Shown one piece after another: positions 1 to 64,000 of a stretch of DNA of 64,000 bases; the first letter of the stretch is position 1; every line of letters begins with the position of its first letter. Source of the stretch: Streptomyces lydicus (GTDB taxonomy: Bacteria; Actinomycetota; Actinomycetes; Streptomycetales; Streptomycetaceae); the NCBI RefSeq assembly GCF_001729485.1, contig NZ_CP017157.1, positions 6,262,001 to 6,326,000 on the forward strand. The letters are read 5' to 3'. Under the pieces are notes generated by a model that made no database searches, was not told where the DNA came from, and was given only the letters and a program-made list of their open reading frames with translations. The translations under genes and the position numbers were made by a program.

Positions 1-1585
1 GCAGGATCTCCGCCCGTACGAGTGACCAGAACTCCGCCTCGGGAACGTCCAGTTGGTCGGCACACAGCGGTGCGAGGTAGCGGAAGACGCCGACGAACAG
101 CCCGGAGTGGATGAACTGGGTGAGGAAGGCGGGCGGTTCGGTGAGCAGCACGGTGCGCACGTCGTCCGGCATGGAGTCGTGCTCGGGCAGCGGCTCGGAG
201 GTGGTGTTCACGTCGTCGACGAAGTCCTTGACCGCGAGGCGGGTGGGGACGTCGTGCTCGTCGAAGACCACGATGGCGTTCTCCCCGTGCGGGGAGAAGA
301 CCGTGCCGTACTGGTAGAGGAAGTGCAGCAGGGGCGGCAGGAGGGCGGCGAACAGCCGGGCCAGCCAGTCGCGCGGGGCCAGGCCGGAGCGGTGCACCAG
401 TTCGGCGGTCAGCGCCCGGCCTCCGGGGTCGGTCTGCAGCAGCGAGGCCAGCGTGCGGGCGCGTTCCCCGGGGTCGAGGAAGCCGCTGATCGGCTCCCGC
501 CAGATACAGCCCAGCAGCTCCTTGAACTGGTACGGGACGCCGGGCAGCCGGTCGTAGAGGGGGTGCTCGACGGTGACCGAGGCGGTTTCGCCGAGCAGGA
601 TCACCCGGGTCTCGTCACGCAGGAACGGATCCGCGTCCCGCAGGCCGTGCACCCAACGGGTCACCGCGGGTGCGGCGAGGGTGCGCTCGGTGGGCAGACC
701 GCGCCAGACCAGGGTGTTGAGGATCGACAGCGGCAGTTTGACCGTACGGGCCCAGGGCCGGCTGATGTTGAGGAACGTACGGATCGACTGCTGCGGCAGG
801 CGGAGGTCGTTGTCAGTGGGCAGCGCGATGATGGATCTGTCCGCGAGTTGCGGGGCGAAGAGCGGGGCAATGGTCTCGTCCCACTGCCAGGGGTGCACGG
901 GGAGATAGAGGTAGTCGGCGGGGTCGAGGCCCTGGTCGGTGAGGGTGCGGGCGAAGGTGTGACGGGTGGCGGGGTCGAGTTCCTCGCCGTAGAGGCGGTC
1001 GGGGGTGGCCAGCGTGGGGATACCGCGGTAGTGGGCGATGCTGTGGTGCGCGGCGAGCCAGGGCAGCCGCCGGGGGGTGCGGGCCTCGGGGGCCCAGGCC
1101 GCCGCGTCGGCGGCGGAGAAGCCGAGCCGGCCCTTGTTCGCCACCAGCCAGGGGTGGCCGGTCTGGTGGCCTTCGAGGGCGGCGTAGTCCAGGTCGGCGA
1201 GATCGGCGGCGCTGAGGGCCGTGGCGTCGAGACGGGTGTCGGCGGCGAGGGTGGTGGTCAGCTCGCGGATGAGGTGACCGGTGGTGTCGCCGGACAGGCC
1301 CAGGACGGTGTCGTGGGCGTGCGTGAGGAAGTGGAAGGGGTCGGTGTCGGGGGTGATCGAGGCGGGGTCGACGCGCCAGTGGCCGTAGGCGCCGCGGCGG
1401 GCCCGGAAGCGGTAGACCAGCTCGTCGGTGACCGGCAGGCGGTACTGCGGGGTGCCGTCGGGGGCGGTGCCGTCGGGCTCGGGCGCGAGGACTTCCTCGT
1501 AGGCGAACTCCGCGAGGATCTTGGCGAACAGTCGGCGCGCGGCGTGCTGCCAGGCGCGGTGCGAGGGCTGGGGCTCAGGAGACAA
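1..1585 (-). CDS. IucA/IucC-family NIS siderophore synthetase (IucC/RhbF-like), cut off by the window edge
   Basis: This is the N-terminal ~528 residues of an NRPS-independent siderophore (NIS) synthetase. The family uses ATP to adenylate a citrate carboxylate and forms an amide with a hydroxamated polyamine. Visible family motifs are GHPWLVANKGRLGFS, a PVHPWQ segment, a Q-S-I-R-T-F-type core strand and an HGENAI segment followed by VKDFVDD. The start is TTG at 1585, chosen because GAGGAG sits 7 nt upstream and no better in-frame start exists. It lies 105 nt downstream of the acetyltransferase gene and is probably its co-transcribed neighbour. By comparison with rhizobactin and aerobactin operons it would do the second condensation. 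The C-terminal part and any following monooxygenase or decarboxylase genes lie outside the window. The family is certain; the exact substrate is inferred. Confidence 0.9.
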   Translation of the reverse strand, partial: MSPEPQPSHRAWQHAARRLFAKILAEFAYEEVLAPEPDGTAPDGTPQYRLPVTDELVYRFRARRGAYGHWRVDPASITPDTDPFHFLTHAHDTVLGLSGDTTGHLIRELTTTLAADTRLDATALSAADLADLDYAALEGHQTGHPWLVANKGRLGFSAADAAAWAPEARTPRRLPWLAAHHSIAHYRGIPTLATPDRLYGEELDPATRHTFARTLTDQGLDPADYLYLPVHPWQWDETIAPLFAPQLADRSIIALPTDNDLRLPQQSIRTFLNISRPWARTVKLPLSILNTLVWRGLPTERTLAAPAVTRWVHGLRDADPFLRDETRVILLGETASVTVEHPLYDRLPGVPYQFKELLGCIWREPISGFLDPGERARTLASLLQTDPGGRALTAELVHRSGLAPRDWLARLFAALLPPLLHFLYQYGTVFSPHGENAIVVFDEHDVPTRLAVKDFVDDVNTTSEPLPEHDSMPDDVRTVLLTEPPAFLTQFIHSGLFVGVFRYLAPLCADQLDVPEAEFWSLVRAEIL

Positions 1586-1690
1586 GGCGGGACTCCTCGA
1601 AGCGGGACCGCCCCGGCACGTAAGGGGGACAACCGGAGCGGCGGGGTGGACGGCGGACCGGTTCGGGGCCGTCGACGGACGGCCGCCGGG

Positions 1691-2362
1691 TCAGAGCAGA
1701 TGGCGATGGGCGCGGTCGCGGATCATCAACGCGGCGCGCTTCTCCGGCAGTTCGATCTCCTCGGCGAAGCGGAAGCCCGCGGTCAGGAACGCCGCGACGG
1801 ACGCGGTGTTGCGCAGAGCGGGCTCGGCGAGGACGCGCGAGCAGCGCGGGCGGTGGTCGAGCACGAGATCGGCGACGGCGCGCAGCAGCGCGCTGCCCAA
1901 ACCGTGGCCGCGGTCGGCGCCGCGACCGATGAGGAGGTGGATCCCGGTGTCCTGGGGGCGGGCCGCGTAGTGGTGCGCGAGCGGGTCCAGATCGGCGCGG
2001 TAGAGCTCCCAGTAGCTCATCGGGACGCCGTCCAGCACCCCCAGGCAGGGCACGCTGCGGCCGTCGCCGTCGAGCTGGCCGCGCAGGTGGGCGGCGGTGG
2101 TCTCCGGCGGCCCCGCCAGCTCCCAGAAGGCCGCGACGGCCGGGTCGTTCATCCAGCCGGTGATCCGGCCGAGATCGCGCTCCGGCCGGACGGGGACCAG
2201 GGCGAACGGCCCGCCCGGGGTGTCGACCGGCCCCCAGTCCCCCGGGTCGCCGAGCAGCGGGCCCGGGCCCGGGAAGCCGGCCGGGAGGCCGCGGGGTGGC
2301 GGGAGCCGACGGTTGAGGGTCTCGTCGGAGCTGGAGCTGAGGCCGGAATCGGTGGATGGCAC
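1691..2362 (-). CDS. GNAT N-acyltransferase of siderophore type (IucB/RhbD-like)
   Basis: A 223-residue acetyltransferase. The C-terminal ~150 residues carry the GNAT features of the IucB/AlcB siderophore group: M-N-D-P-A-V-A-x-F-W near residue 70, S-Y-W-E-L-Y, an acyl-CoA loop of R-G-x-G-L-G-S-A-L-L type and N-T-A-S-V-x-x-F-x-x-A-G-F. In these pathways the enzyme acylates the N-hydroxylated amine to make the hydroxamate. The start is GTG at 2362, with GAGAGGAGAG about 8 nt upstream. Longer in-frame readings towards 2557 are Pro/Arg-rich and look non-coding. It sits between the two NIS synthetases, as in rhb-type operons, 198 nt after the IucA-like gene. The first ~60 residues are low-complexity and poorly conserved in character. 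The acyl donor (acetyl or longer) cannot be read from sequence. Confidence 0.85.
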   Translation of the reverse strand: MPSTDSGLSSSSDETLNRRLPPPRGLPAGFPGPGPLLGDPGDWGPVDTPGGPFALVPVRPERDLGRITGWMNDPAVAAFWELAGPPETTAAHLRGQLDGDGRSVPCLGVLDGVPMSYWELYRADLDPLAHHYAARPQDTGIHLLIGRGADRGHGLGSALLRAVADLVLDHRPRCSRVLAEPALRNTASVAAFLTAGFRFAEEIELPEKRAALMIRDRAHRHLL

Positions 2363-2560
2363 GGCGACGCTCTCCTCTCGTGGCCGGTTGCCGCGCGGCC
2401 TTGTGGGTCGCGGGGCGTCGGCGCCGGGGACGGTGGGCCGGTAACGGCGGTCGGACGACGGGGGTCGGGGGGCGGGCGGTGGTGGTCCGTGGTCTGGGGC
2501 CGGGGCGGGCGTGCGGCCTGCGGCGTGGGGGCCGGTCGGGAGGGGTCCGCACGCCACGTC

Positions 2561-4591
2561 TCACGGGGCGAGCGGGTTGGGCAGGGTGACGTAGACGGAC
2601 TGCGTCTCCACGGGGCCGACCAACTCGTCCAGGCCGTGCAGCCGGGTCGCGAGGTTGGCCTTGCAGCGCAGCGTGCGGGCGGTGAGCAGCTGTTCCGGAA
2701 GCGGCGAGCGGTACGCGGGGGGTGCCGCGGCGGCGTCGGAGAGGAACCGCCGGAAGGCGGCGAGCAGGATCTCCTCGCGCACGAGGCGCTGGGCGCCGAA
2801 CGCCCCGATGAGACCGAGGACGTTGTTGATGCCCAGGTAGTAGGCGAAGCGCTCGTCGACGACCTCGTCGGCGACGAAGGTGTCGCTGACCGTGCCGATG
2901 CCCGGCAGCCGCCGCTCCAGCGCGGCGCGGTGGGAGGCCCGGAAGTAGTAGCCCTGGTTGTCGCGGTAGCGGCCGCCGACCGGCCAGCCGTCGGGGTCGA
3001 GCAGCACGAGGGTGTTCTGCTGGTGGGCCTCCAGGGCGATGCCGGCCGTGCCGTCGAGCCACAGCAGGGGCCGTACGACCGCTTCGAGATAGCGCAGGAA
3101 CCACTCCGTCGCCACCGCGCCCGGGGAGCGGCCGGTGCGGCCGCCGAGGGCGCCGACGAGGTCTTCGAGGCGGGAGCGGACGCCCGCGTGCCCGGGCCAG
3201 GGACGGGGCGAGGTGAGGCCGGCGATGCACACGGCGTCGTCGGTGGTGCTGAAGGGGTTGTGGCGGATGACGGCGTCGAGGCCCTGGACGGGCGTGCCGT
3301 CGGGACCGTCGACGGCGAGATAGGCCGGGTCGCGGACGATGTCGAAGCGGGGGTGGACAGCTTGCCACTGCTCGGCGAGGCCGGTGCGCAGCAGCCGGTG
3401 CACCTCCACCCCGCGCACGAGTTCCTTGCGGAGGTTCTCCCGGCGGGAGTTGGTGATGCGCAGCCCGAGGGAGAGTTTGAGCATGGCCTCCGCGTCGGGG
3501 CGGTAGACGGTGCGGACGGAGGAGGTGGGGCACCAGCGCGGGCCGTGGGGCCCCAGGTCGTGCAACAGGCCGGCGTCCCGCAGCGCGACGATGTCGGGGC
3601 GGTCGGCGAGTTCCCTGGCCTGCCAGGGGTGCACCGGCAACGGCACGGTGTCGTCGGGGAGTCGGAGCTCTTCACCGGCGAGCCGGGCGGCGAGCTGCTC
3701 GGCCGGTACGGGCTTGCCGCGCTCCGTCCAGGCCGAGTCGGTGGCGACGGCGGAGCGGTGCACGGCCATCCAGTGGAGCGCGAAGGCGCCGCGGAGTTCG
3801 GGTGAGTAGGCGCGGGTCTCGGCGTCGGACAGGCCCTCGCGGCTCTTGGGCGTGGGGTGCAGCGGGTGGCCGAAGAGGAGGGACTGTTCCGCTTCGAGGA
3901 AGAGAGCGGCGTGGTCGTCGGCGGGCCGGGCGCGCCGGTCGGCCAGGAAGGTGGCCACATTGCGTACGGAGTCGGCGACCCGGCCGACGAGTTCGGCGCC
4001 CTCGCCGTCCGGTGTTTGCGGCTGCGCGCCGTCCGGGCCGCTCTGCTCGTCGGCGTCCGCGACCCGGTGTTCGCCGCCGTCCGAGGCCCGCCGGTCGCCG
4101 TCGTGCGCTGCCTCCCGGCGCAGCAGCGCGGCGAGGGTGACGGCGTCGAGCGGGGCGGCGCCGGCCGGGGCGCCTTCGAGGGCGGGGGCGCCCAGGCGGT
4201 GCCAGCCGGTGGGGGACCAGTAGCGGACGGGGACGTGCAGGGCGCCCGCACCGGCCCGCAGCGGGACGCGCAGCCGGCCGCCGGCCGGCCGTTCGCTGCC
4301 GCTCTCCCGCAGCCAGCAGCGCAGCAGATGCTCGATGCCCGCGGCGTCGGCGGCGACCGCCGGGTCGGGGTGGTCGAGGGGGTCGTGGTCGCCGTGGCGG
4401 GCGCGGTCGTAGGGGCCGGGTGCCGTGTGGGGTGCGGTCCGTGCCGGGTCCTCGTGGGTCTGCTGGTGGCAGCCGTCGTCCGGGGCGCGCCGCTGCTGGC
4501 GCGGTACGGACTCGATCGTGGCGGCGCTCTGGTGCCGGTCGGGGGTGGTCTCGCCGGGCGGGACGTTGTCGGGGCCGGGGCGTTCGTTCAT
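2561..4591 (-). CDS. IucA/IucC-family NIS siderophore synthetase (IucA/RhbC-like)
   Basis: A 676-residue synthetase of the IucA type, which makes the first citrate-amine amide. The N-terminal ATP-binding motif [11 protein letters not shown] is near residue 241 and PVHPWQ near 319. [21 protein letters not shown] and a FhuF-like C-terminal helix region with Y-Y-L-G-I-N-N-V follow. The start is ATG 4591, which overlaps the aminotransferase stop as ATGA (4588-4591), so translation is probably coupled. The first ~80 residues are polar, His/Pro/Asp-rich and look disordered. A second low-complexity insert (roughly residues 160-195) makes the protein longer than a typical ~580-residue IucA. The role as first condensing enzyme is inferred from family and gene order. 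Confidence 0.9.
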
Positions 4592-5982
4592 GGGGTGGTG
4601 CCTCGCAGTGTCGTGGGGGACGAGCCCGTCGGCCCGGGGGTGGTGCGGACCGCCGCCGTGACGGCGTCGGCGAGGCGGTCGAGGATGGCGTCCGCCTGTT
4701 CGTCGGTGATGGTCAGGGGTGGCAGCAGCCGGACGACGGCGGAGTGCCGGCCGCCCAGTTCGACGATCAGGCCGCGGTCCAGGCATGCCTGCTGGACGGC
4801 GGCGGCGAGCCGGGGGTCGGCGGGGCGGGCGCCGGTGGCGTCGGCGTCGGCGCCCCGGTCGACGAGTTCGATGCCCAGCATCAGTCCGCGGCCGCGGACG
4901 TCACCGATGCAGTCGTGGGATGCGGCGAGGTCCGCCAGCCGGGCCAGCATCCGTCGACCGAGTTCGCCCGCGCGCTCGGCGAGGCCGTTGGCACGGACGT
5001 ACGCGAGGGTGGCGGCGCCGGCGGCCATGGCGAGTTGATTGCCGCGGAAGGTGCCGGCGTGGGCTCCGGGCGGCCAGGCGTCGAGTTCCTCGCGGTAGAC
5101 GATGACGGCGAGCGGCAGGCTGCCGCCGATCGCCTTCGACAGCACGAGCACATCCGGCACGATCCCGCTGCGCTCGACGGCCCAGAAGGTGCCGGTGCGG
5201 CCGACGCCGGTCTGCACCTCGTCCACGATCAGCGGGATCTGCCGGCTCGCGGTGAGTTCCCGCATCTGCTGCAGCCAGCTGTCCGGGGCGGGGATCACCC
5301 CGCCCTCCCCCTGGACGGGTTCCAGGATCATCCCGGCCGGCCGGGGCACCCCGCTCTTGTGGTCGTCGAGCAGGCTGCGGGTCCAGCGCGCGGCGAGTTC
5401 GGCGCCGCGCTCACCGCCCACGCCGAACGGGCAGCGGTAGTCGTACGGATAGGGCAGCCGGACCACGCCGGTGCGCTGCGCTCCCCCGGAGGCGGCGAGC
5501 GCCTCCGCGGTCATGCCGTGGTAGGCGCCGGAGAAGGCCATCAGGCCGTCCCGGCCGGTCGCCGTGCGGACGAGTTTGAAGGCGGCCTCGACGGCGTCCG
5601 TACCGGCCGGGCCGCAGAACTGGATGCGGGCCCTTTCGGCCAATTCCGCGGGCAGCGTGGCGAAGAGCTCGGTGGTGAAGGCGTCCTTGACGGGTGTGGC
5701 CAGGTCGAGGACGTGCAGCGGGGCGCCGGAGTCGAGGACCGCGCGGATCGCTTCGAGCACCACGGGATGGTTGTGGCCGAGGGCCAGCGTCCCGGCACCG
5801 GAGAGGCAGTCGAGATAGCGCCGGCCATCGGCGCCCTCGATGGTCAGGCCCCGGGCCCGGACCGGGACGATGGGCAGCGAGCGCGCGTACGTGCGGGCAG
5901 CGGACTCACGCAGGGACTGCCGGCGCAGGATCCCCTCGTGGGCCGGCGGAGCGGCCGCCGGCACGGTGTCGGTCAACGCCAC
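4588..5982 (-). CDS. diaminobutyrate--2-oxoglutarate aminotransferase (RhbA/DABA-AT type)
   Basis: A 464-residue class-III PLP aminotransferase of the diaminobutyrate/EctB branch. It should convert aspartate semialdehyde plus glutamate to L-2,4-diaminobutyrate. Seen: the cofactor loop C-G-P-A-G-T-D-A near 123-130, DEVQTG at 254-259 and the Schiff-base lysine in [10 protein letters not shown] (K283). The start is GTG 5982 with AGGAGGA 10 nt upstream. It is the first gene of the minus-strand siderophore operon and its stop overlaps the IucA-like start. There are no ectoine partners (EctA/EctC) beside it. That supports a siderophore role, with diaminobutyrate later decarboxylated to 1,3-diaminopropane by an enzyme presumably encoded left of the window. 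The 284-bp upstream gap shows no recognisable DmdR/IdeR iron box. Confidence 0.88.
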
Positions 5983-6266
5983 GGCAGTTGTGTCCTCCTG
6001 CTTGGTGAGGTGCTGGATACCGCGCGAGCCCTGCGGGCAGCCCGGACGTCCCCCGTACGTACCAACGACGGCGGCGACGCCGGATCACGGTCCGCGGCAA
6101 GATCCTTGTCGGCCGGGAACCGGGGACCCGAGTACCGCCGTCCCCATCGTCACCGGCATAGTGGGGTGCCGCGCCGAGATCTTGAGGTTCATGACAAGTT
6201 CAAAACCGGCGCGACTCCGCTCAAGCCACACCGGCTCAGCTCGATTCACACAGGGGGAACCCACCC

Positions 6267-7454
6267 ATGCGACCCATACGACGGTCAGTCCTGGCCGCCG
6301 CCGCCCTCACCGCTGTCGTGGCGCTCACCGCGACCGGCTGCGGGCCGGAGGGGGACAACGCGGACGCCAAGCCCAGCCAGTCCGCGGCGGACACCTCGGG
6401 TGGGGGTGAGATCAAGATTCCCCAGGACATCCAGGACAAGCTCAAGGAACACGGCGTCGACCTGGACAAGTGGAAGAACGGGGAGTGGAAGAACTGGGAC
6501 CGGGACAAGTGGCTCCGGGAAGCCGGGGAGTTCATCAACCCGATCATCAAGAACTTCTGGAACCCGGACAAGATCGAGAAGGTCAAGCCCCCGAAGGACC
6601 CCAGCAAGCCCGAGGACATCTCGGAGGACCAGGGCAAGACCGACCCTGAGCCGGCCGCCGTCCCGGCTCAGGCCGTCAAGACCCCCTACACCGCCACCGC
6701 TCCCGGCGTGGGTCTGCTGCTCTTCAGCACCCCCCAGGGCGAGTCGCGTTGCTCCGCCACCGTCGTCAAGGACCCGGCGCACCCCGGTAAGTCCAACCTC
6801 GTGTGGACCGCCGCGCACTGTGTGCACGCCGGCAAGAACGGCGGCTGGTACCGCAACATGATGTTCGTGCCGAACTTCAACAGGACCGGTGGCACCGCCG
6901 ACCAGTTGAAGACCAAGCCCTTCGAGGACCGCGTCCCGTCGGGCAAGTGGTGGGCCGACGACATGGCGACGTCCAACGAGTGGATCAAGGACGGCGGCGC
7001 CGTTCCGGGCGTGCCGATGGCTCCGTACGACTTCGCGCTGATGCACGTGAAGCCGGAGGAGAGCACCGGTGGCAAGTCGCTGGAGGAGGTCGCCGGCGGC
7101 GCGTACGAGGTCGACTTCAACGCGCCGGCGATGGCCAAGATCCCGAGCCTGACCGCGCAGGGCTACCCGGCCGAGGCGCCGTTCGACGGCGCGGCGCAGC
7201 AGCAGTGCACCGACAAGCCGACCCGGCTGTCGATGGACGCCAAGAAGCCGACCATGTACCGGATCGGCTGCACCATGACCGGTGGCTCCTCCGGTGGCCC
7301 CTGGTTCATCAAGGGCGCCGACGGCAAGCCGGTGCTGGTCTCCAACATGTCGATGGGTCCGCGTCCGGCCCGCTGGTCGGCCGGCCCGCACCTGGGCCCC
7401 GAGGCCAAGACGATGTTCGACACCATGAGCAAGAAGTGGGCGAGCAAGAGCTAG
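6267..7454 (+). CDS. secreted lipoprotein, trypsin-like serine protease
   Basis: A 395-residue exported protein. The N-terminus is a lipoprotein signal (M-R-P-I-R-R, a hydrophobic stretch, then T-A-T-G-C with the lipidated Cys at 25). Residues ~50-110 form a charged Trp/Lys/Asp-rich linker. A chymotrypsin-fold peptidase domain follows, with catalytic H184 in TAAHC, D255 in YDFALMHV and S342 in TGGSSGGPW. It should act on the outer face of the membrane; its substrate is unknown. The start is ATG 6267 with GGGGGAA upstream. The gene is alone on the plus strand, divergent from the siderophore operon and convergent with hflX, with two strong hairpins after the stop. Absence of a pro-domain cleavage motif leaves open whether activity needs processing. 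Confidence 0.88.
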   Translation: MRPIRRSVLAAAALTAVVALTATGCGPEGDNADAKPSQSAADTSGGGEIKIPQDIQDKLKEHGVDLDKWKNGEWKNWDRDKWLREAGEFINPIIKNFWNPDKIEKVKPPKDPSKPEDISEDQGKTDPEPAAVPAQAVKTPYTATAPGVGLLLFSTPQGESRCSATVVKDPAHPGKSNLVWTAAHCVHAGKNGGWYRNMMFVPNFNRTGGTADQLKTKPFEDRVPSGKWWADDMATSNEWIKDGGAVPGVPMAPYDFALMHVKPEESTGGKSLEEVAGGAYEVDFNAPAMAKIPSLTAQGYPAEAPFDGAAQQQCTDKPTRLSMDAKKPTMYRIGCTMTGGSSGGPWFIKGADGKPVLVSNMSMGPRPARWSAGPHLGPEAKTMFDTMSKKWASKS

Positions 7455-7462
7455 TGGTGTGA

Positions 7463-7490
7463 GGGGCGGTGCCCGGTGCGGCACCGCCCC
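7463..7490 (+). terminator. hairpin after the protease gene
   Basis: A perfect 10-bp inverted repeat, GGGGCGGTGC with GCACCGCCCC, around an 8-nt loop, 9 nt after the protease stop. There is no T tract, as is common for high-GC actinobacterial terminators. Confidence 0.6.
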
Positions 7491-7507
7491 GTCACCTCGG
7501 CGGTGCC

Positions 7508-7553
7508 ACGCGAAGGGCCCGCTCCCGATCTCCCGGGGGCGGGCCCTTCGCGT
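7508..7553. terminator. bidirectional terminator between the protease gene and hflX
   Basis: A perfect 15-bp stem (ACGCGAAGGGCCCGC with its complement) around a 16-nt loop. It lies between two convergent genes, 54 nt from the protease stop and 32 nt from the hflX stop, so it can serve both. It is the second of two consecutive hairpins. Confidence 0.75.
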
Positions 7554-7584
7554 GTGTACGGTCGCCTCGGGCGCCGGAGCCGCG

Positions 7585-9072
7585 TTACGCGGCGGGCACG
7601 AACGGCTCGAATTCAGCGGCCAGTTCCTCGTGCACCCGCGCCTTGAGCACCGTGCCCTCGGCGGTGTGCTCCTCGGAGAGCACCTCGCCCTCGGCGTGCG
7701 CCCGCGAGACCAGGGCGCCCTGGGTGTAGGGCACCAGGACCTCGATCTCGACCTGCGGCCGCGGAAGCTCCTCGTCGAGCAGCTCCAGCAGCTCGTCCAT
7801 GCCCTGGCCGGTGCGGGCCGAGACCACGAGCGCGTGCTTCTCCTGGCGCAGCAGGCGCTGCAGCACCAGCGGATCGGCCGCGTCGGCCTTGTTGACGACC
7901 ACGATCTCGGGCACGTCCGTCGCGCCCACGTCGCGGATCACCTCGCGCACGGCGGCCAGCTGCTCCTCGGGCACCGGGTGCGAGCCGTCGACCACGTGCA
8001 GGATGAGGTCGGCGTCGCCGACTTCCTCCATGGTGGAGCGGAACGCCTCGACGAGGTGGTGCGGGAGGTGTCGGACGAAGCCGACGGTGTCGGCGAGGGT
8101 GTAGAGCCGCCCGCTGGGGGTCTCGGCCCGTCGGACGGTCGGGTCCAGGGTGGCGAACAGGGCGTTCTCCACCAGCACGCCGGCGCCGGTGAGGCGGTTG
8201 AGCAGCGAGGACTTGCCCGCGTTGGTGTAGCCGGCGATGGCGACCGAGGGGACCTTGTTGCGTCGGCGCTCCTGGCGCTTGATGTCCCGGCCGGTCTTCA
8301 TCTCCGCGATCTCCCGGCGCATCTTCGCCATCTTCTCGCGGATCCGCCGCCGGTCGGTCTCGATCTTGGTCTCACCGGGACCACGGGTGGCCATACCGCC
8401 GCCCGCCGAACCGGAGCCACCGCCACCCATCTGCCGGGACAGCGACTGACCCCAGCCGCGCAGCCGGGGCAGCATGTACTGCATCTGTGCCAGCGAAACC
8501 TGCGCCTTGCCCTCACGGGACTTGGCGTGCTGGGCGAAGATGTCGAGGATCAGGGCGGTCCGGTCGACCACCTTGACCTTGACGACGTCCTCCAGGTGGA
8601 TCAGCTGGCCCGGGGACAGCTCACCGTCACACACCACGGTGTCCGCCCCGGATTCGAGCACGATGTCACGCAGCTCCAGGGCCTTGCCCGAACCGATGTA
8701 GGTGGCCGGGTCCGGCTTGTCGCGGCGCTGGATGACGCCGTCGAGCACCTGCGCGCCGGCGGTCTCGGCCAGCGCGGCGAGCTCCGCGAGGGAGTTCTCG
8801 GCGTCCTGCACCGTCCCCGAGGTCCACACCCCGACGAGGACCACCCGCTCCAGGCGGAGCTGCCGGTACTCGACCTCGGTGACGTCCTCGAGCTCGGTGG
8901 AAAGGCCCGCTACACGGCGGAGCGCGGCACGCGCCGAGCGGTCGTACTGGTCGCCGTCGCGCTCCCCGTCGATCTCGTGGCTCCAGGCGACGTCCTCTTC
9001 CATCAGGGCGTCGGCCCGAAGGCTCTCGGGGAGGCGCTGCCGGTCCTGCGGAAGGGAAGAAGAGGAGGTCAT
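7585..9072 (-). CDS. hflX: GTPase HflX
   Basis: A 495-residue HflX-family GTPase, a ribosome-associated factor that splits stalled 70S ribosomes in other bacteria. The N-terminal HflX domain (to ~270) includes GKALELRD and the glycine-rich loop leading to T-R-G-P-G-E-T-K-I-E-T-D-R-R. The GTPase domain has G1 GYTNAGKSS (281-289), G2 F-A-T-L-D-P-T (306-312), G3 DTVGF (328-332) and G4 NKAD (394-397). A short C-terminal domain follows. The start is ATG 9072 with AAAGGA 5 nt upstream. The N-terminal ~45 residues are Ser/Asp-rich and longer than in E. coli HflX. It is followed by a strong terminator shared with the convergent protease gene; the M1 peptidase gene lies upstream on the same strand. 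Confidence 0.95.
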   Translation of the reverse strand: MTSSSSLPQDRQRLPESLRADALMEEDVAWSHEIDGERDGDQYDRSARAALRRVAGLSTELEDVTEVEYRQLRLERVVLVGVWTSGTVQDAENSLAELAALAETAGAQVLDGVIQRRDKPDPATYIGSGKALELRDIVLESGADTVVCDGELSPGQLIHLEDVVKVKVVDRTALILDIFAQHAKSREGKAQVSLAQMQYMLPRLRGWGQSLSRQMGGGGSGSAGGGMATRGPGETKIETDRRRIREKMAKMRREIAEMKTGRDIKRQERRRNKVPSVAIAGYTNAGKSSLLNRLTGAGVLVENALFATLDPTVRRAETPSGRLYTLADTVGFVRHLPHHLVEAFRSTMEEVGDADLILHVVDGSHPVPEEQLAAVREVIRDVGATDVPEIVVVNKADAADPLVLQRLLRQEKHALVVSARTGQGMDELLELLDEELPRPQVEIEVLVPYTQGALVSRAHAEGEVLSEEHTAEGTVLKARVHEELAAEFEPFVPAA

Positions 9073-9217
9073 TTGATCCTTTGCGTCGTTGGGAAGCCCT
9101 CACGGGGCCGGGCGGCCCCACCGGGACTGTCGCTGGTGTCAACGAACGAGCCGCCCCGGACATTCCCCGGGCCGGTCCCCGTCGACCCGACGATGGTCCC
9201 ACGGCCCGCGAGGACCG

Positions 9218-10867
9218 TCACGCGGGTTTTCCGGGCTGCACCGGTTTCGCCGGCTGCGGGGCCGTCTGCGCCGGTTTTCCGGGCTGGAGGGGTTTGGTGG
9301 GCCGGACGGCCCCACCGGGCTGCGGCGGGGTCCCCGGCTTCTCGGCGGCGGCCTTCGGCTGCCATTCCGGGTGGCCCGGCATCGGGGGCGTCCGCGCACC
9401 GAAGAGCCATGCCTGGAAGAAGCCCGTGAGGTCCTGTCCGGAGGACTTGGAGGCGAGGGCCACGAAGTCCGCGGTGTCGGCCACGCCGTCGCGGTGGTGG
9501 GTCACCCACTCCCGTTCGAGCCGGTCGAAGGCCGTCGGGCCGATCTTCTGCCGCAGGGCGTACAGCACCAGCGCGCTGCCGTCGTAGACGACCGGCCGGA
9601 AGATGCTGATCTTCTGGCCGGGGCTGGGGGCCTTGGGGGCGGCGGGCGGTCCGCCCTCGGCACGCCAGCCGTCGGACTGCTCGTAGGCGTTCCGCATCCG
9701 GGCGTCGAGGGAGGCCCGGCGGTCGCCCTTCTCCTGCGCGTAGAGCGCCTCGTACCAGGTCGCGTGGGCCTCGTTGAGCCAGACGTCGGACCAGCGGCGG
9801 GGGCTGACGCTGTCGCCGAACCACTGGTGGGACAGCTCGTGCACCATCACCGACTCCACGTACCAGTCCGGCAGGTGCCCGCTGGTGAACATGGCCTTCT
9901 CGAAGAGCGAGAGGGTCTGCGTCTCCAGCTCGAAACCGGTCCGGGCGTTCGCGATCAGCACGCCGTACGCCTCGAAGGGGTACGGGCCGACCTTGCGCTC
10001 CATCCAGGCGATCTGCTCGGGGGTCTTGGCCAGCCATTTCGCCAGGGCACGGCGGTCCGCGGACGGCACGACGTCGCGGACCGGCAGACCGTGCGGCCCG
10101 TGCCGCAGCAGCACGCTGGACTTCCCGATGGAGATCTGTGCCAGCTCGGTGGCCATCGGGTGGGCGGTCCGGTACGTCCAGGTGCGGGTCGCGGCGCGCC
10201 GGCCCCCGCCCACGGGCAGCCCGTTGGCGACGGCGGTGAGCTGCTGGGGCGCGGTCAGGTGGAAGGTGAAGAACGCCTTGTCGGAAGGGTGGTCGTTGCA
10301 CGGGAAAACCCGGTGCGCGGCGTCCGCCTGGTTGGCCATCGCCAGCCCGTCGGCGGTACGGATCCACCCGCCGTCGCTCGCGCCCCGCGGGTCGCTGGTG
10401 TGCTGGACGGAGATCTTCAGTTCCTGCCCGCGGGAGACGTGGAACGACGGGGTGAGGACCAGATCCTCACCGTGCTGCTCGTACTTGGCGGGCAGCCCGC
10501 CGATGGTCGCCGCGCGCACGCTGCCGCGGGCGAAGTCGAGGTTGAGGTGGTCGAGCTCGGTGGTGGCGCGCGCGGTGATCACGGTCGTGACGTTCATCGG
10601 CCGGTCGTTGTGGCCGGAGTAGTCCAGCGTGACGTCGTAGGACGTGACGTCGTACCCGGTGTTGCCGAGGGTGGGGAAGAGCCGGTCGCCCAGACCCTGC
10701 GCGTCCAGGGGCTGCGGCGCGGCGACGCCGAGGGTCGCGACGGCGGCCAGCCCGAGGGCGGCGGCCCGTCGGCCGGGCCGCCTCCGCCGGCCGCTGGAGG
10801 CACGGCGGGGCAGGGCTGGGACGGGGCGATCGGCTTCAGGGGACGGGCGGCGCGAGGGAAGGGACAT
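9218..10867 (-). CDS. M1-family metallopeptidase, exported
   Basis: A 549-residue zinc aminopeptidase-like protein. The N-terminus has an Arg-rich segment (to ~34), a hydrophobic Ala/Leu stretch (~35-50) and a probable signal cleavage region, so it is likely secreted, perhaps by Tat or Sec. The M1 substrate-binding region contains F-E-L-E-T-Q-T near 312 in place of GAMEN. The zinc site is HELSH (343-347) with the distal ligand E366 in NEAHA. The last ~45 residues are a Pro/Lys/Gln-rich tail with repeated Q-P-G-K-P-A. The start is ATG 10867; its ribosome site is weak (GGTAG), so the true start could be slightly downstream. It lies between rshA and hflX on the same strand, 132 and 145 nt away. 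Confidence 0.87.
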   Translation of the reverse strand: MSLPSRRPSPEADRPVPALPRRASSGRRRRPGRRAAALGLAAVATLGVAAPQPLDAQGLGDRLFPTLGNTGYDVTSYDVTLDYSGHNDRPMNVTTVITARATTELDHLNLDFARGSVRAATIGGLPAKYEQHGEDLVLTPSFHVSRGQELKISVQHTSDPRGASDGGWIRTADGLAMANQADAAHRVFPCNDHPSDKAFFTFHLTAPQQLTAVANGLPVGGGRRAATRTWTYRTAHPMATELAQISIGKSSVLLRHGPHGLPVRDVVPSADRRALAKWLAKTPEQIAWMERKVGPYPFEAYGVLIANARTGFELETQTLSLFEKAMFTSGHLPDWYVESVMVHELSHQWFGDSVSPRRWSDVWLNEAHATWYEALYAQEKGDRRASLDARMRNAYEQSDGWRAEGGPPAAPKAPSPGQKISIFRPVVYDGSALVLYALRQKIGPTAFDRLEREWVTHHRDGVADTADFVALASKSSGQDLTGFFQAWLFGARTPPMPGHPEWQPKAAAEKPGTPPQPGGAVRPTKPLQPGKPAQTAPQPAKPVQPGKPA

Positions 10868-10999
10868 GAACTACGGCTACCAACGCGGCCACCCGCGCCG
10901 TGGGCGAGCCGCCAAACGGCACCCGAACGGGCGGCGGATCGTGCGTCCGTACCGGTGCGGGTTCCCGACGGGGCGTCACCTCGGGGGACGTGCCGCCGG

Positions 11000-13225
11000 T
11001 CAGGGGCGCACCGCGGCGGGCCGGCGGGTCCGGCCGGCCCGCAACACGTCGAAGACGCCGGGTACTTGGCGCATGGCGCGCATCAGGGACGGCAGGCCGG
11101 CGGCGTTCGGCAGATGCAGCGTGTACGTGTGGCGGACCCGCTGTTCGTGCGGGGGTTCGACGGCGGCCGACACCACGGCGGCGCCCTGGGAGGCGATCAC
11201 CTCGGTGAGGTCGGCCAGGAGGTGCGGCCGGCTGAACGCCTCGGCCAGGAGGGTGACCCGGCAGCCGTGGCCCGCCTGGCCTGCTCCCCGCCAGCGCACC
11301 CCCACGGGCTGGCGGCCGGTCGCCGCCATACGGGCCACGACGGGACACAGCGCACGGTGCACGGTGACCGTGCCGCCCCGTACGGCGAAGCCGGTCACGG
11401 AGTCCGGCGGGACCGGCGTGCAACAGCCGGCCAGCCGGACCGCGGCGCCGGGCAGGTCCGCCACCGCGAGCACCGAACCGGGGGTGACCGAGGCCACCGC
11501 CGAACGGCCCCGGTCGGGGTCCGGGGACGGGACCGGGCGGCCCACGGGAGGGACCACCACCGGCGGCTCACCGGCGCCCCCGGGGCGCCCGCCGGGGTCC
11601 CGGGGGCCGGCCAGCCAGCGGGCGATGGCGAGCCGGGCCGCGGGCGTACGGGCGTGTTCGAGCCATTCGGGCGAGGGGCCGGTGGCGCTGTCCGGGGCCA
11701 TCAGCAGCTGCAGGCTGTCGCCGTCGCGCAGGACGGTGGCGAGGGTCGCCAGCCGGCCGTTGACGCGGGCCCCGATGCAGCAGTGCGCCGCCTCGCCGTA
11801 CCGCTCGTAGGCCGCGTCCACGCAACTCGCGCCGGGCGGCAGCCCGAGGGCACCGCCGCCGGCCCCGGGCGGGCCCTCGGAGCCGTCGGAACCGTCCGGG
11901 GCGGCGACGGTGCAGAAGACCGTGATCTCCCGGTCCTGGGCGAGGTCGTCCCGCAGCGAGGTCCAGAACGTGTCCGGGTCGGGGGTGGTGCGCTGCCACT
12001 CCAGCAGCCGGGAGAGCCAACCGGGGCGGGTCGGGTCGGCCCGCTCGCCGTCGGGGGCGTCGGCGCCGTCCGTGGGGGTGTACGGGTTGCCCAGCGCGAT
12101 CACTCCGGCCTCGGCGACCCGGTGCATCTGGTGGGTGCGGATCAGCGTCTCGGCGATCTCCCCGGACTCGCCGGCGACGGCGGTGTGCAGCGACTGGTAG
12201 AGGTTGAACTTGGGGGCCGCGATGAAGTCCTTGAACTCGGAGACCACCGGGGTGAAGCAGGTGTGCAGCTCGCCGAGGACCGCGTAGCAGTCGGCGTCCT
12301 CCGCCACCAGGACCAGCAGCCTGCCCAGGTCGGAGCCGGTCAGCTCGCGGCGGGCGAGACGGACGCGGTGCACGGAGACGAAGTGCCGTGGCCGGACGAG
12401 GACTTCGGCGTCGATACGGGCCTCGGCCAGGACCGTGCGCATCCGCTCCGCGACCGCGGCGAGCGGATCGGGGCGGGTGGCGTACTCCAGGACCAGGGCG
12501 CGGGTCGTGGCGTACTCCTCCGGGTGCAGGATCGCGAAGACCAGGTCCTCCAGCTCGGCCTTGAGCGCCTGGACGCCGAGGCGTTCGGCGAGCGGGATCA
12601 GCACGTCGCGGGTCACCTTGGCGATCCGGGCCTGTTTCTCCGGCCGCATCACCCCGAGCGTGCGCATGTTGTGCAGCCGGTCGGCGAGCTTGATGGACAT
12701 CACCCGGACGTCGTTGCCGGTCGCCACCAGCATCTTGCGGAACGTCTCGGGCTCGGCGGCGGCGCCGTAGTCGACCTTCTCCAGCTTGGTGACGCCGTCG
12801 ACGAGATAGCTCACCTCGGCACCGAACAGGTCCCGCACCTGATCGAGCGTCACTTCCGTGTCCTCGACGGTGTCGTGGAGCAGCGAGGCCGTCAAGGTCG
12901 TGGTCTCCGCGCCCAGTTCCGCGAGGATCAGGGTCACCGCCAACGGGTGGGTGATGTACGGCTCGCCGCTCTTGCGCAGCTGCCCGCGGTGCGAGGACTC
13001 GGCGAGCAGATACGCCTTGGTGAGGATGTCCAGTTCGGCGTCGGGGTGGTGGTGACGGTGCACCTTCGCGACGTGTTCGAGGGCATGCGGGAGGCCGTCG
13101 CGCTGGGCCGGACCGAGCAGCGCGGCGCGCCCGATGCGGCGCAGCCCTCTGAGCTCCAGTCGGCGGCGGCCGCGCCTGCGGCCCGCTGCTTCAGGATTAC
13201 CAGGGTTAGTGGCCTCTGCGCTCAT
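11000..13225 (-). CDS. rshA: RelA/SpoT homologue RshA (HD hydrolase, synthetase-like, TGS, ACT)
   Basis: A 741-residue long-form RSH protein that would turn over (p)ppGpp. Domains in order: an HD hydrolase domain with HDTVED (H117-D118) and N-D-V-R-V-M-S-I-K-L-A-D-R-L-H-N (~171-186); a synthetase-like domain (~225-380) with Y-Q-S-L-H-T-A-V at 343-350; a TGS domain near 470-540; and a C-terminal ACT domain (~660-735). The hydrolase motifs are intact. Several synthetase positions look diverged: the usual Y/F-D-L/V-R-A-V-R-I strand reads S-D-L-G-R-L-L-V-L-V, and E-x-Q-I-R-T reads E-T-L-I-R-T. The start is ATG 13225 with GGAGG 5 nt upstream; an ATG at 13309 is also in frame but lacks a site. It sits beside dapF as I recall for S. 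coelicolor rshA, which is distinct from relA. Confidence 0.9.
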   Translation of the reverse strand: MSAEATNPGNPEAAGRRRGRRRLELRGLRRIGRAALLGPAQRDGLPHALEHVAKVHRHHHPDAELDILTKAYLLAESSHRGQLRKSGEPYITHPLAVTLILAELGAETTTLTASLLHDTVEDTEVTLDQVRDLFGAEVSYLVDGVTKLEKVDYGAAAEPETFRKMLVATGNDVRVMSIKLADRLHNMRTLGVMRPEKQARIAKVTRDVLIPLAERLGVQALKAELEDLVFAILHPEEYATTRALVLEYATRPDPLAAVAERMRTVLAEARIDAEVLVRPRHFVSVHRVRLARRELTGSDLGRLLVLVAEDADCYAVLGELHTCFTPVVSEFKDFIAAPKFNLYQSLHTAVAGESGEIAETLIRTHQMHRVAEAGVIALGNPYTPTDGADAPDGERADPTRPGWLSRLLEWQRTTPDPDTFWTSLRDDLAQDREITVFCTVAAPDGSDGSEGPPGAGGGALGLPPGASCVDAAYERYGEAAHCCIGARVNGRLATLATVLRDGDSLQLLMAPDSATGPSPEWLEHARTPAARLAIARWLAGPRDPGGRPGGAGEPPVVVPPVGRPVPSPDPDRGRSAVASVTPGSVLAVADLPGAAVRLAGCCTPVPPDSVTGFAVRGGTVTVHRALCPVVARMAATGRQPVGVRWRGAGQAGHGCRVTLLAEAFSRPHLLADLTEVIASQGAAVVSAAVEPPHEQRVRHTYTLHLPNAAGLPSLMRAMRQVPGVFDVLRAGRTRRPAAVRP

Positions 13226-13377
13226 GGGCACCTCCGGCAGCGTCGACCGGCGGTGGGACGCGCCAGTTCGGACGTCCGGGCCGGTGCTTGATGCTATCGA
13301 GCCCATCACGCAGCGCTGTCCAGCTCTCGCTCAGAGTGACCCGGATCACCCGTTCGAGCGAATCTTTTGGCCGGAAC

Positions 13378-13393
13378 CCCCGTTTTCACGGGG
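13378..13393 (-). terminator. small hairpin downstream of dapF
   Basis: CCCCGT, a TTTC loop and ACGGGG, about 30 nt past the dapF stop and upstream of rshA. The 6-bp stem is short, so it may only attenuate transcription. Confidence 0.35.
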
Positions 13394-13422
13394 CTGACCG
13401 GAGCGGATCCGGCCGGGTCCCG

Positions 13423-14298
13423 TCAGGCGAGCGCGGCGGACAGCCAGGCGGGGTCGAAGGTGCCTTCGGCGACGATCTCGGCCGGGCCGGTCATCTCGAC
13501 GGTGCCGTCGGGCAGCTCGGTGATCGACAGGCTGCCGCCGAGCACATCGACCGTGTACGTGGCGGGCGTACCGGTCCGTGCCGGGTCCACGCCGTCCCGG
13601 CGCGCGGTGGCGACCGCGACCGCGCAGGCGCCGGTGCCGCAGGAGCGCGTTTCGCCCGAGCCGCGCTCGTGCACCCGCATCGCCACGTGGCGCGGTCCGC
13701 GGTCGACGACGAACTCGATGTTCACGCCGTCGGGATAAACCGCCGCTGGGCTGAACGGCGGTACGGCCCGCAGCTCACCGGCGTGGGCCAGGTCCTCGAC
13801 GAACGCGACGGCGTGCGGATTGCCCATGTTCACGTTGCGGGCCGGCCAGCTACGGCCGTCGAGCGTGACCACGACGCCCTCCTCGGGGAGCGCCGCGCGG
13901 CCCATCGACACCGTGACGTCGCCGGACTTGGCGACGTGGACGCGGCGTACGCCGGCGCGGGTGGCGACGGCGAGGTCGCCGGCCTCGACCAGCCCGGCGT
14001 GCAGCAGGTAGCGCGCGAAGACCCGGACGCCGTTGCCGCACATCTCGGCGATCGAGCCGTCGCCGTTGCGGTAGTCCATGAACCACTCGGCCTCGTCGGC
14101 CTGGGCGCGCACCTCCGGGTGCGCGGCGGAACGCACGACGTGCAGCAGCCCGTCGCCGCCGAGCCCGGCCCGCCGGTCACAGATCCTGGCGACCGCGGTC
14201 GCGGACAGGTCGAGACGACCGTCCGGGTCCGGGACGATCACGAAGTCGTTCTCGGTGCCGTGGCCCTTGAGGAAGGCGATGCGCTCGGTGCTGGTCAC
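13423..14298 (-). CDS. dapF: diaminopimelate epimerase DapF
   Basis: A 291-residue epimerase that interconverts LL- and meso-diaminopimelate for peptidoglycan and lysine synthesis. (Streptomyces walls contain LL-DAP.) The two catalytic cysteines are seen: C87 in MCGNGVR and C220 in SCGTGAC. The substrate motifs G-T-E-N-D-F and N-V-N-M-G-N-P-H also occur. Start is GTG 14298 with AAGG directly ahead, weak but the only start that gives the family N-terminus (R-I-A-F-L-K-G-H-G-T). An ATG just upstream is out of frame. The gene is in the conserved miaA - membrane protein - dapF - rshA order, all on the minus strand. Confidence 0.95.
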   Translation of the reverse strand: MTSTERIAFLKGHGTENDFVIVPDPDGRLDLSATAVARICDRRAGLGGDGLLHVVRSAAHPEVRAQADEAEWFMDYRNGDGSIAEMCGNGVRVFARYLLHAGLVEAGDLAVATRAGVRRVHVAKSGDVTVSMGRAALPEEGVVVTLDGRSWPARNVNMGNPHAVAFVEDLAHAGELRAVPPFSPAAVYPDGVNIEFVVDRGPRHVAMRVHERGSGETRSCGTGACAVAVATARRDGVDPARTGTPATYTVDVLGGSLSITELPDGTVEMTGPAEIVAEGTFDPAWLSAALA

Positions 14299-14606
14299 CC
14301 TTGCATCGTACGGGGAGCGCGGGCGTGACGCGGGGACAGGGCCGAGCCTGTGGACAAGACCGGTCACGAGCACCGGGGCCCACTATCGGGGCCCGCCTCG
14401 GACCCGGACCTGGGCCGGGCTCGGGGGTGCGCTCATGTAGGCCAGGGATGTGCGCTCATGTACCCGCCCACCCCCCGAAGGGGGGTGGGCGGCGGGGAAA
14501 AATACGGAAGGGGAAAGCGGAAGGGAAAAAAGCCGGAGCGGAAGGGGAAAGCCGGAAGGGAAAAGGGACGCTCCCGAACGGGCCTCAGCGCGCCCCGGGC
14601 CCGTCC
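14299..14606. other. intergenic region between dapF and a membrane-protein gene, with hairpin and purine tract
   Basis: A 308-bp gap without a convincing gene. It holds two copies of TGCGCTCATGTA (near 14428 and 14451), a strong inverted repeat at 14464-14492 and an unusual purine-only tract (14493-14568) built from loosely repeated GGAAGGGGAAA-like units. The dapF promoter should also lie here, but I cannot pick a clear -35/-10 pair. Confidence 0.6.
14464..14492 (-). terminator. UUCG-loop hairpin downstream of the 14607-15173 gene
   Basis: A perfect 13-bp stem (CCGCCCACCCCCC and complement). Read in the minus-strand transcript, the loop is C-UUCG-G, the very stable tetraloop. It lies 115 nt past the membrane-protein stop. 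No U tract follows. Confidence 0.6.
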
Positions 14607-15173
14607 TCAGCGGAGGCGCGCCACCCGCCAGATGGCGAGGGCGGCGGGGACGGCGACCACCAGGGCGTACACGAGGACCACGCGCCAGCCGGCGCGGCGG
14701 CCGGAACCGCGGGCCGGGAGGCCGGGCCAGGTGTGGCCGACGCGGCGGGCGGCCATCATGCCCCAGCCGGCGGCGCAGCAGCACAGCAGCAGGCCGAGCA
14801 TGGCGATCACCGCGCCCCCGTCGCCGCCGAACTCGAAGGCGAGGGGGAAGGCGAACATCAGCGAGCCGACGGCGGCGAGGCCGACGATCGGCGCGAGTTG
14901 CCACAGCCTCAGCCGGCGCGGCGGGCGCAGCTCCCGGAAGGACTCGCCGCCCTCACCGGGCCCGTCGGGGCCGACGGTGCCGTCGGTCACGGCGTCGGGT
15001 GCGTCGGAGTCGTCCAGGGTGTCCGGCGCGGTGAGCGGTCCCGAGCCGGGACGGACCGCGCCGGTGCCGGGCAGGCCGTCCTGGGTGTCCGGGCCGTCGT
15101 CGGACAGCGGTGCCGTGTCAGCGCCGTTGTCCGGCCGCTGGGCTCTGTTGCGAGGGCCGGCCTCCATTGCCAC
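14607..15173 (-). CDS. conserved two- to three-segment membrane protein of unknown function
   Basis: A 188-residue protein. Residues 1-80 are acidic and Gly/Pro/Asp-rich, with no hydrophobic segment. Hydrophobic helices follow at about 93-112 (W-Q-L-A-P-I-V-G-L-A-A-V-G), 118-140 (with L-L-L-C-C-C-A-A-G-W) and 165-182 (V-V-L-V-Y-A-L-V-V). I recognise no family. Its constant place between dapF and miaA in streptomycetes argues for a real gene. Two starts compete. GTG 15173 is 4 nt after GGGAGG; ATG 15167 is 10 nt after it. I use the first. It has no obvious link to tRNA modification or lysine synthesis beyond position. Confidence 0.75.
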   Translation of the reverse strand: MAMEAGPRNRAQRPDNGADTAPLSDDGPDTQDGLPGTGAVRPGSGPLTAPDTLDDSDAPDAVTDGTVGPDGPGEGGESFRELRPPRRLRLWQLAPIVGLAAVGSLMFAFPLAFEFGGDGGAVIAMLGLLLCCCAAGWGMMAARRVGHTWPGLPARGSGRRAGWRVVLVYALVVAVPAALAIWRVARLR

Positions 15174-15275
15174 GCGCCCTCCCCACTGCAGACTGCACGC
15201 CTCGATCGAAGGTCGATGATGACACGCTCTCAGCGGCCCTGATGACGGCCGGAGCGTCCCGATGCCATGACGTGA

Positions 15276-16214
15276 TCAGGCTGTGACCGCTCGTTCGAGC
15301 AACGCCAGCGCCTGCCCGGGAAGTTCCGCCCGCCGGTCGGCCGCACCGCTGAGCCAGTGGACCCGCGGATCCCGGCGGAACCACGAATCCTGACGGCGCG
15401 CGAAGCGCTTGGTGGCGCGTACCGTCTCGTCGCGCGCCTCCTGTTCGGTGCACTCCCCCGCCAGCTGGGCGAGCACCTGCTGGTAGCCGAGCGCCCGGGA
15501 GGCCGTACGGCCCTCGCGGAGCCCCTGGACCTCCAGGCGACGCACCTCGTCGACCAGGCCCGCCTCCCACATCCGGTCCACCCGCTGCGCGATCCGCTCG
15601 TCGAGCTCGGGGCGCTCGACGTCGACGCCGATCTGCAGGGTGTCGTAGACCGCCTCGTGGCCGGGGAGGTTGGCGGTGAAGGGGCGGCCGGTGATCTCGA
15701 TGACCTCCAGGGCGCGCACGATACGACGGCCGTTGCCGGTCAGGATCGCGCGGGCCGCCTCGGGGTCGGCGGCGGCCAGCCGGGCGTGCAGCGCGCCGCT
15801 GCCGTGTTCCGCCAGCTCGGCCTCCAGGCGGGCACGCACCTCCGGGTCGGTGCCGGGGAAGTCGAGGGCGTCGATGGCACCGCGCACGTACAGGCCGGAG
15901 CCGCCGACCAGGACCGGGGTGCGGCCCTCGGCGAGCAGCCGGTCGATCTCGGCACGGGCCAGCTGCTGGTATTCGGCGACGCTGGCGGCGCGGGTCACGT
16001 CCCAGATGTCGAGCAGGCGGTGCGGTACGCCCTGCTGTTCCTCGGGGGTGAGCTTGGCCGTGCCGATGTCCATGCCTCTGTAGAGCTGCATGGAGTCGGC
16101 GTTGATGACCTCGCCGCCCAGGTGCTGTGCGAGCGCGACGCCCAGATCGGACTTTCCGGCCGCGGTGGGGCCGACGACGGCGATGACCCGCGGAGCGGGA
16201 ACAGCGGTGTTCAC
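15276..16214 (-). CDS. miaA: tRNA dimethylallyltransferase MiaA
   Basis: A 312-residue prenyltransferase that adds a dimethylallyl group to A37 of UNN-reading tRNAs. Motifs: the P-loop GPTAAGKS (15-22), I-N-A-D-S-M-Q-L-Y-R-G-M-D-I-G-T-A-K (38-54), G-G-S-G-L-Y (104-109) and the C-terminal A-S-R-A-L-G-Y-Q-Q and R-A-T-K-R-F-A-R-R-Q-x-S-W-F-R. The start is GTG 16214; the ribosome site is weak (GACGGG). Its product is the substrate of MiaB, encoded a few kb to the right, so the two genes complete the ms2i6A pathway. Length and motifs are normal for the family. Confidence 0.96.
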   Translation of the reverse strand: MNTAVPAPRVIAVVGPTAAGKSDLGVALAQHLGGEVINADSMQLYRGMDIGTAKLTPEEQQGVPHRLLDIWDVTRAASVAEYQQLARAEIDRLLAEGRTPVLVGGSGLYVRGAIDALDFPGTDPEVRARLEAELAEHGSGALHARLAAADPEAARAILTGNGRRIVRALEVIEITGRPFTANLPGHEAVYDTLQIGVDVERPELDERIAQRVDRMWEAGLVDEVRRLEVQGLREGRTASRALGYQQVLAQLAGECTEQEARDETVRATKRFARRQDSWFRRDPRVHWLSGAADRRAELPGQALALLERAVTA

Positions 16215-16396
16215 CCCGTCAGTCTCGCAAACATCACGCGCCCATCTCGAACGAGCGACGTGACGGGCTACCGATGGGGTCGTTGCCTGTTGCGAGGTCC
16301 CGAGAGAGCCGGTGCATCACCGGCGCCCGTGGGCGGCGCACCGGTCCGCTCCGGGCGGCCTGGGATTTCGCCCACATGAAGAGCGTAGGAGCAGTT

Positions 16397-16807
16397 ATGG
16401 GCGTGTTTTCGCGGTTTCGTCGCCGTAAGGACGAAGCGTCGACAGAGGAGAGTGCCGCTGCGACGGTGACGGCCGAGGCGGAGGAGCCGGCGGAGTCGGC
16501 CGCTTCGGCGGACGCCGGGAGTGCCGAGCAGGCCGAGGACGCCGATACGGCTGAGAAGGGCGGGACGGCGCCGGAGAGTGGCACGGTCCAGGAGGACGGT
16601 GCTCCCGCCGCCTCGGAAGAGGGCGAGAACGCAGCGCCCGAGGCGTCCGATGACGCGCCCGCGGATGCCACCGCCGAGCCGGCCGCGGAGGGCGCCGACG
16701 GCGCGCCGCGCGCGGAACAGTCCCCCGCGGAGAGCGCCGGTATCCCCCGGCAGCAGTCGGTGCAGGCCGCGGCGGACAGCGAGTCCGGCGAGGGCGCGCG
16801 CCAGTAA
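16397..16807 (+). CDS. small acidic, probably disordered protein with basic N-terminus
   Basis: A 136-residue protein starting M-G-V-F-S-R-F-R-R-R-K-D. After this short basic, aromatic head almost everything is Ala, Glu, Asp, Gly, Ser and Pro, without predicted helices, Cys or Trp. It ends S-G-E-G-A-R-Q. The start is ATG 16397 with TAGGAG 6 nt upstream, which makes translation credible. I do not recognise a characterised family. Similar proteins in streptomycetes sometimes carry the uninformative label gliding motility protein. The basic head plus acidic tail could bind membrane or nucleic acid and then a cationic partner; this is speculation. It is transcribed divergently from miaA and ends at a strong hairpin. 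Confidence 0.7.
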   Translation: MGVFSRFRRRKDEASTEESAAATVTAEAEEPAESAASADAGSAEQAEDADTAEKGGTAPESGTVQEDGAPAASEEGENAAPEASDDAPADATAEPAAEGADGAPRAEQSPAESAGIPRQQSVQAAADSESGEGARQ

Positions 16808-16835
16808 GTACGGCGCACCGTGCAGGAGTGGCGAT

Positions 16836-16864
16836 CGGCCGCGGGGTGGCGCACCCCGCGGCCG
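16836..16864. terminator. bidirectional terminator between convergent genes
   Basis: A perfect 13-bp stem, CGGCCGCGGGGTG with CACCCCGCGGCCG, and a 3-nt loop. It lies 28 nt after the acidic-protein stop and 37 nt after the stop of the convergent LigB-fold gene. Confidence 0.7.
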
Positions 16865-16901
16865 CTGCCGCGTCCGGGCGCCGCGGCGGCTCCGACGGGC
16901 C

Positions 16902-17612
16902 CTAGGACCAGGTGGCCACGAAGTAGCCCACGCCGTACGGGGCCTCGTCGCGCAGCAGCCGGCCGGCCAGGCCCGCGTCCTCGGCGGCGCCGGTCAGGAC
17001 CTGCCAGCAGGCCCGTCCGGACGCCTGGAGGTCGGCCGCCAGGGTCGCGTCGAGCGCGCGCAGCGCGGGGAGGTCGGCGGCGCCCAGGGCGCGGGCGGCC
17101 GCGGCGTCGAAGCCCTCGGCCCGTTCGTCGAAGTAGCCGGGGGCCTTGACCGTCCGGCAGGCGCTTCCGTCGCCCATCACCAGCAGGGCCACCCGCGGCG
17201 CGGACGCGGCCAGCTCCCGGCCGAGCGGCAGGCACCGCTCAAGGGGCAGCGGCTGCGCCACGCCCAGCCCCTCCACCGGAGCGTCGTCCCAGTCCGCGCG
17301 GGACAGCAGCCAGGCGCCGACGGCCAGCGAGGGAGGCAGCTCGCGCTCGGGCGTCTCCTCGGCCGCGCCCAGGGACACGTCGAGGTCCACGCCGAAGCCG
17401 CGGAACGAGCCGGGGGCGCCCTGCGGGTGCGGGCCCTGGCCGGCCCGTTCGGCCGGGCCGATGACGACCAGCCGGTCCGGGCGGGCCGCGGCGAGCACGC
17501 CGATCGCGTCCAGGCAGGCGGCGCGCACCCCGTCCAGCTCGGGTGCGGCGCCGGCGGCCACCTCCGGTACGAGCAGGGGCGGGCAGGGGCAGAGGGCGGC
17601 GGCTACGAGCAT
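16902..17612 (-). CDS. LigB-fold (class III extradiol dioxygenase subunit B-like) protein, apparently without the metal site
   Basis: A 236-residue protein with the LigB/MEMO fold signature. The N-terminus L-C-P-C-P-P-L-L-V-P-E-V aligns with the family's P-H-P-P-L-L-V-P-E. Here the usual metal-ligand His is C10. V-V-I-G-P-A near 47 and L-L-V-M-G-D-G-S-A-C-R near 150 match V-x-G-S-G-D-x-S-H, again with the His gone. Enzymatic dioxygenase activity is therefore doubtful. The start is ATG 17612; it has only a weak ribosome site. It lies immediately downstream of miaB on the same strand (77 nt), suggesting co-transcription and perhaps a tRNA- or redox-related role, but nothing direct shows this. 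Confidence 0.78.
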   Translation of the reverse strand: MLVAAALCPCPPLLVPEVAAGAAPELDGVRAACLDAIGVLAAARPDRLVVIGPAERAGQGPHPQGAPGSFRGFGVDLDVSLGAAEETPERELPPSLAVGAWLLSRADWDDAPVEGLGVAQPLPLERCLPLGRELAASAPRVALLVMGDGSACRTVKAPGYFDERAEGFDAAAARALGAADLPALRALDATLAADLQASGRACWQVLTGAAEDAGLAGRLLRDEAPYGVGYFVATWS

Positions 17613-17688
17613 GCCACGCAGCGTAACGCCCCTGGTCCGTTCCCCTGCCACGGGTGCGGTGGCGACCGCTGGTCGGTCGCCGCCGGGG

Positions 17689-19209
17689 TCAGTCGCAGCC
17701 GCAGCCGGCCGCGGGTGCCGGGCTCGGCGCCGGGGCACCGATGGTCGGCAGGCCCAGCAGGACGCCCTGGGGCTTCTCCGCCGGGGCCGCGTTGCGCTTC
17801 TCCCAGGCGTCGCCGGCGCGGGTGCGGCGGACGGCCCTGGCCGGGCCCTCGGCGAGGAGGTGGTGCGGGGCGGCGTAGGTGATCTCGACGGTGACCACGT
17901 CGCCGGGCCGGACCGGCTCGTCGGGGCGCGTGAAGTGCACCAGGCGGTTGTCGGGCGCCCGGCCGGACAGCCGCCGGGTCGCGTCGTCCTTGCGACCTTC
18001 GCCCTCGGCGACCAGGACCTCCAGGGTGCGGCCGACCTGCTTCTTGTTCTCCTCCCAGGAGATCTCCTCCTGGAGGGCGACCAGGCGCTCGTAGCGGGCC
18101 TGCACGACCGCCTTGGGGATCTGGTCGGCCATCTCGGCCGCGGGGGTACCGGGGCGCTTGGAGTACTGGAAGGTGAATGCCTGGGCGAAGCGGGACTCGC
18201 GGACCGTGTGCAGGGTCTGCTCGAAGTCCTCCTCCGTCTCGCCCGGGAAGCCGACGATGATGTCCGTGGAGATGGCGGCGTCCGGCATGGCGGCGCGCAC
18301 CTTCTCGATGATGCCGAGGAAGCGCTCCTGGCGGTACGAGCGGCGCATCGCCTTCAGGACGCGGTCGGAGCCGGACTGCAGCGGCATGTGCAGCTGGTGC
18401 ATCACGTTCGGGGTCTCGGCCATGGCGGCGATGACGTCGTCGGTGAAGTCGCGCGGGTGCGGGGACGTGAAGCGCACCCGCTCCAGGCCCTCGATCTTCC
18501 CGCAGGCGCGCAGCAGCTTGCTGAACGCCTCACGGTCGCCGATGTCGGAGCCGTAGGCGTTGACGTTCTGCCCGAGCAGGGTGATCTCGCTGACGCCCTC
18601 GGCGACCAGCGCCTCGACCTCGGCGAGGATGTCGCCGGGCCGACGGTCCTTCTCCTTGCCGCGCAGCGCCGGGACGATGCAGAACGTACAGGTGTTGTTG
18701 CAGCCCACGGAGATGGAGACCCAGGCCGCGTACGCGCTCTCGCGCCGGGTGGGCAGCGTCGAGGGGAACGCCTCCAGCGACTCGGCGATCTCGACCTGCG
18801 CCTCCTCCTGGACGCGGGCGCGCTCCAGGAGGACCGGCAGCTTGCCGATGTTGTGCGTACCGAAGACCACGTCGACCCAGGGGGCCTTCTTGACGATGGT
18901 GTCGCGGTCCTTCTGGGCGAGGCAGCCGCCGACCGCGATCTGCATGCCGGGGCGCGCGGCCTTCTTCGGGGCGAGCTGCCCCAGGTTGCCGTAGAGGCGG
19001 TTGTCGGCGTTCTCGCGCACCGCGCAGGTGTTGAAGACGACGACGTCGGCGCCCTCTCCGCCCTTGGCTGCGGGTACGTATCCGGCCTCCTCCAGCAGCC
19101 CGGACAGCCGCTCGGAGTCATGGACGTTCATCTGGCACCCGTAGGTGCGGATCTCATAGGTCTTGCTCTGCTGAACGCCCACTGCCTGGCTCCGGTCGCT
19201 GCTGGTCAT
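17689..19209 (-). CDS. miaB: tRNA-2-methylthio-N6-dimethylallyladenosine synthase MiaB
   Basis: A 506-residue methylthiotransferase, a radical-SAM enzyme that converts i6A37 to ms2i6A37. The N-terminal UPF0004 domain has cluster ligands C25 (TYGCQMN), C62 (FNTCAVRE) and C96 (VGGCLAQ). The radical-SAM CxxxCxxC is C170, C174 and C177 ([11 protein letters not shown]). A TRAM domain covers roughly 415-480. A short C-terminal tail ends A-G-C-G-C-D, an extra Cys pair not in E. coli MiaB. The start is ATG 19209; the ribosome site is poor. MiaA, its pathway partner, is 3 kb away on the same strand. Confidence 0.96.
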
Positions 19210-19447
19210 ACGACAAGGGTAGGCGGTTCCGGGGGACGCTCCGGCCCGGTGTGGACGGGCGGTCCGGCGGCGGGGAGAGCGGGTGCGGAGGGGAGCCACC
19301 CTGTGTGGGGCATGCGGACACGGTGCGCGACCGGCGGGGCGGGGCAGGGCGGTTGGGCGGCGGGCCCCGGGTCGGAATGCGGTCGGCGGCCGGGAGGAGG
19401 TGCCCCGCCTCTCCCCTTCGCGTCGCGGTGCTGGCAGGATCCCGCCC

Positions 19448-20443
19448 ATGGTCACAGCACTCCCCCGCACCGGCCGCCGGGCCCTCCGGGCGGCGACCGC
19501 CGCACTGGCCGTCCTGGGGACGGCCCTGTGGTGGCTGCTGTCCACGGGCGACGAGCCCGCGCCGCGCGGTCAGGTGACGCTGGCGACCGGGGTGCCGACC
19601 GGGGTGTACGCGCGCTACGGGGAGCTGCTCAAGCAGGACCTGGCGCGCGACCTGCCGGCGGTGGACCTGCGGCTGACCCGCAGTGAGGGGTCGATCGACA
19701 ACCTGCGCCAACTGGTCGCCGGGCGCGCCCAGTTCACCATCGCCACGGCGGACGCGGTCGCCGCGTACAAGGTCGGGGGCGAGCCGGGCGCGGACCGGCT
19801 GCGGGCCTGCGCGCGGCTGTACGACGACTACATGCAGCTGGTGGTGCCGAAGAGCTCCGGGGTGCACTCGACGAGGGACCTGCGGCGGCTGCGGGTCGGG
19901 GTGGGAACCGACGGCTCCGGCGTCCAGCTGATCACCCGGCGGCTGCTGGAGGCGGCCGGGCTGGACTTCGACAAGGACATCGAGCCGGTACGGGTCGGCA
20001 TCGACCGGATGCCGACGCTGCTGCGGGAGGGCAAGCTCGACGCCTTCTTCTGGTCGGGCGGGCTGCCGACGACGGCGGTGCAGCGTCTGGCTCAGCGCTA
20101 CCCGGTGCGTCTGGTCCAGCTCGGCGACCTGACCGAGGGCCTGCACCGGCAGGGCGAGCGCACCCGCTACTACCGGGCCGCGGTGATGCCCGCCGACGCC
20201 TATCCGCGGGCCCAGGACGGCGAGGCGGTGAAGACGATCGCGGTGGCGAACCTGCTGGTGACGACGGACCGCGAGGACGCGGCGCTGACCCAGGGCATCA
20301 CCCGGAGCGTGATCGACAGCCGGGACCGGATCGGGCGGCAGGTGCACGCCGCGCAGAAGGTGGACCTGCGGACGGCGGTGTTCACCGATCCGCTCCCGCT
20401 GCACGAGGGCGCCCGGCGCTACTACCTGTCCGTGAAGCCCTGA
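19448..20443 (+). CDS. orphan TAXI-family TRAP-type solute-binding protein
   Basis: A 331-residue protein with a single N-terminal hydrophobic helix (~18-36) and a TAXI-family periplasmic-type binding domain. The hallmark [11 protein letters not shown] is near 50, [10 protein letters not shown] near 80 and [10 protein letters not shown] near 155. The domain should bind a small carboxylate. No Cys lipobox is present, so the helix probably anchors it. No TRAP membrane subunits (DctM/DctQ or fused) are nearby, so the transport partner is elsewhere or it acts as a sensor. The start is ATG 19448 with AGGA 8 nt upstream. It is divergent from miaB, convergent with the helicase gene and ends at a hairpin. 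Confidence 0.85.
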
Positions 20444-20446
20444 ACC

Positions 20447-20473
20447 GGGCCGCACCGCTCGTCCGTGCGGCCC
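20447..20473. terminator. terminator hairpin between TAXI and helicase genes
   Basis: A perfect 9-bp stem, GGGCCGCAC with GTGCGGCCC, around a 9-nt loop, starting 3 nt after the TAXI stop and between convergent genes. Confidence 0.65.
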
Positions 20474-20515
20474 TGAGCCCGGCCCGGCTCCCCCGCGCCC
20501 GGCCGGGCCGCGGTG

Positions 20516-21892
20516 TCAGGCGCGCGGTGCCCCGGCGCCGCGGCGGGCCGGCCGGCTGCGGCGGGGACGGCGGCGCCGACCCCCGGTGCCTCCTCCGCCG
20601 GCGCCGGACCGGGCGTCCGAGCCGGGCGACGGGGCCGGCGCGGCGAGCACGACCGGCACCCCGCTCGGGGTCCGCGCGCCGGTGATCCGCACCAGCTCGG
20701 CGTCGCCCGGCCGCACCTTCGCGGTACCCGGAGTGATCTTCGCCTGGCGCATCAGCCGGGTCATCTCGCGGCGTTCCGCCGGCGTGACCAGGGTGACGAC
20801 GGTGCCGGACTCACCGGCCCGCGCGGTACGGCCGCCGCGGTGCAGATAGTCCTTGGCCTCGGTCGGCGGATCGACGTTGACGACCAGGTCGAGGCCGTCG
20901 ATGTGGATGCCGCGCGCGGCGACGTTGGTGGCGATCAGCGCCTCCGCCTGGCCGGTGCGGAACTGCTCCAGGGTGCGGGTGCGCTGCGGCTGGCTCTTGG
21001 CGCCGTGCAGCGCCGCGGCGCGCACGCCCTGGGCGAGCAGGTGCTTGGTGAGCCGGTCCGCGCCGCGCTTGGTGTCCACGAACATGATCACGCGTCCCTC
21101 GCGGGCGGCGATCTCGGTGACGGTGGCCCTCTTGTCGGCGTCGTCGACGTACAGGACGTGGTGGTCCATGGTCGTGACGGCGCCGGCCGACGGGTCGACG
21201 GAGTGGGTGACCGGGTCGGTCAGGAAGCGGCGCACGAGCTTGTCGACGTTGCGGTCGAGGGTCGCCGAGAACAGCATCCGCTGACCGTTCGGGTCGACCT
21301 TCTCCATCAGCCTGGTGACCTGCGGGAGGAAGCCCATGTCGGTCATCTGGTCAGCCTCGTCGAGGACCGTGACGGCGACCTCGTCGAGCTTGCAGGCCCG
21401 CCGGTCCAGCAGGTCGGCGAGCCGGCCGGGCGTGGCCACGAGCACCTCGGTGCCCTTGCGCAGGGTCTCGATCTGCCGGTTGATCGAGGTGCCGCCGACG
21501 ACGGTGGCGGTCCGCAGCTCCAGCGCGGTGGCGTACGGCGCCAGCGCGTCGGTGACCTGGCCGGCCAGCTCGCGGGTGGGCACCAGCACCAGCGCCAGGG
21601 GGCGCTTGCTCACCGCCCGCTTGCCCGCCGTGCGGTTGAGCAGCGCGAGGCCGAAGGCGAGGGTCTTGCCGGAGCCGGTCTGCCCGCGGCCGAGCACATC
21701 GCGGCCCGCGAGGGTTTCCGGCAGGGTCGCGGCCTGGATGGGGAACGGCCGGGTGACACCCTGCGCACGCAGCGCGGTCAGGAGGGCCGGGGCCAGCGGC
21801 AGCTCGTCGAAGGAGCCGGCGGGCGTGGGGGAGGACGTCGGGGTGGACGTCCGCGGGGCGGCGCTCGGTCGCGATGCGGTCGCTCGGGTCAC
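20516..21892 (-). CDS. DEAD-box ATP-dependent RNA helicase
   Basis: A 458-residue DEAD-box helicase. After a ~27-residue Ser/Thr/Pro-rich head come the Q motif (F-P-I-Q-A-A-T near 50), motif I GQTGSGKT (70-77), Ia PTREL (105-109), II LDEADQM (177-183) and III FSAT (208-211), then A-A-R-G-I and H-R-G-G-R-T-A-R of the second RecA-like domain. The last ~50 residues are a Gly/Arg/Pro-rich basic tail, typical of RNA-binding RhlE-like enzymes. The start is GTG 21892, with GAAGGG 6 nt upstream. A cold-shock gene lies just upstream on the same strand. Such helicases often unwind cold-stabilised RNA, so the pairing may be meaningful, but both have their own spacing and could be transcribed separately. 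Confidence 0.92.
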   Translation of the reverse strand: MTRATASRPSAAPRTSTPTSSPTPAGSFDELPLAPALLTALRAQGVTRPFPIQAATLPETLAGRDVLGRGQTGSGKTLAFGLALLNRTAGKRAVSKRPLALVLVPTRELAGQVTDALAPYATALELRTATVVGGTSINRQIETLRKGTEVLVATPGRLADLLDRRACKLDEVAVTVLDEADQMTDMGFLPQVTRLMEKVDPNGQRMLFSATLDRNVDKLVRRFLTDPVTHSVDPSAGAVTTMDHHVLYVDDADKRATVTEIAAREGRVIMFVDTKRGADRLTKHLLAQGVRAAALHGAKSQPQRTRTLEQFRTGQAEALIATNVAARGIHIDGLDLVVNVDPPTEAKDYLHRGGRTARAGESGTVVTLVTPAERREMTRLMRQAKITPGTAKVRPGDAELVRITGARTPSGVPVVLAAPAPSPGSDARSGAGGGGTGGRRRRPRRSRPARRGAGAPRA

Positions 21893-22049
21893 TGAAAGCC
21901 CTTCGAGGAGAGGGAGCGGTGGGGTGGTGCGGTTCCGCGCTCTCCCGAGGGGCGACACCCGGTTTGCCGGGGAGACGGGGAGGCGGTGCATACGGGACGG
22001 GGCCCGCACCGGCTGGCCGGTACGGGCCCCGTCCACGGGACGCGAGGCG

Positions 22050-22253
22050 TCAGGCGGGGATGATGTTCTCCGCCTGCGGGCCCTTCGGGCCCTGGGTCAC
22101 GTCGAAGGTGACCTTCTGGCCCTCGAGGAGCTCACGGAAGCCCTGAGCCTGGATGTTCGAGTAGTGGGCGAAGACGTCGGGGCCGCCGCCGTCCTGCTCG
22201 ATGAAGCCGAAGCCCTTTTCCGAGTTGAACCACTTCACGGTGCCGGAAGCCAT
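22050..22253 (-). CDS. CspA-family cold-shock protein
   Basis: A 67-residue single-stranded nucleic-acid-binding protein of the CspA fold. RNP1 is K-G-F-G-F-I within [12 protein letters not shown] (residues 7-18) and RNP2 is D-V-F-A-H-Y. Length and composition are standard. The start is ATG 22253 with AAGGAG 6 nt upstream. The leader can fold into a closed structure whose 3' arm ends right at the ribosome site (22268-22325), suggesting post-transcriptional control. A DEAD-box helicase gene follows 157 nt downstream on the same strand. Confidence 0.95.
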
Positions 22254-22267
22254 GATTTTCTCCTTCA

Positions 22268-22325
22268 TGGGGCAAAACGGGAGACCACACCGCGTGGCCT
22301 CCGTGTCGCCGAGATGATTGCCCCA
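22268..22325 (-). promoter_or_regulatory. folded 5' leader of the cold-shock gene
   Basis: An 8-bp perfect inverted repeat, TGGGGCAA with TTGCCCCA, encloses 42 nt. That interior carries a nested stem (CCAC/GTGG, extended by GAG/CTC past one mismatch). The closing arm ends about 2 nt before the AAGGAG ribosome site. Cold-shock mRNAs elsewhere use structured leaders; a thermo-responsive role here is inferred. Confidence 0.45.
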
Positions 22326-22394
22326 CACCGGAAAATTCCGGAAAAACAAGGAACGCCCGGGGCTACCAGCCTCCGGGCGCACACAAAGTTCATG

Positions 22395-22429
22395 GGTACC
22401 ACAACTGCAACGTCATCGACGGTACCACA
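22395..22429. repeat. direct repeat GGTACCACA upstream of the cold-shock gene
   Basis: Two exact copies of GGTACCACA (22395-22403 and 22421-22429), 26 bp start to start, between the csp leader and gluK. The core GGTACC is itself palindromic. The spacing of about 2.5 helical turns is compatible with a regulator site for csp; no regulator is identified. Confidence 0.35.
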
Positions 22430-22453
22430 GGTGTCCGGGTGTCGGGCGGCGGG

Positions 22454-23869
22454 TCAGGGCGCGGTGCGCGGCACGGTGACGGTGACCTTCAGACCGTGCG
22501 GCGGGTGCGGGGCGTAGGCGATGGTCGCGCCGCCCGCGGCGAGCAGCGCGCGGGTGATCGACAGCCCGAGTCCCGAGCCGGAGACGTTCTGGTGGCGGCC
22601 GCTGCGCCAGAAACGGTCACCGACGCGGGCGAGTTCGTCGTCGGTGAGGCCGGGGCCGCGGTCCGCCACGGTGATCACCACGCGGTCGCCGTCCGGCGCC
22701 ACCTCCACCGTGACCGGCCGGCCGGCCGGGGTGAACTTCAGGGCGTTGTCGACGACGGCGTCCAGCGCGCTGGAGAGGGCGATCGGATCGGCCCAGCCGG
22801 TCACCGCGCTGTGCCCCTCGTAGCTCAGGCGGACGCCCTTGTCGTCGGCCATCGGGCGCCAGGAGCCGACGCGTTCGGCGGCCAGCGCCGCGACGTCGGT
22901 GAGCTGGAGGTCGGCGGCGGTGTGCTCGGCGAGCGCGAGGTCGAGCAGGTCGTCGAGGACCCGGGCCAGCCGCTTGCCCTCGGTGCGGACCGAGGCGATC
23001 TCCTCGTTGCCCTCGGGGAGTTCGAGGGCCAGCAGCTCGATCCGCAGCAGCAGCGCGGACAGCGGGTTGCGCAGCTGGTGGGAGGCGTCCGCGACGAAGG
23101 CGCGCTGCTGCTCCAGGACCTCCTCGACGTTGTCGGCCATCTCGTTGAACGAGCGGGCCAGCCGGCGCAGTTCGGGCGGGCCCGCGGTGCCGGCCACCCG
23201 GGACTTCATCCGGCCGGTGGCGATGTCGTGGCTGGCCGCGTCCAGGACCCGTACGGGTCGCAGCACCCAGCCGGTGAGGCGGATGGCGGCGGCCACCGCG
23301 ACCAGCATCGCCGCGCACTCGCCGGCCGCGATCAGCAGCCAGCCGTGCAGGATGCGCGAACGCATCTGCCCGGTGGGCGAGTCGGTGACCACGACGGCGA
23401 CCACGTCGCCGTCGCGGATGACCGGGGAGGCGACCGGGATCCGGCCGTCGTCGTCCCAGGGCCAGATCTGGTGCGGATCGTGGCTGCGGCGGCCGGCCAG
23501 CGCCTCGCTGAAGGCCCGGGCGCCCTCGCCGTCCCGGGGCACCGGCAGGCCGTGCGGGGCGGCGGCCATCGGGGTGTGGTCGCGGTAGAAGACGCCCGCG
23601 CGGATGCCGTACAGGCCGTAGTAGCGGGCGAGTTCGGCGTCGAGGGTGGCGCGCCGCTCGTCCTCCTCGGGCGTCTTGTCGTGGACGTCCGCGTCGGGGC
23701 GTGCGGTGACGAACTGGGCGAGGGCGGCGAAGCGGGCGGCGTCGTCGATCCGGTCGACGACCACCTTCTGCTGTTCCACACCGGCCGTGATGACGCCCAG
23801 CGGCAGGCCGAGGGCGAGCAGCACACCGGCCATGAGGACGATGAGGAGCGGGAGGAGTCGGGTGCGCAC
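22454..23869 (-). CDS. gluK: sensor histidine kinase GluK
   Basis: A 471-residue membrane kinase. A transmembrane helix lies at ~5-30, an extracytoplasmic sensor domain at ~31-172, a second helix at ~174-197 and a HAMP domain at ~198-250. The phospho-acceptor is H264 in DASHQLRNPL. An HATPase_c domain follows with V-V-D-N-A-L-K-F, D-R-G-P-G-L and G-S-G-L-G-L-S-I. The start is GTG 23869, 16 nt after the response-regulator stop. The location beside gluABCD matches the S. coelicolor GluR-GluK glutamate-sensing pair as I remember it, so the extracytoplasmic domain is expected to sense glutamate. That ligand is inferred from synteny, not seen. Confidence 0.88.
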   Translation of the reverse strand: MRTRLLPLLIVLMAGVLLALGLPLGVITAGVEQQKVVVDRIDDAARFAALAQFVTARPDADVHDKTPEEDERRATLDAELARYYGLYGIRAGVFYRDHTPMAAAPHGLPVPRDGEGARAFSEALAGRRSHDPHQIWPWDDDGRIPVASPVIRDGDVVAVVVTDSPTGQMRSRILHGWLLIAAGECAAMLVAVAAAIRLTGWVLRPVRVLDAASHDIATGRMKSRVAGTAGPPELRRLARSFNEMADNVEEVLEQQRAFVADASHQLRNPLSALLLRIELLALELPEGNEEIASVRTEGKRLARVLDDLLDLALAEHTAADLQLTDVAALAAERVGSWRPMADDKGVRLSYEGHSAVTGWADPIALSSALDAVVDNALKFTPAGRPVTVEVAPDGDRVVITVADRGPGLTDDELARVGDRFWRSGRHQNVSGSGLGLSITRALLAAGGATIAYAPHPPHGLKVTVTVPRTAP

Positions 23870-23885
23870 GTGCCGGCGGCGGCCT

Positions 23886-24626
23886 TCAGGAGGCCGGGGC
23901 GGCGGGCCGGCCGGGCGCGGCCGGGACGACGAGGCGGTAGCCGACGCCCCGCACGGTCTCGATCAGGGCGGGCATCCGCAGTTTGGCCCGGAGCGAGGCG
24001 ATGTGCACCTCCAGCGTCCGGCCGGTGCCCTCCCAGCTCGTCCGCCACACCTCGCTGATGATCTGCTCCCGGCGGAAGACCACCCCGGGGCGCTGGGCGA
24101 GCAGCGCCAGCAGGTCGAACTCCTTGCGGGTGAGCGGGACGGTGGCCCCGTCCACGGACACCTGACGGGTGGGGAGCTCGACGGTCACCGTGCCCAGCCG
24201 CAGCGCGTCGTCGGCACCGCTCTCCTCGGCCGGCTGATCGCCGCCGCGGTCCGCCGGGGACACCGTGCGCCGGCTCACCGCGTGGATACGGGCGAGCAGT
24301 TCGCCGGTGTCGTACGGCTTGACGACGTAGTCGTCCGCGCCCAGATTGAGGCCGTGGATGCGGGAGCGCACATCGGACCGCGCCGTCACCATGATCACGG
24401 GGATGGCGCAGAGCTTGCGGATCCGGCCGCACACCTCGAAACCGTCCTGGTCGGGCAGCCCGAGGTCGAGCAGCACCACCGAGAACGGCTCGGCGTCATC
24501 GGGCAGCAGCGCCTTGAGCGCCTCCTCGCCGTTGCGCGCGTGCACCACGGCCAGGCCGTGCCGGGCGAGCACCGCGGACAGGGCCGCGGCCACGTGGTCG
24601 TCGTCCTCGACGAGCAGCAGTCTCAT
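23886..24626 (-). CDS. gluR: OmpR-family response regulator GluR
   Basis: A 246-residue regulator. The receiver domain covers residues 1-~118 with the acidic pocket E7-D8-D9, phospho-acceptor D54 (V-L-L-D-L-G-L-P-D) and K-P-Y at ~104. A winged-helix DNA-binding domain of OmpR/PhoB type (~145-240) follows, with E-F-D-L-L-A-L-L and V-R-G-V-G-Y-R. The start is ATG 24626 with GGAGGAGG 4 nt upstream. It is co-directional with gluK, 16 nt apart, and divergent from gluABCD. The 282-bp shared upstream region is the natural target for its action on gluA. Confidence 0.9.
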   Translation of the reverse strand: MRLLLVEDDDHVAAALSAVLARHGLAVVHARNGEEALKALLPDDAEPFSVVLLDLGLPDQDGFEVCGRIRKLCAIPVIMVTARSDVRSRIHGLNLGADDYVVKPYDTGELLARIHAVSRRTVSPADRGGDQPAEESGADDALRLGTVTVELPTRQVSVDGATVPLTRKEFDLLALLAQRPGVVFRREQIISEVWRTSWEGTGRTLEVHIASLRAKLRMPALIETVRGVGYRLVVPAAPGRPAAPAS

Positions 24627-24844
24627 CGGCCCTCCTCCCTGGGTGCGTGCGTACGGGCCACAGGGCATCTACGGCGATGGGAGGCGTGCGCGTCAAGAGG
24701 CGGCCACCTCCGGGCCGCCATCCGTTACCCAGCCGGTACGCCGACGGCACCGCTCCGCCTCCCCCGTCCCTTGTCCCCCACTGCGGGTCACGCAGAGTTC
24801 CCCGCTGCGACCAGATCGTTATGCTCAATTTCCCCTCAGATGTA

Positions 24845-24874
24845 ATGACGCTGGTCGAAGCGCCTCACTAGGGT
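24845..24874 (+). promoter_or_regulatory. probable gluA promoter
   Basis: ATGACG (-35), an 18-nt spacer and TAGGGT (-10), about 35 nt before the gluA start codon. It resembles vegetative streptomycete promoters. It lies in the gap between divergent gluR and gluA, where GluR is expected to act. Confidence 0.45.
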
Positions 24875-24908
24875 CCTCCCCAACCGAGGAGGACGGAGCT
24901 GTACGCCG

Positions 24909-25694
24909 ATGAGCGAAGTATCGGTGACCAAGAACGCCGAGGGCCCCGCGCACGCCGGGGACCAGCTGGTCGTGCTGGACAACGTGAACAAGCACTTCGG
25001 CGCGCTGCACGTGCTCCAGGACATCGACCTGACGATCAACCGTGGTGAGGTCGTCGTCGTGATCGGGCCCTCGGGCTCCGGCAAGTCGACGCTCTGCCGC
25101 ACGATCAACCGCCTGGAGACCATCGACTCCGGCAGCATCACCATCGACGGCAAGCCGCTGCCGCAGGAGGGCCGCGAGCTCGCCAAGCTCCGCGCCGACG
25201 TGGGCATGGTCTTCCAGTCCTTCAACCTCTTCGCGCACAAGACGGTGCTCGAGAACGTGATGCTGGGACAGACCAAGGTCCGCAAGACGGACAAGGCGGC
25301 CGCCGAGCAGAAGGCACGTGCCCTGCTCGACCGGGTCGGCGTCGGCACCCAGGCGGACAAGTACCCCGCACAGCTCTCCGGAGGCCAGCAGCAGCGCGTG
25401 GCGATCGCCCGCGCGCTGGCGATGGACCCGAAGGTGATGCTGTTCGACGAGCCGACGTCCGCGCTGGACCCGGAGATGATCAACGAGGTGCTGGACACGA
25501 TGCAGCAGCTCGCCCGGGACGGCATGACCATGGTCGTGGTCACCCACGAGATGGGCTTCGCGCGCTCCGCGGCGAACCGGGTCGTCTTCATGGCGGACGG
25601 ACGCATCATCGAAGAGGCCGAGCCGAACCAGTTCTTCAACAACCCGCGCAGCGACCGCGCCAAGGACTTCCTGTCGAAGATCCTTCACCACTGA
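24909..25694 (+). CDS. gluA: glutamate ABC transporter ATP-binding protein GluA
   Basis: A 261-residue ABC ATPase of the polar amino-acid uptake type. Walker A is GPSGSGKST (53-61), the Q-loop V-F-Q-S-F-N is near 101, the signature LSGGQ is at 156-160 and Walker B V-M-L-F-D-E-P is at 176-182, followed by S-A-L-D. It powers uptake through GluC/GluD. The start is ATG 24909, with a GGAGGACGGAG stretch upstream. It is the first gene of the gluABCD operon, 56 nt ahead of gluB. Length and motifs are standard. Confidence 0.94.
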
Positions 25695-25750
25695 GGCCGC
25701 AGTTGGGCCACGATGATTGCCAACACTTGTTGAACCAAAGGATGTTCACC

Positions 25751-26662
25751 ATGAGGATGCTCAAGACGGCTGCGGCCGGTGCGGTGGTGCTCGCGCTGGC
25801 GGCCACGGCCACTGCGTGCGGCGGCGAGTCGGGTACGGCGGGCGACAAGCCGGCCGGCGGCGATGTCTACAGCGGCACGTACAAGGTCGCCACGGACGTC
25901 AAGGTCGACTCCCCTGTGCTGAAGAAGGCGCAGAAGGCCAAGAAGATCGTCATCGGTGTCAAGGCCGACCAGCCGTTCCTGGGCTTCAAGGACCCGGCCA
26001 CCGGCAAGTACTCCGGGTTCGACATCGAGATCGCCAAGATGGTCGCGGCCGACCTCGGCTTCTCGGAGAAGCAGATCGAGTTCAAGACGATCGACTCCAA
26101 CGTCCGTGAGACCACCATCTCCAAGGGCGACGTCGACTACTACGTCGGCACCTACACGATCAACGACGAGCGCAAGAAGCAGGTCGGCTTCGCGGGCCCG
26201 TACTACACGGCCGGCGCGGACCTCCTGGTGCGCAAGGACGACAAGGCCATCACCGGACCGGACTCCCTCAAGGGCAAGAAGGTCTGCTCGATCGCCGGCT
26301 CGACGCCGCTGCAGGAGATCAAGAAGCCGAAGTACGGCGCCCAGACCACCGAGCTCTCCAAGTACTCGGACTGCGTGAAGTACCTCCTCGACGGCCAGGT
26401 CGACGCCGTCACCACCGACGACGCGATCCTCAAGGGCTACGCCGCCCAGCGCCCGGAGAAGCTGCGGGTCGTGGAGAAGCCCTTCACCAAGGAGCCCTAC
26501 GGCGTCGGCATGAACAAGGACGACAAGGCGCTGCGTGACGCGATCACCAAGGCGCTGGAGAACCACATCAAGAACAACGACTACAAGAAGGCGTACGAAG
26601 GCACGCTCGGCAAGTCCGGGTCGAAGTACGTCGCCCCGGAGACGCCGCTGCCGACGTACTGA
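25751..26662 (+). CDS. gluB: glutamate-binding lipoprotein GluB
   Basis: A 303-residue solute-binding lipoprotein. The signal peptide M-R-M-L-K-T-A-A-A-G ends at a T-A-T-A-C lipobox near residue 23, followed by a Gly/Ser/Lys linker. The type-2 periplasmic fold shows I-V-I-G-V-K-A-D-Q-P-F-L-G-F, Y-S-G-F-D-I-E-I-A and Y-Y-V-G-T-Y-T-I-N-D-E-R, typical of glutamate/glutamine binders. The start is ATG 25751, chosen for AAAGGA 8 nt upstream; an ATG at 25742 is in frame but poorly placed. It should capture extracellular glutamate for GluCD. A stable stem-loop follows the gene and may keep binding-protein mRNA above that of the permeases. Confidence 0.93.
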   Translation: MRMLKTAAAGAVVLALAATATACGGESGTAGDKPAGGDVYSGTYKVATDVKVDSPVLKKAQKAKKIVIGVKADQPFLGFKDPATGKYSGFDIEIAKMVAADLGFSEKQIEFKTIDSNVRETTISKGDVDYYVGTYTINDERKKQVGFAGPYYTAGADLLVRKDDKAITGPDSLKGKKVCSIAGSTPLQEIKKPKYGAQTTELSKYSDCVKYLLDGQVDAVTTDDAILKGYAAQRPEKLRVVEKPFTKEPYGVGMNKDDKALRDAITKALENHIKNNDYKKAYEGTLGKSGSKYVAPETPLPTY

Positions 26663-26684
26663 GGCATCGCGCACCAACCGGACC

Positions 26685-26727
26685 GCGCCGCCCCGTACGC
26701 CCGCCGCGGCGGGTGTGCGGGGCGCGC
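26685..26727 (+). terminator. intra-operon stem-loop between gluB and gluC
   Basis: A long imperfect hairpin of about 20 bp, with a C-C-C-G-C-C/G-G-C-G-G-G core, starting 22 nt after the gluB stop. It is probably a partial terminator or mRNA stabiliser, as is usual after binding-protein genes, rather than an operon end. Confidence 0.55.
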
Positions 26728-26790
26728 TGTCTTCCCCCGCCCGGCCGCCCCACCCGCCGTCGACCTGATGACCGCTACCGCGGAGACCCC

Positions 26791-27438
26791 ATGAACGTAC
26801 TCCTCGATTATCTGCCCGAGTTCCGGGACGGATTCCTCGGAACGCTGGCCATCACCGTGTCCAGCGCCCTGCTCGCGCTGGTGCTCGGCGTGCTCATAGC
26901 CGGTTTCCGGGTCTCCCCGATCCCGCCGCTGCGCGCCTTCGGGACGGCCTGGGTCACGGTGCTGCGCAACACGCCGCTGACGCTGCTCTTCCTGGTCGCG
27001 TTCTTCGTCGTGCCGCAGATCCTCTTCCAGGGCGCGAGCCCGTTCGTGCTCGCCACGCTCGCGCTCGGCTTCTACACCTCCTCCTTCGTCTGCGAGGCGG
27101 TGCGGTCCGGCATCAACACCGTGCCGATGGGGCAGGCGGAGGCCGCGCGCAGCCTCGGTATGACGTTCTCCCAGACGCTGCGCATGATCGTGCTGCCGCA
27201 GGCCACGCGCACCGTCCTCCCGCCGCTGAGCAGCATCTTCATCGCGCTGACGAAGAACTCCGCGATCGCCGGCGCCTTCAGCTTCGGCGAGCTGTTCAAC
27301 GTCTCCAAGCTGCTCAACGACAAGGGCTACGCGATCGCCTGGATCTTCCTGTGGATCGCGCTCGCCTACCTCGTCATCACCTTCGCCATCAGCGGTCTCT
27401 TCCGGCTGCTGGAGCGCCGGATGGGGGTCGCCCGATGA
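26791..27438 (+). CDS. gluC: glutamate ABC transporter permease GluC
   Basis: A 215-residue inner-membrane permease of the HisM/GlnP family with about five transmembrane helices (first at ~20-40, last at ~185-205). The EAA loop reads E-A-A-R-S-L-G-M-T-F-S-Q-T-L-R-M-I-V-L-P-Q-A (near 117-138) and contacts the ATPase GluA. The start is ATG 26791 with GGAG 5 nt upstream. It pairs with GluD as a heterodimeric channel. The 127-bp gap to gluD contains a palindromic repeat element. Confidence 0.93.
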   Translation: MNVLLDYLPEFRDGFLGTLAITVSSALLALVLGVLIAGFRVSPIPPLRAFGTAWVTVLRNTPLTLLFLVAFFVVPQILFQGASPFVLATLALGFYTSSFVCEAVRSGINTVPMGQAEAARSLGMTFSQTLRMIVLPQATRTVLPPLSSIFIALTKNSAIAGAFSFGELFNVSKLLNDKGYAIAWIFLWIALAYLVITFAISGLFRLLERRMGVAR

Positions 27439-27450
27439 GCGGACGCGACG

Positions 27451-27501
27451 TGGGGGTCCCGCCGGCCGAAGGCCCCCGGCCACCGCTGGGAGGCGCCCCC
27501 G
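27451..27501. repeat. short palindromic interspersed element between gluC and gluD
   Basis: A G/C-rich segment with internal complementarity (GGGGG...CCCCC arms, GCCGGCC centre) that ends TGGGAGGCGCCCCC at 27487-27500. That terminus matches, at 13 of 14 positions, the complement of the element inside the SDR gene (TGGGAGGTGCCCCC). I recall this family as scattered in Streptomyces genomes. It does not interrupt a coding frame here. Confidence 0.5.
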
Positions 27502-27565
27502 GGAGAAGGAACAGCACGATGTGGGTGCCACGCGCAGGCGGGGCGGATCGAAGCGAGGTCAGCGC

Positions 27566-28501
27566 ATGAGCAACGCCAGCGTTCTCTACGACGTACCGGG
27601 GCCGAAGGCGAAGGCGCGCAACCGCGTCTACACCGTGGTCGGGGCACTCGCGGTACTGGCGCTGATCGCCTTCGTCGTGCTGCGGCTGAGCGCCAAGGGC
27701 CAGCTGGAGCCCGAGGTGTGGAACATCTTCAACAACGCCGGTGTGCGGACCAACATCCGCGACGGCGTGCTGACGACGCTCCAGGTCTTCGCGGTCGCGG
27801 CGGTGCTGTCCCTGGTGCTGGGCGTGCTGCTGGCCGTGGCACGGCTGTCGGACCACAAGCCGGTCCGCTGGCTGGCGACCGGCTTCATCGAGCTCTTCCG
27901 TGCCGTACCGCTGCTGATCACGATCTACGCGCTGTGGGTGATCCTGCTCAGCAACCGCGAGAGCCTCGGCCTGGCCGACAGCCAGCCGCAGTTCTGGGCG
28001 CTGGTCATCGGGCTGACGGTCTACAACGGCTCGGTCCAGGCCGAGGTGCTGCGGGCCGGCATCAACTCGGTGCCGAAGGGCCAGCGCGAGGCCGCCTACG
28101 CCCTGGGCATGCGCAAGACCCAGGTCATGACGACGGTGCTGATCCCGCAGGCCGTCCGGGCGATGCTGCCGACGATCATCAGCCAGCTCGTGGTGACCCT
28201 GAAGGACACCTCCCTCGGCTACATCATCACCTTCGAGGAACTGCTCTTCACCGCCCGCCAGATGAGCACCAACATCATCGTCAACGGCAACGACACCTAC
28301 GTCCCGGTCATCATCGTCACCGGCGCCATCTACGTCGCTATGTGCCTGGCGCTGTCCGCCCTCGCCAACTGGATCGAGGCGCGCGGCCGGCGGGCCAAGA
28401 CCGGCATCGGGGTCACCGCGGCCGGCGAGCCGGTGGCGGCCACCGACGCACTGGACACCGCGGACGCGGCCCCGGGCGGCCCGCTGGCGGCGAAGGACTG
28501 A
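27566..28501 (+). CDS. gluD: glutamate ABC transporter permease GluD
   Basis: A 311-residue permease of the same family as GluC but longer at both ends. There is a ~15-residue cytoplasmic head, a first helix at ~22-42 and a periplasmic stretch. The transmembrane core follows, with the EAA loop E-A-A-Y-A-L-G-M-R-K-T-Q-V-M (near 179-192), and a ~45-residue Ala/Thr/Asp-rich cytoplasmic tail. The start is ATG 27566 with GAGGT 6 nt upstream. It is the last gene of gluABCD, followed by a strong terminator at 28591. Confidence 0.93.
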   Translation: MSNASVLYDVPGPKAKARNRVYTVVGALAVLALIAFVVLRLSAKGQLEPEVWNIFNNAGVRTNIRDGVLTTLQVFAVAAVLSLVLGVLLAVARLSDHKPVRWLATGFIELFRAVPLLITIYALWVILLSNRESLGLADSQPQFWALVIGLTVYNGSVQAEVLRAGINSVPKGQREAAYALGMRKTQVMTTVLIPQAVRAMLPTIISQLVVTLKDTSLGYIITFEELLFTARQMSTNIIVNGNDTYVPVIIVTGAIYVAMCLALSALANWIEARGRRAKTGIGVTAAGEPVAATDALDTADAAPGGPLAAKD

Positions 28502-28590
28502 GCGGACCGGAGGCCCCCGGCCGGGATCGGGGGCGGCCGGGCGGCTCCCGGCGTACGGTGGCCGCGCCGCGCGGCTGATACCGGACCGTC

Positions 28591-28622
28591 CGGAGGCGGT
28601 GGCAACGGCGCCACCGCCTCCG
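28591..28622 (+). terminator. gluABCD operon terminator
   Basis: A perfect 13-bp stem, CGGAGGCGGTGGC with its complement, and a 6-nt loop, 89 nt after the gluD stop. The next promoter begins within a few bases of it. Confidence 0.75.
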
Positions 28623-28626
28623 TCAC

Positions 28627-28655
28627 TTGACGCGAGCGGCCGCAGTGGGTTGCAT
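28627..28655 (+). promoter_or_regulatory. probable promoter of the FAD monooxygenase gene
   Basis: TTGACG, a 17-nt spacer and TTGCAT (or 18 nt and TGCATA), directly after the glu terminator. The -35 is strong and the -10 weak. It would give a leader of about 75 nt. Confidence 0.35.
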
Positions 28656-28736
28656 ACGCTGTGTGATCACGCACCGGGCTCCAACTGCCAGTTTCCGCAC
28701 GTCCCGTACGTACCAGCGGCCCCAGGGAGCGGCGCC

Positions 28737-30773
28737 GTGGACCCGGTGATCGTGGTCGGGGCCGGCCCGGTCGGCCTCTCGCTCGCCCTTGCCCTCGCCC
28801 GGCTCGGCGTCCCCTCCGTCGTCCTCGACGAGACCCCCGGCCAGGAGGAGACCCGCCCCGCCCGCACCGCCGTGCTCCGCCCGGACACCGCCGCCTTCGT
28901 CGGCCGGCTCGGCTGCGCCGACGCCCTGGAGAGCGCCGGCACCCGCTGGGCGGCCTGGCGTATCATGCGCCGCCGGCGCCTGGTCGAGCGCGTCGCCTTC
29001 GCCCCGCGCACCCCGGACGACGTGGCCGGCCCCGCCCCCGCCTCCCCGGTCCACCTCCCCCAGCACGCGCTCACCCGCGCCCTGCGCGCCGCGCTGGCCC
29101 GCGAGAAGCTCGCCGAGGTCGTCACCGGCAGCCGGCTCTCCGACCTCGAACAGGACGAGCACGGCATCAGCGCCCACACCCGCGGCCCCAACGGGACGTG
29201 GTGGCGCGGGAGTTACCTCATCGGCTGCGACGGCCCCCGGTCGACCGTCCGCAAGCTGCTGGACATCCGCTTCCCGGGCCGGACGGCGGTCGAACGGCAC
29301 GCGGTCGCCGCGCTGCGCTGCGAACTCCCCTGGCCCGGAGAGGCATTGCTGCACCGTTCGCCGCCGCGGCAGGGGGGCGGGCCGGGCAGTGAGGTCTCCG
29401 CCCGGCCGCTGGCCGACGGCGTCTGGCGGCTGGACTGGCTGCTGCCACCCGGGCGCGAACTGGTCACACCGGACGCGCTGGTGGCCCGGATCCGCGACTC
29501 CCTGGCGGGCTGGAGCGGCGAGGCCCCGGCCGAACCCGGCACGGGGCCGGGCCCGGACGGGGACGGCAACCGGCGGCACGGCCCGGGCCGGCTGGTCCCC
29601 CCGTACGAGCTCCTCGACACCGGGGTGCACACCGTCCACCACCGGCTCGCCCGCCGCTGGCGGCAGGGCCGCGCCTTCCTCGCCGGGGACGCCGCGCATC
29701 TGCTGGGCGCACTCGGCACCCAAGGGCTGGACGAGGGGCTGCGGGACGCCGAGAACCTCGCCTGGAAGCTCGGGCTGGCCTGGCACCACGGCGCCTCGGA
29801 ACTGCTGCTCGACAGCTACCAGGCCGAACGCCGGGGCGCCGTCGCGGCCCGGCTGCGCGCGGCCGACCAGGCACTGCCGCTGCTGCGGGACGGCCGTTCG
29901 GTCCGCTGGCGCACCGTGCTCCCCGGTGCCGCGCGCGGCCGCAGCACCCTGCTGACCGACGGCCACCTGGGCCGCGGACCGCTGGGCGCGCCCCCGGTGT
30001 ACGCCCGCACGCCGCTGGCGCCGCCCGCCGGACCGGCGGACGGCCCGCTCGTCGAGACGGTGCCGGGGGCACCGGTCGTGGATGTGGCGGTGACCGCGTC
30101 CGACGGCTCGGTGGTCCGGCTGCACGACCGTCTCGGGCAGGGCCTGCTGGTGATCCTGGTGGCCCCCGGCACCACCGTCTGGGACCGCCGGCACTGGCAG
30201 TCGGCGGGCCTGATGCCCCGCCTGACCAGCGCGGTCGCCGCACTGCCGATGTCGGCCGAGCTGCTGGTCACCGAGTCGTACCCGGGCGCGGCCGCGCACA
30301 CCGTCCTGCTCGTACGCCCCGACGGTCATCTGGTCACGGCGCTGGCCGGCGTCCGCCCGGAGGAGATGACGGCGTGCGCGGAGGCGGTACGGGGCGGCAC
30401 CCACGGCCGGGGAGCGGGCGCGGCCCGCCGGGCCGGCTCCGAGGGGGCTCCGGTACCACCCGCCGGCGGGCCCGCGGGACGGAGTACGTCCGGTGCCTCC
30501 GGTGCGGCGCCGGAGGCCGGTGCGCCGGAGGCATCCGAGGCGTCCGGTGGACCGGGGCGCGGCGGATCCGGCGAGGGAACGCCGGGGTCACACGGAGCGA
30601 CGGACGGGGGCGGAGCCACGGGAGCGGGCGGAGCAGCGGGCGCGATCGGGGCGGCGGAAGGACGTGACGGAGGGGCAGAGGGCGGCGGGACGGAGGGCTC
30701 GGCCGGGGCGGCGGGGGCGCCTTCCCCGGTTGACCCTGTGGGAACGTCCATGCTTCACTCCGAGAGTGACTGA
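28737..30773 (+). CDS. FAD-dependent monooxygenase (PHBH/PheA-TfdB group) with a long disordered tail
   Basis: A 678-residue flavoprotein hydroxylase. The N-terminal Rossmann motif V-V-G-A-G-P-V-G-L-S is at residues 6-15, the C-D-G-P-R-S-T-V-R motif near 165, and the second FAD motif G-R-A-F-L-A-G-D-A-A-H-L near 313. A thioredoxin-like C-terminal domain (~440-550) is typical of phenol or polyketide hydroxylases. Its substrate is unknown and no aromatic pathway genes adjoin. The last ~120 residues are Gly/Ala/Ser/Glu-rich and appear disordered. The final codons overlap the promoter and start of the Cys leader peptide. The start is GTG 28737 with GGGAG 7 nt upstream and the FAD motif right at the N-terminus. 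Confidence 0.87.
   Translation: MDPVIVVGAGPVGLSLALALARLGVPSVVLDETPGQEETRPARTAVLRPDTAAFVGRLGCADALESAGTRWAAWRIMRRRRLVERVAFAPRTPDDVAGPAPASPVHLPQHALTRALRAALAREKLAEVVTGSRLSDLEQDEHGISAHTRGPNGTWWRGSYLIGCDGPRSTVRKLLDIRFPGRTAVERHAVAALRCELPWPGEALLHRSPPRQGGGPGSEVSARPLADGVWRLDWLLPPGRELVTPDALVARIRDSLAGWSGEAPAEPGTGPGPDGDGNRRHGPGRLVPPYELLDTGVHTVHHRLARRWRQGRAFLAGDAAHLLGALGTQGLDEGLRDAENLAWKLGLAWHHGASELLLDSYQAERRGAVAARLRAADQALPLLRDGRSVRWRTVLPGAARGRSTLLTDGHLGRGPLGAPPVYARTPLAPPAGPADGPLVETVPGAPVVDVAVTASDGSVVRLHDRLGQGLLVILVAPGTTVWDRRHWQSAGLMPRLTSAVAALPMSAELLVTESYPGAAAHTVLLVRPDGHLVTALAGVRPEEMTACAEAVRGGTHGRGAGAARRAGSEGAPVPPAGGPAGRSTSGASGAAPEAGAPEASEASGGPGRGGSGEGTPGSHGATDGGGATGAGGAAGAIGAAEGRDGGAEGGGTEGSAGAAGAPSPVDPVGTSMLHSESD
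30730..30759 (+). promoter_or_regulatory. promoter for the leaderless Cys leader peptide
   Basis: TTGACC, an 18-nt spacer and TTCACT, ending 6 nt before the GTG at 30766. Transcription would therefore start at or next to the first codon, giving a leaderless mRNA. It lies within the 3' end of the monooxygenase gene. Confidence 0.55.
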
Positions 30774-30852
30774 TCACAGCTCGCGGTTCTGGCGGAGGGT
30801 CCATCTGGACCTGGTCCGCTATGCGGGCTGCATGTGTCGTCCGTTCTGTTGA
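30766..30852 (+). CDS. cysteine-rich leader peptide upstream of cysteine dioxygenase
   Basis: A 28-residue ORF starting at GTG 30766 and ending W-R-R-V-H-L-D-L-V-R-Y-A-G-C-M-C-R-P-F-C. It has three Cys codons in the last seven. The V-H-L-D-L-x-R-x-A and C-R-P pattern matches the small putative leader peptides I know upstream of actinobacterial sulfur genes. Mycobacterial examples act as leaderless, cysteine-responsive attenuators. No ribosome site precedes it, but a -35/-10 pair places the transcript start at the GTG. It overlaps the monooxygenase stop by 8 nt in another frame. A hairpin lies between it and the cysteine dioxygenase gene. Ribosome stalling at Cys codons when cysteine is scarce would be the expected switch; that mechanism is inferred. 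Confidence 0.72.
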   Translation: MTDHSSRFWRRVHLDLVRYAGCMCRPFC

Positions 30853-30869
30853 TCCGCATCTTCTTCCCC

Positions 30870-30902
30870 GCGCGGCCGCCTGCCCCTGTCCGGCAGCCGC
30901 GC
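30870..30902 (+). promoter_or_regulatory. attenuator-like hairpin between Cys leader and cysteine dioxygenase
   Basis: Nested stems GCGCGG/CCGCGC (6 bp) and CTGCC/GGCAG (5 bp) with a 7-nt loop and a small bulge. It begins 17 nt after the leader stop and ends 28 nt before the cysteine dioxygenase start. A ribosome stalled on the leader's Cys codons could alter its formation. No U tract follows. Confidence 0.5.
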
Positions 30903-30930
30903 CTCTTCGCGATCACTCAGGACGGTTTTC

Positions 30931-31473
30931 GTGCCAGACGTACGTACCTCCGCGCGCCCGCAGGCCACCGGCACTGACGGCGGGCCCAGCGCCTCCGATC
31001 TCCTCGACTTCGCCCGCCGCACCGCCGCGGACGCGGCGCTCATCGCCTCCCTCCCGCTCGACCCCGAAGGCCGCACCTGGATCCGGCTGAACGGCCCGGG
31101 CGGCAGCGAGGCATGGCTGATCGGCTGGCCGCCCGGCACCGGCACCGGCTGGCACGACCACGGGGGCTCGCGTGGTGCCTTCGCGGCGGCCAGCGGCGAG
31201 CTGACGGAACAGTCGCTCGCCGTCCAACTGCCCACCGAGGGCTGGAAAACGCTGGAACTCGCCGACGACGTGGACCGGCGGCGCAAGCTCAGCGACGGTC
31301 ACGGCCGGGCGTTCGGCCCGCACCACGTCCATGAGGTGCTGAACACCTCCCAGGACACCCATGCGGTCTCGGTGCATGCCTACTATCCGCCCCTTCCGCT
31401 CATGCGCCGCTACAGCCGCACCGGCCCACTGCTGCGTCTCGAAGAGGTCGAGCGTCCGGAGGAGTGGACGTGA
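30931..31473 (+). CDS. cysteine dioxygenase (cupin)
   Basis: A 180-residue type-I cysteine dioxygenase-like cupin that oxidises cysteine to cysteine sulfinate. Fe(II) ligands appear as H75 and H77 in G-W-H-D-H-G-G-S and a third His in F-G-P-H-H-V-H-E-V-L-N (131-134). The latter also supplies the second cupin motif. Cytosolic; no signal. The start is GTG 30931 with AGGACGG upstream. It overlaps the rhodanese gene by 4 nt. The upstream Cys-rich leader peptide and hairpin suggest expression tied to cysteine supply, which fits a catabolic enzyme that removes excess cysteine. Confidence 0.87.
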   Translation: MPDVRTSARPQATGTDGGPSASDLLDFARRTAADAALIASLPLDPEGRTWIRLNGPGGSEAWLIGWPPGTGTGWHDHGGSRGAFAAASGELTEQSLAVQLPTEGWKTLELADDVDRRRKLSDGHGRAFGPHHVHEVLNTSQDTHAVSVHAYYPPLPLMRRYSRTGPLLRLEEVERPEEWT

Positions 31474-31850
31474 GCGCCGTCGACGAACTGCTCGCCCGGG
31501 CCCGGCAGGAGCTGGGACCCCGGGTGAACCCCCAGGAGGCCGCCGCCGTACAGGAGGCCGGCGGTCTGCTGGTCGACATCCGGTACGCGCAGCTGCGCGA
31601 GCGCGACGGCACCATCCCCGGCGCCCTGATCGTGGAACGCAACGAACTCGAATGGCGCCTCGACCCCACGGGCGAACACCGCGCCCCCGAGGCGACCCAT
31701 CACGATCTGCCGGTGGTCGTCGTCTGCAACGAGGGCTACGCCTCCACCCTCGCCGCCCTCTCCCTCCGCCAACTGGGCCTCCACCGGGCAACCGACCTCA
31801 CCGGCGGCTTCCAGGCATGGCGAGCAGCGGGGCTCCCCGTACGCACCTGA
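31470..31850 (+). CDS. rhodanese-domain sulfurtransferase
   Basis: A 126-residue single-domain rhodanese. L-L-V-D-I-R near 33-38 and the active-site loop C-N-E-G-Y-A-S with catalytic C86 are seen, then the C-terminal G-G-F-Q-A-W-R-A-A-G-L-P motif. It should carry sulfane sulfur as a persulfide. The start is GTG 31470, overlapping the cysteine dioxygenase stop as GTGA, with GGAGG 7 nt upstream; GTG 31464 is in frame but lacks a site. The coupling indicates joint function in cysteine-sulfur disposal. Confidence 0.85.
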   Translation: MSAVDELLARARQELGPRVNPQEAAAVQEAGGLLVDIRYAQLRERDGTIPGALIVERNELEWRLDPTGEHRAPEATHHDLPVVVVCNEGYASTLAALSLRQLGLHRATDLTGGFQAWRAAGLPVRT

Positions 31851-31880
31851 CCTCCGCCGGTTGGGCGCACCGACGGCCGG

Positions 31881-32546
31881 TCAGTCGTCCGGCAGAGGGT
31901 GGTCCAGCAGCTCCGGGTCCTCGCCTTCCTCCGCCAGTGCCTGTTTGACGACCCGGAGGGCCAGGCCCTCCGGATAGCCCTTGCGGGCCAGCATCCCGGC
32001 CAGGCGGCGGAGGCGTTTTTCGCGGTCCAGCCCTCTCGTGGCGCGCAGCTTGCGGTCGACCAACTCGCGGGCGGTGGACTCCTCCTGCTCGGAATCGAGG
32101 CGGCTGACCGCCACGTCGATCAGGGCGGAGTCCACCCCCTTGGTGCGCAGTTCCCGCGCCAGGGCCCGCCGGGCGAGGCCGCGCCCGTGGTGGCGGGACT
32201 CCACCCAGGCGTCGGCGAAGGCCGCGTCGTCGATCAGTCCGACGTCCTCGAAGCGGGACAGCACGTCCTGTGCGGCCTCGTCGGGAATGCCCCGCAGGCG
32301 CAGGGCGTCCTCGAGTTGCTTGCGCGTACGCGGATTCCCGGTGAGCAGGCGCAGGCAGATGGCCCGCGCCTGCTCCTCGGGCGTACGCGGTGATCCCGAC
32401 TCGGCCCTCGACGAGGAGGGACCACCGCTGTCCTCCGGGCCGCCCCGGCGGCCCGCACGGCCCCCGCGGCCCCTACGGGTCTCGGCGTCACCGGCAGCGC
32501 GACCGAGCTCGCCCTCGCTGTCCGGCCATTCCGTTCGCCGTGTCAT
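31881..32546 (-). CDS. recX: recombination regulator RecX
   Basis: A 221-residue RecX, which binds and inhibits RecA filaments. The first ~55 residues are a low-complexity Arg/Gly/Glu head. The RecX core of three-helix repeats follows: R-A-I-C-L-R-L-L-T near 61, R-T-R-K-Q-L, V-G-L-I-D-D-A-A-F-A-x-A-W-V-E-S-R (near 102-118) and G-Y-P-E-G-L-A near 193. Start is ATG 32546, only 6 nt after the recA stop, so the two are one operon. It is convergent with the rhodanese gene. Confidence 0.94.
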   Translation of the reverse strand: MTRRTEWPDSEGELGRAAGDAETRRGRGGRAGRRGGPEDSGGPSSSRAESGSPRTPEEQARAICLRLLTGNPRTRKQLEDALRLRGIPDEAAQDVLSRFEDVGLIDDAAFADAWVESRHHGRGLARRALARELRTKGVDSALIDVAVSRLDSEQEESTARELVDRKLRATRGLDREKRLRRLAGMLARKGYPEGLALRVVKQALAEEGEDPELLDHPLPDD

Positions 32547-32552
32547 GGCGGG

Positions 32553-33680
32553 CTAGCTCTTGGCCGCGGCGGCCTTGGAAGCCTTGGCGCCCTTGGCCGC
32601 CGGTGCCGGAGCCGCGGCCGCGGTGGCCGGGTCGGCTGCGGCGCCCGCGGCGTCTGCGCCGGGCTCCGCGTCGGCGTCCTGCGGCTTCACGCCGATGCCG
32701 AGCTTCTCCTTGATCTTCTTCTCGATCTCGTTGGCGAGATCCGGGTTGTCCTTGAGGAAGTTGCGGGCGTTCTCCTTGCCCTGGCCCAGCTGGTCGCCCT
32801 CGTACGTGTACCAAGCGCCGGACTTGCGGATGAAGCCGTGCTCCACGCCCATGTCGATCAGGCCGCCCTCACGGCTGATGCCCTGGCCGTAGAGGATGTC
32901 GAACTCGGCCTGCTTGAACGGCGGGGAGACCTTGTTCTTGACGACCTTCACACGGGTGCGGTTACCGACCGCGTCCGTGCCGTCCTTGAGGGTTTCGATG
33001 CGGCGGATGTCGAGACGCACCGAGGCGTAGAACTTCAGCGCGCGGCCACCGGTCGTGGTCTCCGGCGAGCCGAACATCACGCCGATCTTCTCGCGGAGCT
33101 GGTTGATGAAGATCGCGGTGGTCTTGGACTGGTTGAGCGCGCTGGTGATCTTACGGAGCGCCTGGCTCATCAGTCGGGCCTGGAGGCCGACGTGCGAGTC
33201 GCCCATCTCACCCTCGATCTCGGCCCGCGGCACCAGCGCGGCGACGGAGTCGATCACGATGAGGTCGAGTGCACCGGAGCGGACCAGCATGTCCACGATT
33301 TCCAGCGCCTGCTCGCCGTTGTCCGGCTGGGACAGGATCAGGGAGTCGGTGTCCACACCGAGCTTCTTGGCGTACTCCGGGTCGAGGGCGTGCTCCGCGT
33401 CGATGAACGCGACCGAGCCGCCGGCCTTCTGCGCGTTCGCGACGGCGTGCAGGGTCAGGGTCGTCTTACCGGAGGATTCCGGGCCGTAGACCTCGATGAC
33501 GCGGCCGCGGGGGAGGCCGCCGACGCCGAGGGCCACGTCGAGCGCGGTGGATCCGGTGGGGATGACCTCGATGGGCTCCTTCGACCTCTCCCCCATGCGC
33601 ATCACGGCGCCCTTGCCGAATTGCCGTTCAATCTGTGCGAGCGCGGCGTCCAGCGCCTTCTCGCGGTCAGTGCCTGCCAT
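32553..33680 (-). CDS. recA: recombinase RecA
   Basis: A 375-residue RecA that forms ATP-dependent filaments on single-stranded DNA for recombination and SOS induction. Walker A is GPESSGKTT (66-74), with Walker [11 protein letters not shown] and the L2 region [13 protein letters not shown] downstream. The C-terminal ~45 residues form an Ala/Asp/Lys-rich tail longer than that of E. coli RecA. The start is ATG 33680 with GGTGGAA upstream. A LexA-type box lies ~140 bp upstream and recX follows in the operon. Confidence 0.98.
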
Positions 33681-33817
33681 GGGTTCCACCCGATTTGCTT
33701 GAGTCGATCGCTTCACGTCCATGACGCTAACGCCTGCCACTGACAATGCGCCCGGACCCGGCTCCGGCCTGTGGATAACTTCGAGAAAACCCCGAGAACA
33801 CAGGCCGGATCTCCCAT

Positions 33818-33833
33818 GAGAATGGATGTTCGA
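33818..33833 (-). promoter_or_regulatory. LexA (SOS) box upstream of recA
   Basis: TCGAACATCCATTCTC on the recA strand, close to the actinobacterial SOS consensus CGAAC-N4-GTTCG (left half exact, right half ATTCT). It is 138 bp before the recA start. The binding is inferred from the consensus. Confidence 0.6.
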
Positions 33834-33933
33834 TTTTGCTGTCAAGCGACCCGCCCGCCCGTGTCCGGCGGCGGCGCGGCGCGGGCGAGCGGGCTCCGGA
33901 GCACTTCACCGGACCGACCCGCCGGCCGAGGAT

Positions 33934-35235
33934 TCAGCGGTCGCCCTCGCGGCCCTCGCCACCGCCGTCCGCGCCCGCGGCGACGTCCGCGCTCCCGGCG
34001 GCGTCCGGCGTGCGGTCCTGCAGCGGGGCGGCCGGCGGTTCGGTGCGCAGGGCCCGGCGGGCGCGGTTCAGGAGACCGGCGACGCGCCGGCGGCCCCGGC
34101 CGTTGACCCGCAGGTCGCCGGGGACCTCGTAGCGCTTGACGTACGCGCCGAGGAACGCCTGCAGCGTCGCCGTGGCCGGGATGGCGATGAGTGCGCCCAC
34201 CGCCCCCATCAGGGCCGTGCCCGCGACGACCGACCCGAAGGCGACGGCGGGGTGGATGTCCACCGTCTTGGCGGTGATCCGCGGCTGCAGCAGGTAGTTC
34301 TCGAACTGCTGGTAGATCACGACGAAGGCGAAGACCCACAGCGCGTGCCACGGGTCGACGGTGAACGCGATCAGGATGGGCAGGGCGCCCGCCAGATAGG
34401 TGCCGATGGTCGGGATGAACTGGGAGACCAGGCCGACCCACATGCCCAGCGCGGGCGCGTACGGGACACCCATCAGCTCCAGCAGGATGTAGTGGGCGAG
34501 GCCGGAGATCAGCGCCATCAGACCGCGGGAGTAGAGGTAGCCGCCCGTTTTGGCGACCGCGATCTCCCAGGCGCGCAGCACCTCGGCCTGGCGGTGCGGC
34601 GGCAGGACGGAGCACAGCGCGCGCCGCAGCCGGGGGCCGTCGGCGGCGAAGTAGAACGAGAACAGCGCCACGGTCAGAAGGTTGAACAGGCTGCCCAGCA
34701 CCGTCGCGGAGACGGCCAGCACGTTGTTGGCGCTGTCCTGCACATACTTCTGCAGCCAGTCGGAGCGGAGCAGGTTGTTCTGCACCTCCACCCGGGAGAG
34801 GTGGGTGTGCAGCGTGCTGTTGATCCAGCTGATGACGGAGTCGAGATACTGCGGGAACTCCTCGACCATCGTGGCGATCTGCCCGGCGAGCATGGAGCCC
34901 AGCAGGGCGAAGAAGCCCGCCGCGGCGACGAGGATGCCCAGGAAGACCAGGCCCGTGGCCAGCCCGCGCCGCATGCCGCGGGCCGCCATCCAGTCGACGG
35001 CCGGCTCGACGGCCAGCGCCAGGAAGAAGGCGATCAGGACGTTCAGCAGCAGGGTGATCAGCTGGTGGAATCCCCAGATGGCGAGCTGGTAGCAGCCCAC
35101 CAGGGAGAGCGCGAGCACCATGGCGCGCGGCAGCCAGCGCGGCATCCGCTCGTCGGACCGGCGCTCCGGCCGGTCCGCGAGCCGCTCATCGGGCCGCGGG
35201 ACGTCGTTGCTGGTGATCTCATCAGAAACGGGCAC
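33934..35235 (-). CDS. AI-2E family (PerM/YdiK-like) membrane transporter
   Basis: A 433-residue multi-spanning membrane protein of the AI-2E exporter superfamily. After a 30-residue charged head there are two helices (~36-75), a third (~92-112), a large external loop (~113-185) and a C-terminal group of about five helices (~190-365). The latter contains the family's P-T-I-G-T-Y-L-A-G-A-L-P and N-Y-L-L-Q-P-R-I. A ~65-residue Arg/Ala/Asp-rich cytoplasmic tail ends it. The start is GTG 35235. The substrate is unknown; the AI-2 name is historical. It is upstream of recA on the same strand but 250 bp away, with the recA SOS box between, so it is a separate unit. Confidence 0.87.
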   Translation of the reverse strand: MPVSDEITSNDVPRPDERLADRPERRSDERMPRWLPRAMVLALSLVGCYQLAIWGFHQLITLLLNVLIAFFLALAVEPAVDWMAARGMRRGLATGLVFLGILVAAAGFFALLGSMLAGQIATMVEEFPQYLDSVISWINSTLHTHLSRVEVQNNLLRSDWLQKYVQDSANNVLAVSATVLGSLFNLLTVALFSFYFAADGPRLRRALCSVLPPHRQAEVLRAWEIAVAKTGGYLYSRGLMALISGLAHYILLELMGVPYAPALGMWVGLVSQFIPTIGTYLAGALPILIAFTVDPWHALWVFAFVVIYQQFENYLLQPRITAKTVDIHPAVAFGSVVAGTALMGAVGALIAIPATATLQAFLGAYVKRYEVPGDLRVNGRGRRRVAGLLNRARRALRTEPPAAPLQDRTPDAAGSADVAAGADGGGEGREGDR

Positions 35236-35366
35236 GCTGCCCAGTGTCGCGCACCGCGCCGACAGTCCCGGTCACGGGCCGTGCGCCCCCGCCTCCCGGA
35301 CGGGCCGCCGGTCCGCTCGCGGATGATCTTCCCCGTCCGACCGCCCCGGTGCCCGGGCCGTCCCGC

Positions 35367-35561
35367 TCAGCGCTTGTCGGAGGGCACGTTCATCACCGAG
35401 CAGACCACCCGCCACACCTCTTTGGCGCCCCAGCCCGCGTCCAGCGCCTCGTTGACGGTCCGGCCGCCGAGCTCGGACATCACATGATCGCGCGCGAAGG
35501 AGTCGGCGTAGGCCGCACCGAAGTGATCCGCCATCCGCTCCCAGAAGACCGTCAACCGCAT
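35367..35561 (-). CDS. DUF3046 small protein
   Basis: A 64-residue protein: M-R-L-T-V-F-W-E-R-M at the start, S-E-L-G-G-R-T-V-N-E-A-L-D-A-G near 29-43 and V-W-R-V-V-C near 49-54. This is the actinobacterial DUF3046 family, usually encoded near recA. Function is unknown. Start is ATG 35561; GGAGG lies only 1 nt before it, close for a ribosome site, but the N-terminus is the conserved one. It is convergent with nothing and upstream of the AI-2E gene on the same strand. Confidence 0.85.
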   Translation of the reverse strand: MRLTVFWERMADHFGAAYADSFARDHVMSELGGRTVNEALDAGWGAKEVWRVVCSVMNVPSDKR

Positions 35562-35639
35562 GCCTCCAGTATCCCGCCCTGGGAGGGCAGCGGGGCACGA
35601 GCCGGTGTCCCCGGGAGATTTCGGCCCTACGGTCGGGCC

Positions 35640-36563
35640 ATGGCCGAAAACCCAAGCCCCTCTTCGACCCCTCTGGCGCGCGCCGAGCGCTTCGTCTGGC
35701 TGACCGCCAGGGTGCTCGAGCAGCGGCTCTTCGAGTACCACTTCCTCGGCGGCGGGGCGGACCCGGTCGAGACCGCGCTGAGCGCGTACCGCAACGACGA
35801 CGACGGCTACGGCCACGCCCTGGAGCCCGATCTGCGCGGCCCGGTCAGCCAGCCGCTGCACACCGCGCACGCCCTGAAGGTCCTCGATCTGATCGGGCGC
35901 TGCGACGGCCGCCAGGTGGAGCGCATCTGCCGCTATCTGACGAAGATCTCGACCCCGGAGGGCGCGCTGCCGGCGCTGCACCCCTCCTTGCGCGGCTATC
36001 CGGCCGCGCCGTGGATCCCGGTGGTCGACAATCCGCCCAGCGCGCTGCTGGCCACCGGCCCGGTGGTGGGACTGCTGCACCGCAACGAGGTCTGGCACGC
36101 CTGGCTGTTCCGCGCCACGGACTACTGCTGGGCGACCGTGGAGTCCCTGAAGGAGACCCACCCGTACGAGGTCGAGGCGGCGGTGGCCTTCCTGGACGGC
36201 GCCCCGGACCGGCCGCGGGCCGCCGCGGCGGCCGAGCGGCTGGGCCGGCTCGTACGGGAGCAGGGGCTGGTCCTGCTCGACCCGGACCGCGCCGACGACG
36301 TCCCGGTGGCGCAGGGGTACGCCCCCGGGGAGCACCACCTGGCGTACGACTTCGCGCCCGCACCCGGTTCGCTGGCCCGCGGCTGGTTCACCGACGAGGA
36401 GATGGCCCGGGCGCTGGACCACCTGTCGGCGCTCCAGGAGGCGGACGGCGGGTGGCCGATCAACTGGCGCGCGTGGGCACCGGGGACGGCACTGGAGAGC
36501 CGCCCGATGGTGACGCTCAGGGCGCTGCTCACCCTACGGGCGTACGGGCGGGCGCTCGACTGA
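35640..36563 (+). CDS. prenyltransferase/squalene-cyclase-fold protein of unknown function
   Basis: A 307-residue protein without signal or membrane helix. It has alpha/alpha-toroid features: F-V-W-L-T-A-R-V-L-E-Q-R near 18-29, D-D-D-G-Y-G-H-A-L-E-P-D near 52-63 and Q-E-A-D-G-G-W-P-I-N-W near 275-285, a QW-like repeat. The aspartate-rich motifs of true terpene cyclases are absent, so catalysis cannot be assigned. The start is ATG 35640 with a weak ribosome site (GGTCGGG). It is divergent from the DUF3046 gene and convergent with azlD, only 23 nt apart. Confidence 0.78.
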   Translation: MAENPSPSSTPLARAERFVWLTARVLEQRLFEYHFLGGGADPVETALSAYRNDDDGYGHALEPDLRGPVSQPLHTAHALKVLDLIGRCDGRQVERICRYLTKISTPEGALPALHPSLRGYPAAPWIPVVDNPPSALLATGPVVGLLHRNEVWHAWLFRATDYCWATVESLKETHPYEVEAAVAFLDGAPDRPRAAAAAERLGRLVREQGLVLLDPDRADDVPVAQGYAPGEHHLAYDFAPAPGSLARGWFTDEEMARALDHLSALQEADGGWPINWRAWAPGTALESRPMVTLRALLTLRAYGRALD

Positions 36564-36586
36564 CCACCGGGCCGGCTCGGGTGCGG

Positions 36587-36895
36587 TCACCCGCCCAGTG
36601 CCCGCACCCCCGCGGTGACGACCACCGCGACCCCGACGACGAGCAGGAACGGTGCGCGCAGCACGAGCGCCACGGCCGCGGCGGCGACCCCGGCGGCCTT
36701 GGCGTCGAGCACCAGGGACCCGCCGTCGCTGAAGGTCTGCTGGGCGGTGAGGGCGGCGAGCAGGGCCACCGGGAGGAGCGCCGCCAGCCGCTTGACGAGC
36801 GGGCGCTCCAGTACGCCGGCGGGGGCCGACAGGCCCAGGTACTTGACCAGGTAGCAGCCGACGGCGGTGACGACGATCGCGATCCAGACGTTCAT
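36587..36895 (-). CDS. azlD: AzlD small permease subunit
   Basis: A 102-residue, three- to four-helix membrane protein of the AzlD family, partner of AzlC in branched-chain amino-acid export. M-N-V-W-I-A-I-V-V-T begins the first helix and R-P-L-V-K-R-L-A-A-L-L-P-V-A-L-L-A near 31-47 is the family motif. The start is ATG 36895, overlapping the azlC stop by 4 nt, so synthesis is coupled. Confidence 0.9.
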   Translation of the reverse strand: MNVWIAIVVTAVGCYLVKYLGLSAPAGVLERPLVKRLAALLPVALLAALTAQQTFSDGGSLVLDAKAAGVAAAAVALVLRAPFLLVVGVAVVVTAGVRALGG

Positions 36896-37674
36896 GAGCG
36901 GTCCTCCCCGGTGGCGGTGCGGTTCTCCGTGACCCGTTCGCGGCGTCCCTGCACGACGAGGACGGCGGGCGCGGCGAGTGCCGAGACCAGCACGGGTACG
37001 CCGGTGGGCAGCAGCGGCAGCGTCACCATGACCAGGACCACGGCCAGACCCGCCGCCACGCGCTCGACGGTGGTCCGCAGCATCGGCGCGAGCAGCGCCA
37101 GGAAGACCGCGGGGCTGGCGGCGTCCAGGCCCCAGGCCCGGGTGTCGCCGAGGGCCTCGGCACCGAGGGCGCCGACGAATGTGGTGAGGTTCCACAGGAC
37201 GTAGAGGGTCAGCCCGGTGACGGTGAAGCCCAGCCGGGCGCTGCGGCGGTCGGGCTGGGCCAGGGTGACGGCGGTGGTTTCGTCGATGACCCAGTGGGCC
37301 GCCAGGGGCTTGAGCGCGGCCCGGTAGCCGAGGACGGCGGAGAGCCGCAGCCCGTAGAACGCGTTGCGGGCTCCCAGGAAGAAGGCCCCGGCCGCGGCAG
37401 TCAGCGGGTTGCCGCCGGCCGCGAGGGCGCCCACCAGGGCGAACTGCGAGGCCCCGGTGAACACCAGCAGGCTGAGGGCGCAGGTCTGCAGGAGGCTGAG
37501 GCCGGCGCCGGCCGAGGTCACGCCGAAGGCGAAGCCGGAGAGGCCGACGGCGACGCCGACGCCGAGGGCGTCCCTGATCACGGCGGAGTCGGGCTTCGCG
37601 GGGGCGGCCGGCTGCGGTGGCACGGGCCGCTCCGTGCTGCGTATCTCTGTCTGTTCTGACACGCCTCGGACCAT
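36892..37674 (-). CDS. azlC: AzlC-family branched-chain amino-acid exporter
   Basis: A 260-residue membrane protein (~30-residue polar head, then about seven helices). The AzlC signature F-T-G-A-S-Q-F-A near 72-79 and F-L-G-A-R-N-A-F-Y-G near 98-107 is clear. The predicted role is export of valine-like amino acids or azaleucine. Start ATG 37674 is used; GTG 37662 is also possible, and neither has a strong ribosome site. With AzlD it forms a two-gene operon behind an AraC-family gene on the same strand, which is probably the regulator. Confidence 0.88.
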   Translation of the reverse strand: MVRGVSEQTEIRSTERPVPPQPAAPAKPDSAVIRDALGVGVAVGLSGFAFGVTSAGAGLSLLQTCALSLLVFTGASQFALVGALAAGGNPLTAAAGAFFLGARNAFYGLRLSAVLGYRAALKPLAAHWVIDETTAVTLAQPDRRSARLGFTVTGLTLYVLWNLTTFVGALGAEALGDTRAWGLDAASPAVFLALLAPMLRTTVERVAAGLAVVLVMVTLPLLPTGVPVLVSALAAPAVLVVQGRRERVTENRTATGEDRS

Positions 37675-37776
37675 AGGAGCGCGGGCCCGTCATGGTCTTG
37701 TACGTTCTTGCGCCACCGCGCCACCGGGCCGGCGTATCGGCACGCGCCCGCTGCGCCCGCGCCACCGCGCACCCTC

Positions 37777-38685
37777 CTATGCCGAACGCTCCCTCCGATA
37801 GGCGCCCGGCGGTACGCCCACGATCCGGGTGAAGTGGCGGTTCAGGTGGGGCTGGTCGCTGAAACCCACCGCCAGCGCGGTGTCGACGGGGGAGGTGCCG
37901 GCCTCCAGGAGCCCGCGGGCCCGGCGTACCCGGGCGTCGGTCAGCCAGGTGTGCGGGGGCATCCCGTAGGCGGCCTTGAAGGCCCGCAGCAGCGCGAAGG
38001 GGCTGGTGCCCAGCTCCTGGGCCAGCGCTTCCAGGGACGGCGGGGCGGCCATCCGCTCCTCCAGGACGGCCCGGGCGCGGGCGGCGGTCCGTGCGCCGGC
38101 GCTGCGGGGCGTACGCGACGGGAGCGGGCCTCCGTAGTGGCGCAGCAGCCGGGCGACGGTGATCCGCAGCAGGCTGTCGGCGGCGAGGGCGTTACCGGAT
38201 TCGGCGGCTCGGTGGACCTCGGTGATCATGCGGGCGAGCTGGGGGTTCTCGGCGACGGTCTCGGTGAAGCCCGCGGTGCCGCGCAATGCCGTGGTCTCCT
38301 CGGCGATCTCCGTGACGACCTCGGACGACGGGTAGAGGGTGGCGTACGCCCAGCCCTCGGGGGCGCCGGCCCGCGCGGTGTGCGCGACCTCCGGGTTGAT
38401 CATGATGATGCCGCCGTGGCCGGCCCGGACGGTGCCCTTCTGGAGGCCCACCTCCTCGATGCCGGAGGTGACCGCGCAGACGACGTAGCCGTCGTGGGCG
38501 TGGCGGGGGAAGGAGTGCCGCACGTAGCGGGCGCGCAGCAGGTCGAGTCCGGGCAGCCCGGCGTACCGCCAGTGCCGCGCCCACTCTCCGCGCGCCCGCG
38601 GGGTGGCGTCCGCCGCCGGGGCGGGCAGGGCCTCGGCGGCCGTCCCGCCCCCGTCGGCCGTTCCCCTTCCCGTGCCCGTGCTCAT
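37777..38685 (-). CDS. AraC-family transcriptional regulator
   Basis: A 302-residue regulator. The N-terminal cupin-type ligand domain (~30-170) has H-A-H-D-G-Y-V-V near 63-70 and [10 protein letters not shown] near 89-98. The C-terminal double helix-turn-helix (~205-300) shows [17 protein letters not shown] and [16 protein letters not shown]. The start is ATG 38685 with a weak site. It lies 102 nt upstream of azlC in the same direction. This AraC-AzlC-AzlD order is common, so control of azlCD in response to an amino acid is the likely role. Confidence 0.9.
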
Positions 38686-38800
38686 GGCCCATTCTGCGCC
38701 CGCCCCGGGCCCCGCGACCTGCGCGTCCGGGGTGTGGACGGCCCGCCCGGGCCCGGCCGGCGGCGTGCGCGCGGCCGCGTTGTCAGTGGTCCGGTGCACG

Positions 38801-41800
38801 ATGGAGGACATGGCCAAGGCAGCGCTCGATTCGTTCTCCCCCGCGACCCGCGGATGGTTCGCCGGGGCGTTCAGCGCGCCCACCGCGGCGCAGGAGGGCG
38901 CCTGGCAGGCGATCGGGGCGGGTTCGGACGTCCTGGTGGTGGCGCCGACGGGCTCCGGGAAGACCCTCGCCGCGTTCCTCGCGTCGCTGGACGCGCTGGC
39001 GAGCACCCCGCCGCCGGCGGACCCGAAGAAGCGCTGCCGGGTGCTGTACGTCTCGCCGCTGAAGGCGCTGGCCGTCGATGTGGAGCGCAATCTGCGCAGC
39101 CCGCTGACGGGCATCCGCCAGGAGTCGGTCCGTCGCGGGCTGCCGGAGCCGGAGATCACGGTCGGCATCCGTTCCGGCGACACCCCGCCCGCCGAGCGGC
39201 GGGCGATCGCCAATCGCCCGCCGGACATCCTCATCACGACCCCCGAGTCGCTGTTCCTGATGCTGACGTCCTCGGCCCGGGAGGCGCTGGCCGGTGTCGA
39301 GACGGTGATCCTGGACGAGGTCCATGCCGTCGCCGGCACGAAGCGCGGCGCGCATCTGGCGCTGTCCCTGGAGCGGTTGGACGAGCTGCTGGAACGTCCG
39401 GCGCGCCGGATCGGGCTGTCGGCGACGGTGCGCCCGGTGGAGGAGGTGGCCCGCTATCTGTCGCCGCGGCGTCGGGTGGAGATCGTGCAGCCGCCGTCGG
39501 GGAAGCGCTTCGACCTCTCGGTGGTCGTCCCGGTGGAGGACATGGGCGAGTTGGGCGGCGCACCGGCCCAGGAGGGCGAGAGCGGCGAGAAGCCGTCCAT
39601 CTGGCCACAGGTCGAGGAGCGGATCGCCGATCTCGTCCAGGCCCATCGCTCCACGATCGTCTTCGCCAACTCCCGCCGGCTGGCGGAGCGGCTGTGCAAC
39701 CGCCTCAACGAAATCGCCTACGAGCGGGCCACGGGCGAGGCCCTGCCCGAGCACCACTCCCCCGCGGAGCTGATGGCCGAGGCCGGTGCCGCCAAGGGGG
39801 CGCCGCCGCTGCTGGCCCGTGCGCACCACGGCTCGGTGTCCAAGGAGCAGCGCGCCCAGGTCGAGGAGGACCTGAAGGCGGGCCGGCTGCCGGCGGTGGT
39901 CGCCACGTCCAGCCTGGAGCTGGGCATCGACATGGGCGCGGTGGATCTGGTCGTCCAGGTGGAGTCGCCCCCGTCGGTCGCCTCCGGTCTGCAACGGGTC
40001 GGCCGGGCCGGGCACCAGGTCGGCGCGGTCTCGACGGGCATCGTCTTCCCCAAGTACCGCGGGGATCTGGTGCAGGCGGCCGTGGTCACCGAGCGGATGC
40101 GCTCGGGCGCCATCGAGGCGCTGCGGGTGCCTGCCAATCCGCTGGACGTCCTCGCCCAGCAGCTCGTCGCCATGGCCGCGATGGACACCTGGGACGTGGA
40201 GGAGCTGCTGACCGTCGTACGGCGGGCCGCCCCGTTCGCCGCGCTCCCCGAGTCGGCGTACACGGCCGTGCTGGACATGCTCGCCGGCCGCTACCCGTCG
40301 GACGCCTTCGCCGAGCTGCGCCCGCGCCTGGTGTGGGACCGCGTCGCACAGACCGTCACCGGCCGTCCCGGGGCTCAGCGGCTGGCCGTCACCTCCGGCG
40401 GCACGATCCCCGACCGCGGCCTGTTCGGGGTGTTCCTGGCGGGCGGCGACGGCAAGGGCGGCGGCCGCCGGGTGGGCGAGCTCGACGAGGAGATGGTCTA
40501 CGAGTCCCGCGTCGGCGATGTCTTCACGCTCGGCACGACGTCCTGGCGCATCGAGGACATCACCCGGGACCGGGTCCTGGTCACGCCCGCCCCCGGGGTG
40601 CCGGGCCGGCTGCCCTTCTGGAAGGGCGACCAGCTCGGCCGCCCCCTCGAACTGGGCCGTGCGCTGGGCGCGTTCCTCCGCGAGATCGGCTCGCTGGCCC
40701 CCGAGGACGCCGGCGCCCGGCTGGCCGCCGCCGGGCTGGACGACTGGGCGGTCTCCAACGTCCTGAGCTACCTCGCCGAGCAGAGGCAGTCCTGCGGCCA
40801 CGTCCCCGACGACCGCACGATCGTCGTCGAGCGGTTCCGCGACGAGCTGGGCGACTGGCGGGTGGTCATCCACTCCCCCTTCGGGGCACAGGTCCACGCC
40901 CCCTGGGCCCTGGCCCTCGGCGCCCGTCTCGCCGAGCGCTACGGCATGGACGCCCAGGTGATGCACGCCGACGACGGCATCGTGCTGCGGCTGCCGGACG
41001 CCGACCTCATGGGGCTCGATCTGCTGGACGGGGACGGCGGGTTCGATCCGTCCACCGACCCGGGTCTCGCCGCCCGCGGCACGGAGTACGACCCCGAGCA
41101 GTCCCCCGTGGGGGCCGCCGATGTGGCCTTCGACCAGGGTGAGATCGACCAGGTCGTCACGGACCAGGTGGGCGGGTCCGCGCTGTTCGCCTCCCGGTTC
41201 CGGGAGTGCGCGGCGCGCGCCCTGCTGCTGCCGCGGCGCAACCCCGGCAAGCGCACCCCGCTGTGGCAGCAGCGCCAGCGCGCCGCCCAGCTCCTCCAGG
41301 TGGCCAGTGAGTTCGGCTCCTTCCCGATCGTGCTGGAGGCCGTCCGCGAGTGCCTGCAGGACGTCTTCGACGTACCGGGCCTGACGGAGCTGATGGGCGA
41401 CATCGAGGCACGCCGGGTGCGCCTGGTGGAGGTCACCACCCCCGAACCGTCGCCGTTCGCGCGCTCGCTGCTGTTCGGCTACGTCGCCCAGTTCCTCTAC
41501 GAGGGCGACTCCCCGCTCGCCGAGCGCCGCGCGGCCGCGCTGTCCCTGGATTCCCGGCTGCTGGCCGAGCTGCTGGGCCAGGCGGAGCTGCGCGAGCTGC
41601 TGGACGCCGAGGTGCTCACGGAGCTGGAGCGCGAGCTCCAGTGGCGCACGGACGACCGGCGGGTCAAGGACGTCGAGGGCGTCGCGGACGTCCTGCGGCT
41701 GCTGGGCCCGCTGACCGACGCCGAGCTGGTCGAGCGCGGCGCGGATCCGGCCTGGGCCGGGGAGCTGGCCGCCGCCCGCCGCGCCATTTCGGTGCGGATC

Positions 41801-43582
41801 GCCGGCGCCGAGCACTGGGCCGCAATCGAGGACGCCGGCCGGCTCCGCGACGCCCTGGGCACGGCGCTGCCGGTCGGCGTCCCGGAGTCGTTCACGGAGC
41901 CGGTCAAGGACCCGCTGGGCGATCTGCTGTCCCGGTATGCCCGTACGCACGGTCCGTTCACCTCCGAGCAGGCGGCCGCCCGCTTCGGCCTCGGCACGGC
42001 CGTCACCGACGGCGCGCTGCACCACCTCGCGGCCGCCGGCCGGGTCGTCCAGGGCGAGTTCCACCCCGCGGGCATCGGCCAGGAGTGGTGCGACGCCCAG
42101 GTGCTGCGCAGGCTGCGGCGGCGTTCGCTGGCCGCGCTGCGCGAGGAGCTGGAGCCGGTGCCGCCGGCCTCGCTCGCCGCCTTCCTCCCCCAGTGGCAGC
42201 ATGTCGGCCCGCCGCGTCCGGCCACCGTGAGCGGGACACCGGCGCCGCTCGCCGGCGCCTCGCACAGCCTGCGCGGTATCGACGGACTGGTGCGCGCCAT
42301 CGAGCAGTTGCAGGGCGCGCCGGTGCCGGCCTCCGCGCTGGAGAAGCTGGTGCTGCCGTCCCGCGTCGGCGGCTACACCCCCGCCCTGCTGGACGAACTG
42401 ACCGCCACCGGGGAGGTGTTGTGGGCCGGCGCGGGCGCCCTCCCCGGCAAGGACGGCTGGCTCTCCCTGCATCTCGCCGACGCCGCCCCGCTGCTGCTCC
42501 CCCCACCGCTCCCGCTGGAACTGTCCGCGGTGCACGAGTCGCTGCTGGCCGCGCTCTCCCCCGGGTACGGCCTGTTCTTCCGCCAGCTCGCCGACCAGGT
42601 CCGCGCCACCACCCACCCCGAGGCCACCGACGTCCAACTGGCCGACGCGCTGTGGGACCTGGCCTGGTCGGGGCGGCTGACCAACGACACCCTCGCCCCG
42701 CTGCGCGCCCTCCTCGGCTCGGGCCGTACGGCGGGCTCGACCGCGCATCGCGCCCGGCGTGCGGTCCCGCGCGGCAGATGGGCGCACGGGGGAGGCGCGC
42801 TGACCGCGGGGCGCGTCGGCCGCCCGACCGCCTCCCGCTCCGGCCCGCCGACCGTCGGGGGCCGCTGGTCGCTGCTGCCGCACCCCGAGACCGACGCCAC
42901 GCACCGCGCCCATGCCCTGGCCCGCGCGCTCCTCGACCGGCACGGCATCGTCACCCGCGGCGCGGTGTCCGCCGAGGGGGTCGAGGGCGGGTTCTCCGCC
43001 GCGTACCGGGTGCTCGCGGCGTTCGAGGAGTCCGGGCAGGCCCGCCGCGGCTACGTCGTCGAGGGGCTGGGCGCCGCCCAGTTCGCCATGGACGGTGCGG
43101 TGGACCGGCTGCGTGCGGTCAGCACCCAACGGGAGCGCACCGCGGGCGACACCCTGCCGGACGGCGACCCGGGGCAGGCGCGGCGCGGCGGTCCGCAGCG
43201 CGCGGTCGTGCTGGCCGCCGCCGACCCGGCCAACGCCTACGGTGCCGCCCTCTCCTGGCCCGACCCGCCCGAGGGCTCGACCCACAAGCCGGGCCGCAAG
43301 GCCGGCTCCCTGGTCGTCCTGGTGGACGGCGAGCTGACGCTCTACATGGAGCGCGGCGGCAAGACCCTGCTCATCTGGCCCCTCGGCCATGATCAGGCGC
43401 CCACCGACCCCCGCGTCCAGCTCGCCGTCGAGGCCCTCATCGACGCCGCCCGGGCCGGCGCTCTCGGCACCGTCACCACCGAGCGCATCAACGGCACAGC
43501 GGCCCTGACGTCCCCGTTCTCCGCCACCCTGGAGTCCGCCGGCTTCCACCCGACCCCCCGTGGGCTGCGCCTGCGCGGATAA
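38801..43582 (+). CDS. lhr: large ATP-dependent helicase Lhr
   Basis: A 1593-residue superfamily-2 helicase of the long Lhr type (3'-5', stress-linked in mycobacteria). Motif I is APTGSGKT (48-55), motif II DEVH (172-175), then L-S-A-T, and in RecA2 [10 protein letters not shown] and Q-R-V-G-R-A-G-H-Q. Winged-helix and Lhr-core domains follow, then a long C-terminal Lhr-CTD with tandem winged helices. A ~50-residue Arg/Gly-rich linker near 1310-1360 looks disordered. The start is ATG 38801. ATG 38810 is in frame but only 2 nt after GGAGG. It is divergent from the AraC gene. A heptanucleotide tandem array begins 24 nt after the stop and a Nei glycosylase gene follows, making a DNA-repair pair. 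Confidence 0.93.
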
Positions 43583-43605
43583 CCTCGCCGGCCTCCGCGC
43601 GCCCC

Positions 43606-43692
43606 GGCTCCCGGCTCCCGGCTCCCGGCTCCCGGCTCCCGGCTCCCGGCTCCCGGCTCCCGGCTCCCGGCTCCCGGCTCCCGGCTCCCGGC
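43606..43692 (+). repeat. heptanucleotide tandem repeat (GGCTCCC x12)
   Basis: Twelve perfect head-to-tail copies of GGCTCCC (43606-43689) plus a partial GGC. The array sits between the lhr stop (43582) and the nei start (43704), ending 11 nt before the ATG. Units are identical, which suggests recent expansion or ongoing slippage. A 7-bp unit would shift both frame and spacing if copy number changed. Confidence 0.95.
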
Positions 43693-43703
43693 ATGATGGT
43701 GGC

Positions 43704-44522
43704 ATGCCCGAAGGTGACACCGTCTGGCGCTTGGCCCAGCGGCTCCACGAAGCGCTGGCCGGCCGCCCGCTGACCCGCTGCGATCTGCGGGTGCCGCGGC
43801 TCGCGACCGTGGATCTCGCCGGCCGCGACGTGCTGGAGGTGCTCTCCCGGGGCAAGCACCTCCTCACCCGCTTCGAGGGCGGCCTGACCCTCCACTCCCA
43901 TCTGCGGATGGACGGCGCCTGGAAGATCTACCGCCCCGACGAGCGCTGGCGCGGCGGCCCGGCCCACCAGATCAGGGCGGTCCTCGGTACCGCCGAGCAC
44001 ACCGCGGTCGGCTACCGCCTGCCCGTCCTCGACCTGCTGCGCACCGACGACGAGCCCCGGGTGGTCGGCCACCTCGGTCCTGACCTCCTCGGCCCGGACT
44101 GGGACCCCGAGGAGGCGCTGCGCCGGCTGCGCGCCGACCCCGCCAGGCCGCTCGGCGAGGCCCTGCTCGACCAGCGCAATCTCGCCGGGATCGGCAACGT
44201 CTTCAAGTCCGAGTTGTGCTTCCTGCTGCGCGCCTCCCCCTGGCTCCCCCTGGGGGAGCTCCCGGAACCGGCGCGGGCGCCCGCGCTCGCCAAGAAACTG
44301 CTGGAGGCCAACAAGCGGCGTACCGCCCGTACCACCACGCCCAGCGCCCGCCCCGACCGCCGGCTGTGGGTCTACGGCCGGGCCGGCCGACCCTGCCTGC
44401 GCTGCGGTACGACGGTGTGCGCCGCCGACCAGGACCCCACGGCGGAGGAACGGGTCACCTACTGGTGCCCGGCCTGCCAGCCCGGCCGGCCCGCGCCCGG
44501 AGACCGACCGCCCACTTATTGA
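43704..44522 (+). CDS. Fpg/Nei-family DNA glycosylase/AP lyase (Nei2-like)
   Basis: A 272-residue base-excision enzyme. It begins MPEGDTVW: P2 is the Schiff-base nucleophile and E3 the acid, the pattern of endonuclease VIII rather than Fpg. K51 is in S-R-G-K-H-L-L. The H2TH region has G-I-G-N-V-F-K-S-E and the C-terminal zinc finger has C-L-R-C...Y-W-C-P-A-C. The start must be ATG 43704 because P2 must be at the processed N-terminus. An in-frame extension through the heptamer repeat is therefore rejected. The ribosome site (GGTGG) is right after the repeat. It probably removes oxidised pyrimidines. Confidence 0.93.
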   Translation: MPEGDTVWRLAQRLHEALAGRPLTRCDLRVPRLATVDLAGRDVLEVLSRGKHLLTRFEGGLTLHSHLRMDGAWKIYRPDERWRGGPAHQIRAVLGTAEHTAVGYRLPVLDLLRTDDEPRVVGHLGPDLLGPDWDPEEALRRLRADPARPLGEALLDQRNLAGIGNVFKSELCFLLRASPWLPLGELPEPARAPALAKKLLEANKRRTARTTTPSARPDRRLWVYGRAGRPCLRCGTTVCAADQDPTAEERVTYWCPACQPGRPAPGDRPPTY

Positions 44523-44548
44523 CGGCCCGTCAGATTTCTCCCTACCCT
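44519..44548 (+). promoter_or_regulatory. leaderless promoter with overlapping operator-like palindrome (SDR gene)
   Basis: TTGACG, an 18-nt spacer and TACCCT, ending 6 nt before the ATG at 44555, so the mRNA is probably leaderless. A perfect 13-bp palindrome TGACGGCCCGTCA (44520-44532) covers the -35 and the nei stop codon. Its position suits repression by a TetR-type protein, which is inferred. Confidence 0.55.
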
Positions 44549-44554
44549 GGCGCC

Positions 44555-45366
44555 ATGCCGCCTGTCACGGCGTACGACCTCACGGGCCGCACCGCACTCG
44601 TCACCGGTGCGGCTGGGGGCACCTCCCACGCCCTTCAGGCAGTGGGGGAGGGATCGGCCGGGCCACCGCCGCCCTCCTCGCGGAGGCCGGCGCCACCGTC
44701 CACTGCGCCGACCTGGACGCACCGGGCGCCGAGGCGACCGCCGCGGCGCTCACCGCGTCCGGCGGCACCGCGTTCGCGCACCCCCTCGACGTCACCCGGC
44801 GCGATCGGGTCGCCGCCGTCGTCGAAACGGCCCGCCGGGACTCCGGCCGCCTCGACGTGATGGCGAACATCGCCGGGATCATGCACTCCGCCCCCGTGCT
44901 GGAGACCGAGGACGCGGACCTGGACCGGGTCTGGGACACCAACTTCAAGGGTGTGCTGTACGGCTGCCAGGAGGCCGCCCGCGCCATGATCGCCGGCGGG
45001 CGCGGTGGTTCCATCGTGACCATGGCCTCCGGCGCGATCGACACCGGCGCCCCCGGCCTGCTCTGCTACGGCGTCGCCAAGGCCGCCGTCGTCCAGCTCA
45101 CCCGAACCCTGGCGACGGAGGTCGGGCGGTACGGCATCCGCGTCAACGCCGTCGCCCCGGGCTGGGTGCGTACGGCGATGACCGAGCGGCACTCCGCCGA
45201 GGCGCGGCAGCAGGCGGAGCGGCCGATGATCCGGATGTCACCGCTGGGGCGGGTGGGAGAGCCGGAGGACATCGCACACGCCGTGCTCCACCTGGCCTCG
45301 GACGCCTCGTCGTTCACGACGGGCCAGATCCTGCGCCCGAACGGCGGCGTCGCCATGCCCTGGTGA
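44555..45366 (+). pseudogene. short-chain dehydrogenase/reductase, frameshifted by an inserted palindromic element
   Basis: An SDR gene in two frames. Frame A (from ATG 44555) reads T-G-R-T-A-L-V-T-G-A-A-G, the start of the NAD(P)-binding TGxxxGxG motif. It then runs into the element at 44618-44652, and downstream reads nonsense to a stop at 44860. Frame B continues from ATC 44653 as I-G-R-A-T-A-A-L-L-A-E-A-G and stays SDR-like to the TGA at 45366. It includes N-I-A-G-I, S-G, the catalytic Y-G-V-A-K and a C-terminal L-A-S-D-A-S-S-F-T-T-G-Q. Removing 32 nt restores one ~258-residue protein with an intact glycine motif. Internal starts at 44857/44860 would lack the cofactor site. It is probably inactive unless a sequencing error or recoding intervenes. 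Confidence 0.85.
44618..44652. repeat. short palindromic element inside the SDR gene
   Basis: About 32-35 bp with arms CCTCCCAC and GTGGGGGAGG, and GCC-CTTCA-GGC at the centre. Its outer part GGGGGCACCTCCCA resembles, as complement, the terminus of the gluC-gluD element. Net length is 3n+2, hence the frameshift. Confidence 0.75.
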
Positions 45367-45679
45367 GCGCCCCGCGGACCGCCCGCACTCCCCGCACCCC
45401 CCGGACGACCACGCGCCGCCAGACGCCGTCGCCCCGCCCCGTGCACGGTACGCAGTGCACCGGCAGCAGGCTGAGCCCCCAGCCGCCCACCACCACGGCC
45501 CCCTCGACCACACCCGCCGATTGCGGCCACACCACCAGCCGGACCGCGGCCCACCACCACAGCCCTCCGGCCAGGACGACGGATATCCGGCGGCCCGGCA
45601 CGGCCCGCGGACGCCGGCCGCCCGGCTCAGGGGCCGGGGGCCGGTCCGGCCCGCGGGCCGCCGCTGCACGCCACGCCAT
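45314..45679 (-). CDS. small membrane protein of unknown function
   Basis: A 121-residue ORF with a basic Pro/Arg-rich head (~1-30), then two hydrophobic segments (~32-52: I-S-V-V-L-A-G-G-L-W-W-W; ~58-78: V-E-G-A-V-V-V-G-G-W-G-L-S-L-L-P-V-H-C) and a very basic tail. A GGAGGAGG ribosome site lies 5 nt before ATG 45679, which makes it credible. It overlaps the 3' end of the SDR gene by 53 bp on the other strand. The last ~25 residues, encoded in that overlap, look like a recent extension. I recognise no family. Confidence 0.6.
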   Translation of the reverse strand: MAWRAAAARGPDRPPAPEPGGRRPRAVPGRRISVVLAGGLWWWAAVRLVVWPQSAGVVEGAVVVGGWGLSLLPVHCVPCTGRGDGVWRRVVVRGVRGVRAVRGALTRAWRRRRSGAGSGPS

Positions 45680-45774
45680 GGATGCCTCCTCCGGCCGACG
45701 CTAGACGGGCCCGCCGTCGGCGGGGAGAGCGCACCGGCGCACTTCCGGCGCGCGGGCGTCACCGCGGACTCCGG

Positions 45775-46248
45775 TCAGTGATGGGCCTCCGCCTGGAACA
45801 TCCAGCGGTGCTTCTCCAGGTCGGCGGTGAGGCCGATGAGGATGTCCTGACTGACCGGGTCCGGCTTCTCGGTGGCGGTGATCCGCTCGCGCATCCTGCC
45901 GATGACCGCGCCCAGCGCGCTCACCATCGTCCGCACCACCTCACCGTCCTTGATCCAGCCGTCCTGCACCTCGGTGATCCCACTGGTCTTGGCGACGGTG
46001 GCGGCCCGGCCATCCGGGGACACACCGATCGCGGACGCCCGCTCGGCCACCGTGTCGGTGTGCGTGCGGGCGATGGCCACCACCTCGTCCAGCTGGAGAT
46101 GTATGGAGCGGAAGCGGGGGCCGATGACGTTCCAGTGCACCTGCTTGGCGACGAGCGAGAGGTCGACGAGATCGACGAGGGCTCCCTGCAGCGCGTTCCC
46201 GACGACGCCGCGGTCCTCGTCGGACAGCGTGCTCTTGACGACTGACAT
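45775..46248 (-). CDS. Dps-family ferritin-like DNA-protection protein
   Basis: A 157-residue Dps protein that oxidises and stores iron in dodecamers and protects DNA. The intersubunit ferroxidase ligands line up as H38 (K-Q-V-H-W-N), H50, D54, D65 and E69 (H-T-D-T-V-A-E-R). The tail E-K-H-R-W-M-F-Q-A-E-A-H-H is typical. N-terminal extension is short, with no Lys-rich DNA-binding tail. The start is ATG 46248 with AGGAG 7 nt upstream. S. coelicolor has several Dps paralogues; position suggests this is the DpsC-type one, as I recall. It is preceded by the clgR terminator and has its own promoter region. Confidence 0.92.
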   Translation of the reverse strand: MSVVKSTLSDEDRGVVGNALQGALVDLVDLSLVAKQVHWNVIGPRFRSIHLQLDEVVAIARTHTDTVAERASAIGVSPDGRAATVAKTSGITEVQDGWIKDGEVVRTMVSALGAVIGRMRERITATEKPDPVSQDILIGLTADLEKHRWMFQAEAHH

Positions 46249-46424
46249 CCGGATACTCCTGTTCGGGCGGGTGCTCGGACGGGCGAGGGACGATCGACCG
46301 ATACCGATCGGGGATTTGTCCGATTTCGCCATCGTACAAATGAATCGTCCGTTCTGGGCGGCCCGAGCGGACCGGCCGAGCGCTCCCCCGCACCACGCCG
46401 CCCCTCGGGACCCGGGCAGCACAA

Positions 46425-46454
46425 AGCCCCGGCGGGCTGCTGCCCGCCGGGGCT
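46425..46454 (-). terminator. clgR terminator
   Basis: A perfect 13-bp stem, AGCCCCGGCGGGC and complement, with a 4-nt loop. In the clgR direction it is followed by TTTGTG. It starts 22 nt after the clgR stop. Confidence 0.8.
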
Positions 46455-46475
46455 CGATGCGTACGAACAGGGGTG

Positions 46476-46859
46476 TCAGGCCGCGACGACATCCACGACG
46501 TCGGCCGGGGACTTGATGGTCACGCGCTCCTCCGGCACACCGGCCAAGGACGTGACAGACACCGAATTGAACTTCGGCCGCACCGGCGCCGGCACCGGGT
46601 CGCTCGCGGCCGCGGACGCTGCCAGCTCCGCGAGCGCCAGCTCGTCGCTGACCTCCCGCATGAGCTCGGACATGCGCACGTCCAACGCGTCACAGATCGC
46701 CGAGAGCAGCTCGGAGGACGCTTCCTTCTGGCCCCTCTCGACCTCGGACAAATAGCCGAGCGATACCCGGGCGGAGGAAGAGACCTCGCGCAGGGTTCGG
46801 CCCTGGCGCTGACGCTGTCGGCGCAGCACGTCACCCAGCAGGCGACGAAGCAGAATCAT
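46476..46859 (-). CDS. clgR: Clp/Lon regulator ClgR
   Basis: A 127-residue XRE-type activator of clp and lon protease genes. The helix-turn-helix covers roughly residues 13-67: [28 protein letters not shown]. The tail ends V-D-V-V-A-A; two C-terminal alanines mark ClgR for Clp proteolysis in streptomycetes, giving a feedback loop. The start is ATG 46859 with GGAGGGAG 6 nt upstream. It is downstream of cinA on the same strand (94 nt) and ends at a strong terminator. A LexA-box-like sequence lies about 110 bp upstream, inside cinA. Confidence 0.92.
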
Positions 46860-46953
46860 CGCTGGCTCCCTCCTCGGACCTCGGATCCGGATCCTTCTCG
46901 CCCCACCGTACCGCCTCGGGCCGCGGCCGTGCCGGGAGCGAGTACGTGTTCAC

Positions 46954-47490
46954 TCATGGCTGCAAACATCCATTCCCCCCGTGTTGTTCCGTATCCTGTG
47001 CCCGCGCATTTTCTGTCAGTTCGCTCAACAACAGTGCGAGCACCGCGTCGATGGTGTCGCGGCGGATCCGGTCGCGATCCCCGGCCAGCGCCAGCCGGCG
47101 CACCTCCCCGGCGCCGCCCGGGCCGCACACCGCCACGAAGACGGTGCCCACCGGCTGCCCGTCCTGCGGCTCGGGGCCGGCCACCCCGGTCGTCGCGATG
47201 CCCCAATCGGCACCCAGCACCCGCCGGACGCCCTCCGCCATCTGTCGCGCGACCTCGGCGTCCACCGCGCCGCGCGCGGCCAGCAGGGCGCCGTCGACGC
47301 CCAGCAGCTCCCGCTTGAGATCGGTGGCGTACGCCGTGACCGAGCCGCGCAGCACCCGCGAGGCCCCGGGGACGGCGGTCAGCGCGCCCGCCACCAGGCC
47401 ACCGGTCAGGGACTCGGCCACCGCCAGGCTCTGTCCGCGCCCGGCGAGCAGCTCCAGCGCCCCGGCGGCCACAGAACCCGGCGCGCTCAC
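46954..47490 (-). CDS. CinA C-terminal domain protein (PncC-type nicotinamide-nucleotide amidase)
   Basis: A 178-residue stand-alone CinA C-terminal domain, which deamidates nicotinamide mononucleotide in pyridine-nucleotide recycling. Motifs: A-E-S-L-T-G-G-L-V-A near 26-35, S-V-T-A-Y-A near 50-55 and T-G-V-A-G-P near 100-105. The N-terminal MoaB-like domain of full CinA is absent, as in many bacteria. The start is GTG 47490, overlapping the pgsA stop as GTGA. It is third in the coupled rimO-pgsA-cinA string, with clgR behind. Confidence 0.9.
   Translation of the reverse strand: MSAPGSVAAGALELLAGRGQSLAVAESLTGGLVAGALTAVPGASRVLRGSVTAYATDLKRELLGVDGALLAARGAVDAEVARQMAEGVRRVLGADWGIATTGVAGPEPQDGQPVGTVFVAVCGPGGAGEVRRLALAGDRDRIRRDTIDAVLALLLSELTENARAQDTEQHGGNGCLQP
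46965..46975. promoter_or_regulatory. LexA-box-like sequence upstream of clgR
   Basis: AACATCCATTC, identical over 11 nt to the core of the recA SOS box. It lies in the last codons of cinA, ~110 bp before the clgR start. The flanking bases differ from consensus (CAA rather than CGA), so binding is uncertain. Confidence 0.35.
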
Positions 47491-48158
47491 CGGCCGGCGT
47501 CCCGTTCGGCCGCTTCCGCCGCCTGCTCGGCCCGCTCCGCGCGCTCCCTGGCCAGACCGGCCCGGCGCAGCACCACGGCCTGGCGTACGTAGTCCAGTCC
47601 GGTGGCGACCGTCAGCACCACGGCGACCGCCATCACCCACCAGCGGAAGGTCGCCAGCGGACCGGTCAGCACCAGGACGTACATACCGACCGCGGTGCCC
47701 TGCGCCAATGTCTTGATCTTGCCCCCACGACTGGCCGGAATGACCCCGTGCTTGATCACCCAGAACCGCATCAGCGTGATGCCGAGCTCGCGGAAGAGGA
47801 TCACGCCCGTCACCCACCAGGGCAGATCGCCCAGCACCGACAGGCAGATCAGCGCGGCGCCCATGATCGCCTTGTCCGCGATCGGGTCGGCGATCTTGCC
47901 GAAGTCGGTGACCAGGTTGTACGTGCGCGCCAGATGCCCGTCGAAGACATCGGTGATCATGGCGACAGCGAAGGCGGCCCAGGCGAAGGCACGCCATGCC
48001 TGGTCGGTCCCGTTGTCGTGCATCAGCAGCACGACGAACGCCGGGACCAGCACCAGCCGCAGCATCGTCAGGACGTTGGCGATGTTCCACAGCCCGGCCT
48101 GCCGAACGGCCGGCGCCGTGCGCGGGCCACCAGCTGCGGAAGCCGGGACTCCGGTCAT
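47487..48158 (-). CDS. pgsA: CDP-diacylglycerol--glycerol-3-phosphate 3-phosphatidyltransferase PgsA
   Basis: A 223-residue membrane enzyme that makes phosphatidylglycerol phosphate, or the phosphatidylinositol-phosphate type in some actinobacteria. The CDP-alcohol phosphotransferase motif is complete: D70, D73-G74, A77-R78, G87, D91 and D95 (V-F-D-G-H-L-A-R and G-K-I-A-D-P-I-A-D). About five transmembrane helices; a Glu/Arg/Ala-rich coiled tail. The start is ATG 48158, overlapping the rimO stop as ATGA, with GGAGGCGGG upstream. Confidence 0.93.
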
Positions 48159-49651
48159 CTGCCCGCCTCCTCGGTACACGCCGCGCCGTCCACCGACAGC
48201 ACCTCGGCCACGAGGTCCACACCCTCGCTCGACACGACCTTTGCTTCGACCATACGACCGGGCGAAAGCTCCTGGCCGGTCGAGAGCAGAGTGACGCCGT
48301 CCGTCTCCGGTGCCTGGTGCGCGGCCCGCCCGACGACGCCGTCCTCCTCGTCGATCCGGTCGACCAGCACCCGCACGGTCTCCCCGACCCGCTCCTCGGC
48401 ACGCTGCGCGGTCAGCTCCTCGGCCAGCCGCGACACCCGGGCCAGCCGCTCGGCGACCTCGTCCGGGTCGACCTTGTTCTCGTACGAGGCGGCCTCGGTG
48501 CCGTCCTCGTCGGAGTAGCCGAAGACCCCGATGGCGTCGAGCCGGGCCTCGGTGATGAAGCGCTCCAGCTCCGCCAGGTCGCTCTCGCTCTCCCCGGGGA
48601 AGCCGACGATGAAGTTGGAGCGGGCGCCGGCCTGCGGCGCCTTCGTACGGATCGTCTCCAGCAGTTCCAGGAAGCTGTCGGTGCCGCCGAAGCGCCGCAT
48701 GGAACGCAGCACACCGGGCGCCGAGTGCTGGAAGGACAGGTCGAAGTACGGCGCCACCTTGTCGGTACCGGTCAGCACATCGATCAGACCCGGTCGCATC
48801 TCGGCCGGCTGGAGGTAGCTGACGCGGATCCGCTCGATGCCGTCGACGGCGGCCAGCTCCGGCAGCAGCGTCTCCAGCAGGCGGATGTCGCCGAGGTCCT
48901 TGCCGTAGGAGGTGTTGTTCTCGGAGACCAGCATGACCTCCTTGACGCCCTGCTCGGCCAGCCAGCGGGTCTCCCCCAGCACGTCCGAGGGGCGGCGGGA
49001 GATGAAGGAGCCCCGGAAGGACGGGATGGCGCAGAACGAGCAGCGCCGGTCGCAGCCGGAGGCCAGCTTCACCGAGGCCACCGGGCTGGAGTCGAGCCGG
49101 CGGCGCAGCGGCGCGCGCGGCCCGGACGCCGGCGCGATGCCCTCCGGCAGGTCCTCGGGCGGGGTGTCCTGGGCGTGGCCGGGCAGTGCGACGTCGGCGG
49201 TCTGGCGTTCGGCCGGGCTGATCGGCAGCAGCTTGCGCCGGTCGCGCGGGGTGTGCGCGGCGTGGATGCCGCCGCTCAGGATGGTCTGCAGCCGGTCGGA
49301 GATGTCGCTGTAGTCGTCGAAGCCGAGCACGCCGTCGGCCTCGGGCAGCGCCTCGGCGAGCTCCTTGCCGTAGCGCTCGGCCATGCAGCCGACGGCCACC
49401 ACGGCCTGGGTTCTGCCGCCTCCTTCACGCGCCGCGGCCTTCAGATCGTTGGCTTCCAGCAGGGCATCGACGGAGTCCTTCTTGGCGGCCTCGACGAAGC
49501 CGCAGGTGTTGACGACGGCGACATCGGCATCGGCGGCTTCCTCGACCAGCTCCCAGCCGTCCGCCGCCAGGCGGCCTGCGAGCTCCTCCGAGTCCACCTC
49601 GTTACGGGCGCAGCCAAGGGTGACAAGGGCGACAGTGCGGCGTTCGGGCAT
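48155..49651 (-). CDS. rimO: ribosomal protein S12 methylthiotransferase RimO
   Basis: A 498-residue radical-SAM methylthiotransferase that modifies an Asp of ribosomal protein S12. N-terminal cluster ligands are C14 ([12 protein letters not shown]), C50 (V-N-T-C-G-F) and C89 (A-V-G-C-M-A-E-R). The radical-SAM motif is C200, C204 and C207 ([10 protein letters not shown]). A TRAM domain is C-terminal. The R-N-E-V-D-S-E signature separates it from MiaB, which is present elsewhere in the window. A ~40-residue linker (145-185) is rich in Pro/Glu. The start is ATG 49651. It leads the coupled rimO-pgsA-cinA group. Confidence 0.95.
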
Positions 49652-49757
49652 GGGGCTCAGCCTACTTCGTCCCGGAGACACCCTCGGCGCGCAGGTCTCC
49701 GCCGCCCGCACCGGGCGTCCCGGGCCGGGCGGCGGACTCGCTCCGCGGCGGCGGCGC

Positions 49758-50561
49758 TCAGCCCGCCTGCGGGTCGCCCGGCGTGTAGCTGAGCCGCTCC
49801 ACCGGGCCCTTCTCACCGATCTGCTTGACTTCCTTGCCGTTGACGTACAGCTGTACGGCCGGGGCGTTGCCGAGGACCAGGTCGATCCGCTTCTTGTCGG
49901 TGATCGTCTTGGACTCGCCCTTCTTCAGCAGGCTGTCCTCCAGCAGCTTGCCGTTGGCGTCCTTGGCCGAGACCCAGCTCTGCCCGTCGCGGGCGGTGAC
50001 CTTGATCGTCACCTTGTCCTTGGGCAGGCCGGCGACCGCGCTGTCGGAGGGCTCGGGAAGCGGCGGCTTGATCGTCGAGGGATGGCGGGTGGGGGCCGGC
50101 GCCTTCGCGTGGGCGTCGCCGGCCGCGATGGGGCCGTTGTTGCTCTTGTCCCCGCCGGTGAAGAGCGTGAAGCCGGCGAAGCCCACCACCGCGACGATCG
50201 CGGCGATCATGGCGGCCGTCCAGTTCGGGCGGCGCGGCTCGGAGCGGATCCGTTCGGCTTCGAAGATCGGGGCGGCGAGCTCGGTCGGGGTGGGCCGCCC
50301 GCCGTGCTCGGCGTCGAACTGGTCGATCAGCGGGCGGGGGTCGAGGGAGACGGCGCGGGCGAGCGTTCTGATGTGTCCGCGGGCGTAGACGTCACCGCCG
50401 CAGCGCGAGAAGTCGTCCTGCTCGATCGCCTGAACGATGGGAATGCGCACCCGCGTCGTCGTACTGACCTCTTCGACGGTCAGTCCCGCTCCGATACGGG
50501 CCTGCTGAATGGCACGACCGACGGAAGGCCGGTCTGCTTCGGGGGAGTTGCCGATGGACAC
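49758..50561 (-). CDS. RodZ-like helix-turn-helix membrane protein
   Basis: A 267-residue single-pass protein. The N-terminal helix-turn-helix (HTH_25/RodZ type, ~13-82) contains [10 protein letters not shown] near 13-22, I-P-I-V-Q-A-I-E and [12 protein letters not shown]. One membrane helix lies at 114-134. A Pro/Ser/Thr linker and a C-terminal DUF4115-like beta domain (~185-255) follow. RodZ links MreB to the wall machinery; streptomycetes use MreB mainly in sporulation, so a morphogenetic role is plausible. The start is GTG 50561 with AAAGG 7 nt upstream. It lies between ftsK and rimO on the same strand, with its own promoter. Confidence 0.85.
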
Positions 50562-50601
50562 GGGGGCGCCTTTCGAGCGTGTAGCCACCTGCTGGAAGTT
50601 C

Positions 50602-50632
50602 AGTCTAGGGGTGGAGCGAAAGGGTCGGGCAA
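50602..50632 (-). promoter_or_regulatory. probable promoter of the RodZ-like gene
   Basis: On the minus strand TTGCCC, a 19-nt spacer and TAGACT, which is a close match to the vegetative -10. It lies about 40 nt before the GTG start. Confidence 0.45.
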
Positions 50633-50784
50633 GCGGGAGAGCGGTGTTTGTACGCCATCGGAACGCCCGCGGGGTGCCAAGCGGGTTGATGTTGCGGCAT
50701 CGTTCCCTCGCCTCCCTCAACTTGACGTTTCGGCAGGAGAAACGGTTGCTTTCTTCTCTCGTACGGGTGACCCGGATGTGCGTG

Positions 50785-53553
50785 CTACTCGGTAGCCTGC
50801 CCCCGGATCACCGCCAGGACTCCGTCCAATTCATCAGGCTTCACCAGAACGTCACGTGCCTTGGAGCCCTCGCTCGGCCCGACGATGTTGCGTGACTCCA
50901 TCAGGTCCATCAGCCGCCCGGCCTTGGCGAACCCCACCCGCAGCTTGCGCTGGAGCATCGAGGTCGACCCGAACTGGGTGGAAACCACCAGCTCAGCGGC
51001 CTGACACAGCAGATCGAGGTCATCGCCGATGTCCTCGTCGATCTCCTTCTTCTTCGCCGTGCCGACCGTGACGTCGTCGCGGAAGACCGGCGCCATCTGG
51101 TCCTTGCAGTGCTGGACGACGGCCGCGACCTCGGCCTCCGTCACGAAGGCGCCCTGCATACGGACCGGCTTGTTGGCGCCCATCGGCAGGAACAGCCCGT
51201 CGCCCTTGCCGATCAGCTTCTCGGCGCCCGGCTGGTCGAGGATGACCCGGCTGTCGGCCAGCGAGGAGGTGGCGAACGCGAGCCGGGAGGGCACATTGGC
51301 CTTGATCAGGCCCGTGACGACGTCGACCGAGGGCCGCTGGGTGGCGAGCACCAGGTGGATACCGGCCGCCCGGGCGAGCTGGGTGATCCGGACGATGGAG
51401 TCCTCCACATCGCGCGGCGCCACCATCATCAGGTCCGCCAGCTCGTCGACGATCACCAGCAGGTACGGGTACGGCGCCAGCTCCCGCTCGCTGCCCTCGG
51501 GCGAGCTGACCTTGCCGCTGCGGACCGCCGCGTTGAAGTCGTCGATGTGCCGGAAGCCGTACGCCGCGAGATCGTCGTAGCGCAGGTCCATCTCGCGCAC
51601 CACCCACTGCAGCGCCTCGGCGGCCCGCTTGGGATTGGTGATGATCGGCGTGATCAGGTGCGGGATGCCCTCGTACGCGGTGAGCTCGACCCGCTTGGGG
51701 TCGACCAGCACCATCCGGACGTCCTCCGGCGTGGCCCGCACCATGACCGAGGTGATCAAGCAGTTGATGCAGGACGACTTGCCGGAGCCGGTGGCGCCGG
51801 CGACGAGCACGTGCGGCATCTTCGTCATGTTGGCCATGACGTAGCCGCCCTCGACGTCCTTGCCCAGCGCCACCAGCATCGGATGCTCGTCGCCCGCCGC
51901 GTCCGCCAGCCGCAGCACGTCGCCGAGGTTGACCATCTCGCGGTCGGTGTTGGGGATCTCGATGCCGACCGCGGACTTGCCTGGGATGGGGCTGATGATG
52001 CGGACGTCGGGGCTGGCCACGGCGTAGGCGATGTTCTTCGCCAGCGCGGTGATCTTCTCGACCTTGACGGCCGGGCCCAGCTCGACCTCGTAGCGGGTCA
52101 CCGTCGGGCCGCGGGTGAAGCCGGTGACCGCGGCGTCGACCTTGAATTCCTGGAAGACCGTGGTCAGCGCGGTCACTATGGCGTCGTTCGCGGCGCTGCG
52201 GGTCTTGCCGGGGCCGCCACGCGCGAGCAGGTCCAGCGAGGGCAGCGAGTAGGTGATGTCGCCGGACAGCTGGAGCTGCTCGGCGCGCGCCGGCAGCTCG
52301 CCGGACGGCTCGGGCGGCGCCTTGGTGAAGTCCGGTACGGCCGGGGTGCGCTCCCCCGCCGCCGGCCCGGGCTCCGCCCCACGGGCCGGCGGGACCGTGC
52401 CGGAGTGCGCGCTGTCGTCGTCCTGGTCGTGGTCCCGGAGCTCGCCGGAGACGCTGCTGCTCAGGCCCGCGACGAGCGGGGAGGGCTGGACGCCGTGCAG
52501 CACCGCGCCGTCCAGCGCGGCGGCGGCCGCGGCGGCGACGTCCACCGCGTCCCTCGGCCGGTCCGCGGCGGGCCGGTCGGTCCGGCGCGGCCGCCGCCGC
52601 TTGGCCAGCGCCGCCTCCTCTATGGCGTCCGGGTCGTTCGCCGCGGGCGCCGCCGCCGCGCCGCGCCGGGCCCTGCGCGCCGGCTGCTCACGCCACTCCT
52701 CGGCGTGCTCCTCGACCTCGTCGAAGTCCGCCACGGGCTCCAGGGGGTGCAGTACGCCGAGCCGCACGCCGAGCGCCCGCAGCCGCTGCGGGATGGCGTT
52801 CACCGGCGTCGCGGTGACGACCAGCAGCCCGAACAGGGTCAGCAGCGCCAGCAGCGCCACCGCCAGGGTCATGCCGACGGTGAAGATCAGCGGCTTGGAG
52901 GCGACCCACCCGACGTAGCCGCCGGCGTCCTGTATGGCGGCGAGGCCGTCGCCGCGGCCCGGCGAGCCGCAGGCCATCGCGACCTGCCCGAGGATGCCGA
53001 TCACCAGCGCGGAGAGCCCGATGACGATCCGGCCGTTGGCCTCCGGCTTCTCGGGGTGCCGGATGAGCCGCAGCGCGATGCCGCCCAGCAGTATCGGTAC
53101 GACCAGGTCCAGTCGCCCGAACGCGCCGGTCACCAGGAGCTCGACGAGATCACCGACCGGCCCCGAGAGGTTGGACCAGGTACCGGCGGCGATCACCAGC
53201 GCCAGCCCGAGCAGCCCCAGCGCCAGCCCGTCCTTGCGGTGCGCCGGGTCGAGGTTCTTCGCGCCCTGCCCCATCCCGCGGAACATCGCGCCGATGGCGT
53301 GGGCGAGACCCAGCCAGCAGGCGCGGGCGAGGCGGTAGACGCCGCCGGTCGGGGACGGTGCCGGTCGCGGCGCGGCCTTCTTGGCGGCCGCCTTCTTGGC
53401 CGGAGCCCGCTTCGCCGCCGTCTTCTTGACCGGTGGCTTCGCGGGCGCCTTCTTCGCAGCGGTCTTCTTGGCCGCGCCCCCGGACCGTCCGGCGCGCTGC
53501 TTCGAGGGGCCCGCCGTGCTCTGGGTTCCCTTGCCGGACGTACGTGAGGCCAT
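50785..53553 (-). CDS. ftsK: DNA translocase FtsK/SpoIIIE
   Basis: A 922-residue translocase that pumps chromosomal DNA through closing septa, used in streptomycetes at sporulation. It has a Lys/Ala/Pro-rich head (~1-70, with A-K-K-A repeats), about four membrane helices (~105-265) and an acidic/Pro-rich linker (~290-430). The motor has Walker A GATGSGKS (586-593), Walker B V-I-V-D-E-L-A-D-L-M-M near 701-711 and T-Q-R-P-S-V. The C-terminal gamma winged helix (~845-922) reads polarity sequences. Start ATG 53553 gives the M-A-S-R-T-S-G-K head; an upstream in-frame ATG at 53610 is rejected. Confidence 0.97.
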   Translation of the reverse strand: MASRTSGKGTQSTAGPSKQRAGRSGGAAKKTAAKKAPAKPPVKKTAAKRAPAKKAAAKKAAPRPAPSPTGGVYRLARACWLGLAHAIGAMFRGMGQGAKNLDPAHRKDGLALGLLGLALVIAAGTWSNLSGPVGDLVELLVTGAFGRLDLVVPILLGGIALRLIRHPEKPEANGRIVIGLSALVIGILGQVAMACGSPGRGDGLAAIQDAGGYVGWVASKPLIFTVGMTLAVALLALLTLFGLLVVTATPVNAIPQRLRALGVRLGVLHPLEPVADFDEVEEHAEEWREQPARRARRGAAAAPAANDPDAIEEAALAKRRRPRRTDRPAADRPRDAVDVAAAAAAALDGAVLHGVQPSPLVAGLSSSVSGELRDHDQDDDSAHSGTVPPARGAEPGPAAGERTPAVPDFTKAPPEPSGELPARAEQLQLSGDITYSLPSLDLLARGGPGKTRSAANDAIVTALTTVFQEFKVDAAVTGFTRGPTVTRYEVELGPAVKVEKITALAKNIAYAVASPDVRIISPIPGKSAVGIEIPNTDREMVNLGDVLRLADAAGDEHPMLVALGKDVEGGYVMANMTKMPHVLVAGATGSGKSSCINCLITSVMVRATPEDVRMVLVDPKRVELTAYEGIPHLITPIITNPKRAAEALQWVVREMDLRYDDLAAYGFRHIDDFNAAVRSGKVSSPEGSERELAPYPYLLVIVDELADLMMVAPRDVEDSIVRITQLARAAGIHLVLATQRPSVDVVTGLIKANVPSRLAFATSSLADSRVILDQPGAEKLIGKGDGLFLPMGANKPVRMQGAFVTEAEVAAVVQHCKDQMAPVFRDDVTVGTAKKKEIDEDIGDDLDLLCQAAELVVSTQFGSTSMLQRKLRVGFAKAGRLMDLMESRNIVGPSEGSKARDVLVKPDELDGVLAVIRGQATE

Positions 53554-53645
53554 GGCGACGAGATTACAGGCGAACGCGGGCATGACACGAGCGCACGGCC
53601 CTTCACCCAAACGTGTCGCCCGGCCGCCTCATGAGGGGGCGTCAG

Positions 53646-54320
53646 TCAGCTCGCGGGGACCCCGCCGGTGTTCCCCGCCGTCCCCGGTTCCAGGGCGTCC
53701 AGGGCCCGGCGCAGGCCGGTCAGCTTGCGCTCCAGATGGGCCGCGGTGGCCACCGCGGCCGCGTCCGCCGACTCGTCCAGCTGTTTGGAGAGCGCCTCGG
53801 CCTGCTCCTCGACGGCGGCCAGTCGCGCGGAGAGCTCGGCGAGCAGCCCCGCGGACTCCTTCGCCTCGTCGGCGCTCGGCCGGCCGCCCTCCAGCTGGAG
53901 CCGCAGCAGCGAAGCCTGCTCCCGCAGTTGGCAGTTCTTCATGTACAGCTCGACGAAGACCGAGACCTTCGCGCGCAGCACCCACGGGTCGAACGGCTTG
54001 GAGATGTAGTCCACCGCGCCGGCCGCGTAGCCGCGGAACGTGTGGTGCGGGCCGTGGTTGATGGCCGTGAGGAAGATGATCGGGATGTCGCGGGTGCGCT
54101 CCCGCCGCTTGATGTGCGCGGCGGTCTCGAAACCGTCCATACCCGGCATCTGCACATCGAGCAGAATCACCGCGAAATCGTCCGTGAGCAGTGCTTTGAG
54201 CGCTTCCTCCCCGGACGATGCCCGCACCAGTGTCTGATCGAGCGCGGAGAGGATCGCCTCCAGCGCCAGCAGATTCTCCGGCCGGTCATCGACCAGGAGG
54301 ATCTTGGCCTTCTGCACCAT
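53646..54320 (-). CDS. osaB: response regulator OsaB
   Basis: A 224-residue response regulator without a DNA-binding domain. The receiver domain (1-~125) has D11-D12, phospho-acceptor D55 (V-I-L-L-D-V-Q-M-P-G) and S-K-P-F near 106. The rest is helical with heptad character (~130-210: L-L-A-E-L-S-A-R-L-A-A-V-E-E-Q-A-E), probably a coiled coil. The start is ATG 54320 with GGAGG 7 nt upstream. Beside osaA, it matches OsaB, needed for osmoadaptation in S. coelicolor as I recall. Output is presumably by protein contact. The 255-nt gap to osaA implies its own promoter. Confidence 0.88.
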   Translation of the reverse strand: MVQKAKILLVDDRPENLLALEAILSALDQTLVRASSGEEALKALLTDDFAVILLDVQMPGMDGFETAAHIKRRERTRDIPIIFLTAINHGPHHTFRGYAAGAVDYISKPFDPWVLRAKVSVFVELYMKNCQLREQASLLRLQLEGGRPSADEAKESAGLLAELSARLAAVEEQAEALSKQLDESADAAAVATAAHLERKLTGLRRALDALEPGTAGNTGGVPAS

Positions 54321-54575
54321 GGCCCGTCCTCCTCGCCCCGGCATCGAACCGGACGCCGCCCCAGGGGACGACTCCGTAACGCCGCCCGTCCTTGTGCCGG
54401 TCATGGTAGCTGCACCCCGCCTGTCGCCACACCCTGTCACCGCGATGTCACTGTGCACGTAGCAGAAACGCAGACAGAGACGAGAAGGTTCCCCGGATCC
54501 TGCACTTCCACACGTCCGCGGCAACACTCAGTCAGCACGCGATGATCCTCTTTCGGCTCCCATACTGTCGTCCCG

Positions 54576-57500
54576 TCACTCGGCTCGCATCCATTGCTCC
54601 ATGACCGACAACAGATGATCGGTATCCACCGGCTTGGTCACGTAGTCGGAGGCCCCCGCGTCGATGCTCTTCTCCCGGTCGCCCTTCATCGCCTTCGCGG
54701 TGAGCGCGATGATGGGCAGCCCGGCGAACTGCGGCATCCGACGGATCGCGGCGGTGGTCGCGTAACCGTCCATCTCCGGCATCATGATGTCCATCAGCAC
54801 CAGCACGATGTCGTCGTGCTGTTCGAGCACCTCGATGCCCTCCCGGCCGTTCTCGGCGTACAGCACCGACAGGCCGTGCTGCTCCAGGACGCTGGTGAGC
54901 GCGAAGACGTTGCGGATGTCGTCGTCGACGATCAACACCTTCTCACCGTGGAAGCCGCCGCCGAAGCCCGGGTCCGCCACCAGGTCCTGGCCGGTGCCCA
55001 GCCAGGGCTCCTCGGCCGACTGCGGTGGCGCCGGCGGCTGGGCCGGCTGCTGCGGCTGGGGTTGCGGCTGCGGCTGCGGTGCCGGCGCCGGCTGGCCCGG
55101 GAGCGCGAAGCGGCGCTGGGAACCGGCCACCGCCCGGCGGCGACGCCGGCTGAGGCTGCCGCCGGTCTCGCGACCCTGCGCCTCCTCGATCTCCAGCCGC
55201 ACGGCCTCCGTCTCACGCGCCTCCGCGTCCATCGCCAGACCGCCGGCCACCAGCTGCGGGTAGCCCTGCGGGGGCAGCCCACCGGGGTTGTGCGGCAGGT
55301 ACAGCGTGAACGTGGAGCCGCGGTTGGGCTCGCTCTGGGCGTGGATCTCTCCGCCCAGCAGCCGGGCGATCTCCCGGCTGATGGACAGGCCCAGGCCCGT
55401 ACCGCCGTACTTGCGGCTGGTGGTGCCGTCCGCCTGCTTGAACGCCTCGAAGATGACCCGCATCTTGCTGGACGCGATGCCGATACCGGTGTCGGTCACC
55501 GAGAAGGCGATCATGTCGGCGTCCGGGTCGCGCAGCGAGCCGTGCTCCAGCAGCTGCTCGCGGATGGCCACCGGGACGTCCGCGCCGGCCGGCCGGATGA
55601 CCAGCTCGACGGCGCCGGTGTCGGTGAACTTCACGGCGTTGGACAGCAGGTTGCGCAGCACCTGGAGCAGCCGCTGCTCGTCGGTGTGCAGCGTGGCGGG
55701 CAGCTCCGGTGAGACCCGTACGGAGAAGTCGAGGCCCTTCTCCGCGGTCAGCGGCCGGAATGTGGCCTCCACGTAGTCGACGAGCTGGACCAGCGCGATC
55801 CGCGTCGGGCTGACGTCCATCTTGCCGGCCTCGACCTTCGACAGGTCCAGGATGTCGTTGATCAGCTGGAGCAGGTCGCTGCCCGCACCGTGGATCGTCT
55901 CGGCGAACTCGACCTGCTTCGGGGAGAGGTTCCCCTCGGCGTTGTCGGCCAGCAACTTGGCGAGGATCAGCAGCGAGTTCAGCGGCGTGCGCAGCTCGTG
56001 CGACATGTTCGCCAGGAACTCCGACTTGTAGCGCATCGAGACCGCGAGCTGCTCGGCGCGCTCCTCCAGGACCTGCCGCGCCTCCTCGATCTCGGTGTTC
56101 TTCACCTCGATGTCGCGGTTCTGCGCCCGCAGCTGCTCGGCCTTCTCCTCCAGCTCCGTGTTGGACAGCTCCAGCGCCCGCTGCCTGCTCTCCAGCTCCG
56201 CGGAACGCTCGCGCAGCTGCTCGGTCAGCTCCTGCGACTGCTTGAGCAGCACCTCGGTCTTGGTGTTGACCGAGATGGTGTTGACGCTGGTCGCGATCAT
56301 CTCGGCGATCTGGCTGAGGAAGTCCTTCTGGATCTGGGTGAACGGCTGGAAGGACGCCAGCTCGATCACGCCGAGCACCTTGTCCTCGAAGAGCACCGGC
56401 AGCACGATGACGTTCGCCGGCGGCGCCTCGCCCAGCCCGGAGGCGATCTTGAGGTAGCCGGAGGGCACGTTCTCCACCAGGATCGTGCGGCCCTCCTCCG
56501 CCGCCGTGCCGATGAGCGTCTCGCCCGGCTTGAACGTCGTCGGCATCGCGCCCATGGAGTAGCCGTACGAGCCCATCAGCCGCAGCTCGTACGCGCCCGG
56601 CTCGCCGCCGTCCGCGCCGATCTCCCGGCTGTCGGGCTGGGCCGCGAGGAAGAACGCGCCGTGCTGCGCGGAGACCGCCGGCGACAGCTCGCTCATGATG
56701 AGCGTGGCGACGTCCTTGAGGTCGCGCCGGCCCTGCATCAGACCGGAGATCCGGGCCAAGTTGCCCTTCAGCCAGTCCTGTTCCTCGTTGGCGAGGGTGG
56801 TCTCGCGGAGCGTGGAGATCATGGTGTTGACGTTGTCCTGGAGCTCCAGGATCTCGCCGGCCGCGTCCACGTCGATCCGGACGTTGTGGTCGCCGAGGGT
56901 GACCGCCGCGGCGACCGCGGCGATGGCGCGCACCTGACGGGTCAGGTTGCCGGCCATCTCGTTCACCGACTCGGTCAGGTCCCGCCAGGTGCCGGCCACG
57001 CCCCGCACCTGCGCCTGACCGCCCAGCTGGCCTTCCGTACCCACCTCGCGGGCCACCCTGGTGACCTGCTCGGCGAAGGACGACAGCTGGTCGACCATGG
57101 TGTTGATGGTGGTCTTCAGCGCGAGGATCTCGCCCCGCGCGTCGATGTCGATCTTCTTGGTCAGATCACCCTTGGCGATGGCGGTGGTGACCATGGCGAT
57201 GTTGCGGACCTGGCCGGTGAGGTTGTTGGCCATGGAGTTCACCGACTCCGTGAGGTCCTTCCACGTGCCGGCGACGCCGGGGACGCGGGCCTGGCCGCCC
57301 AGGATGCCGTCGGTGCCCACCTCACGGGCCACTCGCGTGACCTCGTCGGCGAACGACGACAGCGTGGTGACCATCGTGTTGACCGTGTCGGCGAGCTGTG
57401 CGACCTCGCCGCGCGCCTCGACCGTCACCTTCTTCGTGAGGTCTCCGTTGGCGACCGCCGCCGAGACCTGGGAGATGTTGCGCACCTGGATGGTCAGGTT

Positions 57501-60095
57501 GTTGGCCATCAGGTTGACGTTGTCGCTGAGGTCCTTCCAGATGCCGGTGACGCCCGGAACCCTTGCCTGGCCGCCCAGTTGGCCTTCCGTACCGACCTCG
57601 CGGGCGACCCGGGTCACCTGCTCGGCGAACAGCGACAGCTGGTCGACCATCGTGTTGACGGTCGTGACCAGTTCGAGGATCTCGCCCTTGGCGTCGACGG
57701 TGATCTTCTTCGACAGGTCACCGCGCGCCACCGCGGTCGTCACCTCGCCGATGTTCCGCACCTGCGACGTCAGGTTGTTCGCCATGAAGTTGACGGACTG
57801 GGTGAGGTCCTTCCACGTACCGCTGACGCCCTGCACCTCGGCCTGACCGCCCAGGATGCCCTCGGTGCCCACCTCGCGGGCGACCCGGGTGACCTGCTCC
57901 GCGAAGGACGAGAGCTGGTCGACCATGGTGTTCAGGGTGTTCTTCAGCTCCAGGATCTCGCCCCGGGCGTCCACGTCGATCTTCTGCGACAGGTCGCCGC
58001 GCGCCACCGCCGTGGCGACCTGGGCGATGTTGCGGACCTGAGCCGTCAGGTTGCCGGCCATGCCGTTCACCGAATCGGTCAGATCGCGCCAGACGCCCGC
58101 GACGCCCGGCACCTGTGCCTGGCCGCCGAGCCGTCCGTCCGTACCGACCTCCCGGGCGACCCGGGTGACCTGCTCGGCGAACGCGGAGAGCTGGTCGACC
58201 ATCGTGTTGATGGTGCTCTTCAGCTCCAGGATCTCGCCGCGCGCGTCCACGTCGATCTTCTGCGACAGGTCACCGCGCGCCACCGCCGTGGTCACCTGGG
58301 CGATCTGCCGCACCTGCGAGGTGAGGTTCCCCGCCATGAAGTTGACGGAGTCCGTCAGCTCCTTCCAGGTGCCGCTGACGCCGTCCACCCGGGCCTGACC
58401 GCCCAGCCGGCCCTCCGTGCCCACGTCCCTGGCCATCCGCGTGACCTGGTCGGCGAACGAGGACAGCTGGTCCACCATGGTGTTCACGGTGTTCTTCAGC
58501 TGGAGCATCTCACCGGAGACGTCGACGGTGACCTTCTGCGACAGGTCACCGTTGGCGACCGCGGTCGTCACCTGCGCGATGTTGCGCACCTGCCCGGTCA
58601 GGTTCCGGAACGCGGTGTTGACGGAGTCCGTCAGGTCCTTCCACGTCCCCGCGGCCCCGGGCACCGCCGCCTGGCCGCCCAGCTCACCCTCGACGCCGAT
58701 CTCCCGTGCCACCCGGGTCACTTCGGCACCGAACGCGGAGAGCTGGTCCACCATCGTGTTGACGGTGTTCTTCAACTCCAGCATTTCACCGGCGACATCG
58801 ACGGTGACCTTCTGCGACAGGTCACCGTTGGCGACCGCGGTCGTCACCTGCGCGATGTCCCGCACCTGACCGGTCAGGTTCCGGAAGGCGTTGTTCACCG
58901 AGTCGGTGAGGTCCTTCCACGTGCCGGCCGCGCCCGGCACCTGCGCCTGGCCGCCGAGCTGGCCCTCGGCCCCGACCTCGTTCGCCACCCGCGTCACTTC
59001 GTCCGCGAAGGTCCGCAGCGTCTCGGTCATGGTGTTGATGGTGTCGGCGAGCTGCGCGACCTCACCGCGTGCGCTGACCGTCACCTTCTGCGAGAGGTCG
59101 CCGTTCGCGACCGCCGTCGTGACCTGGGCGATCCCCCGCACCTGCGCGGTCAGGTTGCCGGCCATGAGGTTGACCGAGTCGGTCAGGTCCTTCCAGACAC
59201 CCGCGACGCCGGGCACCTGCGCCTGACCGCCGAGCTCACCCTCCGTACCGACCTCGCGAGCGACGCGCGTCACCTCGGAGGCGAAGGACGACAGCTGGTC
59301 GACCATCGTGTTGACGGTGTTCTTGAGCTCCAGCATCTCGCCGGCGACATGCACGGTCACCTTGCGCGACAGATCACCCTTGGCGACCGCGGTGGTGACC
59401 AGGGCGATGTCGCGGACCTGAGCCGTCAGCCGGGAGGCCATGGTGTTGACGGACTCCGTCAGGTCCTTCCACGAACCCGACATTCCGCGCACCCGCGCCT
59501 GACCGCCGAGCTTGCCCTCCGTACCGACCTCGCTGGCCACTCTGGTGACCTCGTCGGTGAACGCCGAGAGCTGGTCCACCAGCCCGTTGACCGTACGCCC
59601 GACCTTGAGGAACTCCCCGCGCAGCGGATGCTCCGACGAGCTGTCCGAGCTGCGCGAGCGCAGGTCCATCCGCTGCTCCAGGTCGCCCTCGGACACCGCC
59701 GAGAGCACCCGTCCGACTTCGGACACCGGCCGTACGAGGTCGTCGACCAGCGCGTTCGAGGCGTCGATGGCCGCGGCCCAGGAGCCTTCGGCGGCGCCGA
59801 CCTCCAGCCGTTCCGTGAGTTTTCCCTCACGTCCGACCACCCGGCGCACCCGCGCCAGCTCGCCGGTCAGATGCAGATTGCGGTCCGCGACCTCATTGAA
59901 GACCGCCGCGATCTCCGACATGACGCCGTCGCCGGAAACCGTGAGCCGCTTGCGGAAGTTCCCGTCCCGCATGGCGACCAGAGCGACCAACAGCCGATTC
60001 AGCGCAGCCGTATCCACTTCGGTCGTCCCGTTGTTCCGGGATCGTCCGCCTTTCGCGCGCGTGCTTGCGCCCCGCGCCGCTGCGCCAGACTCCAC
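54576..60095 (-). CDS. osaA: giant HAMP-repeat hybrid histidine kinase OsaA
   Basis: A 1839-residue cytosolic hybrid kinase; no membrane helix is seen. Order: a polar head; a divergent HAMP unit (~119-225); ten tandem 92-residue HAMP units from 226 to ~1112, each starting Q-V-R; a GAF domain (~1130-1270); and a coiled coil (~1275-1355) rich in E-L-E-E-K. The dimerisation domain has H1366 ([11 protein letters not shown]). HATPase_c follows with N-A-V-K-F and G-T-G-L-G-L-S-I, then a Pro/Gln linker and a C-terminal receiver with D1769. It is the kinase partner of OsaB in osmotic-stress signalling by synteny. The start is GTG 60095 with GGGAGG 6 nt upstream. It is divergent from osaC. Confidence 0.92.
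56762..59420 (-). repeat. ten tandem 276-bp coding repeats (HAMP units of osaA)
   Basis: Ten successive units of 92 codons, starting at residues 226, 318, 410, 502, 594, 686, 778, 870, 962 and 1054; the last is partial. Protein identity between units is very high, with many differences confined to a few positions in the A-x-G-D-L-S-x-K and G-E-x-x-x-L segments. This makes recombination between units likely and assembly errors possible. Confidence 0.9.
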
Positions 60096-60358
60096 CGTGT
60101 CCCTCCCGCAAGGGTCGACCGTTCTACCCGGGCTTTCTCTTGATACTTGCCCAGTGTTTCACCATGGCCCAACCAGGCCATAACAGTTCGGCAGCATCGC
60201 ACACCGTCCCCGTCACGATTGGGGCGGAAACACACGTGACCGGCATCCTCGGGCGCGGCGAAGGTAAGTAACCTGGCATACGGCTGTCCACCCGCCCCGT
60301 CGCGAACACGGGCGGCAGTGGTACGAGCACAACAGGTATTCGGAGGGGCGCCGCGACC

Positions 60359-63028
60359 ATGGGGGAGCAGATCACCGACACACGCATGAGGAGACCAGTG
60401 ATCACCGCGCGGGCCGCCGCAACATTCGAACCGGTGGGGCGCTCGGTCGCCACCGCCCGCGCGTTCGTCCGCGACACCCTCCAGGGCTGGGGCTGCGCCG
60501 ACATCGTCGATGACGCGGTCGTCCTGACCAGCGAGCTGGTCACCAACGCCGTGGTGCACGCCGGCACCGCCGCGGACGTGCTGTGTCAGCGCAGCGACGA
60601 AGGCGTGCGGATCTCCGTCGCCGACCGCTACCCCGAACGTGAGATCCCGCTCCAGAACGCCGGCCAGGTCGTCGTCCACCCGGACCGCGAGGGCGGCCGC
60701 GGCTTGCTGCTGTGCGGCGCGCTCGCCACCCGCTGGGGCGTCGAGTACACCGCCGCCCAGAAGCACGTGTGGTTCCAGCTCGACCTCCCCGAGCGCCCCG
60801 CCGGCACCCGCTCCGCCGGCCCCGCCCTCCCCGTCGACGCCCTCCCGGTCGCCGACACCCGGGTCCGCGTGGCGGTCATCCAGATCGACCGCGGCGGCTG
60901 CATCAGCTTCTGGAACGACGACGCCCAGGACCTCTTCGCCTACGACCCCGAGCAGGTCATCGGCAAGCCCCTCACCGACTTCGCCGCCTGGCCGCACACC
61001 CCCGGCACCGGCACCGGCATCGCCGAGGCCCTGCAGCTGTCCCGTTGGGAGGGCTCCTACGGCATAAGGGGCGCCGACGGCCGGGTCGTCCCCGTCTACG
61101 CCTCCCACCTCCGCGTCCGCGACGCCGACGGCGAGGCTTCCACGGTCTGCCTCCTGGTGCGCGATCACGAACGCGCCATCCTCCAGAGCCCCCAGCGCAC
61201 CCCCGCGCCGGACGCCGCCACACAGGCCGCCCAGTCCGAGGGCCGGCCCTCCGACCCGTTCGAGGTCTTCATCGGTTCGCCGGCCCCGGACGATCTGGAC
61301 GGTCTGCTCCAGCGCACGGTCGAACGCGCCCGCGACATGCTCGACGGGGACGCCGCCTACCTCCTGCTGGCCACCGACGACGAGACCGAGCTGGAGGTGC
61401 GCGCCTCGACGGGCCTGCCCTCCGCCCGCCAGCGCTTCGCCCGCGTCCCCGTCGAAGCCGGCTCCGGACGCTACGGCTCCGCCCGGATGCCCGCCGTCCA
61501 CGAAGACCTCACCGCCGTCCCCGGTGCCGTCCCCCTCCTCAGCGGCACGGGCATGCGCTCGGTCGTCACCGTCCCGCTGAAGGTCGAGGGACGGCTGACC
61601 GGCTCCCTCGGCGTCGCCGCGGAGGGCCCCGGCCGCTACACGAACGAGGAGGCACTGCGCCTCCAGTTCGCCGCCGACCGGATCGCCCTGGCCGTCGAAC
61701 GCGCCCGCCTGACCGAGCTGGAGAAGCTCCGACGGGGCTCGCTGTCCTTCCTCGTCGAGGCGTCCGACCTGCTGGCCGGCACCCTCGACCGCGACCAGAC
61801 ACTGGCCCTGATGGCCCAGATGACCGTCCCCACGCTCGCCACCTGGTGCGCCGTCTACACCGTCGCCGACCAGGCGTCCGCCCCCGAGCTCTCCTACGTC
61901 CTGCACGAGGACGAGGACCGCATCGACGGCCTCAAGACCCTCCTGCTGAAGGTCGACCCGCCCGAGCCGGTCCCCACTCCCGGCGCCCGCGTCTGGACCG
62001 CGCCCAGCGACGCCGCCCACGACGCCGCCCTGCGCACCTCCATGCGCAGCCTGGGGCTCGGCAACGCCGCCCGCCCCTCCACGGGCCCCGGCGCCTCCCT
62101 CGCCACCGCCTCCGCCGTCGGCGGCGAGACGGTCGTGCTCCCCCTCGTCGCCCGCAACCGCGTCATCGGCATGCTCACCCTCGGCAAGCCCGCCGAGGAG
62201 CACTTCCGCCAGGAGATCCTCGAACTCGCCGAGGACCTCTCCCGACGCGCCGCCCTCGCGCTCGACAACGCCCGGCTCTACTCCGAGCGCACGGCCATCA
62301 GCCAGTCCCTCCAGCGCAGCCTGCTCCCCCCGGAGCTGCCCGACATCGCCGGAGTCGAGGTCGAGGTCATCTACCGCGCGGCCGGCGAGGGCAACGAGGT
62401 CGGCGGCGACTTCTACGACCTCTTCCCCATCCGCGACGGCGCGTACGGCTTCGCCATCGGCGACGTCTGCGGTACCGGCCCGGAGGCCGCCGCCGTCACC
62501 GGCCTGGCCCGCCATGCGCTGCGCCTCCTCGCCCGCGAGGGCTTCGGCGGCCCCGCCGTCCTGGAGCGGCTCAACGCCGCCATCCTCGACGAGGGCGCCC
62601 GCAGCCGCTTCCTGACCCTCCTCTACGGCGAACTGTGGCCGCAGGACGACGGCAGCGCCGTCCTCAAGGTCGTCTGCGCGGGACACCCCCTGCCGCTGCG
62701 CCTGCGCCAGGACGGCACCGTCGAGCCCGCCGCCGAACCCCAGCCGCTCCTCGGCGTCATGGACGACCTGGAGCTCTACGAGCAGACCGTCACCCTCGAC
62801 CCCGGCGACGTCCTCCTCTGCGTCACCGACGGCGTCACCGAGCGCCGCGAGGGCACCCGCATGCTCGGCGACGACGGCCTCACCGACGTCCTGACGACGT
62901 GTACGGGCCTGACGGCCGGCGCGGTCGCCGCGCGCGTGCTGCGCGCCGTGGAACGCTTCGCCGCCGAACCGGCCTCCGACGACATGGCCATCCTCGCCAT
63001 GCGCGTCCCCGAGCCCCAGGCCGGCTGA
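60359..63028 (+). CDS. osaC: multidomain anti-sigma kinase/phosphatase OsaC
   Basis: An 889-residue regulator of the RsbW/RsbU-fusion type. Domains: an HATPase (RsbW-like) domain, residues ~20-145, with T-S-E-L-V-T-N-A-V-V-H-A at 57-68 and E-G-G-R-G-L-L-L; a PAS domain ~165-275; two GAF domains ~310-455 and ~470-655; and a SpoIIE/PP2C phosphatase ~665-885. The phosphatase metal residues include D684 (G-G-D-F-Y-D), D702 (G-D-V-C-G-T-G), D824 (T-D-G) and the D-D-M-A near 875. The RsbW part may bind a SigB-like sigma factor, with the phosphatase resetting the anti-antisigma. Matches S. coelicolor OsaC by domain order and place. The start is ATG 60359, with GGAGG ~12 nt away. A later GTG (codon 14) with AGGAG is an alternative. 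Confidence 0.9.
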   Translation: MGEQITDTRMRRPVITARAAATFEPVGRSVATARAFVRDTLQGWGCADIVDDAVVLTSELVTNAVVHAGTAADVLCQRSDEGVRISVADRYPEREIPLQNAGQVVVHPDREGGRGLLLCGALATRWGVEYTAAQKHVWFQLDLPERPAGTRSAGPALPVDALPVADTRVRVAVIQIDRGGCISFWNDDAQDLFAYDPEQVIGKPLTDFAAWPHTPGTGTGIAEALQLSRWEGSYGIRGADGRVVPVYASHLRVRDADGEASTVCLLVRDHERAILQSPQRTPAPDAATQAAQSEGRPSDPFEVFIGSPAPDDLDGLLQRTVERARDMLDGDAAYLLLATDDETELEVRASTGLPSARQRFARVPVEAGSGRYGSARMPAVHEDLTAVPGAVPLLSGTGMRSVVTVPLKVEGRLTGSLGVAAEGPGRYTNEEALRLQFAADRIALAVERARLTELEKLRRGSLSFLVEASDLLAGTLDRDQTLALMAQMTVPTLATWCAVYTVADQASAPELSYVLHEDEDRIDGLKTLLLKVDPPEPVPTPGARVWTAPSDAAHDAALRTSMRSLGLGNAARPSTGPGASLATASAVGGETVVLPLVARNRVIGMLTLGKPAEEHFRQEILELAEDLSRRAALALDNARLYSERTAISQSLQRSLLPPELPDIAGVEVEVIYRAAGEGNEVGGDFYDLFPIRDGAYGFAIGDVCGTGPEAAAVTGLARHALRLLAREGFGGPAVLERLNAAILDEGARSRFLTLLYGELWPQDDGSAVLKVVCAGHPLPLRLRQDGTVEPAAEPQPLLGVMDDLELYEQTVTLDPGDVLLCVTDGVTERREGTRMLGDDGLTDVLTTCTGLTAGAVAARVLRAVERFAAEPASDDMAILAMRVPEPQAG

Positions 63029-63123
63029 CCACCGCACCGGGGCAGCGGCAGCCACAAAGCCTGTGGCCCGCTCCCCCGGTACGCCGGCACCGCGCACAAC
63101 TGGCCCGCCCCGCACCCGAATAC

Positions 63124-63160
63124 GACGAAGGCCCCCGCCGAATTGGCGGGGGCCTTCGTC
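63124..63160. terminator. strong hairpin between osaC and tRNA-Thr
   Basis: A perfect 16-bp stem, GACGAAGGCCCCCGCC and complement, with a 5-nt loop. It is 5 nt beyond the 3' end of the tRNA (minus strand) and 95 nt after the osaC stop, and probably serves both. Confidence 0.8.
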
Positions 63161-63165
63161 TTCTG

Positions 63166-63238
63166 AGCCCCAATACGGAATCGAACCGTAGACCTTCTCC
63201 TTACCATGGAGACGCTCTGCCGACTGAGCTATTGGGGC
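63166..63238 (-). tRNA. tRNA-Thr (anticodon GGT)
   Basis: A 73-nt cloverleaf: acceptor GCCCCAA/TTGGGGC, D arm GCTC/GAGC, anticodon stem TCTCC/GGAGA with loop ATGGTAA giving GGT, and a T arm with TTCGATT. The discriminator is U. CCA is not encoded. It reads ACC and ACU. Confidence 0.96.
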
Positions 63239-63253
63239 GCGGCAACAGAAAGA

Positions 63254-63283
63254 ATATTACCCCAACTCCGCGGCGAGTTCTAA
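63254..63283 (-). promoter_or_regulatory. tRNA-Thr promoter
   Basis: On the minus strand TTAGAA, an 18-nt spacer and TAATAT, an unusually AT-rich and strong -10. It ends 15 nt before the mature tRNA 5' end. Confidence 0.6.
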
Positions 63284-63301
63284 CCCAACCCCACCCACGG
63301 G

Positions 63302-64000
63302 CTAAAGCGCCGGCTGCAGCAATCCGCCCAGCGCATTGCACGCGCTGACCATCTTCTGGAGCTCGCGCCGCGACATCCCCGCGTGCACGGGCAGCGCCAG
63401 CGTTTCGTCCACCGCCCGCTCGGTCTCCGGCAGGAACACGTCCCGCCGCAGCCCCGGCATCCGGTAGACCGGAGCCAGCACGGGCACCCGGCAGGCAACT
63501 CCCTTGGCGCGCAGCGTCCGTGCGAAGGCGTCCCGGTCCGGCCGCCCGTTCCCCGGCACCCGCACCACGTACTGCTCGTACGTGTGCCCCGCGGCCGGCT
63601 TCGGCGTCCAGACCCCGTTCAGCCTGCCGTCCAGGTAGGCCGCGTGCGTCCGCCGCAGCTCGGCGCCCTGCGGGTCCGCCCCGGGCTCGTCCTCCACCAG
63701 CACCAACAGGCCGTGCCGCTGCCCCACTTCCCGGATCCAGCCGACGTCCGCCTGCCGCCCGAACCGGTGCACCGCCACCACCGCGGCGGTCCGGGCCGAC
63801 ACCACGTCCGCGACCGCGGCCGGGTCCACGCAGTAACTGTCGGCATCGACATCGGCGAACACCGGCACCGCGCCCAACTCCACCACGGCACGGGACACTT
63901 CGGCGTTGCCGTACGCCGGCACCACGACCTCGTCACCAGAACGCACACCGGCTGACTTGAGCGTCTCCACTGTCCCCATGCAGCGGATCCTGCTCAGGCG
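63302..64000 (-). CDS. DegT/DnrJ/EryC1/StrS-fold protein lacking the PLP-lysine segment, 5' end outside the window
   Basis: The frame is open from 63302 to the window edge. The readable part covers ~232 residues. M-G-T-V-E-T-L near 63979 sits where the family usually has an internal S-G-T motif, so the real start is probably beyond 64000. G-D-E-V-V-V-P-A-Y-G, V-P-V-F-A-D-V-D, V-A-V-H-R-F-G-R-Q-A-D and the C-terminal Y-E-Q-Y-V-V-R-V-P-G are typical of sugar aminotransferases. Between L-V-E-D-E-P and H-T-Y-E-Q-Y only ~40 residues remain. The stretch that normally holds the catalytic lysine (F-S-F-x-x-x-K-x-L) is missing. Enzymatic transamination is therefore unlikely. Confidence 0.75.
   Translation of the reverse strand, partial: RLSRIRCMGTVETLKSAGVRSGDEVVVPAYGNAEVSRAVVELGAVPVFADVDADSYCVDPAAVADVVSARTAAVVAVHRFGRQADVGWIREVGQRHGLLVLVEDEPGADPQGAELRRTHAAYLDGRLNGVWTPKPAAGHTYEQYVVRVPGNGRPDRDAFARTLRAKGVACRVPVLAPVYRMPGLRRDVFLPETERAVDETLALPVHAGMSRRELQKMVSACNALGGLLQPAL

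Follow-up and report, generated by a model that had tools for sequence, protein, structure and literature searches.

Cysteine leader peptides were predicted in 2005 before cys operons in Actinobacteria (PMC1262725), have been detected by ribosome profiling in mycobacteria (PMC4633059), and, according to citing papers, regulate sulfur genes in M. smegmatis (PMC9094748, PMC13236596). The original work on the mycobacterial polycysteine leaderless ORFs is that of Canestrari et al. (2020), and a citing paper speaks of translation attenuation. As described in the available portions of these sources, the mycobacterial ORFs (family NF042933) are short, carry Cys codons near the stop and precede sulfur genes, as does the leader ORF reported here, which lies before a cysteine dioxygenase (CDO) gene in Streptomyces lydicus. 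Unlike them, the CDO leader is without an adjacent Cys run and has another downstream gene. The leaders of Seliverstov et al. (2005) in Mycobacterium, P. acnes and B. longum are likewise short ORFs with Cys codons near the stop and no terminator, but they are described, in the available portion, as preceding cys operons and cbs (PMC1262725); the term “cysteine dioxygenase” is absent from that text. The “metL” leader before metNIQ of S. lividans is leaderless, as is proposed here for the CDO leader, and has a Cys-rich end (...CMCRRMCAF), but it is described as a methionine attenuator (PMC8079986) and has no match to NF042934, the family of the CDO leader. The CDO leader is not among the eight S. 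lividans attenuators in the available portion of PMC8079986. The uORFC-8-2 before cysS in Rhodobacterales also carries Cys codons and is a proposed sensor of tRNA-Cys charging; unlike the CDO leader, it has two tandem Cys codons, with UGC dominant, and an intrinsic terminator (PMC8632094, available portion). In a literature search covering mostly less than full texts, no description of the CDO leader or of the UGU/DLxR rule presented below was recognized.

The window analyzed here is a stretch of 64,000 nucleotides, part of an 8.2 Mb chromosome of Streptomyces type. The leader ORF (Table 1) runs from a GTG at 30766 through a coding part ending at 30849 to a TGA at 30850-30852, and its peptide is MTDHSSRFWRRVHLDLVRYAGCMCRPFC. 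The Cys codons are 22, 24 and 28, so that the three Cys codons in the last seven noted in the preliminary description can be read directly from the sequence. An FAD-binding monooxygenase gene (28599-30773) lies upstream, with an 8-base overlap with the start of the leader ORF. Because the reading frame is open for 160 codons, the choice of start codon rests on conservation and promoter spacing and not on an upstream stop. Behind the leader stand the two genes already named in the preliminary description, CDO and then rhodanese, and both identities are secure by Pfam. In the PDB, the CDO protein matches four sequences that carry the name cysteine dioxygenase (best E 3.8e-11), and its best named match is from S. 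lydicus (96%). The leader peptide itself had no Pfam match, and an Rfam search over 27000-34000 gave two matches, both below the gathering score and neither on the leader.

Table 1. Features of the leader region and the genes behind it (positions in the window)
Feature	Position	Strand	Basis or remark
-35-like box TTGACC	30730..30735	+	36 bases before the GTG
Weak -10-like hexamer TTCACT	30754..30759	+	6 bases before the GTG; relatives alike by eye
Leader peptide ORF	30766..30852	+	28 codons plus stop; conservation; NF042934 33.5 bits
Predicted hairpin inside the ORF	30790..30821	+	Minimum-energy fold
DLxR motif codons	30808..30819	+	9 to 6 codons before UGU24
Cys24 = UGU, proposed stall codon	30835..30837	+	Homologous to the fixed Cys of sister leaders
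Putative anti-Shine-Dalgarno CCGTTCTG	30841..30848	+	Codons 26-28; 8-bp duplex (G-U allowed) with 30918-30925
Predicted GC-rich hairpin between leader and CDO	30870..30902	+	Minimum-energy fold; sequence variable in relatives
CDO Shine-Dalgarno region CAGGACGG	30918..30925	+	Closed in the predicted fold of free RNA
Cysteine dioxygenase gene (CDO_I)	30931..31473	+	PF05995 E 8.5e-43
Rhodanese-domain gene, overlaps the CDO end	31464..31850	+	PF00581 E 3.2e-14

The same peptide stands before cysteine dioxygenase in other genomes, as the preliminary description had proposed to look for. Of 199 genomes of the same genus, 173 gave a CDO match, counting that of the window, and 60 loci were taken from the other 172 (the 40 best matches and 20 lower ones). 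The leader precedes CDO in 58 of these 60, and at the two loci with no readable leader (L022 and L040) the contig ends. A second set, sharing some genomes with the first, consists of named Streptomyces loci, the top 80 of 522 named relatives, and 78 of them have the leader; of the two exceptions, one is an incomplete stretch (L252) and the other has CDO but no leader (L226). A 30-base leader pattern, with at most three mismatches allowed, matched in 65 of 73 same-genus genomes and in none of 47 others, compared with 4 of all 120 for the backward control. Pattern and CDO (match at E 1e-20) agreed in every one of the 73 same-genus genomes, 65 having both and 8 neither. Among the more distant CDO matches, the twelve loci fetched and read (L109-L120) showed by eye, on the stored strand, no recognizable leader with a DLxR core. 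Rare codons are also held inside the ORF: codon 11 is AGG in 56 of 58 leaders and codon 13 is CAT in 49 of 58, whereas in the window's coding frames AGG makes up 4% of Arg codons and the usage of CAT is 9%. The cysteine leader ORF before CDO is real, and its origin by chance is excluded because it precedes CDO in 58 of 60 same-genus loci.

The preliminary description had likened the peptide to the leaders of actinobacterial sulfur genes, and this was borne out by hmmscan. The score of the leader against NCBIfam NF042934 (cis_reg_atten, “putative leader peptide”) exceeds the cut-off of 27 bits, whereas against NCBIfam NF042933 (the Ms5788A family) it reaches 16.8 bits, well below the cut-off of 45. 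By this sequence criterion the CDO leader belongs to a known family, and its place before CDO is the new part. It has the same DLxR core, the same Cys position and the same UGU codon as other NF042934 leaders. Unlike them, it has additional Cys residues at -2 and +4, carries W-R-R-V ahead of the core, ends in a tail that is also a putative anti-Shine-Dalgarno, and is followed by CDO. The genome of the window has nine NF042934 matches above the cut-off, CDO leader included, and one weaker match at E 0.004; twelve further, weaker matches were taken as chance. The genes behind the ten best leaders were named by Pfam, one of them by eye, and one is without assignment. Those following sister leaders encode a luciferase-like monooxygenase, an NMT1-type binding protein, a sulfite reductase, a rhodanese, a flavin reductase and a GST-C protein; another sister leader precedes a MoaD/ThiS-like gene (by eye) with a PALP gene, and the weaker match precedes a Na:dicarboxylate symporter gene. 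Judged by their domains, these genes probably serve sulfur acquisition. NF042934 matches were found in 68 of 98 genomes of a class sample and in 13 of 13 of a genus sample.

Of the -35/-10 pair that the preliminary description had assigned to a start at the GTG, the upstream half is well placed and kept in relatives: of the 78 named loci that have the leader, 66 carry a TTGA[CT] box 36 or 37 bases upstream of its start codon. The -10 half is suitably spaced but weak, and a generic sigma-70 scan of the leader region called no promoter, the -10-like hexamer included. At about the same place, relatives have forms such as TGTACT, TCTACT and TTCACT (by eye). The position of the upstream box suggests a transcript that starts at or next to the GTG, and we infer a leaderless start.

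The codon at the last NF042934 model position was read in 68 loci, namely the ten best matches of the window's own genome and 58 others that are among the best matches, not all matches, of the genus and class searches; the class-sample loci alone span 15 families by our own count. Among the 63 distinct leaders of these loci, 62 have UGU and one has AGU (Ser, L073) at this position, while TGC outnumbers TGT by 83 to 19 among their remaining Cys codons between -11 and the stop (Fisher P = 1.4e-28, a value that is too small because kinship is ignored). The profile was built on protein, so the codon is not selected by it. None of the flanking bases from -12 to +14 is invariant, and some leaders, such as L065 and L069, have the fixed UGU as their only Cys codon. 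In the CDO leaders this is codon 24, which is TGT in 58 of 58 same-genus and 78 of 78 named sequences (the sets overlap), compared with 17 of 94 Cys codons (18%) in the window's coding frames. Upstream of it, D, L and R at -9, -8 and -6 are encoded by varied synonymous codons in 41 distinct leaders (GAC 33 and GAT 8 for D, four codons for L and four for R). These leaders were picked by the DLxR pattern on the stored strand, so the invariance of the motif is by construction and the synonymous variation is not. We assume that the DLxR residues sit in the upper exit tunnel when the UGU is in the A site. The preliminary description had singled out the run of Cys codons; three Cys codons do fall in the last seven, but the conserved part is one UGU with DLxR upstream, and 9 of 78 named leaders end in a codon for another residue.

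The tail of the leader, which reads CCGTTCTG in the window and CCGTCCTG in most relatives, shows complementarity to the CAGGACGG element at the start of CDO. An uninterrupted duplex of at least 8 bp (G-U allowed) can form between the Shine-Dalgarno (SD) region and the stretch from the UGU to the stop codon in 45 of 58 sequences, in a few of them in another register; codons 9-15 reach 4 or 5 bp. L010, which has the leader but lacks an SD of the CAGGACGG type within the 160 bases searched, is outside this set. Among the named leaders, the duplex reaches at least 8 in 62 of the 74 with an SD element within 160 bases; the remaining four of 78 have no SD match in that interval, and three of them show AGGACGG further on. 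In L042 and L060, an SD of CAGGAACGG stands opposite CCCTTCCTG, a possible adjustment, yet L045 and L053 have the same CCCTTCCTG tail with CAGGACGG as SD. When the tail was recoded synonymously, 29% of recodings on average paired as well (58 sequences); the mean anti-SD duplex was 7.7 as observed and 6.0 as recoded, and only 1 of 58 sequences was individually unusual.

The SD is closed in the fold computed for the window's RNA at this locus, whose energy of -78.1 kcal/mol (z -2.44) was reached by 4 of 200 shuffled sequences. The predicted hairpin inside the ORF pairs TGGCGGA (30790-30796) with TCCGCTA (30815-30821) and GGTCC (30798-30802) with GGACC (30807-30811). Pairing was followed in an alignment (A1) of 47 sequences, from which 11 of the 58 were dropped as near-identical by eye: 99.1% of cells are paired in the ORF hairpin, with no compensatory change. 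None of the 23 RNA pairs shows a compensatory change in these 47 sequences, which vary too little to reveal one. The predicted pairs are 93.4% paired, against 31-47% for slid partners, as is expected from sequence conservation alone, and the observed partners pair no better than shuffled ones. The hairpin that the preliminary description had placed before CDO appears in the minimum-energy fold, but as part of the predicted SD-closing structure and not as a terminator. No terminator-like site was found in 30500-31000, and a transcription attenuator with an intrinsic terminator was rejected, no hairpin followed by a U run being found before CDO.

A ribosome was taken to cover 15 bases before the P site and 12 after the first A-site base, and the cost of opening the SD was computed with the covered bases blocked. 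Over the 58 sequences, the mean cost is 10.5 kcal/mol for free RNA, 7.5 with the ribosome at Cys22, 4.9 at UGU24, 4.4 at the last codon and 4.5 at the stop; the corresponding values for the window are 9.7, 7.3, 1.4, 1.7 and 2.4 kcal/mol. In a codon scan, the mean cost stays at 8.5-10.7 for codons 12-21 and falls over codons 22-24, and with the block placed behind the stop the mean is 7.6. In the window only, the cost also dips at codons 16 and 19, to 5.1 and 5.7. The drop from free RNA to UGU24 is at least 2 kcal/mol in 49 of 58 sequences and below 2 in 9; in five of these nine (L028, L029, L036, L041 and L064) a ribosome at UGU24 raises the cost of opening the SD above that of free RNA. In this model, a ribosome waiting at UGU24 is predicted to open the CDO start. 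The cost at Cys22 exceeds that at UGU24 by at least 2 kcal/mol in 28 of 58 sequences only, so the model draws a clear distinction between the two codons for about half of the set.

On balance, we favor a ribosome-mediated attenuator of the actinobacterial Cys-leader kind that opens the CDO SD at low cysteine. The transcript would start at or next to the GTG, with translation beginning at the very first codon. As long as the RNA is free, the end of the leader would be paired with the CDO SD, which would thereby be closed. A shortage of charged tRNA-Cys would make a ribosome wait with UGU24 in the A site, perhaps helped by the DLxR segment of the nascent chain in the upper tunnel, and cover the anti-SD, so that CDO and rhodanese could be translated. 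When cysteine is plentiful, the ribosome would pass and leave, and the CDO start would close again. CDO-rhodanese would thus fall into a low-cysteine (or thiol-oxidation) regulon together with sulfur-acquisition genes.

The preliminary description had suggested that, with catabolic genes downstream, the switch may work with the opposite logic. Under this account, plentiful cysteine would turn CDO on, with ribosomes that reach the end covering the anti-SD, and starvation would stall ribosomes at Cys22 and leave the anti-SD free. It would suit a catabolic gene; a ribosome encounters Cys22 before the other Cys codons, opening the SD costs more on average there than at UGU24, and the SD is also freed by a ribosome at the stop. 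The account gains weight, and the low-cysteine attenuator loses some, because a clear difference between Cys22 and UGU24 is limited to about half of the sequences. However, a ribosome at Cys22 already lowers the average cost by 3 kcal/mol relative to free RNA. The fixed codon is UGU24 and not Cys22, which is TGC in 62 of 78 named leaders; in 41 sister leaders, the position two codons upstream of the fixed UGU encodes Ala 22 times and Cys 17 times. Published expression also speaks against it. In S. coelicolor, SCO5772 rises 8.0-fold after 2 h of peroxide, in a list headed by ssuABC, cysNDCH, cysI, cysA and cysM and also including metNI (PMC4991794, Table 1). The gene is called hypothetical in the available portion of that source; its identity as CDO is taken from PMC3087709, which calls it a putative cysteine dioxygenase in the portion available. 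The peroxide list also holds unrelated genes, and the change, at the RNA level, is credited to HbpS-SenS-SenR (PMC4991794, available portion). Peroxide is not cysteine limitation and another regulator is credited, so the rise of SCO5772 is support and not proof. The text of PMC4340878 has no mention of SCO5771-5773 or CDO. The UGU24 geometry, the fit of the sister genes to sulfur acquisition, and the rise of SCO5772 with cys, ssu and met genes together favor a leader that turns CDO on when cysteine is short, and we consider the reverse direction unlikely.

Rho-dependent attenuation, in which translation of the leader decides whether Rho stops transcription in a C-rich gap, with or without the SD hairpin, would fit the lack of an intrinsic terminator at the locus, the pyrimidine-rich start of the gap in many relatives (by eye), and expression changes published at the RNA level; Rho had also been proposed earlier for cys leaders (Seliverstov et al. 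2005, PMC1262725, available portion). It leaves the conserved CAGGACGG and its complement in the leader unexplained, and it is compatible with the low-cysteine attenuator because an untranslated CDO gene would itself invite Rho. We give Rho as the deciding step a low probability. The leader might also be no more than an upstream ORF that is translated but conserved on account of its promoter and RNA fold, with no sensing by the peptide or the UGU and with SenR and GlnR setting CDO levels. The nucleotide conservation in the ORF does include rare codons fit for a hairpin, and transcription regulators have been reported for the CDO gene: besides SenR, the S. venezuelae homologue of SCO5772 is described as nitrogen-starvation-induced and GlnR-dependent (PMC3087709, available portion). 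However, DLxR is kept with different synonymous codons, and the UGU is kept amid differing neighbors, before different genes and in different families, which makes a leader without sensing very improbable.

Beyond this locus, we tentatively raise the possibility that the Cys leaders of Actinobacteria are arrest peptides with one fixed codon rather than simple polycysteine counters. DLxR at -9 to -6 would pause the ribosome specifically at a wobble-read UGU, giving one shared sensor of cysteine (tRNA-Cys) before many sulfur operons, which in Streptomyces would have been fitted to an SD latch that puts CDO in the cysteine-shortage regulon. A leader with a translational latch is plausible at the CDO gene, and the striking codon signature is common to family NF042934. 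To switch on a cysteine-destroying enzyme when cysteine is scarce would be odd unless the role of the enzyme differs. If the low-cysteine attenuator is correct, the supposed cysteine-degrading enzyme of Streptomyces joins a sulfur-shortage regulon and its reading changes: the thiol dioxygenase may serve sulfur mobilization or redox balance and not the disposal of excess cysteine. For the family, the near-invariant UGU with DLxR upstream offers a codon-level hypothesis for cysteine sensing in a widespread group of leaders.

The last position of the NF042934 (putative leader peptide) model was compared among distinct leaders. A serine codon, AGU, stands there in L073, a sister leader in the same genome with a GST-C protein downstream, whereas the other 62 carry UGU. 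The two codons differ by a single base, and L073 is perhaps a decayed leader. Another leader of this genome, L070, has two Cys codons, with UGU at the conserved place. The best 10 NF042934 matches in the genome, with 150 of 289 candidates scored, all lie on one chromosome strand, a placement that may reflect chance or the incomplete scoring.

Features discussed and their coordinates
Feature	Sequence	Coordinates
FAD monooxygenase C-terminal tail	window	30400-30770
L070	own genome	5199776-5199829
L073	own genome	3539367-3539417

The FAD monooxygenase tail is long, low-complexity and Gly/Ala-rich, and its region shares bases with the promoter and start of the leader ahead of the cysteine dioxygenase gene. 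One named Streptomyces cysteine dioxygenase locus, L226, is without this leader; its dioxygenase gene seems to be located behind another gene.

In S. lividans, the metL leader upstream of metNIQ ends in CMCRRMCAF (PMC8079986, as listed in Table 4). Because three Cys residues lie at this end, the peptide sequence suggests a cysteine attenuator rather than a methionine attenuator. A joint rise of cys genes and metNI under peroxide is described in PMC4991794.
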